Source: Terriglobales bacterium (GTDB lineage Bacteria; Acidobacteriota; Terriglobia; Terriglobales; Acidobacteriaceae). From it: 46,495 bases of DNA. Shown in pieces: positions 1 through 46,495 of this stretch. The notes beneath the pieces were generated by a model. The model was given only the letters and a program-made list of their open reading frames with translations. It did no database searches and was not told where the DNA came from. The stretch is taken from NCBI GenBank assembly GCA_025927855.1, contig JAICKN010000002.1, positions 1 to 46,495 on the forward strand. The letters are read 5' to 3'. The translations under genes and the position numbers were made by a program. Each line of letters starts with the position of its first letter. The stretch's first letter is position 1.

Positions 1-681
1 AAGGTCATCATCATCGGACCAGCTCGCTCCGGCGACGATGATTGTGTGTTGCGGCGCGGCTGCGCGGATTGCGGCTGCGACTTTCGTTTCGATTCCCAGC
101 CAGCGGTAAGGGTCCTGCATCTCCGGCTCATTCATGATTTCGAGAAACAGACGGTCCGGGTCCCACGAAAAATAATGGGCGGCGAGCGCGCGCCAGAAAT
201 CCGTGAACTCCAGCACGGAAGTGTCATCCTTCAGCGAGGCCTTGAAATCGCCGTCGGGGTGGATGTCGAGCACGACCGCCAGACCATGATCAAGCGCCAT
301 TTTTATGGCAGCGTCTAAATATCCCAAATATGCCGCTGGAATTTTCTCCGGCTCCCGCGCGTTAAATAGAGGCTTGGGATTCACGCCCAGGCGAACGTGA
401 TCAAAGCCCATGGATTTGATCCGCGACATATCGCTGGCCGTCACCCAGCTTTGCAGATGCTCCTGACTGTAACCGCGCGGATCGTAGACCTGCGCGAACC
501 ATCCACTCAGGTTGATGCCGCGGCGCAGATGGGCCAGCCGCGCAGGCGGAACTCCACTCGGTGCGGCAGCTTGTGCTGCGACAAAGGAGCTGAGAAACAC
601 GATCAAAAACGCGGAGAATTGCAAACAAGTTATTGCTCTACGAACATTATTTTGCTCGAACTTACTTTGAAAGGAGGTCAT
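1..681 (-). CDS. GH5-type glycoside hydrolase (cellulase family), 3' end outside window
   Basis: Partial gene: 227 codons are visible and the frame runs off position 1. Residues 14-37 form a signal peptide (RR-containing n-region, hydrophobic core, AQA cleavage area), so the enzyme is exported. GH5 landmarks are the GINLSGWF start of the barrel (residues 56-63), HVRLG with the conserved Arg97, DIHPDG with His141, and FLEIMNEPE with the predicted acid/base Glu185. The nucleophile Glu should lie beyond the window. GH5 enzymes cut beta-1,4-glucans, mannans or related polysaccharides; the substrate cannot be read from this part. The ATG is 4 nt after the ruvA stop, with no clear Shine-Dalgarno, so the gene may be co-transcribed with ruvA. 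Family assignment is firm, specificity unknown. Confidence 0.85.
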   Translation of the reverse strand, partial: MTSFQSKFEQNNVRRAITCLQFSAFLIVFLSSFVAAQAAAPSGVPPARLAHLRRGINLSGWFAQVYDPRGYSQEHLQSWVTASDMSRIKSMGFDHVRLGVNPKPLFNAREPEKIPAAYLGYLDAAIKMALDHGLAVVLDIHPDGDFKASLKDDTSVLEFTDFWRALAAHYFSWDPDRLFLEIMNEPEMQDPYRWLGIETKVAAAIRAAAPQHTIIVAGASWSDDDDL

Positions 682-685
682 TGGA

Positions 686-1279
686 TTATCGTGTGAGTGC
701 GGCCAGAGCCTGCCGGAACAATTCCTCGAATGAATCTGTTGATGTCCCTTTTGCCGTGACCGCGGCAACCGCTTTTTCGGCGGCGGGCCGCTGATAACCG
801 AGATTGGTCAACGCCGAAAGGACATCTTCCTGCATCGGCGTGGTTGCGGGAGTTGCCGTGGAGGACTCTGTGTCTTGCGCTGGAAGCTTATCGCGCAGCT
901 CCAGTACCATGCGCTCGGCTGTTTTTTTCCCAATGCCCGGAATACGCGTGAGCCGCGCGAGATCATTGCCACGAATGGCCGCTGCCAGGTCATTTGCCGC
1001 CATTCCGCTCAAAATGGTGATGGCGAGTTTGGGGCCAATCCCGCTGACCGTTATCAATTTTTCAAAAAGCTGCTTCTCCGCCGTGCGCAAAAAACCATAA
1101 AGCGCGATCACATCTTCGCGGACATGCGTGTGGATAAAGAACGCGACTTCGCTGCCGGGCGCGGGCAATTCGGAGAATGCGGACACGCTGATGGTCACGT
1201 CGTAGCCGACGCCTCCCGCCTCTACAATGGCCTGGTTCGGATGCTTGCTGAGCAATTTGCCGCGAAGATGAGCAATCAT
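686..1279 (-). CDS. ruvA: Holliday junction branch migration protein RuvA
   Basis: 197 residues, the usual RuvA length. RuvA tetramers bind four-way junctions and load the RuvB motor during recombinational repair. The N-terminal OB-fold domain begins MIAHLRGKL and includes HTHVREDVIALYGF. Two helix-hairpin-helix motifs follow: VSGIGPKLA and IPGIGKKTAERM. A Thr/Ser/Pro-rich linker leads to the C-terminal RuvB-interacting domain (residues about 148-195, EDVLSALTNLGY). It is divergent from the pgeF-like gene across 88 bp, and the GH5 gene follows 4 nt downstream. ruvB and ruvC are not in this window. Confidence 0.97.
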   Translation of the reverse strand: MIAHLRGKLLSKHPNQAIVEAGGVGYDVTISVSAFSELPAPGSEVAFFIHTHVREDVIALYGFLRTAEKQLFEKLITVSGIGPKLAITILSGMAANDLAAAIRGNDLARLTRIPGIGKKTAERMVLELRDKLPAQDTESSTATPATTPMQEDVLSALTNLGYQRPAAEKAVAAVTAKGTSTDSFEELFRQALAALTR

Positions 1280-1367
1280 GCTGCGAGTATTCTATCCGCA
1301 GAAGAGGACATCACCTATTCAATGACGGGTACGCCTCTGTTACCTCCGCATCCGTTAAGATAACAAT

Positions 1368-2261
1368 GTGCCCGTAAAAACACTGAGTTCCCATAAGTCC
1401 GCCGTGATTCGTATGAAAGGCCTTGCTTCTCTTCCGTGGCTCATCCATGGTTTTAGCACGCGGCCGGGTGGCTTCTCGCGTGCGTATGGCGGAAATTCAC
1501 TGAATTTAGGTTTTACCAAAGACGATTCCCGCTCTAATGTCGAGCGCAATCGGGCGGAATTCCTGAAAAAGCTTGGCGCGGCGTCGAACAAACGCTCCTG
1601 GCCGATGGTTACACTTCGGCAGATTCATTCCGACATCATTCACCACGTTGTGAAGCCCACCGAAGTTAATCGCAACGAAGAGCCGTTCGCGGGGGATGGC
1701 TTGATCACCGATACTCCAGGCTTGCTGCTAGCGGTGCAGGCGGCTGATTGTTTGCCTGTGGTGCTGGTGGATGCAAAGCGCCGCGCGGTGGGTGTTTTCC
1801 ATGCCGGCTGGCGCGGGACGCTGAAGCGCATCGTGGAAAAGGGCGTGGGGGAGATGCGGCGGGAGTTTGGCAGCAGTTCGTGGGACATTCGGGCGGCAAT
1901 CGGTCCCGGCATTCACAATTGCTGTTATACGGTTGGGCCGGAGGTGCGCAGCCAGTTTGAGTCGCAATTTGCCTGGGCGCAGGAACTGTTCCATGAAACC
2001 AAGGATTCGGAGCCGATCCGCGAAAGATATCCGTTACTGTTTTTGACGGCCCGCGCGCCCGGCCACAGCGAATTGCCAAAAAATATTTTTCTTGATCTCG
2101 TCGAGGCCAACCGCCGCCAGCTCATGGACGCCGGAGTTCCCGCGAAAAACATTGAGGCATCGCCGCTCTGCACATCGTGCCATACGGATTTATTGTTTTC
2201 CCATCGCGCGGGAAATGGCAAGACTGGCCGGATGATGGGTGTAGCAGGGCTTCGAAAATGA
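1368..2261 (+). CDS. pgeF: PgeF/YfiH family protein (Cu-oxidase_4, 'polyphenol oxidase' laccase-domain fold)
   Basis: 297 residues from a GTG start; an in-frame ATG at 1413 (Met16) is an alternative. The family signature is complete: RQIHSD (His87), AADCLP (Cys128) and HAGWRG (His145), the His-Cys-His metal site. Family members were first reported as multicopper polyphenol oxidases and later as purine nucleoside phosphorylase/adenosine deaminase-like enzymes or, in E. coli, a peptidoglycan-editing factor. The activity here therefore cannot be set from sequence. IGPGIHNCCYTVG and CTSCHTDLLFSHR near the C terminus are also typical. It is a single gene between divergent ruvA and the convergent FNR-like regulator. 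Confidence 0.9.
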   Translation: MPVKTLSSHKSAVIRMKGLASLPWLIHGFSTRPGGFSRAYGGNSLNLGFTKDDSRSNVERNRAEFLKKLGAASNKRSWPMVTLRQIHSDIIHHVVKPTEVNRNEEPFAGDGLITDTPGLLLAVQAADCLPVVLVDAKRRAVGVFHAGWRGTLKRIVEKGVGEMRREFGSSSWDIRAAIGPGIHNCCYTVGPEVRSQFESQFAWAQELFHETKDSEPIRERYPLLFLTARAPGHSELPKNIFLDLVEANRRQLMDAGVPAKNIEASPLCTSCHTDLLFSHRAGNGKTGRMMGVAGLRK

Positions 2262-2281
2262 AGATTTGAGCAATAATCGCT

Positions 2282-3433
2282 TTAGGCTGCGATTGCTTCA
2301 AGAGCCGTCCGGTTGCGGATTACCAGGATTGACCCTTCCAGCCGGATCAATTCTTTTTTCTTCAGATCGCTTAGCAGGCGGGTCACCGTTTCACGCGACG
2401 CGCCAATCATTTGCGCCATTTCTTCATGGGTAGCGGCGGCCTGCACGCGGACTTCGGTGTCCATTTTGGTGCTTTCTATTTTGTGCGTCGAAATCCATGA
2501 AAGCAGCAGCTTGGCCAGCTTGCCGGCGGAAGAGCGCGCCAGCACCAAATCATGCACGTCGCGGTACATCGTCTGGAATTCCGTGCTCAAGGCATGGGCC
2601 GAGCGCAAGGCGACCTCTCCGTTTTTTTCCATCATACGGAGGAGCATTTCGCGCTCCACGAAGTTTAACTGGCAGGTCCCGGCTGTTTCCGCCGTCACTT
2701 CAAACGGAGTGCCCGAGATGGCCGCGCTCAAACCCAGTACCTCTCCGGCTTCCGCGACTTTGAGGATCAGCATCTTGCCATCACGCGAGGTGGTGGTGAG
2801 CTTTACTTTGCCGGAACATAGCACGAAAGCGCCGCGCGGCATCTGGCCCTCCACAAACAACAGAGCGCCTTGGGGGTAGATATTGGGCCGGGTCGAGTTG
2901 CTGAAGGTTTTCAGCACATCGGAAGAAAAGGAGCAGAACCATTTTGCCTGGCGAAATTTGCAGGCCGTGCATTTTCCTGCTTCCATTCCGTACGAAGTCC
3001 TCATTTCAATCACCTCAGTGATGCTGGAATTTCCCAAAACCCCAACTTTTCCGCGATTCAGAGCTTTACTGCGGCGCAAGTCCCGCGTGCTGATTTGCGC
3101 ATTTTCGGTTTGCGCCAGCATTCCAGCGCACAAAATCCGCACCGCCGGGTCCCAGGAGCGCAGCCCCTGCACCAGTTCCCAGCCGGAACTCGCGTCGGCG
3201 CGCCGCTGCCACTCCAGGCCGCAGTGGAACAGGTACAAGGGATCGGGAGATGTCCCGGTGAGAGAGACAAGCGTCTGCTCATGAAATTTCCTGTACCGTG
3301 GCTTTGGCTCATTCGCCGCGGGCGGCGCACAACACTCAGAAGCCACCTGGTTTATAAGGGGGAGGGCTCCAGGTATAGCTTCGGTGTTTCCCGTCCAGGA
3401 CTTGGCTGAGAGTCCCGCAGCGGTTTGGTTCAC
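2282..3433 (-). CDS. Crp/Fnr family regulator, FNR-like with Cys cluster and long N-terminal extension
   Basis: 383 residues from a GTG start preceded by GAGGA. The C-terminal 240 residues are a Crp/Fnr protein: cyclic-nucleotide-like beta-roll (about 175-295), dimer helix, and winged helix with recognition sequence SRETVTRLL (346-354). Cys155, Cys158 and Cys167 sit just before the beta-roll, and Cys254 lies in a TCQLNF segment that matches the place of E. coli FNR Cys122. An oxygen- or NO-labile [4Fe-4S] cluster is therefore likely (inference). Residues 1-143 are an extra domain with a HEAT-like helical stretch near 70-110. Met144 (position 3004) also has a good Shine-Dalgarno (GAGGTGA), so a normal-length FNR could be made from the same gene. 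The next gene upstream on the same strand is the sigma-54 activator. Confidence 0.9.
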   Translation of the reverse strand: MNQTAAGLSAKSWTGNTEAIPGALPLINQVASECCAPPAANEPKPRYRKFHEQTLVSLTGTSPDPLYLFHCGLEWQRRADASSGWELVQGLRSWDPAVRILCAGMLAQTENAQISTRDLRRSKALNRGKVGVLGNSSITEVIEMRTSYGMEAGKCTACKFRQAKWFCSFSSDVLKTFSNSTRPNIYPQGALLFVEGQMPRGAFVLCSGKVKLTTTSRDGKMLILKVAEAGEVLGLSAAISGTPFEVTAETAGTCQLNFVEREMLLRMMEKNGEVALRSAHALSTEFQTMYRDVHDLVLARSSAGKLAKLLLSWISTHKIESTKMDTEVRVQAAATHEEMAQMIGASRETVTRLLSDLKKKELIRLEGSILVIRNRTALEAIAA

Positions 3434-3793
3434 GCGAATTTCCTCAGAATTAGTTTGGACAACTAACCGGGAGACGTGATTTCCACAGCAGCCTTAGTTC
3501 CAAAATGACAGGTTGCCGAAGTGCATGAAAATATGGGCAGTTTTGTCCCGATCCGGGATGGGAACTTTTGATTTAGTGACGCCTATGCGGCACAAATGCC
3601 GATGACTCGGCATTGTGAAGGTTCGGAGCAGGGGAGAATTCATTCTCGAACCGCAGAGAGAAGCCTCGTTGACCTTTGCGGAAGATAAACAGCAGCGCTG
3701 CCGTCCGGCGGCATAGGGGGGATTCAGAGAGCCGACGGCACGCCGGCGCTACGCGAACACGGAGACCTCGCTGCATCAAAGAAAACAGATTGC
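3434..3793. other. 360-bp intergenic region upstream of the FNR-like gene
   Basis: No convincing gene. It holds the promoter side of the FNR-like gene and the downstream side of the sigma-54 activator. Two hairpin-capable palindromes are visible: TCCCG-ATC-CGGGA at 3545-3557 and a perfect 8-bp stem with a TGAC loop at 3595-3614 (AATGCCGA / TCGGCATT). A GC-rich near-palindromic stretch at about 3728-3752 looks like a dispersed intergenic repeat but cannot be tested here. No T-run follows any of these on either strand. Confidence 0.5.
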
Positions 3794-5944
3794 TCAGTTT
3801 TTATATTCGTCGGGGGAGATTCCCATGCGCTGCATACGCGATTGCAAAGTTGTCCGCTTCAACCCCAGACGGGCGGCCGCGCCGTGCAGGCCGGCCACTA
3901 CACCCCGGGTTTCGCGCAGTGCGCGGACAATATGCTGGCGCTCCAGCGCTTCCAATGTGTGAGCAACATCGGTAGAAGACACTGGCCGTTGTAATTCCGT
4001 TAACGGAACATTGAGGGTTCTTCCCGGAGACAAGATCACGGAGCGCTCAATGATGTTCTCCAGCTCCCGTATATTGCCGGGCCAGTCGGCGGCCATAAGG
4101 GCATTCATGGCTTCAGCAGGGATGGTTTCAATTTGGCGGTTCATGCGCCGTGCATACGTTTGCACAAAATAGCGCACCAGGGCGGGAATGTCCTGTTTGC
4201 GCTGCCGCAGGGCAGGCAGGCGTATAGGAAAGACATTCAGCCGGTAAAAAAGATCGCTGCGGAATTCTTTATTGGCGATACTTTTTTCCAGGTCGCGGTT
4301 TGTAGCGGCCACCAGCCGGATATTGACGCGCAAAGTTCGCGTTCCTCCCAGCCGTTCGAATTCCTGGTCCTGTAAAACACGAAGCAGTTTTGGCTGAAGT
4401 TCGAGCGGGATTTCCCCCACTTCGTCAAGAAAGAGCGTACCCTTGTCCGCCAGTTCGAGGCGTCCAATCTTTTGACTGATGGCCCCAGTAAACGCCCCCT
4501 TTTCATGGCCGAAGAGTTCGCTTTCCAGCAAGCCGGTGGGAATCGCCGCACAATTCAGCTTGATGAAACTGCCGTCCTTGCGGGTGCTCAGACGATGAAT
4601 AGCGCGGGCGATCAGTTCTTTACCGGTACCCGTTTCTCCGAGAATGAGCACGGTGGCGTCGCTCGGAGCAACCGTTCTTGCCTGGTCCAGAACATTGCGC
4701 AGGAGCGGGCTTTCGCCCACGATTTCTTCAAAATTCGTCCCGGAGTTAATCTCGCCTTGGAGGTAAAGCTTTTCTTCCGCCAGTTTATCCTTGAGCGTCC
4801 TTATTTCGCGGTAAGCATGGGCGTTATCGAGGGCGATTGCGATCTGGGATCCAATTTGCTTAAGCAGCCCCACGTCCTGGGAGACAAAAGCGTCATCTTC
4901 CTTGCTGGCCAGGCTCATGACTCCAATCGTGCCTTTTCGCGTAGCCAGTGGAATGCAGCAGATGGACTTGACTCCATGAGCCAAAAGTTTCCGCGTGACG
5001 TCCGAAGAAAAGGCCTGCAATTCTTTGCTGTGAAACACCTTGGCATGTTTGGCCAGAAACGCTTGGCCCGAAGTGCTATCCCGCAAGGAGTAGGAATCTC
5101 CAACTTTGAAAATTTCGTACCCGGGGCCATGATGGAAGGCATATTTCCGCAGGGATTGGGAGCTTTCGTCATAAAGAGCTACCGACGCGAAATCATGCCT
5201 GATAACTTTCCGAATATAGTCAGAGATTGCGGGAAAGTGCTTCTGTACATCCAGATTCGCAACAAGGGTGCTGTTCACCTGCAACAGCATTTGCAGGCGT
5301 TCTTTTTCCTGCTGCAATGCGCCGCGCGTGAGAGCGTTTTCAAGCGCGAGAGCCATCAATTCCGCAACGCGCTGTAGAAAGCGGATGTCATTTTCAGCGT
5401 AGACATTCGGATGGGCGCATGCCAACCCCATACCGCCTAAACGCCTCTCTCCCGCAGTCACCGGGAAAACATAATAAGCCTGCATGCCGGCGGCACGAAG
5501 GATGCTGATTCCCTCCCCGAACCTGGTTTCTGTCGTTAAATTTTCTATGGCTAAAGGAACTTGATGCTGCCAGACCCATCCGCTGGGTGACTGATCCAGC
5601 GCCAGTCTTCTGGGTTCAAATTTCACATCCTTGCCTCGCCAAAAATAGAGCTGCATCACATTTTCTGCAGGTTCATGCATCACGAAGTTGATGAGGTGAA
5701 AGCAGATATACTGGCGGAGGCGTTCAGTGAAATCGGAAAAAAGATCGCTTAAACTGCTGGGGCGCACTACCAGATCGGCCATTTGCAGCAAGGCCTCGTA
5801 GCGGCGCAGTTCCGACTCAGCTTCGAAGTGACTGGGATCCATTTGCGCGAGTACCCATCTCTGCCCCCCTCGAGCAAAACTTCCCAAACTAAACTTCCGC
5901 GAATCATATCCGAGCGTGTCGAAAAACACAAAGATCAAAATCAT
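3794..5944 (-). CDS. Sigma-54-dependent transcriptional activator with two GAF domains (FhlA/NifA-like)
   Basis: 716 residues; an in-frame ATG at 5842 (MDPSHFEAE) may be the true start because the first 34 residues look unrelated to the fold. GAF domain 1 covers about 58-205 and GAF domain 2 about 228-385, joined by coiled-coil-like helices. The AAA+ domain has Walker A GETGTGKE (about 434), the sigma-54 contact loop GAFTGA (481-486), Walker B TLFLDEVGE (about 505) and the WPGNIRELEN motif. A Fis-type helix-turn-helix closes the protein (about 675-712). The GAF pair should sense a small ligand or redox signal and drive sigma-54 promoters by ATP hydrolysis. There is no receiver domain, so it is not a two-component regulator. 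Target promoters are unknown. Confidence 0.95.
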   Translation of the reverse strand: MILIFVFFDTLGYDSRKFSLGSFARGGQRWVLAQMDPSHFEAESELRRYEALLQMADLVVRPSSLSDLFSDFTERLRQYICFHLINFVMHEPAENVMQLYFWRGKDVKFEPRRLALDQSPSGWVWQHQVPLAIENLTTETRFGEGISILRAAGMQAYYVFPVTAGERRLGGMGLACAHPNVYAENDIRFLQRVAELMALALENALTRGALQQEKERLQMLLQVNSTLVANLDVQKHFPAISDYIRKVIRHDFASVALYDESSQSLRKYAFHHGPGYEIFKVGDSYSLRDSTSGQAFLAKHAKVFHSKELQAFSSDVTRKLLAHGVKSICCIPLATRKGTIGVMSLASKEDDAFVSQDVGLLKQIGSQIAIALDNAHAYREIRTLKDKLAEEKLYLQGEINSGTNFEEIVGESPLLRNVLDQARTVAPSDATVLILGETGTGKELIARAIHRLSTRKDGSFIKLNCAAIPTGLLESELFGHEKGAFTGAISQKIGRLELADKGTLFLDEVGEIPLELQPKLLRVLQDQEFERLGGTRTLRVNIRLVAATNRDLEKSIANKEFRSDLFYRLNVFPIRLPALRQRKQDIPALVRYFVQTYARRMNRQIETIPAEAMNALMAADWPGNIRELENIIERSVILSPGRTLNVPLTELQRPVSSTDVAHTLEALERQHIVRALRETRGVVAGLHGAAARLGLKRTTLQSRMQRMGISPDEYKN

Positions 5945-6217
5945 ATTTGGTCGTTAACGTCCATTAAATGCCGCTCCGTATGCATTGAGCCGCAAGGCCG
6001 CAAACAGCGCCTAAGGTTTACTACAGACTTCAATCCAACTTGTACAGGCAAACCCTTATTCAATCAGGCTTTTAGAGAAATAAGCTACGCTCCTGCTCCC
6101 AACCTCTGCTCTTCTCCCTGGCATCCAAAGCGTGATTACAAATGGCGCGATTCAAGGCACGCCTGGACCGCTGCTGAGGTGAGAGCGATGAAGTCAATAC
6201 GAAGGAGAACGCAAGTA

Positions 6218-6811
6218 ATGAAACGCATTGTTTGGTTTGCAATTTTGAGCGTATGCCTGGCAGCGCCCTCTCTGGTTATGGCGCAGGGCACATATAACCA
6301 TGCCGAAGTCGGAGTTTTTGCGGATTATCTCCGCTTTTCACCGAGCACTCCCGACTCCAATTTTGTTGGTATTGGCGGACGAGTGGCCTTCAACGTGAGT
6401 TCATTCACGGCCATTGAGGCTGAAGTAAACTACGATTTCGAACGGAATTTTACGACCACCACTTCGACCGGAGGCACGTCCACATTTGTGCGCTCACGCC
6501 TTCGCCCCATCACAGCCTTGTTCGGACCAAAATTTCAGTTTGGCGGCTCCAGCCCATTCCGCGTATTTGTTACCGGCAAAGTGGGATTGATTAATTTCAG
6601 TAGCTCCAATTCCAGCGTAACTACGGGCATCACCAATATTGGAAACAGTATTTCCAACGGAACCACCCGCTTCGCTGCGTATCCGGGCGCTGGTATTGAA
6701 GGCTTCTGGGGGCCGATTGGCCTACGTTTGGATGTGGGCGATGAGATCTATGTGGATAACGGGACGTTCAACAATCTGCGCGTCACGTTCGGGCCGCATA
6801 TCCGCTTCTAA
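6218..6811 (+). CDS. Outer-membrane beta-barrel protein (OmpA-like barrel only)
   Basis: 197 residues from ATG 6218, chosen because GAAGGAG lies 10 nt upstream and the protein then begins with a clean signal peptide (MKRIVWFAIL...VMAQG). An in-frame ATG at 6188 would add ten basic residues. The mature part is made of alternating hydrophobic/polar beta-strands with turn-rich Ser/Thr/Gly loops. It ends in a strand with a terminal aromatic residue (GPHIRF), the usual BAM recognition signal. There is no peptidoglycan-binding OmpA C-domain. Function is unknown. A strong terminator follows within 25 bp, so it is probably monocistronic. Confidence 0.8.
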   Translation: MKRIVWFAILSVCLAAPSLVMAQGTYNHAEVGVFADYLRFSPSTPDSNFVGIGGRVAFNVSSFTAIEAEVNYDFERNFTTTTSTGGTSTFVRSRLRPITALFGPKFQFGGSSPFRVFVTGKVGLINFSSSNSSVTTGITNIGNSISNGTTRFAAYPGAGIEGFWGPIGLRLDVGDEIYVDNGTFNNLRVTFGPHIRF

Positions 6812-6833
6812 TTTTTTCCAAGTTACTCTGGGC

Positions 6834-6862
6834 ACGGCAGCCGCGTGGCTGCCGTATTTTTT
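6834..6862 (+). terminator. Rho-independent terminator after the beta-barrel gene
   Basis: A perfect 9-bp stem (ACGGCAGCC / GGCTGCCGT, 6834-6842 and 6847-6855) with a GCGT loop is followed by A and six T residues on the plus strand. It lies 22 bp after the stop of the 6218-6811 gene. The minus strand has no T-run here, so it does not obviously serve the convergent kinase gene. Confidence 0.85.
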
Positions 6863-6914
6863 CAGAGAGAGTACGTGGCCGCAATACCGCGGACGCTTCG
6901 GAAGGCTATCGGGA

Positions 6915-8627
6915 TCACTGCGCCGCACCAGGGGATGCCTGTTTCTGCAAGGCCAACTGCAACACGCTATGATGCTTGTCGCAAACTACATGCAGAACAT
7001 TTCCAGTACCGGAATCCAACCGCACATCAATGGTTTTTGATTGGTCGTAGTGGTCGGCGGGCGATTGCACGCGCACGTGAATCTGATGCGCCCCGGAAAG
7101 AACTTTTAAGCTGCTGCGCACCGTTCCTTCCATTGTGTGAAATAGAAGCGCAAAAGGTTTGTTTTGTCCGTGAATAGCCTCTGTGAAGACCACCTCCCGG
7201 TCGAGCCAGATCGTGGCGCTGCCCTGCCCAAAAGGATGCTGAATATCTATTTGTAATTCTGCCGCCTGGGCCGGCGGAGGCGCAGTTTTACTTTCGCCAA
7301 TTTTCGCCGAGACCGAAACAAGCCTGGCGGCGCGGGATTTCGGCCGGGTCTTAACCGGCTGCAATAGAGCATCCGGCACAATCGCTGCCTGCCTGGCAGC
7401 ATTTTGAATACCGGTGGCCCAGTCGGAACTGACAACCTGCCGGGGATATTGGAAGTTTGCCGCAGAAATCTTCCAGCGGTCCGGTAGTCCTAACCAGCCT
7501 AAATATAAAATCCCGAGGGCTAGTGCAAGAGTTGCTACCAGTGTAATGCCCCGCGAGCGTAGCGGAACGTTCCGGCGCTGCGTGGAAGAAGCGCTGTGCG
7601 GAACGCCTGAAAAGCTGGCGGAAGACCTGGCTTCGTTTACGAACGAGATGTGTGCGGCGACAAATGAATCCCGGTCGCTGTCAGCGCCTGTTGGCAGAAC
7701 AGGCGGAGTGGCATCTTTTGCAAGAGCCGGGTTTTCCATGGCGGCGACCAGGCCCGGGAGTAAATCCTCTTCGCTCTGCGTGGGTTTATCGGATGTTCGC
7801 AGAGCTTCGATGTCGCGCGCCAGCTCTCCCCCGGATTGGTACCGTTCTGTAGGTTCTTTTGCCATGGCCTTGCGAACAATCCGGTCAAGCTCGGCGGGAA
7901 GCTCGGAATCGAGGGCGCTTACAGGAATCGGTTCCCGGTTGACTACTTTGAAACACACCGTAGTGGCGCTGTTTCCCTGGAACGGGCGGAAGCCAGTCAG
8001 CATTGTGTAAAGAATTACGCCAACAGAAAATAGATCGGAGCGCGCATCCACCCCTTCGCCGCTTAATTGTTCCGGCGCCATATATGCCGGACTGCCCAGG
8101 ATTTCTCCGGGCTGCGTCATGTGCGCGACGTTCAAGCGCGCTATTCCGAAATCCGCGACTTTAGCATGGCCATCGCGGGTCACAAGAATATTGGCGGGCT
8201 TAATATCGCGATGCACAACTCCCTGCGAGTGGGCGTAGTCGAGGGCCTCGGCCAATTCCTGCACCAGCCGGAGCGCCACTCCCGTGGGCAGCTTTTTGTT
8301 TTGCGCATTCAGAAGTTTGCTCAGGGACTGGCCAGCCACATACTCCATGACGATATAGGGTTCGCGCGTCGTCGGCTCTTCACCTACGTCAAAAATTGTG
8401 ACAATACCGGGATGCGAAAGGCGTCCGGCAGTTTTGGCTTCCATGAAGAAGCGTTCCCGATATTCAGCTTCGTCGTCAGTTTCGCGGCCAATCAAGCAGA
8501 TAGTTTTGATCGCGACCAGACGATCAATTTTCGGATCGCGCGCCTGGTACACCAATCCCATTGCCCCGCGGCCAATTTCCGCGATGATTTCATACCGGCC
8601 CACACGTGTGCCTACGCGCCATTCCAT
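6915..8627 (-). CDS. Membrane Ser/Thr protein kinase (Hanks type), catalytically complete
   Basis: 570 residues. The kinase domain (about 11-280) has the glycine loop IGRGAMG, VAIK lysine Lys41, the HRDIKPANI catalytic loop (139-147), DFG (159-161), the APEQ motif and DARSDLFSVG, so it should be active. An acidic, Ser-rich linker leads to one transmembrane helix (about 360-381) and an exported C-terminal domain of about 185 residues that I cannot match to PASTA or PEGA repeats. It probably relays an envelope signal to cytoplasmic substrates. It lies between two small outer-membrane barrel genes and converges on the first. Compare the pseudokinase at 24862-27444. Confidence 0.95.
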   Translation of the reverse strand: MEWRVGTRVGRYEIIAEIGRGAMGLVYQARDPKIDRLVAIKTICLIGRETDDEAEYRERFFMEAKTAGRLSHPGIVTIFDVGEEPTTREPYIVMEYVAGQSLSKLLNAQNKKLPTGVALRLVQELAEALDYAHSQGVVHRDIKPANILVTRDGHAKVADFGIARLNVAHMTQPGEILGSPAYMAPEQLSGEGVDARSDLFSVGVILYTMLTGFRPFQGNSATTVCFKVVNREPIPVSALDSELPAELDRIVRKAMAKEPTERYQSGGELARDIEALRTSDKPTQSEEDLLPGLVAAMENPALAKDATPPVLPTGADSDRDSFVAAHISFVNEARSSASFSGVPHSASSTQRRNVPLRSRGITLVATLALALGILYLGWLGLPDRWKISAANFQYPRQVVSSDWATGIQNAARQAAIVPDALLQPVKTRPKSRAARLVSVSAKIGESKTAPPPAQAAELQIDIQHPFGQGSATIWLDREVVFTEAIHGQNKPFALLFHTMEGTVRSSLKVLSGAHQIHVRVQSPADHYDQSKTIDVRLDSGTGNVLHVVCDKHHSVLQLALQKQASPGAAQ

Positions 8628-8786
8628 AGCGATGATCTATAGGTTAGAGCGTTCTTATGTTGCCGTCAGCCAGAGAGCATACCTACCCTCATTACATGAG
8701 TAATGCAGAGGTATCGTGTGTTGGAATCTGATCTGCTTAGCCCGACCGCAGGGATGCTTAGGGGTAAGTTGTTGAAGATTGAGGAG

Positions 8787-8815
8787 AAAAGGAACAGCCG
8801 GTGTCCGACTGTTCC
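8787..8815 (-). terminator. Rho-independent terminator after the 8855-9340 gene
   Basis: The stem GGAACAG / CTGTTCC (8791-8797 and 8809-8815) is extended by CGG/CCG with one mismatch and a TGT loop. On the minus strand it is followed by TTTTCTCC. It lies 40 bp after the stop of the minus-strand barrel gene. Confidence 0.75.
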
Positions 8816-8854
8816 CCTGAAGCGCTAACTTGCGATGCACGGCGACTTACAAAT

Positions 8855-9340
8855 CTAGAAGCGAAGCACGATGCCGGTTGAGAAGCGGACGTTCTTTTTG
8901 TCGGTAAATCCGTTGAAACGGGTGACCATCCAGTCGAATTGACCCAGGCGCCACGCTATCGGGCCCGATCCCATATCCACGCCACCGCCGTACAGCATAA
9001 CGAACCCGGTATTGCTAACCCCGCCGCCAGAGGCGGTTCCGCCTCCAAACAACGCATGAGCAAAGGGCTTCAGAACCGGCAGCCGCATAGCGACTTCGGG
9101 GCCGAAGGTATAGGTGTGGAACTTGAATCCGGATTTGTACGCGCCGCTGAGGTCGGCCCGAATGCCGAACCAGTTGTTGTAATTACCGGTCAGAGCGGCG
9201 TTCCAGCCATTGGCGTTGGTGCCCGCATCCAGGTGAGTGTACTGATAACCGCCGAAAATCTCTGCTTTGGGCTCTGCCAGGGCTAGGGTAGTCATCAAGA
9301 GCAGCCCCAGAAACAGCGAAAAGCTGAGTAACTTACGCAT
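8855..9340 (-). CDS. Small outer-membrane beta-barrel protein
   Basis: 161 residues from ATG 9340, which has AAGGAG 6 nt upstream and gives a signal peptide (MRKLLSFSLFLGLLL...ALAEP). The mature protein has short amphipathic strands (EIFGGYQYTHLD, FGIRADLSGAY, FHTYTFGPEVAMR) and ends in FSTGIVLRF with the terminal Phe of outer-membrane barrels. It resembles the small 8-stranded OmpA/OprF-like barrels common in Acidobacteriota. Function is unknown. It is divergent from the large Asp-box protein across 279 bp and followed by a terminator. Confidence 0.78.
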   Translation of the reverse strand: MRKLLSFSLFLGLLLMTTLALAEPKAEIFGGYQYTHLDAGTNANGWNAALTGNYNNWFGIRADLSGAYKSGFKFHTYTFGPEVAMRLPVLKPFAHALFGGGTASGGGVSNTGFVMLYGGGVDMGSGPIAWRLGQFDWMVTRFNGFTDKKNVRFSTGIVLRF

Positions 9341-9619
9341 TTTCAACTCCTTGAAAGGAAATAGTTCGACACCATCGAAAAACTTGTGCCGAAAATATTG
9401 GAAATGAACGGAAGAACTATGACAAGTAACTGAAGACAAAGCAGTTGGGCCTTCCGTAATGGTGGAAGTGAAGCCCATTCCCGGTTCTTTGCATACCGCA
9501 ATTGCTTTTTCCACAGCATAGATGCCCGAACAAAGCGTGATTTTTGGTCATCCGCACTTTTCCGCAGTACTGCAAGGCTTTTAACTGCAAAAAGAAGGTT
9601 CACCAGAACAGCTCCGGCG

Positions 9620-12600
9620 ATGATTGACCGCTTTCCCGGGTTCGTCTGCGGAGCCACCAGAAACGGGGCTATGGCCGGGCTCATGCTTATACCGCTTTTC
9701 AGATTCAATTTCTCGAGCCTGCTCAACATTTCGCGGCGTCGGGAACGCTTGCATATTCAGCTTCTGCGGGCCATTGCGATTCCGGCCCTTGTAGCCATCT
9801 GCAATGCGCCCCTGTTTTCTCAGACAGCGCCGGGATGGACCCCCCTTGGACCGATAGCATCTCCATCCGATGCTTCAGGAACAGGCCTGCAAGACTATGG
9901 CGTTGTTGCCGGGCGCGTGACTTCTGTCGCCATTGATCCGGCGGACAAGAGTGGCAATACGGTTTATATAGGCGCGGCCAACGGCGGAGTATGGAAGTCG
10001 GTCAATGCCGGATCGGCCAGTCCAAACCCGGCGAACATAGTATGGAAGCCGCTGACCGACAACCAGCCGACGCTAGCCATTGGAACCATCGCGATCCAGC
10101 CGGGGAACAGCAATCCATCTACGAGCGTGGTTCTGGCAGGCACGGGAGAGGCCAACAGCTCCGGCGATTCCTACTACGGGCGTGGAATATTGCGCTCGCA
10201 GGATGGCGGCAACACTTGGACGCTGATCACACAGGCGACAACAGGGCAATCTTTTGCCGGGCTGGGATTCAGCAGAATCGCATTCAGCAGCACCAATAAT
10301 CAGATTGTGGTGGCTGCGACTACGGCCACAGCGCATGGGATCACGAGTGGCCTGCTTGACCCTTCAGCACAGAATCGTGGCTTGTACTACTCCACCGACG
10401 CAGGCCAAACCTGGAATTTCGCAGTGCTCAACGACGGCAGTGTGGCGGCAGTTCCGGAATCGGCAACATCTGTGGCATATGACGCCACCGCAAATAGGTT
10501 TTTTGCTGCAGTCCGTTTCCACGGATTCTATTCATCCGCCGACGGCGCGAATTGGACGCGGCTGGCAAGCCAGCCGGGCGGCGCACTGCTCGCAAGCAGC
10601 GTTTGCCCGGCAACTCCGGCGTCGAATGCATGTCCCATTTATCGCGGAGAGCTGGCCGTGGTTCCGGGACGGAATGAAATATATGCGTGGTATGTGGATG
10701 CCGCGAATACCGACATGCATATATGGCAGAGCAAAGATGCGGGCGCCTCCTGGCAGCCCATCCATGACAGCGGCATTACAAATTGCGGCGATCCCTTTGC
10801 CGGATGCGGCACTGCCAACGCGCTTTATGGAATGGAACTGGCAGCAGTTCCGAACGGCGCTACTGCAACCGATCTTTACGCGGGCGCGGTCAATATCTAC
10901 AAATGCCAAATCAACAGTGTCGTGCCGGATTGCAGCAGCACCGGTGCCAATCAGTTTGTGAATTTGACGCACGCGTATGGATGTTCGCCGCTGGCCTCTA
11001 CGGCGCATGTGCATCCCAATCAACACGGGGTAGATTTTTTGGTCGTGGGCGCCAAAGACGTCATGTACTTTGCCAATGATGGAGGAGTCTATCGCGCGCT
11101 GGATGGATTTACCGGACTGAATACCGGGACCTGTGGCTCTGCCAACCAGTTCGATGATCTCAACCAGACACTCGGCTCTCTAGCCCAAGTGGTCAGCTTC
11201 GCGCAATCCACGCCGGACATGAACACGATCCTGACAGGAACGAAAAGTAATGGTTCATTGGCAATTGGATCGGCTGAGAGTGGCCCCACATGGTCTCCGG
11301 TGAATGGCAGCGATGGAGGCTACACGGCGATTTTTTCCGGCAGCCCGCCGGAGTGGTTTACAGAAAATTCCGGCGTCAGCATCCAGCGCTGCACGAAAGC
11401 AAGCGCATGCCGTTCATCGGACTTCTCAATGGTTGTTACGGCATCGAAGCTCGGCGGAGATCAGGCCGGAGTATTTACGCCTTATGTTCTCGATCCGCAG
11501 GCGAAAACGAGCGAACTGATTGTGGGCACGTGCCGCGTATGGCGGGGAGCGGGAACAGGTACCGGTTTTACTGCGCTGAGCAGCAGCTTCGAGACAGGCT
11601 CGGGAGGATGCACTGGAGCTGAAATCAACAAAGTGCGAGCGCTGGCCGTGGGCGGCCCGAGGGACAGCAACGGTTTTTCCAATGTGATTTATGCCGGTAC
11701 GGATGGACTCGGACCTAATGCGGGATCAGCATCGCAAAAATCGGGAAGAGTCTGGGTAACAACGAATGCGGCAGGCGGCCCATCGTCGTGGGTAGAACGA
11801 ACCGGCGCGACCAACCCCAATAATTTTCCGATTTCGAGTATTGCTCTTGATTCAAGTGACGGCACCGGGCACACGGCGTATACGGCGATCATGGGATTTC
11901 ATGTCTCGCGGGTGTGGAAGACTACGAGCGCCGGAGTTTCATGGACCGATTTCTCGGGATCAGGTGCTTCCGCGCTGCCGGATGCTCCTGTGGATGCGCT
12001 CGCGCTCGATCCGCAAACCAGCACTTTATACGCAGGGACCGATGCGGGAGTATTTTCCAGTCCCACGTCAAATCCGGCGTGGACACAAGTAGGCCCGGCC
12101 AGCAGTTCGGGAATCGCGGGTTTCTTGCCGGACGTTCCTGTAACCGCCCTGCAGATTTTTACGGGGAGCGGAATCAAGCGGTTGCGTGCTTCCACCTATG
12201 GCCGCGGAATTTGGGAATTCCCCCTGCCCACCGGGCCGGACTTCCAGATCGCAATGCCTGTGGTTTCGCAGGATATTTTTCCGCGCCAGACAGCGGCCTT
12301 CAACGGTACCGTCAGCGCGTTCAACGGCTACAACGCAGACGTTACGCTGACCTGCACTGCCGGCAGCACTTCTCCGCCAGCCGTGTGCTCGTTCGCGCCC
12401 GCTACGCCGTTTGTTCCTTCAAGTTCAGGTACCCCATTTACGCTGACGGCAACGGGCGCAATTGGAGATTATTTCTTCGAGGCGCACGGATCGGGGGACG
12501 ATCCCAATACAACGACCCACTCGCTTGCGGCAGCCGTGCACGTCATAGACTTTGCGATTGGCGCTCCCTCGCCGGGAAGCGTAACGGTTCCACGGGGCAC

Positions 12601-13735
12601 GGCGTCATCTCCGGTTGCCTTTCAGGTAAGCGGCCTCGGATCATTTAGCTTGCCGGTGAATTTAAGCTGTACCGGTCTGCCTGCGGGAGCAACCTGTACG
12701 TTCAATCCATCCGCAACGGTGGACCCTGGGTCATCGGCTCCGCTGGATGCGAATGTGACGATTGCGGTTCCGGCATCCGCAGCGGTTGGAGCGAGCACGG
12801 TCTCAATTGTGGCCAATGTGGACGGCGCGCCCGCGGCGAAGTCACAAAATCTTGCGCTTACTGTGACGTTGAATCCCGATTTTCTATTGAGCCAGGCGGC
12901 CCCTTTGCCCGCGATCAGGATGGGTGCCCAGGCCAGCGCTACCATCAACATTACCGCGCAGGATGGATTCGCTGATAACGTCGCGTTGACGTGCTCTTCC
13001 GCTTGCAGCGTGTCACCCAGCAGCGTGAGTTTGAATACAACAACTACAACCGCCGCCACGGTGACTGTGGATGCTACAAACCTGACCCCGGGTAACTATT
13101 CGTTGACGCTTACAGGCGCTTCCTCGGGTAAAAGTCATGTCCTCACGATTCCGTTCACAGTGGTGGCTGCAAATGATTTTGCGATTACGGTAACTCCTCC
13201 GTCGCAAACGATTGTTGCGGGAACTTTGGCGCAATACACCATCAGCATTAGTCCGGCGGGATTTGCCGGCCCGGTAGCATTTTCCAATGTATGTTCCGGA
13301 TTGCCCAACCTGAGCACATGTTCGATTACTCCGCCCACGGTGACGCCATCGCTTGCAACGCAGGGCAGTTCCGGGGCGACGGCTGTGCTGACGATCACCA
13401 CTACGGCTTCCGTTGCCGCATCCATCCCAACACGTCGCTTGCATCTTTTCGCGCTGGTGCTGATTGCGCCGTTCGGAATGATTTTCGTCGCGGACGCTCG
13501 GCGGCGGAAACGCACGCGGCGATTCTCTCCATGGTTCCTGATGGGGGTATTGGTGCTGTTGGTCCTTGTGATGTCTTCCTGCGGCTCAGGTTTGAGTGGG
13601 AACGGGACCGCTCCCGCCAGCACCGGAACCGGAGGCGGTCAGCCTGGGACCTCGGCGGGGACCTACTCCATCACAGTGACGGCAACTTCCGGCACATTGA
13701 GCCATTCAGCGGTTGTAAAGCTGACGGTGCAATAA
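9620..13735 (+). CDS. Large exported Asp-box (BNR-like) beta-propeller protein with Ig-like domains
   Basis: 1371 residues. Met18 (9671) or Met22 (9683) could be the true start, as the signal-peptide-like segment is at residues 48-68 (LLRAIAIPALVAICNAPLFSQ). Residues about 70-865 form one or two beta-propellers with Asp-boxes: SQDGGNTW (192), STDAGQTW (258), SKDAGASW (372) and a degenerate TTSAGVSW (770). This is the sortilin/sialidase-like fold, with no sialidase active-site pattern that I recognise. Four Ig-like domains follow (about 872-970, 975-1083, 1085-1183, 1184-1371). The last is interrupted by two hydrophobic segments and VMSSC (1317-1321). It is probably a cell-surface binding or adhesion protein; no enzyme activity is claimed. 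Confidence 0.85.
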   Translation: MIDRFPGFVCGATRNGAMAGLMLIPLFRFNFSSLLNISRRRERLHIQLLRAIAIPALVAICNAPLFSQTAPGWTPLGPIASPSDASGTGLQDYGVVAGRVTSVAIDPADKSGNTVYIGAANGGVWKSVNAGSASPNPANIVWKPLTDNQPTLAIGTIAIQPGNSNPSTSVVLAGTGEANSSGDSYYGRGILRSQDGGNTWTLITQATTGQSFAGLGFSRIAFSSTNNQIVVAATTATAHGITSGLLDPSAQNRGLYYSTDAGQTWNFAVLNDGSVAAVPESATSVAYDATANRFFAAVRFHGFYSSADGANWTRLASQPGGALLASSVCPATPASNACPIYRGELAVVPGRNEIYAWYVDAANTDMHIWQSKDAGASWQPIHDSGITNCGDPFAGCGTANALYGMELAAVPNGATATDLYAGAVNIYKCQINSVVPDCSSTGANQFVNLTHAYGCSPLASTAHVHPNQHGVDFLVVGAKDVMYFANDGGVYRALDGFTGLNTGTCGSANQFDDLNQTLGSLAQVVSFAQSTPDMNTILTGTKSNGSLAIGSAESGPTWSPVNGSDGGYTAIFSGSPPEWFTENSGVSIQRCTKASACRSSDFSMVVTASKLGGDQAGVFTPYVLDPQAKTSELIVGTCRVWRGAGTGTGFTALSSSFETGSGGCTGAEINKVRALAVGGPRDSNGFSNVIYAGTDGLGPNAGSASQKSGRVWVTTNAAGGPSSWVERTGATNPNNFPISSIALDSSDGTGHTAYTAIMGFHVSRVWKTTSAGVSWTDFSGSGASALPDAPVDALALDPQTSTLYAGTDAGVFSSPTSNPAWTQVGPASSSGIAGFLPDVPVTALQIFTGSGIKRLRASTYGRGIWEFPLPTGPDFQIAMPVVSQDIFPRQTAAFNGTVSAFNGYNADVTLTCTAGSTSPPAVCSFAPATPFVPSSSGTPFTLTATGAIGDYFFEAHGSGDDPNTTTHSLAAAVHVIDFAIGAPSPGSVTVPRGTASSPVAFQVSGLGSFSLPVNLSCTGLPAGATCTFNPSATVDPGSSAPLDANVTIAVPASAAVGASTVSIVANVDGAPAAKSQNLALTVTLNPDFLLSQAAPLPAIRMGAQASATINITAQDGFADNVALTCSSACSVSPSSVSLNTTTTTAATVTVDATNLTPGNYSLTLTGASSGKSHVLTIPFTVVAANDFAITVTPPSQTIVAGTLAQYTISISPAGFAGPVAFSNVCSGLPNLSTCSITPPTVTPSLATQGSSGATAVLTITTTASVAASIPTRRLHLFALVLIAPFGMIFVADARRRKRTRRFSPWFLMGVLVLLVLVMSSCGSGLSGNGTAPASTGTGGGQPGTSAGTYSITVTATSGTLSHSAVVKLTVQ

Positions 13736-13803
13736 ATCTTCGGTCGCCGGAATCCGCGTTGCGCCCGATTGCCATCATTGCTTCAAGCTGGTTGCCCACA
13801 ATA

Positions 13804-13851
13804 AGAGGCGCGCGTCCCGTTTGCGATGTGGTATTCGTGCGCCCTCTTTTT
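13804..13851 (+). terminator. Possible terminator between the Asp-box gene and proC
   Basis: AGAGGCGC (13804-13811) can pair with GCGCCCTCT (13839-13847) with one bulged C, and TTTTT follows. The loop is long (27 nt), so this is a weak call. It separates the 9620-13735 gene from proC. Confidence 0.4.
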
Positions 13852-13931
13852 GCCCCTGCGCCGAATGTCCCCGCCAGCGTGCGCGCTTTACGCTAGACTG
13901 TAAGATTCAACTACACACGAGGGGATGCGCA

Positions 13932-14756
13932 ATGGCTTCTAACCTTCTGAACAAACGGGCCGCTTTTTTAGGAGCGGGAAAGATGGGCGGGATTCTGCTC
14001 CGGGCAATGCTGGAGAAAGGACTGCTCTCGCCTTCCAACACAACCGCTACCGTGCAGCACGAAGAAAAGGCGCGTGAACTCAGCCAAAAATTTGGCGTCT
14101 CCGTAAGTACCGCCAACCTTGCGGCGGTCAAAGGGGCCGACATTATTTTTGTATGCGTGAAGCCGCAGGTGGTGGCTGACGTGATGCAGCAAATCCGGCC
14201 CAACCTGAACAGCAATCAAATTGTGATCTCGGTGGCGGCATCTGTTTCCACGCGGCAAATTGAAGAGGCGGTAAAGCACGAAATTCCTGTGATTCGCGCC
14301 ATGCCCAACACTCCTTGCGTGCTGGGAGTGGGAATGACGGCTTTTTGCAAAGGAAAATACGCCTCCGCGCAGCACCTGGAAACAGCGAGCGCGCTCTTCT
14401 CAGCCGTGGGGCGCACGGTGGTTGTGGATGAGAAACACATGGACGCGGTGACTGGGCTTTCCGCCAGCGGCCCGGCTTATATCTACATCATTTTGGAATC
14501 TCTGGCGGAAGCGGGCGTGAAGGTTGGATTGCCGCGGGACATTGCGACGCTGCTTGCCGCGCAGACGGCGCTCGGAGCTTCCACGGTGGTGCTTGAGACC
14601 GGAGACCACCCTGCGCTGCTGAAAGACGCAGTCACAACGCCTGCGGGCTGCACGATTGACGGCATTCTGGAACTGGAAGAAGGTAAGCTCCGCGTGACCT
14701 TGATTAAAGCAGTGGTAAAGGCTACACAACGGGCGAAAGAACTGGCAGAAGGGTAG
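13932..14756 (+). CDS. proC: Pyrroline-5-carboxylate reductase
   Basis: 274 residues from ATG 13932 with GAGGGG 7 nt upstream. It catalyses the last step of proline synthesis, NAD(P)H-dependent reduction of pyrroline-5-carboxylate, in the cytoplasm. The Rossmann motif is FLGAGKMG (12-19). The family signature in the C-terminal helical dimerisation domain includes DAVTGLSASGPAYIY and DAVTTPAGCTIDGI. IRAMPNTPC is the conserved central motif. Length is normal. Confidence 0.97.
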   Translation: MASNLLNKRAAFLGAGKMGGILLRAMLEKGLLSPSNTTATVQHEEKARELSQKFGVSVSTANLAAVKGADIIFVCVKPQVVADVMQQIRPNLNSNQIVISVAASVSTRQIEEAVKHEIPVIRAMPNTPCVLGVGMTAFCKGKYASAQHLETASALFSAVGRTVVVDEKHMDAVTGLSASGPAYIYIILESLAEAGVKVGLPRDIATLLAAQTALGASTVVLETGDHPALLKDAVTTPAGCTIDGILELEEGKLRVTLIKAVVKATQRAKELAEG

Positions 14757-14876
14757 CGCGGTCGTTGTTCCAGCATATGAGCCGTTCAGGTCTGCCGTTT
14801 ATTGCGCTTCGTCCAGACCGTTTCATTCATGAAAAAATCAGCACGAATGCATCCATAAATTAGCCCAGGAAAAATC

Positions 14877-16325
14877 TTGAACCACGTAAAAATCATCGGC
14901 GCGGGCCTGGCCGGATCGGAAGCGGCATGGCAGTGCGCCCGCCGTGGAGTTCCTGTCGAACTCTATGAGATGCGGCCTGTCCGTTCGACACCGGCGCACC
15001 AGACGGGCGATTTTGCCGAGCTGGTCTGCTCGAATTCTCTGAAATCAGAAAGCGAAAACACAGCGCCCTGGTTGCTGAAGGAAGAAATGCGGCGCGCGGG
15101 ATCGCTGCTTATTGAACTCGCGCGGGAATCCGCCGTACCTGCCGGGCACGCTTTGGCTGTAGACCGGAAAATATTCTCCGGGCGGGTGACGGCTGCGATT
15201 ACAGGCGAGCCGCTGATTACAATCCGGCGCGAAGAGGTCACGGAGATTGACGAGGGCCAACTCACCATCATTGCCACAGGGCCGCTAACGTCAGACTCGT
15301 TGTCCGAACAAATTGCGCGGTTAACCAAAGCTCCGCCGCAATCCGATGCGCCCACGGACGATTCATTATCGGAAAACAGCGTGGCGAATGGCGGGGGAGC
15401 CGCGGGCAATCCGCATTTATATTTTTACGATTCCATCAGCCCCATCGTGGAGGCCGATTCCATTGATATGGCAAAAGTGTATTTGGCGGCGCGTTACGAC
15501 AAAGGCACCGCCGACTACATCAATTGCCCCATGACGAAGGAAGAATACGACCGCTTTTACGACGCGCTGCTTGCGGCGCAGCCGGTAGAAGAGCGCGATT
15601 GGGAGAAGCTGAACTACTTCGAATCGTGCTTGCCCATTGAGGAGATCGCGCGCCGTGGCCGCGACACATTGCGCTTTGGGCCGATGAAGCCGGTCGGGTT
15701 AAAAGACCCGCGCACGGGAAAGCCGCCTTATGCCGTCGTCCAGCTGCGGCAGGAAAATCTCCGTGCCGATTCCTACAATCTGGTAGGTTTCCAAAACCAC
15801 TTGAAGTTTGGCGATCAGGCCAGCGTGCTGCAGCTCATCCCTGGCCTCGAAAACGCGCGATTCCTGCGCTATGGCCAGATCCACCGCAACACTTATATCA
15901 ACTCGCCAACTCTCTTGAACGAGAATTTGCAGATGCGCCAGCATCCGCAAATTCTATTTGCTGGGCAAATTTGCGGCGTAGAAGGCTATGTGGAATCCAT
16001 TGCTACGGGAATGCTTGCTGGCATTCACGCTGCCGCGTTAATCATAGGGAATCAGGCCATAGCGCCCGGGCGGGAATCCGCACTTGGTTCTTTAATCCAC
16101 TATGTAACCCATGCAAATGCCAAGAGCTTTCAGCCGGCGAACATCACTTTTGACCTGTTGCCGCCGCTTGAAACCCGGATTCGCGACCGCCAGGAGCGGC
16201 ACAAGAAGCAGTGTGCACTAGCATTGCAAGCCCTCGATTGCTGGCTGCAATCGATCGTTTCGCGGCAAAGTTTGCGAGGAGCTGAAAACGCAGTGGATAT
16301 AAGCCCAGCGGCGAGACGAGCTTAG
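14877..16325 (+). CDS. trmFO: Methylenetetrahydrofolate-tRNA-(uracil-54-C5)-methyltransferase TrmFO
   Basis: 482 residues from a TTG start with AGGA 6 nt upstream. TrmFO is the folate- and FAD-dependent enzyme that makes ribothymidine at tRNA position 54. The FAD motif GAGLAGSE is at 8-15. LVCSNSLKSE carries Cys51 and NYFESCLPIEE carries Cys251, matching the two catalytic cysteines of the family. About 27 extra, low-complexity residues (151-178, Ser/Asp/Gly/Ala-rich) lie between them, before the LYFYDSISPIVEADS motif. The C-terminal tail after about residue 445 also exceeds the usual end. It is followed after 88 bp by coaD. Confidence 0.96.
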   Translation: MNHVKIIGAGLAGSEAAWQCARRGVPVELYEMRPVRSTPAHQTGDFAELVCSNSLKSESENTAPWLLKEEMRRAGSLLIELARESAVPAGHALAVDRKIFSGRVTAAITGEPLITIRREEVTEIDEGQLTIIATGPLTSDSLSEQIARLTKAPPQSDAPTDDSLSENSVANGGGAAGNPHLYFYDSISPIVEADSIDMAKVYLAARYDKGTADYINCPMTKEEYDRFYDALLAAQPVEERDWEKLNYFESCLPIEEIARRGRDTLRFGPMKPVGLKDPRTGKPPYAVVQLRQENLRADSYNLVGFQNHLKFGDQASVLQLIPGLENARFLRYGQIHRNTYINSPTLLNENLQMRQHPQILFAGQICGVEGYVESIATGMLAGIHAAALIIGNQAIAPGRESALGSLIHYVTHANAKSFQPANITFDLLPPLETRIRDRQERHKKQCALALQALDCWLQSIVSRQSLRGAENAVDISPAARRA

Positions 16326-16347
16326 GCTTTGGGCGCACTTCCAGAGA

Positions 16348-16377
16348 TTGCCTTCTCTGCTGCCCGCCGAATAAAAT
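16348..16377 (+). promoter_or_regulatory. Possible sigma-70 promoter for coaD
   Basis: TTGCCT (16348-16353) and TAAAAT (16372-16377) are separated by 18 bp and lie about 36 bp before the coaD start. They resemble -35 and -10 boxes. The match could be chance. Confidence 0.3.
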
Positions 16378-16413
16378 CATTACAGTTCCCGTACAAGCGT
16401 ATTGCGAGGACGT

Positions 16414-16953
16414 TTGAAAAAAGTCATAGCGATCTATCCCGGCTCGTTTGATCCGCCAACTAATGGGCACCTGGATTTGATTGCGCGGGGCAGCAAAATC
16501 TTCGACGAGCTGATCGTGGCCATTCTCCGGAACCCGGAGAAGAATCCGCTTTTCGGCGTGGCCCAGCGGCGGCACATGCTGGAGGCGTTGACCTCGGGAT
16601 TCAGGAATGTCCGCGTGGATACTTTCGACGGGCTGACCGTGGACTATGCCATTCGCGTGAATGCAAGTGCGATTTTGCGTGGCATTCGCGCCATCAGCGA
16701 TTATGAATACGAATTGCAGATGGCATTGATGAACCGCAAGTTGCATCCTGAACTGGAGACGGTGTTCATGATGCCGGCGGAAAAATATTCCTACCTGAGT
16801 TCGCGCCTGGTGCGCGAGGTCGGGCGCCTAGGAGGATCCATAGAAGGCCTCGTGCCGGAGATGGTGGAACAAAAGTTGAAAGAAAAGTTAGACCCGGCGG
16901 TGAAATTCAAAGACGCCAGCAAATCCAAAGCAGTAAAAAGCAGGAGCAGATGA
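16414..16953 (+). CDS. coaD: Pantetheine-phosphate adenylyltransferase
   Basis: CoaD transfers AMP from ATP to 4'-phosphopantetheine, the penultimate step of coenzyme A synthesis. I place the start at TTG 16414 ([13 protein letters not shown], the normal family beginning) with GAGGA just upstream; TTG 16402 would add four residues. Motifs are [12 protein letters not shown] (nucleotidyltransferase HxGH-type site), [19 protein letters not shown] and [12 protein letters not shown]. The protein is 179 residues, about 15 longer than typical, because of a Lys/Ser/Arg-rich tail. Its stop overlaps the ATG of the aminotransferase by 4 nt, so the two are translationally coupled. Confidence 0.96.
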
Positions 16954-18152
16954 CGCCAGTTACCGAAGCAACGCACGCATTGAAATTGACCGAACGCATC
17001 AACCGCATTGAGCCTTCCGCCACCATGGCGGCAGCAGCCGAAGCTGAAAAGTTGCGCCAGCAGGGAATTGAAGTTGTTGATCTCACCGCGGGCGAGCCCC
17101 ATTTCAGCACGCCGCAGCACATTAAAGATGCGGCCATTGCCGCCATTCAGGCGAACTTCACCAAGTACACCGCGGTTGCAGGAACGGCAGAGTTGCGCGA
17201 TGCCATTGCGCAACGCCACTCGGAAGATTTCGGCTCGGGTTACAAGCGCGAGGAAGTCATTGCTTCCGTTGGCGGCAAGCATGTTTTGTTCAATGCCATT
17301 CAAGTGCTGATTGAGCATGGCGATGACGTAATTCTGCCGGTGCCATACTGGGTTTCTTTCAAGGACATCGTAAATTACGCAGGCGGAAAGTGTGTGCTGC
17401 TGCATGCGGATGAGGCGCAGGGATTCCGCGTTACCGCGGATATGGTAGCGCGCCTGGTTACGCCACGCACGAAGCTGATTATTCTGAATTCGCCTTCCAA
17501 TCCTTCAGGAGCAGTGATGTCTCCCGAGGACCAGACCGAAGTGGTCCGCTTCGCAGCGGAGCGCGGCATTTGGGTAATTTCCGACGAATGCTATGTGTAT
17601 TTGAATTACACCGGGCGCGAATTCTCCGTGGGATCGCTGCACGAATATCGTGACCGCATCTTGGTATGCGGATCGCTTTCAAAAACTTATGCCATGACGG
17701 GATGGCGCCTTGGCTATGCGCTTGCGCCTGCGCCGCTGGTAAGCGCCATGGCAAAGCTGCAGGGCCAGTCCACTTCCAATCCGACTTCAATCGTGCAGAA
17801 GGCCGGCGTGGCTGCGCTAAAAGGGCCGCAAACCTGCGTGAAAGAGATGCGCTCGGAATATATCAAGCTGCGCGATCATGTGCTTGCCGGATTGCGCTCG
17901 ATTCCCGGCGTTCAATGCACGCAACCCGAGGGCGCGTTCTATGTGTATCCGAACGTCTCCGCGTTCTTCGGGCGTCCAGGCATCAAAGCGGCGGCCGATG
18001 TTGCCGGTAAATTGCTCCGCGAGGCACATGTGGCCACGGTTTCCGGCGAGGGCTTTGGCACGACCGATCACATCCGCATTTCTTACGCGACGTCGCAAAA
18101 AGTTCTGGATGCCGGTTTGGAGCGCATGCGCAAGTTGTTTGCTTCTCTGTAA
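16950..18152 (+). CDS. Pyridoxal-phosphate aminotransferase, aspartate aminotransferase type (class I)
   Basis: 400 residues, starting in the ATGA overlap with coaD. It has the class I fold: substrate-side [21 protein letters not shown] (180-189), SDECY (Asp212, Tyr215) for the cofactor, and [15 protein letters not shown] with Schiff-base Lys245. The C-terminal HIRISYA carries the carboxylate-binding Arg. It most resembles the bacterial subgroup Ib aspartate aminotransferases that interconvert aspartate/oxaloacetate and glutamate/2-oxoglutarate. Some relatives also use prephenate, and this cannot be excluded. Confidence 0.93.
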
Positions 18153-18259
18153 AAGCGTTGACCGTTGCTTGCCAGATTTTGCCAGCCAAACACTTTGCAG
18201 GCAAAACTGGATGATCTCATACGGTACGGTTCGGCCGTGCCGCGCATCAAACGCCTTTC

Positions 18260-19264
18260 ATGTCCACGCTCTATCCATTCTTAATGTCGCCGATGTTTGA
18301 TCCCCGGCCCTGGGGCACGACTGATCTTTCGCCGATTTATCCGAACCACAAATTCCAGGAAAAAATTGGCGAGTCGTGGCTTACCGGCGAGCAATGCAAA
18401 ATTGCCAATGGGCCGCTGCAAGGCAAGACTCTTGCCGAGGTTGCTCAGCAGTCCGGGCGCGAACTGGTGGGTACGGCAGCGCCGGAGGCAGACCGCTTTC
18501 CGCTGCTTTTAAAATTTTTGTTTCCGGCAGAAAAACTCTCCGTGCAAGTGCATCCCGATGATGCGATGGCGCGCACGATAGGCCAGCCATGGGGCAAGAC
18601 CGAATGTTGGTATGTGGCCCATGCCCGGCCCGGAGCGCAGATTGGCCTTGGTTTAAAGGCAGGAGTGACTCGCGCACAATTCGAGCAGGCAATCCGTGAA
18701 AACCGCGCCGAAGAATTATTGAATTGGTTGAATGTTTATGCCGGAGAAATGATTTACGTCGCTGGCGGCACGGTCCATACGCTTGGTCCCGGTTCAGTCA
18801 TCGTTGAGACACAGCAGCAATCCGACACCACTTACCGGCTGTATGACTATGGACGTCCGCGCGAACTGCATCTTAAAGATGGCATGGCCGCAGTCAAGGA
18901 ATCGGCGGCATCGGGAAAAGTCCTGCGTCCCGCTTCCACATCTTTGAATGGCTCGCGCGAAAGCCGCAGGTCGGCCCTGGTGACCGCGCCATATTTTGCG
19001 GTAGACATGTTTGATATGAAGGACGCGCATGAGTTTGAAACCACGGATGCGTCCGGCAAGAGTTCAGCCCACATCTTAGTCGCGATCGAAGGCTGCGCCG
19101 TCGTCGAAGCTATGGGGTCGCAACCCGTAACCTTTGCGCGAGGCGATGCCGTGGTTGTACCCGCTGCATTGGGACGATTCACCGTCCGGCCGCAATGGAC
19201 TGTGCAATTTCTTAAAGCATCTGTTCCCGGCGCGCAGGCAGCGGAGCCGGCAACGCGCATGTAA
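18260..19264 (+). CDS. manA: Mannose-6-phosphate isomerase, type I
   Basis: 334 residues. It is a zinc cupin enzyme interconverting fructose-6-phosphate and mannose-6-phosphate. Zinc ligands are visible in QVHPDD (His98), GKTECWYV (Glu115) and GTVHTLGPG (His173). TQQQSDTTYRLYDYGR is the conserved active-site segment. It is the first gene of a manA-manC-phosphohexomutase run (gaps 53 and 64 bp) that together makes GDP-mannose. Confidence 0.95.
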   Translation: MSTLYPFLMSPMFDPRPWGTTDLSPIYPNHKFQEKIGESWLTGEQCKIANGPLQGKTLAEVAQQSGRELVGTAAPEADRFPLLLKFLFPAEKLSVQVHPDDAMARTIGQPWGKTECWYVAHARPGAQIGLGLKAGVTRAQFEQAIRENRAEELLNWLNVYAGEMIYVAGGTVHTLGPGSVIVETQQQSDTTYRLYDYGRPRELHLKDGMAAVKESAASGKVLRPASTSLNGSRESRRSALVTAPYFAVDMFDMKDAHEFETTDASGKSSAHILVAIEGCAVVEAMGSQPVTFARGDAVVVPAALGRFTVRPQWTVQFLKASVPGAQAAEPATRM

Positions 19265-19317
19265 GTGAGAGGAAAATTGGCAATATCTTCGGCGAGAAAG
19301 TCGACGGCGGTAAACCA

Positions 19318-20460
19318 GTGACGAGAAAAACTGATCCTAAAAAATCTGCCGTAAAAAGGAACTCCAATTTTTATCCGGTCATTCTTGCAGGGGGCCGGGG
19401 CACCCGTTTCTGGCCACTCAGCCGTAAGCGCCGCGCCAAGCAACTGCTTGCGCTGGATGGCAAGCAGACGATGATCCAGCAAACGGTCGCCCGCCTGCTT
19501 CCGCTGGCTGCCGCCCGCGACATTTGGGTAATTGCGAACGAAGACCTGCGCCATGAAATTGGGCGGCAGTTGCCGAAACTCAATTCTCAGCAGATTCTCG
19601 CTGAGCCGGTCGGCAGAAATACTGCCCCGGCGATCGGCCTGGCCGCTTTCATCCTGATGAGGCGTAATCCCGGCGCGGTAGTTGGATTATTTCCTTCTGA
19701 CCATGTAATCGGCGACGAGAAAACTTATCGGGCAGTTTTAAAAAAAGGAATTGCTCTTGCCGCTGCCAGCGAAAATATCGTGGTATTGGGCATACGGCCC
19801 ACGCGCCCAGAAACCGGATACGGCTACATTGAAGTAGGAGCGGCCTTCGACAACGAAATTTCGCGGGTGCGGCGATTTACCGAAAAGCCTGACGCTGTGC
19901 GCGCCGCCGGTTTTGTGAGCGAGGGCAATTACTTCTGGAACAGCGGCATGTTCCTGTGGAGCGCGCACACATTGACCCAGGCGCTGCGCGAGCACCTGCC
20001 CACGACAGCTGCGCTGCTGGAAGAAATCGCCGCCGCTTACGGCACTAAAAGATTCACCGCGGCCTTCCGTCGGCTTTACCCCAAATGCGAAAACATCAGC
20101 ATTGACTACGCCGTGCTTGAACCGCGTTCCGCCAGGGGCGAACACGCCTCGAACATTTATTGTATTCCTGCCGATTTCGGATGGAATGATCTCGGCTCCT
20201 GGAATGCTCTGCATGAACACCACGTGGCGAAACAGAAGTCACAGGACGGCAACCTGATCTCGGGCGCGGGCATCTTCACCTTGAATGCTGCCGGAAATTA
20301 CATTCACGCGCCGGGAAAATTTGTGGCGGCCGTCGGCGTGGAAAATCTGGTCATTGTGGAAACCGAAGATGCATTGCTCATCACCACCCGTGAGCGGGCG
20401 CAGGACGTGGGCAAGGTGGTAAAGCATCTGGATGAAAAGAAGCTCGAACGCCTGGTGTGA
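19318..20460 (+). CDS. manC: Mannose-1-phosphate guanylyltransferase
   Basis: 380 residues from a GTG start. It uses GTP and mannose-1-phosphate to make GDP-mannose. The nucleotide motif LAGGRGTRFWPLSR (23-36) with KQLL (Lys41), GLFPSDHVIGD, ETGYGYIEVG, RFTEKPD and NYFWNSGMF are all present. It lacks the fused isomerase domain of bifunctional enzymes, which fits the separate manA upstream. Confidence 0.95.
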   Translation: MTRKTDPKKSAVKRNSNFYPVILAGGRGTRFWPLSRKRRAKQLLALDGKQTMIQQTVARLLPLAAARDIWVIANEDLRHEIGRQLPKLNSQQILAEPVGRNTAPAIGLAAFILMRRNPGAVVGLFPSDHVIGDEKTYRAVLKKGIALAAASENIVVLGIRPTRPETGYGYIEVGAAFDNEISRVRRFTEKPDAVRAAGFVSEGNYFWNSGMFLWSAHTLTQALREHLPTTAALLEEIAAAYGTKRFTAAFRRLYPKCENISIDYAVLEPRSARGEHASNIYCIPADFGWNDLGSWNALHEHHVAKQKSQDGNLISGAGIFTLNAAGNYIHAPGKFVAAVGVENLVIVETEDALLITTRERAQDVGKVVKHLDEKKLERLV

Positions 20461-20524
20461 AGGGGACTCGCGCTCGTTTATTTAGCGAAAATGATTAAGA
20501 TCACGCTCCTGCACTCAATAACTC

Positions 20525-21958
20525 ATGGAAAACGATCAGCAGCAAACCATAAAGTTCGGAACTGACGGATGGCGCGGCCTTATCGCCGATGATTTTACGT
20601 TTCACAATGTGCGGCGCGTCGCCCGGGCCATTGCTTCCTACATTCTAAAGAATGAAGACCCATCCCAAGGCGTAGTTGTTGGATATGACACACGCTTTGC
20701 TTCAAAACAGGCGGCACGCATCGCTGCGGAAGTGCTGGCCGCGGCGGGAATTCCCGTGAAACTCGCAGCCGATTATGTGCCCACGCCGGCCATTTCCCTT
20801 GCCGTGAAATCTTTGGGAGCGGCGGGCGGCGTGGTCATCACCTCGAGCCATAATCCGTGGAACTGGAATGGAGTGAAGTTCAAAGGGAAATTTGGCGGCT
20901 CGGCCACTCCGGCCATGATGAAAGCTGTAGAGCAGGAGCTTCGCGCCGATGCGAGGCCATCGGGAACAAAAGCGCCGATTGAAGATGTGGATTTGAAGCA
21001 GCCTTACATTGAAGCGATTTGCCGCTTTGTGGACCTCGATGTAATCGCCAAGGCAAATTTCAAGTTCGCCATTGATTCCATGCACGGTTCCGGCCGGGGC
21101 ATTCTCGCGCAAATATTTTCGGAACATGGCATTCAGCATGTCGCGATCCGGCAGGAACTCAATCCATTATTTCCTGGGATCAATCCGGAACCGATCCAGC
21201 CGCACGTCGCAATGCTTCAGCAAATTGTGGTTCAACAAGGCTGCCATGCTGGATTCGCGACCGACGGAGACGCCGACCGCATCGGCGCGGTTGCCGAAGA
21301 TGGCAGCTTTGTGGATTCGCACAAGATCTTTGCCGTCCTTCTGCGCTGGCTGCTGGAACGCAAGCAGTGGAGCGGCGAAGTTGTGCGCGCCTTTAACACG
21401 ACGCGCATGCTCGACCGCATTGCCTCAAAGTATGGCCGCAAACTGAATGAATGCAGCATTGGCTTCAAATACATCGCCGATCTCATGATGGAACGCGAAA
21501 TTGTGGCGGGAGGCGAAGAATCCGGCGGAATCGGGTACTCGCGCTATTTACCGGAGCGGGATGGAATTCTGAATTCATTGCTGCTGGCCAATGTTATGGC
21601 CGAGGAGAAAAAGCCACTCGGCCAGCTTGTGGCGGACCTGCAAAAGGAATACGGTCCTCATTATTACGGAAGGCGCGATCTGCACATTCCGGATGCGGTC
21701 AAGCAGAACGCGATCAAGCGCGCTTCCGATGGGGGCACGACCCGCCTGGCTGCATTTCCGGTTCTGAAAAAAGAATCGCTCGATGGAATTAAATTTTTTC
21801 TCGACGCCCCGGCAAACGGCAACGGAGCAGAACCGTGGGTGCTCTTCCGCGCTTCAGGGACGGAGCCATTGCTGCGCGTTTACGCGGAGGCTGCTTCGCC
21901 GGAGTTGGTGAATGAAATCCTTCTTCATGCGGAAAGTTTCGTAATGAACAATGAATAA
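20525..21958 (+). CDS. Phosphomannomutase/phosphoglucomutase (alpha-D-phosphohexomutase)
   Basis: 477 residues. It moves phosphate between C6 and C1 of hexoses and, in this cluster, most likely makes mannose-1-phosphate. The catalytic phosphoserine loop is TSSHNP with Ser108, the metal loop is DGDADR, the sugar loop is GEESGG and the phosphate loop is RASGTEPLLR. Substrate preference (mannose or glucose) is inferred from the neighbours manA and manC and is not fixed by sequence. Confidence 0.93.
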   Translation: MENDQQQTIKFGTDGWRGLIADDFTFHNVRRVARAIASYILKNEDPSQGVVVGYDTRFASKQAARIAAEVLAAAGIPVKLAADYVPTPAISLAVKSLGAAGGVVITSSHNPWNWNGVKFKGKFGGSATPAMMKAVEQELRADARPSGTKAPIEDVDLKQPYIEAICRFVDLDVIAKANFKFAIDSMHGSGRGILAQIFSEHGIQHVAIRQELNPLFPGINPEPIQPHVAMLQQIVVQQGCHAGFATDGDADRIGAVAEDGSFVDSHKIFAVLLRWLLERKQWSGEVVRAFNTTRMLDRIASKYGRKLNECSIGFKYIADLMMEREIVAGGEESGGIGYSRYLPERDGILNSLLLANVMAEEKKPLGQLVADLQKEYGPHYYGRRDLHIPDAVKQNAIKRASDGGTTRLAAFPVLKKESLDGIKFFLDAPANGNGAEPWVLFRASGTEPLLRVYAEAASPELVNEILLHAESFVMNNE

Positions 21959-22045
21959 GGCGGATCAAGCAACCTCATTTAGGTCTCGCGTTTCGCAGTC
22001 GGCGGTACGATAATCAATGAATCCGCAAAGAAACTAAACCAAACA

Positions 22046-23191
22046 ATGGCATCGCCCGTTTCCAATCCCGCAGCCAATGCCGATTCACCGGAGGCCCGCC
22101 GCTATGCGAAGCTCCAGCGCAGGCTCAGCATCGTTGACTTTGGGGTGGGGTTCGGCCTTTTGATTGTGCTGCTGGCGGCGGGGTGGACACGCGGATTGCG
22201 TGACATTGCTTATTCGGGCGCCCGGCAGAACTATACGTTAGCGGTTGCCTTGTACATTTTGCTTCTGCTGCTCATCAGCAAGGCGTTGAGTGTGGGTTTG
22301 GATTATTACGGCTTTCGCCTGGAACACAGCTTTCATCTCTCCAACCAGAGATTGCGAGCATGGGCATGGGACGAAGTCAAAGGTTTTCTCGTTGGACTTG
22401 TGCTTGCCATCATCGCCGCGGAGATTTTGTACGCCGTTATTCGCGCGTATCCGCAGCATTGGTGGCTGCTGGCGTGGGCAGTCTTTCTGGCGCTTTTAGT
22501 TTTGTTCGCACAGATCGCGCCCGTCGTGCTTTATCCGATTTTTTATGAATTCGAGCCGCTCAAAAATGAGGAACTAAAAGACCGGTTGGTGCGCCTCAGC
22601 GTCCAGGCTGGAACGCGGGTTCGCGGAGTTTATAAATGGAATATTTCCGAGAAAAGCAAAAAGGCAAACGCAGCGCTTACGGGCCTGGGGAGTACGCGGC
22701 GCATTATTCTCGCCGATACGCTCCTCGACCGCTATTCGCCCGACGAAATTGAGGCGGTTTTAGCGCATGAACTCGGGCATCACGTTCATAAGCACATATT
22801 AAAAAGCATTGCCGTGCAGGCGGGGATCACGTTGTTCGGCTTTTGGGCGGCCAATTGGGCACTGCATCTTGCGACTGACCGCTGGAAGATGTTCGAAATG
22901 CTCTCCGATTTTGCCAATCTCCCCTTGCTGATTCTCGTGGGCACCGTGTTATCGCTTCTCCTGATGCCCGCGCTTAATGCTTATTCCCGCTATAACGAAC
23001 GCCAGGCCGACCGCTATGCATTCCGCTCGATTCCTACGGTGCATCCGTTTATTTCTTCGATGAATAAGTTGGCGGAACAAAATCTTTCCGAGCGCACTCC
23101 TTCCAAATGGGTTGAGTGGCTCTTCCATTCGCACCCGGCGGTTTCGCGGCGGGTGGCGGCGGCAGAGAAATGGGCGCAGTCGCACCGATAA
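22046..23191 (+). CDS. M48 family membrane metalloprotease (Ste24/CAAX-protease-like)
   Basis: 381 residues with several transmembrane helices in the N-terminal half (about 30-50, 65-85, 110-130, 140-165) and one pair after the active site (about 250-310). The zinc site is HELGH at 241-245 with the third ligand Glu318 in NERQADRYA. This is the Ste24/HtpX arrangement, and the N-terminal part (SKALSVGLDYYGFRLEHSF) fits the Ste24 side. It probably takes part in membrane-protein quality control. It is 87 bp downstream of the phosphohexomutase gene. Confidence 0.93.
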   Translation: MASPVSNPAANADSPEARRYAKLQRRLSIVDFGVGFGLLIVLLAAGWTRGLRDIAYSGARQNYTLAVALYILLLLLISKALSVGLDYYGFRLEHSFHLSNQRLRAWAWDEVKGFLVGLVLAIIAAEILYAVIRAYPQHWWLLAWAVFLALLVLFAQIAPVVLYPIFYEFEPLKNEELKDRLVRLSVQAGTRVRGVYKWNISEKSKKANAALTGLGSTRRIILADTLLDRYSPDEIEAVLAHELGHHVHKHILKSIAVQAGITLFGFWAANWALHLATDRWKMFEMLSDFANLPLLILVGTVLSLLLMPALNAYSRYNERQADRYAFRSIPTVHPFISSMNKLAEQNLSERTPSKWVEWLFHSHPAVSRRVAAAEKWAQSHR

Positions 23192-23338
23192 AGTTGATCT
23201 TTATCTTGTTCTGCCTTCATGAAAACCACGCTGCCGAATCCGGCGAGTCCAGTACAGTAGGAAACCGCCCGACTTACAGAATGGATTCGATTACATTTTT
23301 CCGGCGCATGCGCTAGGTTCGTGGAGAAAAGAGGTTTT

Positions 23339-23788
23339 ATGCCGGAAAAAGCGACGATCGAACGGGCGCGCGAGGATGCGCGCGAAGGAAAATCGGCCAG
23401 CACGCAGGCCGGAGAGTTTGTGCGCGAGGAAATTGACCACGTCAGGGAAGGAAAGCATGGGGCCCGCTCTACAAAGCAGGCAATTGCTATTGGCCTCTCA
23501 AAGGCGCGGCGCGCGGGGGTGAAGCTGAAGCCGCCGAAGAAAGGGAGGTCCTCGGCCCGCACCCGGAAGCAAGCTGCCCGCGATTACAGCAAGGGCCAGA
23601 GTCACTCGCGGCGCAAGACTTCGGCAAAACGCTCCCGCGCGACAAAGAACGCTCTGAAACGCGGAGGCCGTAAAGCGGCTTCTCCGCGGGCCCTGTCCCG
23701 CCAGGCGCGTACCGCCGCAAAAAGCCGGGGTGCGGTATCGCGCCACCGTGCCGCTCAAAAAGCTGTGCGCACCAAACGGGCTGCTTAA
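23339..23788 (+). CDS. DUF6496-type basic protein with histone-H1-like tail
   Basis: 149 residues from ATG 23339 (GAGG 4 nt upstream); GTG 23321 is an alternative. The first 70 residues (MPEKATIERAREDAREGKSA, then STQAGEFVREEI and GARSTKQAIAIGLSKARRAG) match the small DUF6496 family, whose function I do not know. The rest is almost only Lys, Arg, Ala, Ser and Gln, like histone-H1/AlgP-type tails, so nucleic-acid binding is a reasonable inference. It converges on kdsB with 56 bp between them and no clear terminator. Confidence 0.8.
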   Translation: MPEKATIERAREDAREGKSASTQAGEFVREEIDHVREGKHGARSTKQAIAIGLSKARRAGVKLKPPKKGRSSARTRKQAARDYSKGQSHSRRKTSAKRSRATKNALKRGGRKAASPRALSRQARTAAKSRGAVSRHRAAQKAVRTKRAA

Positions 23789-23844
23789 GATTACCCCTTC
23801 GGCAGCGCGAAACCAGGGGCAGCCATGGTCCGGAACTTACTCTG

Positions 23845-24573
23845 TTATTTGGCGGCAGAAGCCCGAAGGATTTTTTCAATCCGCCGCAAGTCTTCTTCCG
23901 TATCCAGCCCGACCGTATCGAAGGGTGTTTCAGCCACGTGGATGGCCATGCCGTTTTCGAGAAACCGCAGCTGTTCCAGCCGTTCGCTTCTCTCCAGAAA
24001 CGATTCCGGAAGGGCGACAAAGCGATCCAGCGCTGGTTTGCGGTACGCATAAAAGCCAAGGTGTTTGTAATACGGCGGGTGAGTTCCGTCGCGGTCGTAC
24101 GGAATTGCGGCGCGAGAAAAGTACAGGGCCCTCCCGTTGCTCTCAGTTACCACTTTTACAGCGCTGGGATTGGGAATGTCTTCATCGCTGGCGGGCGTTT
24201 TCAAAGTGCCAACTTGTATTGCTGGATCGCTCATTAATTTGAGCAGGGTTGCGACATGCTCGCTGCGCGTGAGCGGTTCATCTCCCTGAATATTCATGTA
24301 CACATCGGCGGGAATGGAATTGGCAATTTCGCGCACCCGTTCCGTCCCGCTGCGATGTTCCGCCGAGGTCATAGCCGCGCGGCAATTTTCCGCCTGGCAT
24401 ACCTGCATAATCTCCGCAGAGTCGGTCGCGACAATCACCTCATCGAGTAACTGCGCGGAGTGTACCGCGCGATAGACCCTGACAATGAGGGGCACGCCCT
24501 CAATTTCCCGCAGCATTTTTCGCGGCAAGCGGGTTGAACCCAACCGCGCGGGGATTACACCAATGGCCTTCAT
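23845..24573 (-). CDS. kdsB: 3-deoxy-manno-octulosonate cytidylyltransferase
   Basis: 242 residues. It activates Kdo with CTP to CMP-Kdo for lipid A-core assembly, so the organism makes Kdo-containing lipopolysaccharide. Motifs: IPARLGSTRLPRKML at the N terminus, VIVATDS, EHRSGTERV, VYMNIQGDEPL, YKHLGFYAYRK and GLDTEEDL. It is divergent from the pseudokinase gene across 288 bp in which I see no other gene. Confidence 0.97.
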   Translation of the reverse strand: MKAIGVIPARLGSTRLPRKMLREIEGVPLIVRVYRAVHSAQLLDEVIVATDSAEIMQVCQAENCRAAMTSAEHRSGTERVREIANSIPADVYMNIQGDEPLTRSEHVATLLKLMSDPAIQVGTLKTPASDEDIPNPSAVKVVTESNGRALYFSRAAIPYDRDGTHPPYYKHLGFYAYRKPALDRFVALPESFLERSERLEQLRFLENGMAIHVAETPFDTVGLDTEEDLRRIEKILRASAAK

Positions 24574-24861
24574 CTCCAGCCTCCGTTTTGAGTTTCCCCG
24601 TCCCGGAGGGTCTTGGCAATATTAGGGCGGGTTCCAGTCTCAGAGTATCGAACGGCGGTGGAGAAAATGCTAAGTTCGAGCTTCCAAAGTTGGATCAACT
24701 CGAAGTTGGGCAATGCAACGATTTGCGCCGGGATTGCCGGGAATTCTCCGTTACTTCCGTAATTCACGGCTGGGCACGTTAGAGGGCTATCCTAACCGTA
24801 ATTCCTGTTATCCAAGGTTGCCATCTCCAGCTCGGGATGGAAGTTGCGAGGCAAAGATAGC

Positions 24862-27444
24862 ATGTCGAATAAACTTGGCCGATTTGAAATTTTGAGTGAA
24901 ATCGCCAGCGCCGGGCCGATTTCCCTGTATAAAGCGTCCGACGGCGAAGGCAGTCAGACCGTCGCGTTAAAGGTACTGGATCTGGCCACCCTGGGAGAGC
25001 AGTCAGGCGCGCTGGTGAAAGAGTTGACTGGCGAAGCTGAAGCAAGCAAAGCGCTTAAAAGCGGAAACATTGCGCAACTCCTCGCCGCGGAGGAAATTGA
25101 AGGCAAGTTTGTCGCTTCCATGGAGTATGTGCAGGGCAACAGCATCGCCACAATGATGGCGCGGAACGAAGGCTTTTCTATTTGGGACCTGCAGGACATC
25201 ATCCGGCAAAGCTGCCAGGCGCTCGACCACGCCCATACCCGGAAAGTAGCGCACCATACGCTTGAGCCGGCAAAAATCATGGTCACATGGGACGGCTCGA
25301 CCAAGATTTTGAGCTACGGCGTTTCTTTAATGAGCGCAGCTGCGGCCAAGGCTGAAGGTGCGGTTCCTGTCGTTTTGCGTTACATGTCGCCTGAGCAGGT
25401 ACGCGGCGAAGCCATTGACATCCGTTCGAACATCTTCAGTCTGGGCGTCATCATGTACGAAATGATGGCTGAACGCAAAGCGTTCGGTGAGGAAGATGCC
25501 GCCAAGCTCCGCAAGCAGATTCTTGAAGAATCGCCGGCGCCGCCGGAGCAGTTCAACCCAAAAATTTCTGATGCGTTAAGCGCGCTCATCACCAAGGCGA
25601 TGGCGAAAGACCCGGCCCAGCGGTACCAGAGCGGTCAGGAACTGATCAGCGATCTGGAAAAATGCAAGAACCAGCCAGCCTCGGCAGCGGCGAAGTCCAA
25701 AGAACCTGCCCGTGGATTTACCGCTCCCGTGAAGGCGGCTGGATTTGCAGGAAGCTCGAATGGCAGCAGCAAACCCGCGAGCGCCGAGCCGGTACAGAAA
25801 AAAACAGAAACATCTGCGACTGCCGACGGAGCTCCCCAGCAAGAGACAGAAACAAAAGCTCGCGCAGCAGCCGCGGGATGGGGCGGCGCTACCACAACCA
25901 CGGCTGTCGCTAATTCGGTAACGGTGAGCGAGCCGGCCGGCAGTCCAACATCACCGGCCAGCGCTGACTCTGCCGGTGCATCTCCGGCGAACACGTCTTC
26001 TTCCGGCACCTCGTCTTCCAGCGGGGCTTCCATCAGCAAATCAGTGGAGAAACTCTCCTCTACTGCGGAAGTGGAATCTCCTGAGAAGGCTGCGCCCGCT
26101 ACGCCCAAAATTGCAGTTGATCCATTAATGGCGGAGCCGCAGAAAAGCGGAGCCGCAAAGCACAGCTTTTCAGAAATCAATGAACTGCCGCCGCTCAAAG
26201 AAGTTTTTGTTGCTCCTCCGGCCGCAGTGGCTGAACCGGAACTTCCCGAGCAGCCCGAGATTACGATTAAAACTCCCGCTCCGCCCGAGAAGCCGAAACT
26301 CCCGCCGCGCGTCGTGGCGCAAAGAGCAGTTAAAGAGATCAAAAAGACCCCACCGCAGTTATTTGTTTATGCCATTGCAGCGGCGGCGCTCATCATGCTG
26401 ATTGTCGTAGGCAGCATTGCTTACCGCATTCATTCAGGCAACAGCGACGATGATGGATATCCGGCGCCGGCTGCCCAGGCGCCAGCTCCGAAGCCACGCG
26501 CTCCTGTCACGGCTCCGCAAGTTGCTCCGGCCTCGATTCCGCCGTCGGCCTCAATCCCCGCAGTTCCGGTGCAGGAAGCACAGCTTCCGCCATCTACCGC
26601 CGCTCCTGCAGCGGCTGAGGCGGCGCCAACAGAGGAAGCAGCCGACAATCCGCCCAACTTTTCCGTTAAGCCCAAAGCTTCCAGAGCAACCAAGGCCGGC
26701 AGGAAACGGAGCTTCCGCGGCAGGTCTGCCGCCCCGGCGGTGGTTCCGGGGGAATTAACCATCAACACCACACCCGCGGGAGCCGAGGTCTCCATAGATG
26801 GACAAAAAGACCCGAGCTGGGTAACTCCCTTCAACATGGGTGGAGTTCCTCCGGGGCAACATACCATCACTGTGAGCAAGCCGGGATTTGGATCTGAAAC
26901 CCGTGCGATCAATGTGAGCGCGGGAAGCAAGGCGATTCTTGTTCTGGAGCTTGCCTCCACCAGCGCGGTTTTTGCTTTTAATTCCACCCCCGAGGGCGCG
27001 GAAATTTGGATGGACGGCCGCAATACCGGCCACGTTACGCCTGCCCAGATTTCAGTGGAGAAGGCCGGCAGCCACACCGTGACCTTCAAAAAGCAGGGCT
27101 ACCTGGAAGAACCGATTACAGCAAATGCTCAATCCGGGCAAACGGCGCGTATTTTTCACGTGTTGAAGATTTTGGGCGTTACCGACGAGATCCATTACAA
27201 GAAAATGTTTGGCGGCGGCAAGTCGAGTGGCATGGCAACCGTCAGCATCAAAACCGACCCTAAAGGGGCGCAGATCGCGGTCAACCACCGCGTGCTGGAA
27301 AAGAACACGCCCGCAGAGTTTTACCTGAATCCGGGCACTTATGTGCTCGATATCACAATGTCGGGACATAAGAGCATTCACCGCGTCATCACCCTCGAGA
27401 AAGACGGGAAGTTCAACCTGGAGCAATCTCTGGATAACGAATAG
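24862..27444 (+). CDS. Membrane pseudokinase with three PEGA domains
   Basis: 860 residues from ATG 24862 (GAGG 10 nt upstream). Residues 5-270 have the Hanks kinase fold, and VALK (Lys37), MSPEQ and DIRSNIFSLGVIMYEM are kept. The catalytic loop reads HHTLEPAKIM (131-140), so HRD Asp is Thr133 and the metal-binding Asn is Lys138. DFG is SYG (151-153), and the glycine loop is IASAGPIS. Phosphotransfer is therefore unlikely. A long Ala/Ser/Pro/Glu linker (270-495) leads to one transmembrane helix (about 500-522), a Pro/Ala-rich stretch, and PEGA domains at about 629-700, 701-770 and 790-860 that should lie outside the inner membrane. It is probably a scaffold or allosteric partner in envelope signalling (inference). 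Confidence 0.9.
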   Translation: MSNKLGRFEILSEIASAGPISLYKASDGEGSQTVALKVLDLATLGEQSGALVKELTGEAEASKALKSGNIAQLLAAEEIEGKFVASMEYVQGNSIATMMARNEGFSIWDLQDIIRQSCQALDHAHTRKVAHHTLEPAKIMVTWDGSTKILSYGVSLMSAAAAKAEGAVPVVLRYMSPEQVRGEAIDIRSNIFSLGVIMYEMMAERKAFGEEDAAKLRKQILEESPAPPEQFNPKISDALSALITKAMAKDPAQRYQSGQELISDLEKCKNQPASAAAKSKEPARGFTAPVKAAGFAGSSNGSSKPASAEPVQKKTETSATADGAPQQETETKARAAAAGWGGATTTTAVANSVTVSEPAGSPTSPASADSAGASPANTSSSGTSSSSGASISKSVEKLSSTAEVESPEKAAPATPKIAVDPLMAEPQKSGAAKHSFSEINELPPLKEVFVAPPAAVAEPELPEQPEITIKTPAPPEKPKLPPRVVAQRAVKEIKKTPPQLFVYAIAAAALIMLIVVGSIAYRIHSGNSDDDGYPAPAAQAPAPKPRAPVTAPQVAPASIPPSASIPAVPVQEAQLPPSTAAPAAAEAAPTEEAADNPPNFSVKPKASRATKAGRKRSFRGRSAAPAVVPGELTINTTPAGAEVSIDGQKDPSWVTPFNMGGVPPGQHTITVSKPGFGSETRAINVSAGSKAILVLELASTSAVFAFNSTPEGAEIWMDGRNTGHVTPAQISVEKAGSHTVTFKKQGYLEEPITANAQSGQTARIFHVLKILGVTDEIHYKKMFGGGKSSGMATVSIKTDPKGAQIAVNHRVLEKNTPAEFYLNPGTYVLDITMSGHKSIHRVITLEKDGKFNLEQSLDNE

Positions 27445-27644
27445 CCCGGGTGGCAAATAGCTGTACCTGCCGGTATTTCCTCGCCAATTCCCGCCGTGGG
27501 CTGCCCGTGTGGCCATTTGCGACTTCTTGCCTCCTTGCGCATCCAATACCAGTGTTAGGATAGTAAGTACCTGCGCTGCGGAGCCCAGGATCGGCGCACT
27601 TGCCATTGCGCCTTCAACCCGCAGCCGCCAACCATGGAGGAACG

Positions 27645-27974
27645 ATGGCAAGCGAAGCAATTATTGAAGTAACAGATTCGAATTTCGATCAGGATGTTCT
27701 CAAGTCAGAGCAGCCGGTTCTGGTAGATTTTTGGGCCACTTGGTGCGGTCCGTGCAAAGCGATTGCGCCAATCGTAGACGAGCTTGCCAAGGAATATCAC
27801 GGCAAAGTCAAGGTCGGCAAAATGGATGTGGACCGCAACAGCTCCACGCCCATGCGCTATGGCGTTCGCGGCATCCCCACGCTGCTGGTATTCAAGGGCG
27901 GCCAAGTGAAAGAACAGATTGTTGGCTATGTGCCGAAGGAGACCATCCAGAAGGCCATTGATAAACACGTCTAA
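27645..27974 (+). CDS. trxA: Thioredoxin
   Basis: 109 residues from ATG 27645 with GGAGG 4 nt upstream. It is a classical thioredoxin with active site WCGPC inside VDFWATWCGPCKAIAP and the cis-Pro motif RGIPTLLVFKGG. It reduces disulfides in the cytoplasm. The stop codon lies inside an 18-bp tandem duplication. A strong bidirectional terminator follows. Confidence 0.97.
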   Translation: MASEAIIEVTDSNFDQDVLKSEQPVLVDFWATWCGPCKAIAPIVDELAKEYHGKVKVGKMDVDRNSSTPMRYGVRGIPTLLVFKGGQVKEQIVGYVPKETIQKAIDKHV

Positions 27975-28001
27975 GCTCTTTTACACGTCAAAGCTCTTTT
28001 A
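27966..28001 (+). repeat. 18-bp tandem duplication spanning the trxA stop codon
   Basis: Two adjacent 18-bp units, CACGTC-T-AAGCTCTTTTA (27966-27983) and CACGTC-A-AAGCTCTTTTA (27984-28001), differ at one base. The T copy supplies the TAA stop of trxA; the A copy would read through as HVKALL in the same frame. Confidence 0.9.
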
Positions 28002-28024
28002 GAAGATACGCGCTCGACAGTTAT

Positions 28025-28051
28025 GAAAGGCCGGACCTAGTCCGGCCTTTC
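28025..28051. terminator. Bidirectional Rho-independent terminator between trxA and the ferredoxin gene
   Basis: A perfect 12-bp stem (GAAAGGCCGGAC / GTCCGGCCTTTC) with a 3-nt CTA loop. On the plus strand CTAATTTTATTT follows. It lies between the convergent trxA and ferredoxin genes, 6 bp from the ferredoxin stop, and can serve trxA well; its minus-strand T-run is weaker. Confidence 0.88.
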
Positions 28052-28056
28052 TAATT

Positions 28057-28416
28057 TTATTTCTTCGGCAAGCGGTGTTCGCAGGAGGGCGCGTTCAGGC
28101 AGGAATCGGGGATTAACAATCTTTCGACGGGCTTTCCGCCGACAATGTGCGAATCGACGATTTCTTCCACATCCTGCATGCTCACCCGCCCATACCAAAC
28201 TGCTTCGGGATAAATCACTACATTCGGGCCGTGTTCGCATTGATCGAGGCAGCCGGACTGGTTGGCGCGAACTTTCCCCTTCAGACCGCGCTCCGCCAGC
28301 TTTACCTTAAACAATTTTTGCAACTCCGCCCGCCCTGCCGGATCACAACAACCTCTGGGATGGCCCTCAGGACGCTGATTCCCGCAGACAAAGATATGCT
28401 TCTCAAATTTCGGCAT
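28057..28416 (-). CDS. Thioredoxin-like [2Fe-2S] ferredoxin
   Basis: 119 residues, with the thioredoxin-like ferredoxin fold. Cluster ligands are likely Cys11 (HIFVCGNQR), Cys23 or Cys24 (GCCDP), Cys56 and Cys60 (SGCLDQCEHGPN). YPEAVWYGRV is also typical. Proteins of this family carry one [2Fe-2S] cluster and act in electron transfer or Fe-S delivery. Cys105 and Cys111 in the tail are extra and probably not ligands. No redox partner is encoded next to it. Confidence 0.9.
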   Translation of the reverse strand: MPKFEKHIFVCGNQRPEGHPRGCCDPAGRAELQKLFKVKLAERGLKGKVRANQSGCLDQCEHGPNVVIYPEAVWYGRVSMQDVEEIVDSHIVGGKPVERLLIPDSCLNAPSCEHRLPKK

Positions 28417-28646
28417 GAAACTACTTTAGCGGATTTGTTCAGACGATGAAACTTCGCCACTCTCCCCGTCCGATAAACCTGCAAGATTGCAGAGAGGGAA
28501 GAGACTGGGCCAAGAGTCCTCTGTAATCTCAGTGCTCTCGGCGGTAGAAGATGATTGCATTGAAAGCGCGAAAGTAAGCGAAGCTACGCCGCATCTGGTA
28601 TCTTTGTGTCTCTGTATCTGGAAGTGGAATCTGTTCGCCGGATGCG

Positions 28647-29936
28647 ATGGTGACCCCTGAAAACGCCCGCCCCGAGCCCTCCCGCCTATACCGCTGGACG
28701 GTTTTGCTCTTCGTCAGTCTGGCGATGTTCGGCAACTATTACTTCTACGACGCGCTCAGTCCGCTTGTGGACGTTCTGCAACGGCAGTTGCACTTTACCA
28801 ACCAGAATATCGGGCTGCTGAACGCCTTTTACAGCATTGCGCCTATCGCGACTGTCCTCATCGGCGGGGTGATCATTGACCGCATCGGCACACGTAAAGC
28901 CACGCTCCTGTTCGGCATCATCTGCCTCATCGGTTCCATTATCACTGCGGCCACCCCTTCGTTCTGGGTCATGGCCACAGGCCGGTTCGTCTTCGGCATG
29001 GGGGCCGAATCGCTGATCGTTTCAATCACTACGGCCATTGCTAAATGGTTCCGCGGGAAAGAACTGAGTTTTGCGCTTGGGATCAGCCTGACAATTTCGC
29101 GTTTTGGAAGCTGGCTGGCGCAGAATTCGCCCACTTGGGCGCACACGGCTTATAGCAATTGGCAAACGCCGTGGATCATCGGAATAGGATTTGTGACCCT
29201 GTGCGTGATTGGACCTATCATTTACTGGATATTGGAAGTCCGCGCCGAACGCCTTTATTCATTAGGCAGCGCCGGGCAGACCGACAAAATCGTTGCTGCT
29301 GACATTCTGAAGTTCGGGAAGTCGTACTGGTATCTGGTCGCGCTCTGCGTCTTGTTCTATTCGTGCATCTTTCCGTTCGAGACCTTCGCCGTCAAATTTT
29401 TTATGGATGCGCACCATGCCACCCGCGAACTGGGCGGCTTCATGCTGAGCGTTTTGACCGCATTTACTATGTTCGGCACGCCTGTGTTCGGCCTGGTTGC
29501 CGATAAAGTCGGTAAGCGGGCCCTGCTGATGATGTGCGGTTCACTGCTGCTGGTTCCCAGCTTCATCCTGCTGGGATATGCCCGGATAAATCTGTATTTG
29601 CCCATGGCCCTGATGGGCTTGGCTTTCTCTCTGGTCCCGGCAATTATTTGGCCTTCGGTGGCGTACCTGACTGATCAGCGAAGCCTGGGCACGGCATACG
29701 GCCTGATGACCATGATCCAGAATATCGGCATGGCAGGATTTAACTCTCTTCTGGGATGGGCCAATGACCATACCCATGCGGCGGCTGACAATCCGGCAGG
29801 GTACAATTTAATGTTGCGGATCCTCATAGTTGTGGGGTGTGTAGCGGTATTTTTTGCATTTTTGCTCCGCCAGAGAGAAACTGGCCCCCACGGGCATGGG
29901 TTAGAGACAATAACGACTGCCTCCCCGGCCGCCTGA
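28647..29936 (+). CDS. Major facilitator superfamily transporter
   Basis: 429 residues with about 12 predicted transmembrane helices. MFS signature A between helices 2 and 3 is GGVIIDRIGTRK, and a related copy in the second half is GLVADKVGKRA. The FGNYYFYDALSPLV start and the SRFGSWLAQNSPTW segment are distinctive, and I recall them from the MFSD1-like branch, but substrate is not deducible. It stands alone, with 230 bp upstream and 141 bp before the sigma factor. Confidence 0.9.
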   Translation: MVTPENARPEPSRLYRWTVLLFVSLAMFGNYYFYDALSPLVDVLQRQLHFTNQNIGLLNAFYSIAPIATVLIGGVIIDRIGTRKATLLFGIICLIGSIITAATPSFWVMATGRFVFGMGAESLIVSITTAIAKWFRGKELSFALGISLTISRFGSWLAQNSPTWAHTAYSNWQTPWIIGIGFVTLCVIGPIIYWILEVRAERLYSLGSAGQTDKIVAADILKFGKSYWYLVALCVLFYSCIFPFETFAVKFFMDAHHATRELGGFMLSVLTAFTMFGTPVFGLVADKVGKRALLMMCGSLLLVPSFILLGYARINLYLPMALMGLAFSLVPAIIWPSVAYLTDQRSLGTAYGLMTMIQNIGMAGFNSLLGWANDHTHAAADNPAGYNLMLRILIVVGCVAVFFAFLLRQRETGPHGHGLETITTASPAA

Positions 29937-30077
29937 AATAGACCGTTTCGGACCGTAAATTCTGAGGCCCGGCACCAAGGTGGCTGCCAAAAGCAGCCGT
30001 TGACGCGGGTTGGCCCCGGCATTTACGCTGCCCAAGGTGGGCACGGAAGTCACGTGGGGCGGGGGAAATTCAGGTTC

Positions 30078-30797
30078 ATGACTACCCATTCCAGGCTTGC
30101 GGATGGCCCTTTCCAGGGTACTTACGACACGCAAAGGGTACAACGAAAACAGACTTTTGCCGCATCTGACCTAGTGCGGCCGGAAAAGCCGGATTTGACG
30201 ACCGCGAGAAAAGTACAGGGCAACGGACTTACCGAAGCAGAGGCGATCGAACGCGCCAAGCAAGGAGATGCAGAGGCCTTTCAGGCGCTCTACAACCTGC
30301 ATAAGCGCAGGGTGTACTCGTTATGCTTGCGCATGACCTCAAACACAGCGGAAGCCGAGGATCTGACGCAGGAAGCTTTCCTCCAACTGTTCCGCAAGAT
30401 CAGCACCTTTCGCGGCGAGTCGGCTTTTTCCACCTGGCTGCACAGAATGTCAGTCAACGTGGTTTTAATGCATCTGCGCAAGAAGGGCCTTCCGGTAGTT
30501 CCGCTCGAAGATACGATAGAGACCGAGGAAGATGCGCCGAAAAAGGAGCCCGGCGCGCCGGACGTCCGACTGGCAGGAGCAGTAGACCGGTTGCAGATAC
30601 AGCGCGCCGTAGACGCTTTGCCGCCGGGGTATCGGCAGATTTTTGTGCTGCATGATGTAGAGGGGTATGAGCACAATGAGATTGCTGAGATGGTGGGTTG
30701 CTCCATCGGCAATAGCAAGTCGCAGTTGCATAAAGCGCGTTTGAAGTTACGGGAGCTTCTTCGCCGGAACCGGGCTGGAAAGTACGGTTACCGGTAA
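30078..30797 (+). CDS. ECF-type RNA polymerase sigma factor
   Basis: 239 residues from ATG 30078; a TTG at 30000 in the same frame is possible but less likely. Region 2 (about 60-130) has [32 protein letters not shown] and [18 protein letters not shown]. Region 4 (about 165-230) has [27 protein letters not shown] with its helix-turn-helix. An N-terminal extension of about 50 residues precedes region 2. The next gene, 33 bp downstream, encodes the membrane zinc-binding anti-sigma factor, so activity is probably released by an envelope signal. Confidence 0.95.
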
Positions 30798-30830
30798 GAG
30801 TTCCGGGGGAATGAACGGGAGAGAGGCAGT

Positions 30831-31547
30831 ATGGACTGCGAGCAGTTTAATCAGGTCCTGCCGGAAATCATTGACGGCCAGGTCCGCGACTTCTCCAGGG
30901 AAGACCGGATCGGTGTGCTGGATGGCCAGCAGAATGAATACGAACAGCATTTAAGGGCTTGTCCGGAATGCGCGGAATTGATGGCCGATCTGCAGATGAT
31001 CTCCATCCAGGCGCAGAGCCTGCATGGTGAAGAGGAACCCAGCCCGCGCGTATGGAACCGGATTGAGATCGCGCTCCGGCAGGAGGGGCTCATCCATGAA
31101 ATTCCTCAACCGGAAATCGTCTTCAGCAAGGTCCCGCGCCGCTGGCGTATTCCCCGCTTTGTGCCCATTGCCATCGCCGCATTGATCGTCCTGAGCGCGG
31201 TGGGCTATAAACGCCTTTCGGCTCCGCCCCAGGCCGGGGACAAAGTTGCAGTGGTTGCCACTCCAGCGGTGAAGAATGAGCAGGCAGCGACGGCCAAAGC
31301 AAAAGTTTTCCGCGCCAGGAATGCCGTAAAAAGCGACCAGGACTTTCTCGCGCTGGTTGCGGCGCGGCGGCCCAATATGCGCGCCAAGTATGAACAGGAT
31401 TTGCAGCGCGTGAACGCCTACATTCAGGACGCGGAGAATTCCGTGGAAATGGATCCCAACGATCAGTTGGCGCAACAGGATTTGATGGACGCGTACCAGC
31501 AGAAGGAAGTGATGTACCAGTTAGCTTTAGACCGCTCTTTGCCGTAA
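30831..31547 (+). CDS. Membrane anti-sigma factor with zinc-binding (ZAS) motif
   Basis: 238 residues. The N-terminal cytoplasmic domain carries Cys3 and the H-x3-C-x2-C motif of zinc anti-sigma domains (His40, Cys44, Cys47 in QHLRACPEC). One transmembrane helix spans about 110-126. The C-terminal part is periplasmic, Ala/Lys-rich then helical (about 160-235), and could be a sensor. Pairing with the sigma factor is inferred from the motif and the 33-bp gap. Confidence 0.88.
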   Translation: MDCEQFNQVLPEIIDGQVRDFSREDRIGVLDGQQNEYEQHLRACPECAELMADLQMISIQAQSLHGEEEPSPRVWNRIEIALRQEGLIHEIPQPEIVFSKVPRRWRIPRFVPIAIAALIVLSAVGYKRLSAPPQAGDKVAVVATPAVKNEQAATAKAKVFRARNAVKSDQDFLALVAARRPNMRAKYEQDLQRVNAYIQDAENSVEMDPNDQLAQQDLMDAYQQKEVMYQLALDRSLP

Positions 31548-31617
31548 AGTTTGGGATGAGATTGCGTTGCGCCACGTCACTCTGCCGGGACAACAAAGAA
31601 TGCAGAGGATAAAGCAA

Positions 31618-32499
31618 ATGGCAGCAAAACGTAGCATGGGGAGAGGATTCATGGACAGCAGAACCCGTACGATCACTGTGGCCGCAGGGATCGTGCTTAT
31701 TGCGGCAGTCATCGCCTCCGGCGAAACAAAAAAGGAACTCCGTTTCCCCGTGGGACGCAAAGCCATGGTCTCCATCAGCAACGAATATGGCCCCATTTCT
31801 GTAAAGCCCAATGCGGGCAGAGAAGTCGTCATTACCTTCACAACGTATTCCGACAAGGTGGATATTGCGCAATCCCAGCGGGGAAACCGCATTAACGTGA
31901 CCGCCTATCCCCGGGCGGGAGCCGACGCCCAGACCGGGCGCGTGGATTTTGAGGTTTTGGTCCCGGCAGATGCCAGCATGACTTTGCGCACCAACTCCGG
32001 CAGCCTGCACGTGGAGAGATTACGCGGCGACGTGAGCCTGGAAGAAACCGCCGGCGATGTGGATGTGCGCGACTTCAGCGGAGCGCATGTGCATATCAAG
32101 ACGCTCGACAGCCCCATCATGCTTACCAATGTTCATGATGGCCACGTGGATATTACTTCCGTGGACGGCAGCATCGTTCTGAATGCCGTAAGTGGACCGC
32201 TGGTCCAGGTCAACTCCACAAGCGGTAACATCCAATATGACGGGGACTTCGGCGCGGGAGGCGAATATCTGCTCAGCAGCCATACCGGAAATATTGATGC
32301 CATCGCTCCCTCATATGCGTCCATTGATGTCGTGGCCAGTTCGGTCAATGGGCAGGTCATCAATGACTTCACCCTGCAGCCTGAGCGTGTTCCGTTTATC
32401 TCGCGGGCCGGGAGTGCCTTCGCGGGTACCATGAACAAGGCGGCTTCGCAGGTAAAGTTGCTCTCCTTCAGTGGTAGAATCCACCTCAAGAAGCGCTGA
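31618..32499 (+). CDS. DUF4097 beta-helix family exported protein
   Basis: 293 residues from ATG 31618 (AGAGGA 8 nt upstream); ATG 31651 with GGGGAG also fits. A signal anchor or signal peptide (TITVAAGIVLIAAVIASG) precedes a repetitive beta domain with the DUF4097 pattern of short strands: SLHVERLRGDVSLEETAGD, VDVRDFSG, SGNIQYDG and HTGNIDA. Such domains often follow ECF sigma/anti-sigma pairs. The role is unknown, probably a surface or periplasmic effector or sensor of this sigma module. The stop is 56 bp before aroK. Confidence 0.85.
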   Translation: MAAKRSMGRGFMDSRTRTITVAAGIVLIAAVIASGETKKELRFPVGRKAMVSISNEYGPISVKPNAGREVVITFTTYSDKVDIAQSQRGNRINVTAYPRAGADAQTGRVDFEVLVPADASMTLRTNSGSLHVERLRGDVSLEETAGDVDVRDFSGAHVHIKTLDSPIMLTNVHDGHVDITSVDGSIVLNAVSGPLVQVNSTSGNIQYDGDFGAGGEYLLSSHTGNIDAIAPSYASIDVVASSVNGQVINDFTLQPERVPFISRAGSAFAGTMNKAASQVKLLSFSGRIHLKKR

Positions 32500-32555
32500 T
32501 CTTTGCGCTTATTCACGAACAAAATCAGCGGGGAAATAGTCCCGGCTCATAAGCG

Positions 32556-33143
32556 ATGTTCCAGCCAGCTTCGCCATCCGGTGCAGGTGTCTCGAATTCA
32601 TGCCGGATTGTGTTTTTAGTCGGCTTTATGGGCGCGGGCAAAACGACCGTGGGCCGCATGCTTGCCGCGCGGCTGGGCTGGCCATTCGAGGACTTGGATG
32701 ACCGGATTCAGGCGCGGGAAAAGCGCGTGATCGCGCAGATTTTCCACGATTCCGGAGAGGCGGCATTTCGTGATGCTGAACATGCCGCGCTCCAGGAATT
32801 GTTGGCGGAGGAGAGCAGCCAGCCCCGCATTGTGGCTTTAGGCGGCGGCGCATTTGTGCAGGCCCGGAATGCCGCGCTGCTCAGGGAAGCAGGAGCGGTT
32901 TCCGTATTTCTGGATGCGCCCGCGGATGAATTATTTGACCGCAGCGGAAAGCAGGAAGTTGGAGGAGAAAAAGTGGAACGTCCTCTCCGTCGCAGCCGCG
33001 AGCAATTTACGGATTTATACGGCGCGCGCAGAGCGCATTATCTTGCTGCATCATGCCGCGTTGAGACACAGGCGAAAAGTGTGGAGGCGGTGGCCGGAGA
33101 AATAATTTCGCTTCTGGGTCTGCAAGCGGTGGCCAAAGTTTAG
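32556..33143 (+). CDS. aroK: Shikimate kinase
   Basis: 195 residues, a little longer than typical (about 170) because of an N-terminal extension of about 17 residues. It phosphorylates shikimate in the aromatic amino acid pathway. Walker A is GFMGAGKTTVG, the shikimate-binding Asp lies in EDLDDRI, GGGAF is the conserved glycine segment and ERPLR is the lid Arg motif. No other aro gene is in the window. Confidence 0.94.
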   Translation: MFQPASPSGAGVSNSCRIVFLVGFMGAGKTTVGRMLAARLGWPFEDLDDRIQAREKRVIAQIFHDSGEAAFRDAEHAALQELLAEESSQPRIVALGGGAFVQARNAALLREAGAVSVFLDAPADELFDRSGKQEVGGEKVERPLRRSREQFTDLYGARRAHYLAASCRVETQAKSVEAVAGEIISLLGLQAVAKV

Positions 33144-33156
33144 TGGAGGGTTCGTT

Positions 33157-33912
33157 GTGAAAAAAGGGGTATTCGCGTTTGGAATTCTGTTGCTGTTCGC
33201 AGCATCACCGGTTTTTCTTTCCGCAAAAAGTAAAGATGCAAAGAGCAAGGAAAAATCACCGGCAAGCCAAATGGTGGATTCAGGCTCCTTCGGCATTTTT
33301 CAGAATGGCCGCCGTGTGGCAACTGAAGTCTTTTCCATCTCGACAAGCGATGGCGTGAGCACCGTAGAATCGCGCATACAGGCACCAGACAGTAACGAAG
33401 CCCGCCAGACTTCGAAGATGCAGATTGGTGCGGATGGAAGCCTTATCAGTTATGAATGGCACGAACTGCAGGAGCCGAACGCCGAATTGACTTTGATGCC
33501 CAAGAACGAATTCCTTACCGAACAGCTCAAGCAGAGCGCCACTTCCAAGCCTATGGAGCACCCGTTCCTCATGCCCCGGACTTCCGTCATTCTGGATGAC
33601 AATTTTACGGTGCAGCGGGAGGTATTTGCCTGGCGTTTTCTGGCTTCATCCTGCAAGCAGGAGAAAACAGATTTCAAGTGCGCGGCTAGTTTGTTTGGAA
33701 CGATCGATCCGCAGGAGGCGAATTCTATCCCGGTCACCGCCCAACCCGGAGGAGTGGACGAAATCTCCGTGCGTGGTGTGAAGCGGCAGCTGTGGAAGGT
33801 CAACCTTAAAAGCGATTCAGAGATGTGGTCGCTATGGCTGGACCCCTCCGACCATTACAAATTGATCCGCTTGACCCGCGATGGGGTGAATATGGAGGTC
33901 CTCCGGGATTGA
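33157..33912 (+). CDS. Exported protein of unknown function (DUF3108-like)
   Basis: 251 residues from a GTG start with GGAGG upstream, 13 bp after aroK and so probably co-translated with it. A signal peptide (KKGVFAFGILLLFAASPVFLS) precedes a mature protein with beta-rich segments (GSFGIFQNGRRVATEVFSI, ADGSLISYEWHELQ, KRQLWKVNL, EMWSLWLDPSDHYKLIRL). The pattern of a lipid- or glycan-carrier-like beta-sandwich recalls DUF3108 proteins, but I cannot confirm it. Two cysteines (in SSCKQ and FKCAA) could form a disulfide. Confidence 0.75.
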   Translation: MKKGVFAFGILLLFAASPVFLSAKSKDAKSKEKSPASQMVDSGSFGIFQNGRRVATEVFSISTSDGVSTVESRIQAPDSNEARQTSKMQIGADGSLISYEWHELQEPNAELTLMPKNEFLTEQLKQSATSKPMEHPFLMPRTSVILDDNFTVQREVFAWRFLASSCKQEKTDFKCAASLFGTIDPQEANSIPVTAQPGGVDEISVRGVKRQLWKVNLKSDSEMWSLWLDPSDHYKLIRLTRDGVNMEVLRD

Positions 33913-33940
33913 GCGGTTGCGAAGATTTCTGTGAGTTCAA

Positions 33941-35023
33941 ATGGCGCTTATTGATACACGAACGGCGAAAGTCCTGCTTACGGTGTTGCTGTTCGTCCTC
34001 GTGCTGGGTTTTTTATATGTAGCGCATTACACGCTGATTTCTTTTCTTTTCGCAATTTTCTTTGCCTATCTGGTGGACCCCGCTGTTTCCAGCCTGCAGA
34101 AATGGACGCATAGCCGGGGCGCTTCCATCGCCATCATTTACGTGCTGCTCCTGGTTTTGCTCGCAACGTTCTTCTTTTTCGTCGGGCCGCGGATTGGCAG
34201 GCAGGCGCAACGCCTGAGCGAATCATTCCCCGATGTTCTTAAAGATGTAAGTTCCGGCCAGATTGCTTTAACCATTGGGAACCAGCATGGCTGGAGCGAG
34301 TCCACGAAAAGGTGGTTGCAGCGTTACCTGGCCAGCCATCAGCGGAGCCTGTTGCACATTGCCCAGCGTGTGGGCATCCGCGCCGCCGAAGTGGCCAAAG
34401 ATGCATGGCTGCTGTTTTTGGTGCCAATTCTGGCCGCGTTTTTCCTTAAAGACGGGCGCGCTTTTGGCGAAGTGCTGCTTTCCTTTATGCATACCCGCGC
34501 CCAGCGCGAATTCATGCAGGGCGTAATGGGCGACCTGAACCACATGCTGGCCCACTTCATCCGCGCACAGCTGACGCTGGCGGCATTTTCTTTGCTCGCC
34601 TATACCAGTTTCATGGGAGCCATGCGCATGCCTTACGCTATGATGCTCGGCACGGCCGGCGGCATGATGGAATTCATTCCGGTGGTTGGCCCGCTGCTCG
34701 CCGCCGCAGTCATTCTGAGCGTGGCCCTGCTTTTGAGTTATTCCCATTGGGTTTGGCTTTTGCTTTTCCTGGCAGCGTGGCGGCTTATTCAGGATTACGT
34801 GATCTCGCCGCGCATTATGGGCCGCAGTTTGGAACTGCACCCACTGGCCGCCATTTTCGGGGTGCTGGCCGGTGGTGAAATCGCCGGCGTTCTCGGCGTT
34901 TACCTTTCCATCCCGGTCATGGCCGGCCTGCGCATCGTATGGCGGCGCTGGCAGTTATACGCGGAAAAACGGCAGTTCGGCCCGCTCAACGAATTTGTCT
35001 TTCCGGCAGAGCCGCGCGAGTAG
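33941..35023 (+). CDS. AI-2E family transporter (PerM/TqsA-like permease)
   Basis: 360 residues with paired hydrophobic segments at the N terminus (about 10-30, 32-50, 58-80), a central soluble part and C-terminal helices. The family motif region is seen in AYLVDP, LVPILAAFFLKDGRAF, YAMMLGTAGGMMEFIPVVGPLLAA and IQDYVISPRIMG. Family members export AI-2, ions or other small molecules; the substrate here is unknown. It lies between the 33157 gene (28 bp gap) and polA (30 bp gap). Confidence 0.92.
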   Translation: MALIDTRTAKVLLTVLLFVLVLGFLYVAHYTLISFLFAIFFAYLVDPAVSSLQKWTHSRGASIAIIYVLLLVLLATFFFFVGPRIGRQAQRLSESFPDVLKDVSSGQIALTIGNQHGWSESTKRWLQRYLASHQRSLLHIAQRVGIRAAEVAKDAWLLFLVPILAAFFLKDGRAFGEVLLSFMHTRAQREFMQGVMGDLNHMLAHFIRAQLTLAAFSLLAYTSFMGAMRMPYAMMLGTAGGMMEFIPVVGPLLAAAVILSVALLLSYSHWVWLLLFLAAWRLIQDYVISPRIMGRSLELHPLAAIFGVLAGGEIAGVLGVYLSIPVMAGLRIVWRRWQLYAEKRQFGPLNEFVFPAEPRE

Positions 35024-35053
35024 CAAGCTCTCTCCCGCTGATAAACTGAATAG

Positions 35054-37894
35054 TTGCCTCCCAGAAGCAAACCTGTCGTCGCTAAAAAGGAAGAAGACCC
35101 CACTGCGGCTTCTTCTGTGCCGTCGTCTGCCCGAAAGCAAGGCTCCGGGCAGCGGATCTTCCTGATGGATGCGATGTCGTTTATCTTCCGCGCCTATCAT
35201 GCCATGGCGCGGCAGCGGGGCATGTCCACCAAAACCGGCCTGCCGACCGCTGCGGTGTATGTGTTCGTGAACATGCTGCGCAAGCTGCGCGAGGATTTTT
35301 CTCCGGAATATCTCGCCGCAGTTTTCGATGTGGCGGCTCCCACCTTCCGCGACCAGCAGGCGGGAGCTATGGTCGTGCGTAAATTCGATCTGAAGACCCA
35401 GACCTTTCAAGAAGTGCAATACCACGGATACAAGGCAAACCGCAGCGAAATGCCGCAGGACCTTGTGCAGCAGATTCCCTACATACGGCGCGCCCTCGAT
35501 GCCTACCACATTCCCGTGCTGGAGCAGGCGGGATACGAAGCAGACGATGTAATTGGGACGTTGGCCAAACAGGCCTCGGGGCGAGGCTACATGGTCTATG
35601 TCGTTTCCAGCGACAAAGACATGCTCCAGCTGGTGAACGACCGGGTGCTGGTGCTGAATCCGCCCAAAGACAACTTAATTTGCGATGCAAAAAAAGTAGA
35701 AGAGCTGCTCGGCGTACCTCCGGAGCGCGTCGTGGATGTTATGGCCCTGCGCGGCGACACGATTGACAACATACCGGGCGCGCCCGGCATTGGCGACAAA
35801 GGCTCGGTGGAGTTAATTCAACGTTTTGGCACGGTCGAAGCATCTCTCGACCACGCCGCAGAAGTAGAAAGAAAGACTTACCGCGAATCGCTTCTGAATA
35901 ACCGAGAAGCTGTGCTGCTAAGCAAACAGCTCGCCACAATTGATTGCAATGTCCCCATCGAACTCGATGTGGAGGCTATGGCCGCCGGTGATCCGGATGT
36001 GGAAGCTCTGAGAACTCTGTTTACTGAGCTTGAATTTACATCATTGTTGAAGGAATTGTTGCCGCTCGTCGAAGTCTCGGAAGCTCACTACTCCACGGCC
36101 ACAACATTGTCGGAATTGGAAGCCGTCTTGCAGCATGTCTCATCGGCCAATCCCCTGGCCGTGGCAATTGAGAATGGCTCAAATGCGGAGCAGGCGCAGG
36201 AAGAAGAGAAATCTGAAGAGGAAGATAAAATACCTGAGACGGGCCTGTTGCCGCTGGGAGATGCGCCGGAAGTTGCCGCTCCGGCTGTTTCGAGGCCGAA
36301 ACAGAAAATTGCGGTTTCCTCCGCCGCCGGAACTGCTCTCGAAATCTCGCTCGACAACAGCGCTCTGCGTGAACGCATGTTGGCCATTCTCCGCGATGAT
36401 GCCGTCCCCAAAGCGATCCATGACTACAAGGCGGCGATACATGCTCTGGCAGCTTATGACGGTTCCTCCGCAAAAATCAGTCTCGCCGGGGTACAGCATG
36501 ATGCCATGCTCTATTCCTATCTGCTCGATCCAACCTATTCGTCGCACCGCCTGGCTGATGCCGCCCTGCGCCGCTTTAATCTGAAACTGGGCGATGCCCT
36601 TGCGGAGCGCGCGGATATCGGCGGAAGGCTCGCCGCAACACTGCGCAAAGAAATCGAAGATGCCGGACTGCTGAAACTGTACGAAGAAATTGATCTGCCG
36701 CTTGTGCCCGTGCTTGCGCGCATGGAAGCAGCCGGGGTGAGCATTGACCGGAGCGCGCTTGGCGAAATGTCCTTGCGTTTAGAACGGGAGATTGAAAGCA
36801 AGGCCCGCGAAATCTACGATTGCGCCGGATGCGAATTCAATATCAACTCGCCCAAACAACTGGGAGACGTACTCTTCAACCGGCTTAGCCTGCCCAAGCC
36901 GGTCAAGTACGGCAGGGGCAAAACCATTTCCACCGCGGTGGACGTCCTGGAGTCGCTCGCTGCCAGCCACAATGCGCCTCGCCTGGTGCTCGAATACCGC
37001 CAGCTCTCAAAGTTGAAATCTACATACGTGGATGCGCTTCCCGCGTTGCTCAATCCGGCAACTGGGCGGCTGCATACAACATTCGTTCAGGCCGGTACGG
37101 CAACGGGAAGGCTTTCTTCCATCAATCCGAATCTGCAGAATATTCCCATACGGACAGAGCTGGGCCGGGAGATTCGCGCGGCCTTTACCGCCGCGCCCGG
37201 CAACGTGCTGCTGGCCGCGGACTATTCGCAAATCGAGCTGCGGCTGCTGGCGCACTTCTCGCGCGATCGTCTGCTGGTGGAAGCTTTCCGCAAAGGCGAA
37301 GACATTCACACACTTACCGCTTCGCAGGTATTTGGAGTGCCGCCGCTCATGGTGACGGCTGACCATCGGCGGCAGGCCAAGGTGGTGAATTTTGGGATTG
37401 TCTATGGGCTTTCCGCGTTCGGCCTCTCGCAGAACCTGGGGATTGAGCCGGGCGAAGCCAAACAATTTATCAACGCGTATTTTGAAAAATACAGCGGCGT
37501 GCGCGCCTTCATTGACAACGTCCTCGAGGAAACCCGCCGCGAGCAGAAGGTAAGAACGCTGTTTGGCCGGGTGCGGCCCATCCCGGATATCAACAGCAAA
37601 AATGCCAATCTGCGCGGTTTTGCCGAACGCACCGCAGTAAACACACCGTTGCAAGGGACCGCCGCCGACCTCATAAAAATCGCCATGATCCGCGTTGATG
37701 CGGCGATTCGTGAACGAGGGTTACAAGCGAAGATGACCTTGCAGGTGCATGACGAACTTGTTTTCGAGGTCCCGGAACGAGAACTGGAAGAGATGCGTTC
37801 GCTGGTGCGCGAACAGATGGAAAAGGCGCATCCGCTGGCCGTGCCGCTGGTAGCGGAGATTGGCGTCGGTCCCAACTGGCGCGATTTGGATTGA
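35054..37894 (+). CDS. polA: DNA polymerase I
   Basis: 946 residues from a TTG start; Met38 (35165) would cut into the conserved RIFLMDAM. The 5'-3' exonuclease domain (about 30-320) has the acidic site Asp39 and YEADDVIGTLA. The middle domain (about 325-560) lacks the D-x-E and partner acidic residues of the 3'-5' exonuclease (LAVAIENG where Klenow has DTE) and contains an acidic insert, so proofreading is probably absent. The polymerase domain has motif A DYSQIELRLLAH (about 722), motif B RRQAKVVNFGIVYG (about 770) and motif C VHDELVFEV (about 898). It fills gaps in repair and removes Okazaki primers. Confidence 0.96.
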   Translation: MPPRSKPVVAKKEEDPTAASSVPSSARKQGSGQRIFLMDAMSFIFRAYHAMARQRGMSTKTGLPTAAVYVFVNMLRKLREDFSPEYLAAVFDVAAPTFRDQQAGAMVVRKFDLKTQTFQEVQYHGYKANRSEMPQDLVQQIPYIRRALDAYHIPVLEQAGYEADDVIGTLAKQASGRGYMVYVVSSDKDMLQLVNDRVLVLNPPKDNLICDAKKVEELLGVPPERVVDVMALRGDTIDNIPGAPGIGDKGSVELIQRFGTVEASLDHAAEVERKTYRESLLNNREAVLLSKQLATIDCNVPIELDVEAMAAGDPDVEALRTLFTELEFTSLLKELLPLVEVSEAHYSTATTLSELEAVLQHVSSANPLAVAIENGSNAEQAQEEEKSEEEDKIPETGLLPLGDAPEVAAPAVSRPKQKIAVSSAAGTALEISLDNSALRERMLAILRDDAVPKAIHDYKAAIHALAAYDGSSAKISLAGVQHDAMLYSYLLDPTYSSHRLADAALRRFNLKLGDALAERADIGGRLAATLRKEIEDAGLLKLYEEIDLPLVPVLARMEAAGVSIDRSALGEMSLRLEREIESKAREIYDCAGCEFNINSPKQLGDVLFNRLSLPKPVKYGRGKTISTAVDVLESLAASHNAPRLVLEYRQLSKLKSTYVDALPALLNPATGRLHTTFVQAGTATGRLSSINPNLQNIPIRTELGREIRAAFTAAPGNVLLAADYSQIELRLLAHFSRDRLLVEAFRKGEDIHTLTASQVFGVPPLMVTADHRRQAKVVNFGIVYGLSAFGLSQNLGIEPGEAKQFINAYFEKYSGVRAFIDNVLEETRREQKVRTLFGRVRPIPDINSKNANLRGFAERTAVNTPLQGTAADLIKIAMIRVDAAIRERGLQAKMTLQVHDELVFEVPERELEEMRSLVREQMEKAHPLAVPLVAEIGVGPNWRDLD

Positions 37895-38182
37895 GAACGG
37901 CGGCTGGCAATTGCGATTCTGCAAGCGAGCCACCGTGAGCCAATAGCATTCACAATCCTCCCTTTGTCCGCGGTCCCGCGCCGACATGACGCGTGGTTTG
38001 AAGGATGCCAACCTTGTAATATCCCCATCTCGCTTCGCGCGCGTCCCCGACATCCTCCCTCCGTAAAACCAAAAATCCTCTCCAACTTTCCACCTGAAAT
38101 TGCCGTGGTGCTGGTTACGACAGGGGAGGATTCGTGCATCCAAGGAAAAGGTCTTTGCGGCCTGGACTTTTAAAAACTTGGA

Positions 38183-39010
38183 TTGGCCTGCTTGATTTCG
38201 CAAATTCGTGGTTTGGTCTGGTATTGTTCGTTGTTTTTGGCGCTGTTTTCCGGTCCGTTGCTCATCGCGCAGGACCCTCTGGATGCTCCCGTCGCCCCGG
38301 CCGGTGGCAAAGATTATCAGCAGGTCGCCATGTACATCCGGCCCGAGATTCAGCCCGCCAAACAGCCGCACTTCCAATGGAAGATGGCGACAACCCAGAC
38401 CTTCAGCCTGCTCGCCATGGAACAGAGCTTCCGTATGGTGCAGGAAAAAACCAGAGATCAATTGGATGGCCCATTCTTTTCACAGTGGTTCAATTGCGTC
38501 AGCAATCTGCATGGATGGAACGATGGCGATTCTTTGCTCACTAACTATATCGGCCATCCAATCCATTCCTCATGGGCAGGATATATACAAATTGAGAATG
38601 ATCCAGAAGGGCGGTTCCTGGAATTTGAAAACAGTCCGCGATACTGGAAGAGCCGTTTCCGGGCGTATCTGTGGGCCGAGTTTTATGAGATCCAATGGCA
38701 CTTGGGACCCATCAGCGAGGCTTCGATTGGCCACGTCGGCAGGCCACCCACCCACACGCTGGGCTACGTCAATATTGTGAGCAGCGCGCCGGGGGGCGTC
38801 GGGCTCATTGTGCTGGAAGATTGGCTGGACAAGAAGTTTGTCGCGCCCCACGAAAAACATACGCAGAGCCTGGGGAAACGAAGATTTTACCGCATGCTAT
38901 TTAATCCATCACGCGCGGTAACGAACCTTTTGCGTGGGAAAAAGCCGTGGTATCTGGATTACCGGGCCATTAATTTTGATCTTCCCCAGCAGGTTATGGC
39001 AGGAAAGTGA
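38183..39010 (+). CDS. Exported protein of unknown function
   Basis: 275 residues from a TTG start; an in-frame TAA at 38171 limits the start. A signal peptide (LVWYCSLFLALFSGPLLIAQ) is clear. The mature protein is aromatic-rich with conserved-looking blocks NYIGHPIHSSWAGYIQI, YWKSRFRAYLWAEFYEI, LGPISEASIGHVG and GGVGLIVLEDWLD. The YxxHP block followed by alternating strands recalls outer-membrane DUF3943-type barrels, but this is a guess. It converges on the TPR gene with only 29 bp between the stops. Confidence 0.7.
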   Translation: MACLISQIRGLVWYCSLFLALFSGPLLIAQDPLDAPVAPAGGKDYQQVAMYIRPEIQPAKQPHFQWKMATTQTFSLLAMEQSFRMVQEKTRDQLDGPFFSQWFNCVSNLHGWNDGDSLLTNYIGHPIHSSWAGYIQIENDPEGRFLEFENSPRYWKSRFRAYLWAEFYEIQWHLGPISEASIGHVGRPPTHTLGYVNIVSSAPGGVGLIVLEDWLDKKFVAPHEKHTQSLGKRRFYRMLFNPSRAVTNLLRGKKPWYLDYRAINFDLPQQVMAGK

Positions 39011-39039
39011 TTCCGGGAAACTTCAAAATTATTACGTGC

Positions 39040-39765
39040 CTATTTCAAGTCCTGCAATTGGGCAGAAGCCATCTGCGCGGCTGGACCTGAAGGATCTTCC
39101 TTCTGAATCTGCTGGTAAGTCTGCTTCGCATCCGCCGTGAGTCCGGCAGCCTGGTAGGTAGCGGCCAATTCAAATTGCGCCATGGACTTTCCCACAGAGC
39201 GCGTCGGCTTGGCAATCAATTGCTTGTAAATCTCGATGGCATCTTTCGCGCGGTTCGTTCTGCGATAAACGGATGCGAGGGCAAATTTGCCGAGCGCGGC
39301 CAGGTCTTTTTGATGGGAGTCCGCGACGGTTTTCAACTCGTTTTCCGCCAGCGTGTCATTGCCTAAATCAGCTGCCGTTAGAGCATGGAAGTAGCGGGCG
39401 AAGTCCGCTGTTTTGGTATGGGGATACTTATCCATGATGGCTTGCAGCTGCTTTTGCGCCTGGGTGGCGCGGTCGCTCGCGGAAGCATAGCTTATCTGTC
39501 CGGGCTGTTCCGGCATCCCTGCGGGGCGCACGGGAGCGTCAAGAGTGCGCATGACCTGGTTAAGTTCAATGCTGGCGGCCCGGTCCTGTTGGTCGAAGTG
39601 GTACCACGCAACTCCTATGGCAGCGGCGATTACGGCCACGATAACGCCGGCAATGATGAGCGCTTTGACGTGCTGAGACGACCAGTCAAAGGTCTTCTCC
39701 GCGGCTTCCATAGTGACCTGGCTGAAGCGGTCTTGCTTGAGTTGATGGCGGGTTTGAGCTCGCAC
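39040..39765 (-). CDS. YfgM-like membrane-anchored TPR protein
   Basis: 241 residues from a GTG at 39765 with GAAGGGA 5 nt upstream; ATG 39807 in the same frame is an alternative start. A short cytoplasmic N terminus (RAQTRHQLKQDRFSQ) leads to one transmembrane helix (about 34-55, KALIIAGVIVAVIAAAIGVAW) and an exported domain of TPR-like helical pairs (about 100-240: ARYFHALTAADLG, GKFALASVYRRTN, AQFELAATYQAAG). This is the layout of YfgM/TPR_21 proteins, which work with SecYEG and periplasmic chaperones. Frame use upstream of 39807 does not look coding. Confidence 0.82.
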   Translation of the reverse strand: MRAQTRHQLKQDRFSQVTMEAAEKTFDWSSQHVKALIIAGVIVAVIAAAIGVAWYHFDQQDRAASIELNQVMRTLDAPVRPAGMPEQPGQISYASASDRATQAQKQLQAIMDKYPHTKTADFARYFHALTAADLGNDTLAENELKTVADSHQKDLAALGKFALASVYRRTNRAKDAIEIYKQLIAKPTRSVGKSMAQFELAATYQAAGLTADAKQTYQQIQKEDPSGPAAQMASAQLQDLK

Positions 39766-39986
39766 AGATGTCCCTTCTAAGGCGTGGCTGGAGGTCAGCC
39801 AATCCATAGAGTTTATCAGGCAAAAAACAGCATCGTCAAAGCGCGGTGTAAGTGCCCATATGTTCCGCCTGCCATGGGTCGGCATTCTCCCTTTGGCCCA
39901 GAACGTCTTGGGGAGAATCGCCGTTGGTGTGGCCTGGTGCGGACTCGAGGATTCCGGCTGCGAGATTCCAGGCCAGAGATGTCTTG

Positions 39987-40886
39987 CTACGGATTCTGCG
40001 GAACCAGCAAATCGCAGTGGTCTACGCATTTCACCGTGTTGACCTCGACACTGGCCTTCTTGTGTCCGGAGAAGTTGATATCTGGCCGGATGAAGAGGGT
40101 TTGTGTGCCGTTGGCAACATTGAAGGAGCAATTAAAGGTCATGGACTGCACGCCGCGTTCCTTGCATCCGGTCTGGTCGAGCGCGTCGGTGAGGCTGACG
40201 GTATTGTCGTAAACCTGGTCGGCGAGATGCGACGGCAGCAGCGCGACCGTTAACGGAATGGGCGACTTAATCTTCACGCTGAGTTTCTGGTCATCGTGGT
40301 CGGGCGTCATTAGGCTGTAAACCTTGGGCACCGTCGTCACTTCATATTTTTCGTTCAGGATGCGCCGCCAGTCGAATTCCGGCTGGACGCAATTGTCCAC
40401 ACAACTCCAGCGGTAGTACTGAATATGCAAATCGTTGGGCGAAATAAACTGCCGCGCCCCTGGGCCGAGAATCGCGCCGATGGCGGAGACGACTGGCTTT
40501 TCTGGCCGGCGCTCGTCGCGGAACGTGATGATCATGGGCCGTTCGGAGGGCAAATGACATTCATAAGTCGTGCTGGTGACATGTTCCTGTATACAGATGA
40601 AGCTGAAATTCACGGGCGCATTGGGATGTTGCATCGCAGCGCTCCATTCGTCGGCCCACGCCATGGCAACGGTGACGGGATACCGCGATTCGATGCCGAC
40701 ATGCAGGTTTCCGCCCCCGGCTGCTGGGCGATAGATGCGGCCCGCATGCAGGCTCGCGGGCTCCATGGGAATAGTCTCGCTGTTGGCGGGAGTCCAGTCG
40801 AAAACACGATTGTCATTATTCTGCGCGCTCGCGGTGGTCATCAAGACGCAGAAAAGCAGTGCCATCAAAGCGGAAAGATGCTTCAT
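39987..40886 (-). CDS. Secreted protein with two copies of a Cys-patterned domain, function unknown
   Basis: 299 residues. A signal peptide (MKHLSALMALLFCVLMTTASAQ) is followed by two diverged copies of one domain. Copy 1 has P70-V-T-V-A, Cys98-x11-Cys110 and Cys162-x3-Cys166 (CVDNC). Copy 2 has P211-L-T-V-A, Cys241-x11-Cys253 and Cys287-x3-Cys291 (CVDHC). The eight mature cysteines suggest four disulfides in the periplasm or outside the cell. The beta-rich pattern suggests an immunoglobulin-like or lipocalin-like sandwich. I do not recognise the family. It lies 221 bp upstream of the TPR gene on the same strand. Confidence 0.8.
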   Translation of the reverse strand: MKHLSALMALLFCVLMTTASAQNNDNRVFDWTPANSETIPMEPASLHAGRIYRPAAGGGNLHVGIESRYPVTVAMAWADEWSAAMQHPNAPVNFSFICIQEHVTSTTYECHLPSERPMIITFRDERRPEKPVVSAIGAILGPGARQFISPNDLHIQYYRWSCVDNCVQPEFDWRRILNEKYEVTTVPKVYSLMTPDHDDQKLSVKIKSPIPLTVALLPSHLADQVYDNTVSLTDALDQTGCKERGVQSMTFNCSFNVANGTQTLFIRPDINFSGHKKASVEVNTVKCVDHCDLLVPQNP

Positions 40887-41119
40887 CGCAAAAGTATTTA
40901 CCGGTTGTGGGCGGAGAACTAGCTAATTTGAAGGAAGGGCTGTTACCGAAGTACCGCCGAGGTTGTCCCCCTTTGCTTAAGCACTGCCTATCACCCGCAC
41001 TGGCGTGCCAGGCTATCGTGGGGTGCTCCCATCCGATGATCTCACTTTTCTTGTTTGGGTGCCTTAAACTTGCGCGCGAGTTTCTTGTTACTGCCTTCCG
41101 TTTTATTACATTTCCCAAC

Positions 41120-42688
41120 CTACCCCGGGATGGAGGAGGCGGGTGCTCCCGCATGAGACTTCAGGTCGTTAGGATTTTTGCCGAGTGGGCGGTGGCCGAA
41201 AAAGCCCTCTTTGGCCAGCTTGAAGATGGTGCGCCAATTCTGGCCGGCTAGTTTTACCCATGCCAGTTTTCCCATCATGGGGAAATAGATGCCGCGGAAA
41301 CAGAGGCGCGCGAGGAAGATGTTGATGCGATAACCCAATGGCTGGTCCTCGAGCGAATCTACGGCATGTGCCAGAGCGGCGGGGCTGTAGGCATGTTCCC
41401 ATCCGTATTTCACTTCGTCGTGCGCCTCCTGGATGCTCATCTTTAATGGCGTGTGGGCCATGGCGAAAGGAATAAATTCTTTCCAGTGCTTGACGCGGGT
41501 GAGCCTTCCTGCGGCCTCCAGGCGTTTATAAAGAGGAGTGGAAGGCAGCGGGGTGAGCAATCCGAAGATCGGCAGTCCGGGCGGCCATGTGCGGACTTGC
41601 TGGAGCGTGCGTTCGGCTACGCCGACGGTGTCGTTATCCATGCCAAAAATAAATGACGTGATGGCGTAGACGTTGCGTTGCGCCAGGCGGTCGAGTACGG
41701 CGGCATATTCGCTGGGCTTGTTGAATCCCTTATTTACGTCTTTGAGATTGGCGGGATCAATGGACTCCATGCCGATGAAGACCCACTTGCCGCCGGATGC
41801 GGCGATGAGGTCCACGAGTTCTTCGTCGCGCAGAAGGTTGGCGCTGATTTGCGCTACCCAATGCACCTGGGCTTTGGCGGCGATGATGTCCCGCAGCAGG
41901 GATTTGGTGCGCTTGATATTGATGGCGAAATTGTCGTCAATGAAGAAGACGGCGATCTGTCCTTTTTCTTTGCGGGCGCGCGCTTTCAGCATGAGCAGTT
42001 CGTTCACTACGCTCTCATTGCTGCGAAAGCGGATGGAGTCTCCGAAAAATCCGGTGACGGTGCAGAATTCGCAGCCGTAGGGACAACCGCGTCCGGATTC
42101 GACGGGAATAATCCGGAATGTTCCCCAGCCTTCGCCTACGCGGTTCAGCAAGGGAGTGAATGCTTTGGGGATGAGATTGAACTGAGTGAGATCAATCGTA
42201 TTCCAGGGAATGGCAGGATAAGATTTAAGTGAGGGCTTGCGCTCCTTTCCGGTTTCGTCCACCGGCTCGTAAATATCTTTAAGCTCGCCGCGAGCGGCAT
42301 CCTGCACGATGATGGGCCAGGTTTCGTCGGCTTCGCCAAGAGCGACGGCGTCTACGTGGCGCGGGCCACCATCGCGGCCGAGAGCTTCGTTAAATTCTTC
42401 TGTCACGTGAGGACCGCCCATCACAACAGGTACTCCAACGGCGCGAACGGCATCGGCCATGCGATAGGCCTTTGCAACCATTCTGGTCATCGCACCGATG
42501 CCGACCAGTTCTATCTTTTGCTCGACTACATAGCGGGCGATGCCGGCCTCGTCCATGGGTTGGGCATTGCCATCAATCAAAAGGACCTCGTGTTCCGATG
42601 GAGTAAGCGACTGGAGAAGAAACATCCAGAGGTGAGGCATGTAATTGCGAGTGACACCATTGTCGGGGTTATAAAGCAGAATTCTCAT
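41120..42688 (-). CDS. Cobalamin-binding-domain radical SAM enzyme, substrate unknown
   Basis: 522 residues. The N-terminal B12-binding Rossmann-like domain (about 1-140: MRILLYNPDN, VLLIDGNAQP, LVGIGAMTR, VVMGGPHVTEE) is followed by a radical SAM barrel with the cluster motif C202-x3-C206-x2-C209 in ESGRGCPYGCEFC. VFFIDDNFAIN and GMESIDPANL are typical of the class. The domain lacks a clear DxHxxG, as do many such methylases. Relatives modify lipids, hopanoids, antibiotics or tetrapyrroles; none can be chosen here. The C-terminal 120 residues are hydrophobic and basic (INIFLARLCFRGIYFPMMG), which suggests membrane association. Confidence 0.88.
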   Translation of the reverse strand: MRILLYNPDNGVTRNYMPHLWMFLLQSLTPSEHEVLLIDGNAQPMDEAGIARYVVEQKIELVGIGAMTRMVAKAYRMADAVRAVGVPVVMGGPHVTEEFNEALGRDGGPRHVDAVALGEADETWPIIVQDAARGELKDIYEPVDETGKERKPSLKSYPAIPWNTIDLTQFNLIPKAFTPLLNRVGEGWGTFRIIPVESGRGCPYGCEFCTVTGFFGDSIRFRSNESVVNELLMLKARARKEKGQIAVFFIDDNFAINIKRTKSLLRDIIAAKAQVHWVAQISANLLRDEELVDLIAASGGKWVFIGMESIDPANLKDVNKGFNKPSEYAAVLDRLAQRNVYAITSFIFGMDNDTVGVAERTLQQVRTWPPGLPIFGLLTPLPSTPLYKRLEAAGRLTRVKHWKEFIPFAMAHTPLKMSIQEAHDEVKYGWEHAYSPAALAHAVDSLEDQPLGYRINIFLARLCFRGIYFPMMGKLAWVKLAGQNWRTIFKLAKEGFFGHRPLGKNPNDLKSHAGAPASSIPG

Positions 42689-42823
42689 GAGGCCTCCTTC
42701 TTGGAACCGGTCGTGCCTTGCCGCACGGAGGGCGTCATGGAAAGAGCCGGAAGGCGCCTTTGCCTTGCGTTTATTGAGTAGGTCTTAAAGCTCCGAGCAT
42801 TGTAGCACCGTTGGCAATGGGTT

Positions 42824-43636
42824 CTAGGCAGAGTAGCCGCACACTTGCGAAGCCTCATGTTGTTCCGTGCGGCGGAATGCGCCAGAGTAATTTTGTCCGA
42901 GGTAGTCGGCAACGATCCATGCAGCTCCGGCGATGGCCAGATTTTCCGCGTTGCCGGCCCAGTTCATCAGCTTATGTGGATCGGAAAAAGGTGCGGGCAA
43001 CCATATCAGTAATTGGAAGCCCATAATCATTGCGGTCACCAGCCTGGCCGCGAGGAGTCCGAATATGCCGGAGAGCAAGGCTATGGCCGCGAGTGCAAAG
43101 AAGACTGTGGTGGCTATGGCCCAGAACATTTGCCCAGGCGGGATCCACTTGGGAACGAAACTTGCCGTTGGAGAAAGATAAAAGAGCTGCTCCAGCGCGA
43201 ATGAGACGACGCAGATTCCGAAAAATGTATAGGCGAACCTGGAGAGGGCTGCGGACCTGCGCAGATTGCTGGTGCTCAATGTGGCCCAAATAATCAGTGG
43301 ACCCAAGACGACGGAAAACTGCTCGAAGAAGTGACCATAGCCGTAATAGGCTCGCGGATGCGAGACGATGGTGGGAATCCAAAGTAGCGCGAAGATGAAA
43401 TAGATGATGCTCAGCGTCAGAGCGCCAGCGCGGGCGGTCTTGCGCCACTGAATCGCGATGCCGCCGAGAATCTCGATTGCGGCGACGATATAAACGAAAA
43501 CTTCGCGGTGCGGAACGTTGCCGAATGCGTCGATCTGCCGCCATGGCGCTCCGAAATCACGCCAGACGAAGCAGGTGATGCCGAAGGCGATGGCGGAAAG
43601 ACCGAATACGTGGCGTCCGAGCGAGGTTTTAATCAT
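42824..43636 (-). CDS. Polytopic membrane protein, DoxX-like
   Basis: 270 residues from ATG 43636 (a GTG at 43639 is adjacent). About seven hydrophobic helices are visible, for example HVFGLSAIAFGITCFVW, REVFVYIVAAIEILGGIAI, ALTLSIIYFIFALLWI, FSVVLGPLIIWATL and MFWAIATTVFFALAAIALL. The early YIVAAIEILGGIAI and late NWAGNAENLAIAGAAW segments recall the DoxX/quinone-oxidoreductase subunit family. No redox residues are diagnostic. The radical SAM gene follows 135 bp downstream on the same strand. Confidence 0.72.
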   Translation of the reverse strand: MIKTSLGRHVFGLSAIAFGITCFVWRDFGAPWRQIDAFGNVPHREVFVYIVAAIEILGGIAIQWRKTARAGALTLSIIYFIFALLWIPTIVSHPRAYYGYGHFFEQFSVVLGPLIIWATLSTSNLRRSAALSRFAYTFFGICVVSFALEQLFYLSPTASFVPKWIPPGQMFWAIATTVFFALAAIALLSGIFGLLAARLVTAMIMGFQLLIWLPAPFSDPHKLMNWAGNAENLAIAGAAWIVADYLGQNYSGAFRRTEQHEASQVCGYSA

Positions 43637-43781
43637 CACATTAGTGCGCGCTTGATGGAGATTGCTAAGCCGAAACTAGTAAAAGGCCGTAGCCAGCCTT
43701 TTGCAAGTAAACGATTGTGAATTCGTGTGGCAGATTGTTAACTGCGACTTTTGCGGGGTACAAGCCACATGGATCACCGGA

Positions 43782-43819
43782 CAAAAATTAAGGCCACATT
43801 GCAAGAGCAGTGCGGCCTT
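43782..43819 (-). terminator. Rho-independent terminator after the 43874-44473 gene
   Basis: A 13-bp stem with one mismatch and one wobble pair (AAGGCCACATTGC / GCAGTGCGGCCTT) and an AAGA loop. On the minus strand it is followed by AATTTTTG. It lies about 55 bp past the stop of the minus-strand exported-protein gene. Confidence 0.7.
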
Positions 43820-43873
43820 TCTTAGCGTCCCCGGCCGGCTTCGTGAAATGCAAGCCAAACCGGTGACGGGAGC

Positions 43874-44473
43874 TTAGTGGCGATCCTGGTCGTGGTCTCT
43901 GTCGTGATCGTTGTCGCGGTCTCCGTCGTGATCGCGGTGCATGGACAAGACGGCGCCGTTTGCGATCCACGGGCCCTCGATGACCGGGCCGCCGAAGGAG
44001 CTGGCGCGGACCAGCAGGGCCAAATCCGGCTCACTGGAGCAAACAGAAGGCAAGGGGCCGATATCTCCATTAAATTCCGCGTCGCCGGTCGAACTCAGCG
44101 GAACGGAGGGAGTCTCGACCAGGACTGAATTTCCAGCGCCCGCGCTGCCATTGGCGTCGCAAACCAGGGTTGCTTTCACTTGCGTGACGGGCAGCGGCGT
44201 CCCGATAGTGATGGTGGGCGATCCTCCCGCAAACACCAATCCGCGAACAACAAAGTGGATGTGCCCTGTTTCCAGATTTACGCTCGCGCTGCCGGAAGTG
44301 GTAGTCCAAGGCAGGAACCCGCCACTGACAGCGCCTGATCCCACACCGACAACATTGCCGGCGGTAATGATGCCGACCACCTGCCGCCATGACGCGGTCT
44401 GCGCCGCTGCGTTGAGATTATTAAGGCATGTGAATGTAAAGGCGACCACAAAAATAGATAGGATTTTTTTCAT
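43874..44473 (-). CDS. Exported protein of unknown function with Asp/His/Arg repeat tail
   Basis: 199 residues from ATG 44473 with GAGGAG 6 nt upstream. A signal peptide (MKKILSIFVVAFTFTCLNNLNAAAQ) precedes a beta-rich domain with repeated Gly/Ser/Val strands (GSGAVSGGF, GSASVNLETGHIHFVVRGL, PVTQVKATLVC, NSVLVETPSVPLSS, WIANGAVLS). Two cysteines (VCDANG and VCSSEPD) could pair. From residue 178 the protein is almost only His, Asp and Arg, encoded by a 24-bp-period repeat, and could bind metal ions. I do not recognise the family. A terminator follows. Confidence 0.78.
   Translation of the reverse strand: MKKILSIFVVAFTFTCLNNLNAAAQTASWRQVVGIITAGNVVGVGSGAVSGGFLPWTTTSGSASVNLETGHIHFVVRGLVFAGGSPTITIGTPLPVTQVKATLVCDANGSAGAGNSVLVETPSVPLSSTGDAEFNGDIGPLPSVCSSEPDLALLVRASSFGGPVIEGPWIANGAVLSMHRDHDGDRDNDHDRDHDQDRH
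43895..43934 (-). repeat. 24-bp-period repeat encoding the Asp/His/Arg tail
   Basis: GTCTC[T/C]GTCGTGATCG occurs at 43895-43910 and again at 43919-43934, 24 bp apart (8 codons), within the C-terminal coding region of the exported protein. The repeat is in frame, so unit number could vary between strains without breaking the gene. Confidence 0.75.
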
Positions 44474-44908
44474 TCGAAACTCCTCTACTCAGGAATACCT
44501 GGATTGTTTGGTTATAAAGAAACACACCCGGCGACTGTGGCCAAGAATGTTCCTCTTGCAGGGAAGAGTAGAGCTTTGAAATTCTCGGCTTGTTACCGCG
44601 CAGTCTGCATGATGTAAATAGATTGCCAAATGTTTGCACTTAAGCAGGCGACCTAACCCGAGTACCTGATGATGGATTGACAGGCCATGATCGCGCCTGT
44701 GGCATTCACGCGTGAAAATCCGCCATCGAGATAGTTGACTTCGAGTTCCTCGAACAGGCAGCACTAGACTGCGGCCGTCGTTGCGGGCGCGTGCTCAGTT
44801 GGGACAGTTTGTGAAGCGAGAAAGGAAGGATTTAGCTGCCCAAGGCGGGAGGTGGATCCCGGAAGAGATCCACCTCCAACTTCGTTCGAGCCTCTATCGG
44901 AAGAACGA
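44474..44908. other. 435-bp intergenic region between the tail-repeat gene and GH30
   Basis: No gene is supported. It holds the upstream region of the 44473 gene and the downstream region of GH30. A 15-bp palindrome TTCGAG-TTC-CTCGAA is at 44740-44754, and a long hairpin is listed separately at 44848-44877. Confidence 0.5.
44848..44877 (-). terminator. Hairpin downstream of GH30, possible terminator
   Basis: A perfect 11-bp stem (GGAGGTGGATC / GATCCACCTCC) with an 8-nt loop, 31 bp after the GH30 stop. No T-run follows on either strand, so it may act as an mRNA 3'-end stabiliser and not as a classic terminator. Confidence 0.45.
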
Positions 44909-46108
44909 CTACGGGAACTGGGCAAAGGTGGTAACGCTTTGCGCAGGCAAAGAGTAAGTGAAGGTATTGTTCGTTACCGTCACGGGACTCAACTGGGCCA
45001 TGTGTTGACTGGAACTGGTTCGAATCGGCGTAAACGAATTCACTCCAGATGCATTCTGGATGGTGAACGTCTGGTTGACCGTAGAGCCGCCAGTGTTGAG
45101 AGCTACGATCACTATTCCGTTATTGTGGTAAGCGGTGACGTAGATATTGGATTGCGGATTATAGGTTGCGCTGCAGCGAACCTTGCCGGGGCGCACCCAG
45201 TGGGCGAATTGTCCAAGGACGTAGCCGCGCAAATCAACTGTCGTGCCTTCGATGAAAGACGCCGGATCGTTGGGCATAATCCACCACCAGAAGTAGGCGC
45301 TGAACTGGTTGTTCATGGCATCGCTGACTTCTTTGGCGACGGTCATGGCTGTTCCAATGTCAGTGCCGTTGATGTAGTGCTCGGTTTCCCAAACATGTTT
45401 GCCGTGGTTGAGGGCGTTCTGGTGCACACGGTTGCCGCCGCCATAAAAGTGACCGGCAATATACGTCACGTGGCTCGCTGCCGTGCTGTTGTTCAGGATG
45501 GGATCGCTGTAGGAATCATTGAACTGCAACGATTCCGGAACAACGATGGGCTTGCCTACCGAGGGCGCATTATTCAGCACCCAGTTCAGGATTTCCGTAG
45601 GAGTGGGATTCGACGATTCGTATCCCGGGTTGGGGCACCAATCCGGTTCATTCTGAAAGGAAACGAAATCCAGATTGAGCGCGCTGACGGCATGGCTCAG
45701 GTGAGTGGCATAAGCCGCGTAGGAGCTGGTCTTCAGATCGCCGCAGATGATGCTGTTGTTGGTCTTCATTGAGGCGGGCGGAGTCCAGGATGAGCCCAGC
45801 ACTTTTGCCCCGTGGGAATGGGCGGTTGCCGAGTTGGATGGCTCATTGCCCCAACTCTCGTTGGGATCAATGCGCACGCGAAGCAGCGAGAAACCGAGCT
45901 GCCCGCTGCCAGTGCCGAAAAGAACGTTACCCTGGGCGCTGCTCATGGCGGGCGTCCAGGCGGTGGAAAATCCGAAACCATCAATGGCTTGTTGGTTAGA
46001 ACCGACGTTGATTGTGGCGGTTTGGGCATTGGCGAAGCCAACCAAAGCGACAATCATCACGAATAAAACCGATACCAAGTAATGCCGGGGGAAGTGCTTA
46101 TTCTTCAT
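44909..46108 (-). CDS. Secreted GH30 glycoside hydrolase (glucuronoxylanase/glucanase type)
   Basis: 399 residues from ATG 46108 with GGAGG 5 nt upstream. A signal peptide (YLVSVLFVMIVALVGFANAQ) precedes the GH30 barrel: the N-terminal strand INVGSNQQAIDGFGFSTAW, acid/base Glu154 in SFQNEPDW, and nucleophile Glu243 in VWETEHY (Glu241 is next to it). The C-terminal side beta-sandwich (about 300-399) includes NNGIVIVALNTGG and ends QSVTTFAQF. The NEPDW and TEH pattern resembles GH30 xylanases of subfamily 8, but glucanases of the family are also possible. The gene lies downstream of a probable outer-membrane barrel gene on the same strand. Confidence 0.9.
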   Translation of the reverse strand: MKNKHFPRHYLVSVLFVMIVALVGFANAQTATINVGSNQQAIDGFGFSTAWTPAMSSAQGNVLFGTGSGQLGFSLLRVRIDPNESWGNEPSNSATAHSHGAKVLGSSWTPPASMKTNNSIICGDLKTSSYAAYATHLSHAVSALNLDFVSFQNEPDWCPNPGYESSNPTPTEILNWVLNNAPSVGKPIVVPESLQFNDSYSDPILNNSTAASHVTYIAGHFYGGGNRVHQNALNHGKHVWETEHYINGTDIGTAMTVAKEVSDAMNNQFSAYFWWWIMPNDPASFIEGTTVDLRGYVLGQFAHWVRPGKVRCSATYNPQSNIYVTAYHNNGIVIVALNTGGSTVNQTFTIQNASGVNSFTPIRTSSSQHMAQLSPVTVTNNTFTYSLPAQSVTTFAQFP

Positions 46109-46435
46109 GACGCCTCCAAATAAATGAACGAATATCCCGGCTCTGTAGGATTCGAGCTCCCCCCTTTTTTGCCTCGCCTTCATCCTGCAAAGTCAAAGAC
46201 CCGTTAGCTATATACCTAAAAATGACGTGAGCGCAATACATTTGATACTGGAGAGAGGCCTTGAGTGCAGGGATGGGAAGAGTTATGTATGCGTGGGGAA
46301 AGGACGCAGGGTGGATTCCTAACCGGTGTGCGCGTTCGCACAACCAGGACCGCGTTCCTAGGCGTGTGCTGTTTGACGAATCGAAGTTACCATTAGGCAA
46401 ATCCACGCCTAACGCCAGAATCTAGAAGCGTTTTT
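46109..46435. other. 327-bp region upstream of GH30 with palindromes
   Basis: No gene is supported. TAGGCGTG (46359-46366) and CACGCCTA (46404-46411) are a perfect inverted pair 37 nt apart; inside, TTAGGC (46393-46398) can pair with GCCTAA (46407-46412). TGTGCG-CGTT-CGCACA is a 16-bp hairpin at 46327-46342. These may be 3'-end structures of the upstream gene or operators. Confidence 0.45.
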
Positions 46436-46495
46436 TCAAAAATTGGTAGAGAGGCGCAGAGAGAAGCTGCGCGAGGGGCCGATGGCGTTACCGGA
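46436..46495 (-). CDS. 3' end of a probable outer-membrane beta-barrel gene, cut by the window edge
   Basis: The last 19 codons before a TGA at 46436-46438 read SGNAIGPSRSFSLRLSTNF. Alternating hydrophobic residues and a terminal Phe are the C-terminal beta-signal used by outer-membrane barrels, including TonB-dependent receptors. The fragment is short, so the family is uncertain. GH30 follows on the same strand after 327 bp, so a receptor plus glycosidase pair is possible. Confidence 0.4.
   Translation of the reverse strand, partial: SGNAIGPSRSFSLRLSTNF

Follow-up and report, generated by a model that had tools for sequence, protein, structure and literature searches.

An exported-type two-domain protein of Acidobacteriota derived from tandem duplication of a four-cysteine domain, with a predicted jelly-roll fold and a possible binding role

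A gene from a Terriglobales bacterium encodes a protein whose two halves carry the same cysteine spacings in the same order, C-x11-C followed by C-x3-C, raising the question of whether the two halves descend from a single duplicated domain and what such a protein might do. The stretch of DNA analysed, hereafter the window, is 46,495 nucleotides long. A previous sequence-only reading had proposed a secreted protein made of two copies of one domain, separated by an old duplication and belonging to no named family. The translation was rechecked, and the open reading frame, residue numbers, spacings and motifs given in that reading were all correct, including the cysteine pairs C98/C110 and C162/C166 in the first half and C241/C253 and C287/C291 in the second, and the distances of 28 residues from P70 to C98 and of 30 residues from P211 to C241 that separate the PxTVA motif from the first cysteine. 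The features of the gene are listed below in window coordinates.

39987..40886, minus strand: whole gene, two-domain protein of exported type, 299 amino acids plus stop, ATG start
40821..40886, minus strand: predicted signal peptide, residues 1-22, MKHLSALMALLFCVLMTTASA/Q, with a hydrophobic N terminus and an A-x-A site
40377..40799, minus strand: domain 1, residues 30-170, predicted beta-sandwich with the D-x-R and W-x-C-x3-C motifs
40665..40679, minus strand: P70-VTVA motif of domain 1, with P unchanged across 15 homologues
40557..40595, minus strand: C98-x11-C110 of domain 1, a spacing kept in 142/142 domain copies
40509..40517, minus strand: D124-E-R126, the D-x-R motif of domain 1 and of stand-alone domains
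40389..40403, minus strand: C162-x3-C166 of domain 1 (WSCVDNC), kept in 56/64 first domains and deleted in the sister clade
40008..40367, minus strand: domain 2, residues 174-293, jelly-roll beta-sandwich in a confident model
40242..40256, minus strand: P211-LTVA motif of domain 2, with P, T and A unchanged across 15 homologues
40128..40166, minus strand: C241-x11-C253 of domain 2, present in 64/64 second domains
40014..40028, minus strand: C287-x3-C291 of domain 2 (CVDHC), present in 64/64 second domains

Comparison of the gene with its close relatives returned a dN of 0.08 and a dS of 0.61-0.92, and the resulting dN/dS-type ratios of about 0.1 indicate a real gene under purifying selection, with orthologues reaching 82% identity. 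The signal peptide was predicted by reading the sequence, in which neither a conserved lipobox within the peptide nor a second membrane span along the protein was found, and the homologues likewise begin with a hydrophobic stretch. The product is an exported-type protein. Cleavage at the predicted ASA-Q site would leave a mature chain with exactly eight cysteines, all within the repeated pattern, one additional cysteine (C13) being located inside the signal peptide.

The relationship between the two halves was evaluated by profile methods. Alignment of two 15-row half profiles with hhalign, the self-comparison proposed in the sequence-only reading, gave an E value of 5.2e-5 and a probability of 67 over 59 columns at 24% identity, and the domain-1 profile also matched the second half of homologues with E values down to 2.6e-6 (L052). 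The two repeated spacings, in order, occurred in 41 of 200,000 shuffles of the mature chain (2e-4). A profile built exclusively from 64 first domains gave each of the 64 second domains a score of 16.6-37.2 bits, while 1,280 shuffled second domains with the cysteines fixed in place reached at most 11.0 bits, showing that the relation extends over the whole domain and beyond the cysteines alone. The halves are only 17-19% identical, as chance or convergence in cysteine spacing might produce, but this origin was rejected as practically negligible since the real scores were never approached by the Cys-fixed shuffles and relatives with one, two and three domains exist. Together with the domain tree described below, the profile comparison and shuffle controls bear out the claim of an old duplication and show, at the level of sequence, that the window protein is a true old tandem duplication of a four-cysteine domain.

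As to the identity of this domain, no Pfam family matched the window protein at E values up to 10 and Pfam returned nothing for its first domain; NCBIfam, PADLOC and PDB sequence searches were equally empty and the best PHROGs match had an E value of only 0.16, in agreement with the absence of a named family suggested earlier. Matches to gamma-filamin (E 0.22), to Pox_C7 (0.002, with one of 16 domain rows) and to one genome (G486, E 0.006) were taken as chance. A literature search on Acidobacteria jelly rolls or exoproteomes also returned nothing on the family. A profile search of whole Acidobacteriota genomes, as the earlier reading had advised, detected relatives in 50 of the 398 genomes of the window's own bacterial family (26/256 when good genomes are considered) and in a second bacterial family within the class, f7, and nothing convincing in samples of 347 and 396 genomes from the rest of the phylum. 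The family thus appears genuine, unnamed as far as the libraries searched are concerned, and restricted to one Acidobacteriota class. Its carriers are soil Acidobacteria, confined to these two bacterial families among the genomes searched. The window genome holds a single copy, and a genome search retrieved no paralogue. Another genome (G028) carries two paralogues, L003 on contig C3 and L011 on C7, one lacking the domain-1 C-x3-C and the other retaining all eight cysteines.

Most of the family, 62 of 82 distinct sequences with fragments included, consists of two-domain proteins. Another six are genuine single-domain proteins (L063, L066/L010, L112, L113/L108, L114/L109 and L171); as read from sequence, L113, L114 and L171 carry a hydrophobic anchor at the N terminus, and the start of L112 resembles that of a lipoprotein. 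Two further proteins have three domains, L058 (507-residue ORF at 3884-5404, plus strand) and L164/L133 (517-residue ORF; L164:799-2349, plus strand), and come from different bacterial families. At each of the three positions the domains of the two proteins group with one another, and in L058 the domain-1 and middle loops are long, the middle one being rich in D, R and H. In several genomes (L024, L046, L064 and L008/L013) the gene is broken by a stop or a frameshift, reflecting either decay or assembly error, and it looks like a dispensable accessory gene.

Conservation across the domain copies revealed which features are strict and which are specific to one half. The C-x11-C pair is present with exact spacing in every one of the 142 copies, while C-x3-C occurs in 64/64 second, 2/2 middle, 6/6 stand-alone and 56/64 first domains. 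The first domains without it, eight full-length ones plus the fragments L007 and L077, belong to the sister clade of the window protein, whose own first domain keeps the pair; in that clade a 6-residue deletion has removed W-x-C-V-x from domain 1, C98 and C110 stay, and the leftover cysteine is alone in some members and gone in others. The expectation that homologues would retain the paired cysteines therefore failed for C162/C166 in this one clade and held for C-x11-C throughout. The D-x-R motif was found in 64/64 first and 6/6 stand-alone domains and in 6/64 second domains, and W-x-C-x3-C in 56/64, 6/6 and 3/64 respectively, while C-x-x-R-x-x-[QRE] is present in 62/64 second domains and in no first domain. 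These counts show that domain 1 is the keeper of an ancestral motif set (D-x-R and W-x-C-x-x-N-C) common to the stand-alone relatives, and that domain 2 has lost this set and gained a new one, its conserved patch comprising EKY, C-x-x-R-G-V-Q and KKAE.

A maximum-likelihood tree of 76 domains resolved the 31 second domains as one clade (100/100); the remaining domains, whether first, middle or stand-alone, all fall across that branch. The two three-domain proteins have middle domains that cluster with each other (99/95), and the placement of the stand-alone domains is uncertain because of their long branches. Both bacterial families are mixed within each half of the tree, indicating that the duplication predates their separation or that the gene moved between them.

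The fold was investigated by AlphaFold2. A model of the full protein with 15 homologues had a pLDDT of 73 and a pTM of 0.43, and domain 2 modelled alone with 55 domain sequences reached 88.7 and 0.80. In the full-length model both halves displayed the same order of elements, namely strand, strand, long beta segment, helix, long beta segment carrying C-x11-C, strand and strand. This common order and the confident domain-2 model support the beta-sandwich envisaged in the sequence-only reading. Each C-x11-C falls in an uninterrupted beta segment of the model, which may be a tight hairpin or one long bent strand. The four predicted disulfides are consistent with the conservation of the cysteines, and the sister clade, which lost the second domain-1 pair and kept the first, fits a pairing of C98 with C110 and of C162 with C166.

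A Foldseek search with the domain-2 model returned p24 GOLD domains (TM 0.56/0.69), the C-terminal jelly roll of Tk-SP (0.51) and Ena1B (0.49/0.54), along with unrelated jelly rolls, virus capsids and phage proteins. The matches were weak (best E 8.8e-5, 4-15% sequence identity) and none of these model-based similarities is close enough for homology; domain 2 is best described as a predicted jelly-roll beta-sandwich, loosely GOLD/PPC-like. The full-length model gave TM values below 0.27 and was uninformative, since the placement of its domains is uncertain at that pTM. Its top matches, XepA, an exported protein of PBSX (6i56), and the SID1/SIDT ectodomain, resemble the window protein in having two consecutive sandwich domains, but with TM values of only 0.24-0.26, rmsd of 17-25 A and no sequence relation.

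Comparison with the better-known domains helps to define what the family is. The GOLD domains of p24/TMED proteins (PDB 5azx, 5azy), the best match by target length (0.69), are compact all-beta sandwiches of similar size, lumenal or exported and stabilised by disulfides as predicted here. They are however eukaryotic, share 4-6% identity with the window domain and have a single disulfide linking residues that are far apart (C49-C121 in TMED9; PMC11414720), whereas the window domains each have two local cysteine pairs; the Pfam GOLD family matched neither the window protein nor the domain rows. GOLD domains bind cargo via the edge of the sandwich (PMC11414720). The Tk-SP C-terminal jelly roll (3afg), a PPC domain, is likewise an exported bacterial or archaeal jelly roll, and the domain-2 model has the beta-jelly-roll fold of PPC (TM 0.51 to 3afg), but 16 domain rows gave no match to PF04151 at E values up to 1. 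PPC is an appendage on a protease, whereas the window protein is a stand-alone chain of 299 amino acids with two such domains and without a catalytic domain. For PPC and jelly-roll domains, binding or swelling of the collagen substrate has been described (PMC11294657).

The explanation that we consider the more probable is an exported two-jelly-roll protein which arose by tandem duplication and would act by non-catalytic binding. Its components differ in strength: the architecture, the duplication and the fold are very likely to be correct, and we give about an even chance to the non-catalytic binding role. According to this explanation, a single domain anchored in the membrane or envelope of Terriglobia-type Acidobacteriota would have been duplicated in tandem to yield the exported two-domain protein. 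In each domain the C-x11-C disulfide most likely staples the beta segment and the C-x3-C disulfide most likely closes the C-terminal turn, and both would lend stability to a small sandwich located in the oxidising envelope or beyond the cell. The chain would offer two binding faces that have diverged from each other and might hold a ligand or partner protein, or bridge two of them. The nearest solved folds to domain 2 are non-catalytic sandwich domains, and across 15 homologues the invariant residues are scattered and of a structural kind and form no recognisable catalytic set, an absence that is compatible with an enzyme too.

Two other functions appear unlikely to a similar degree. Inhibition of a protease or another hydrolase by the secreted protein, with a reactive site in the D-x-R loop or in a variable loop, would suit a small, cysteine-rich, exported protein with predicted disulfides, encoded by a patchy accessory gene (50/398 genomes of the family) and carrying in domain 1 a loop that varies in length and is flanked by two conserved strands. 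However, no inhibitor family was matched and the D-x-R motif is invariant, while typical inhibitor reactive loops diversify. An enzyme, hydrolase or oxidoreductase, perhaps with a redox-active C-x3-C pair, might account for the highly conserved polar residues of D-x-R, EKY, C-x-x-R-G-V-Q and KKAE, but the domain-1 C-x3-C is dispensable across the whole sister clade, the fold is not thioredoxin-like, and the nearest domain-level folds include no enzymes save for attached non-catalytic domains.

Less likely still is a self-assembling surface fibre subunit with stacked, cysteine-cross-linked jelly rolls, as in the Ena endospore appendages (7a02, 9i0y), whose subunits are also small exported jelly rolls with disulfides, predicted in our case. 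Foldseek retrieved both Ena2A and Ena1B (9i0y E 8.8e-5; 7a02 TM 0.49/0.54). Ena subunits have an N-terminal cysteine connector, whereas residues 23-97 of the window protein, the site of such a connector, contain no cysteine and the eight mature cysteines, an even number, are all in the two domain cores. The window gene also occurs as a single copy outside any gene cluster, with no paralogue in the genome and no conserved neighbours.

Comparison of the neighbourhoods of the family loci showed that no gene travels with the family, so guilt by association lends no support to any function. The most improbable of the functional alternatives, an accessory protein of an osmoprotectant-type (OpuA-like) ABC transporter, derives from genus g80, where the stand-alone gene directly follows such an operon; in L112 (6064-9033, minus strand) it lies 35 bases behind the genes for the ATPase, the permease and the substrate-binding protein and shares their strand, and this gene order recurs in L172, whose family relative looks truncated or frameshifted. 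In genus g47 of the second bacterial family, the same substrate-binding gene is found within several kb of the two-domain gene at seven loci, but on the other strand in the cases examined and usually with other genes in between, and synteny is expected within one genus. That substrate-binding gene is absent from all two-domain loci in the window's own bacterial family, and the linkage is a weak lead.

Returning to the window protein, we regard its family as new, lineage-restricted and of common fold, and it probably binds something outside the cell membrane. A broader interpretation, possible but put forward tentatively, is that this unnamed Terriglobia-specific domain is a modular envelope recognition unit that developed, by one duplication, from a single domain anchored in the membrane into an unanchored, two-faced adaptor and later a three-domain form, the second copy providing a new binding face and the first retaining the old one. 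The one-, two- and three-domain series, with ancestral motifs kept in one copy and lost in the other, offers a clean case for domain duplication and division of labour. This clear family, which has a strict signature of cysteines and is not in the libraries searched, adds to the poorly annotated exported proteome of Acidobacteriota; its fold is ordinary and holds little surprise for specialists until a ligand is found.

Finally, the window gene is flanked upstream by a radical-SAM gene and downstream by a TPR gene on the same strand, the latter recurring only in one genus (L060, L061, L064) and in L069, where it converges. The TPR protein (39040-39711, minus strand) has an N-terminal membrane span and was by eye taken to be YfgM-like; its long ORF, called from 40131, overlaps the window gene and the true start is probably 39711. 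Another exported protein is encoded at 44909-46183 on the minus strand, presumably a glycoside hydrolase of GH30 type as judged by eye, and a close homologue (80% identical) lies just upstream of the family gene in L015, from the same genus.
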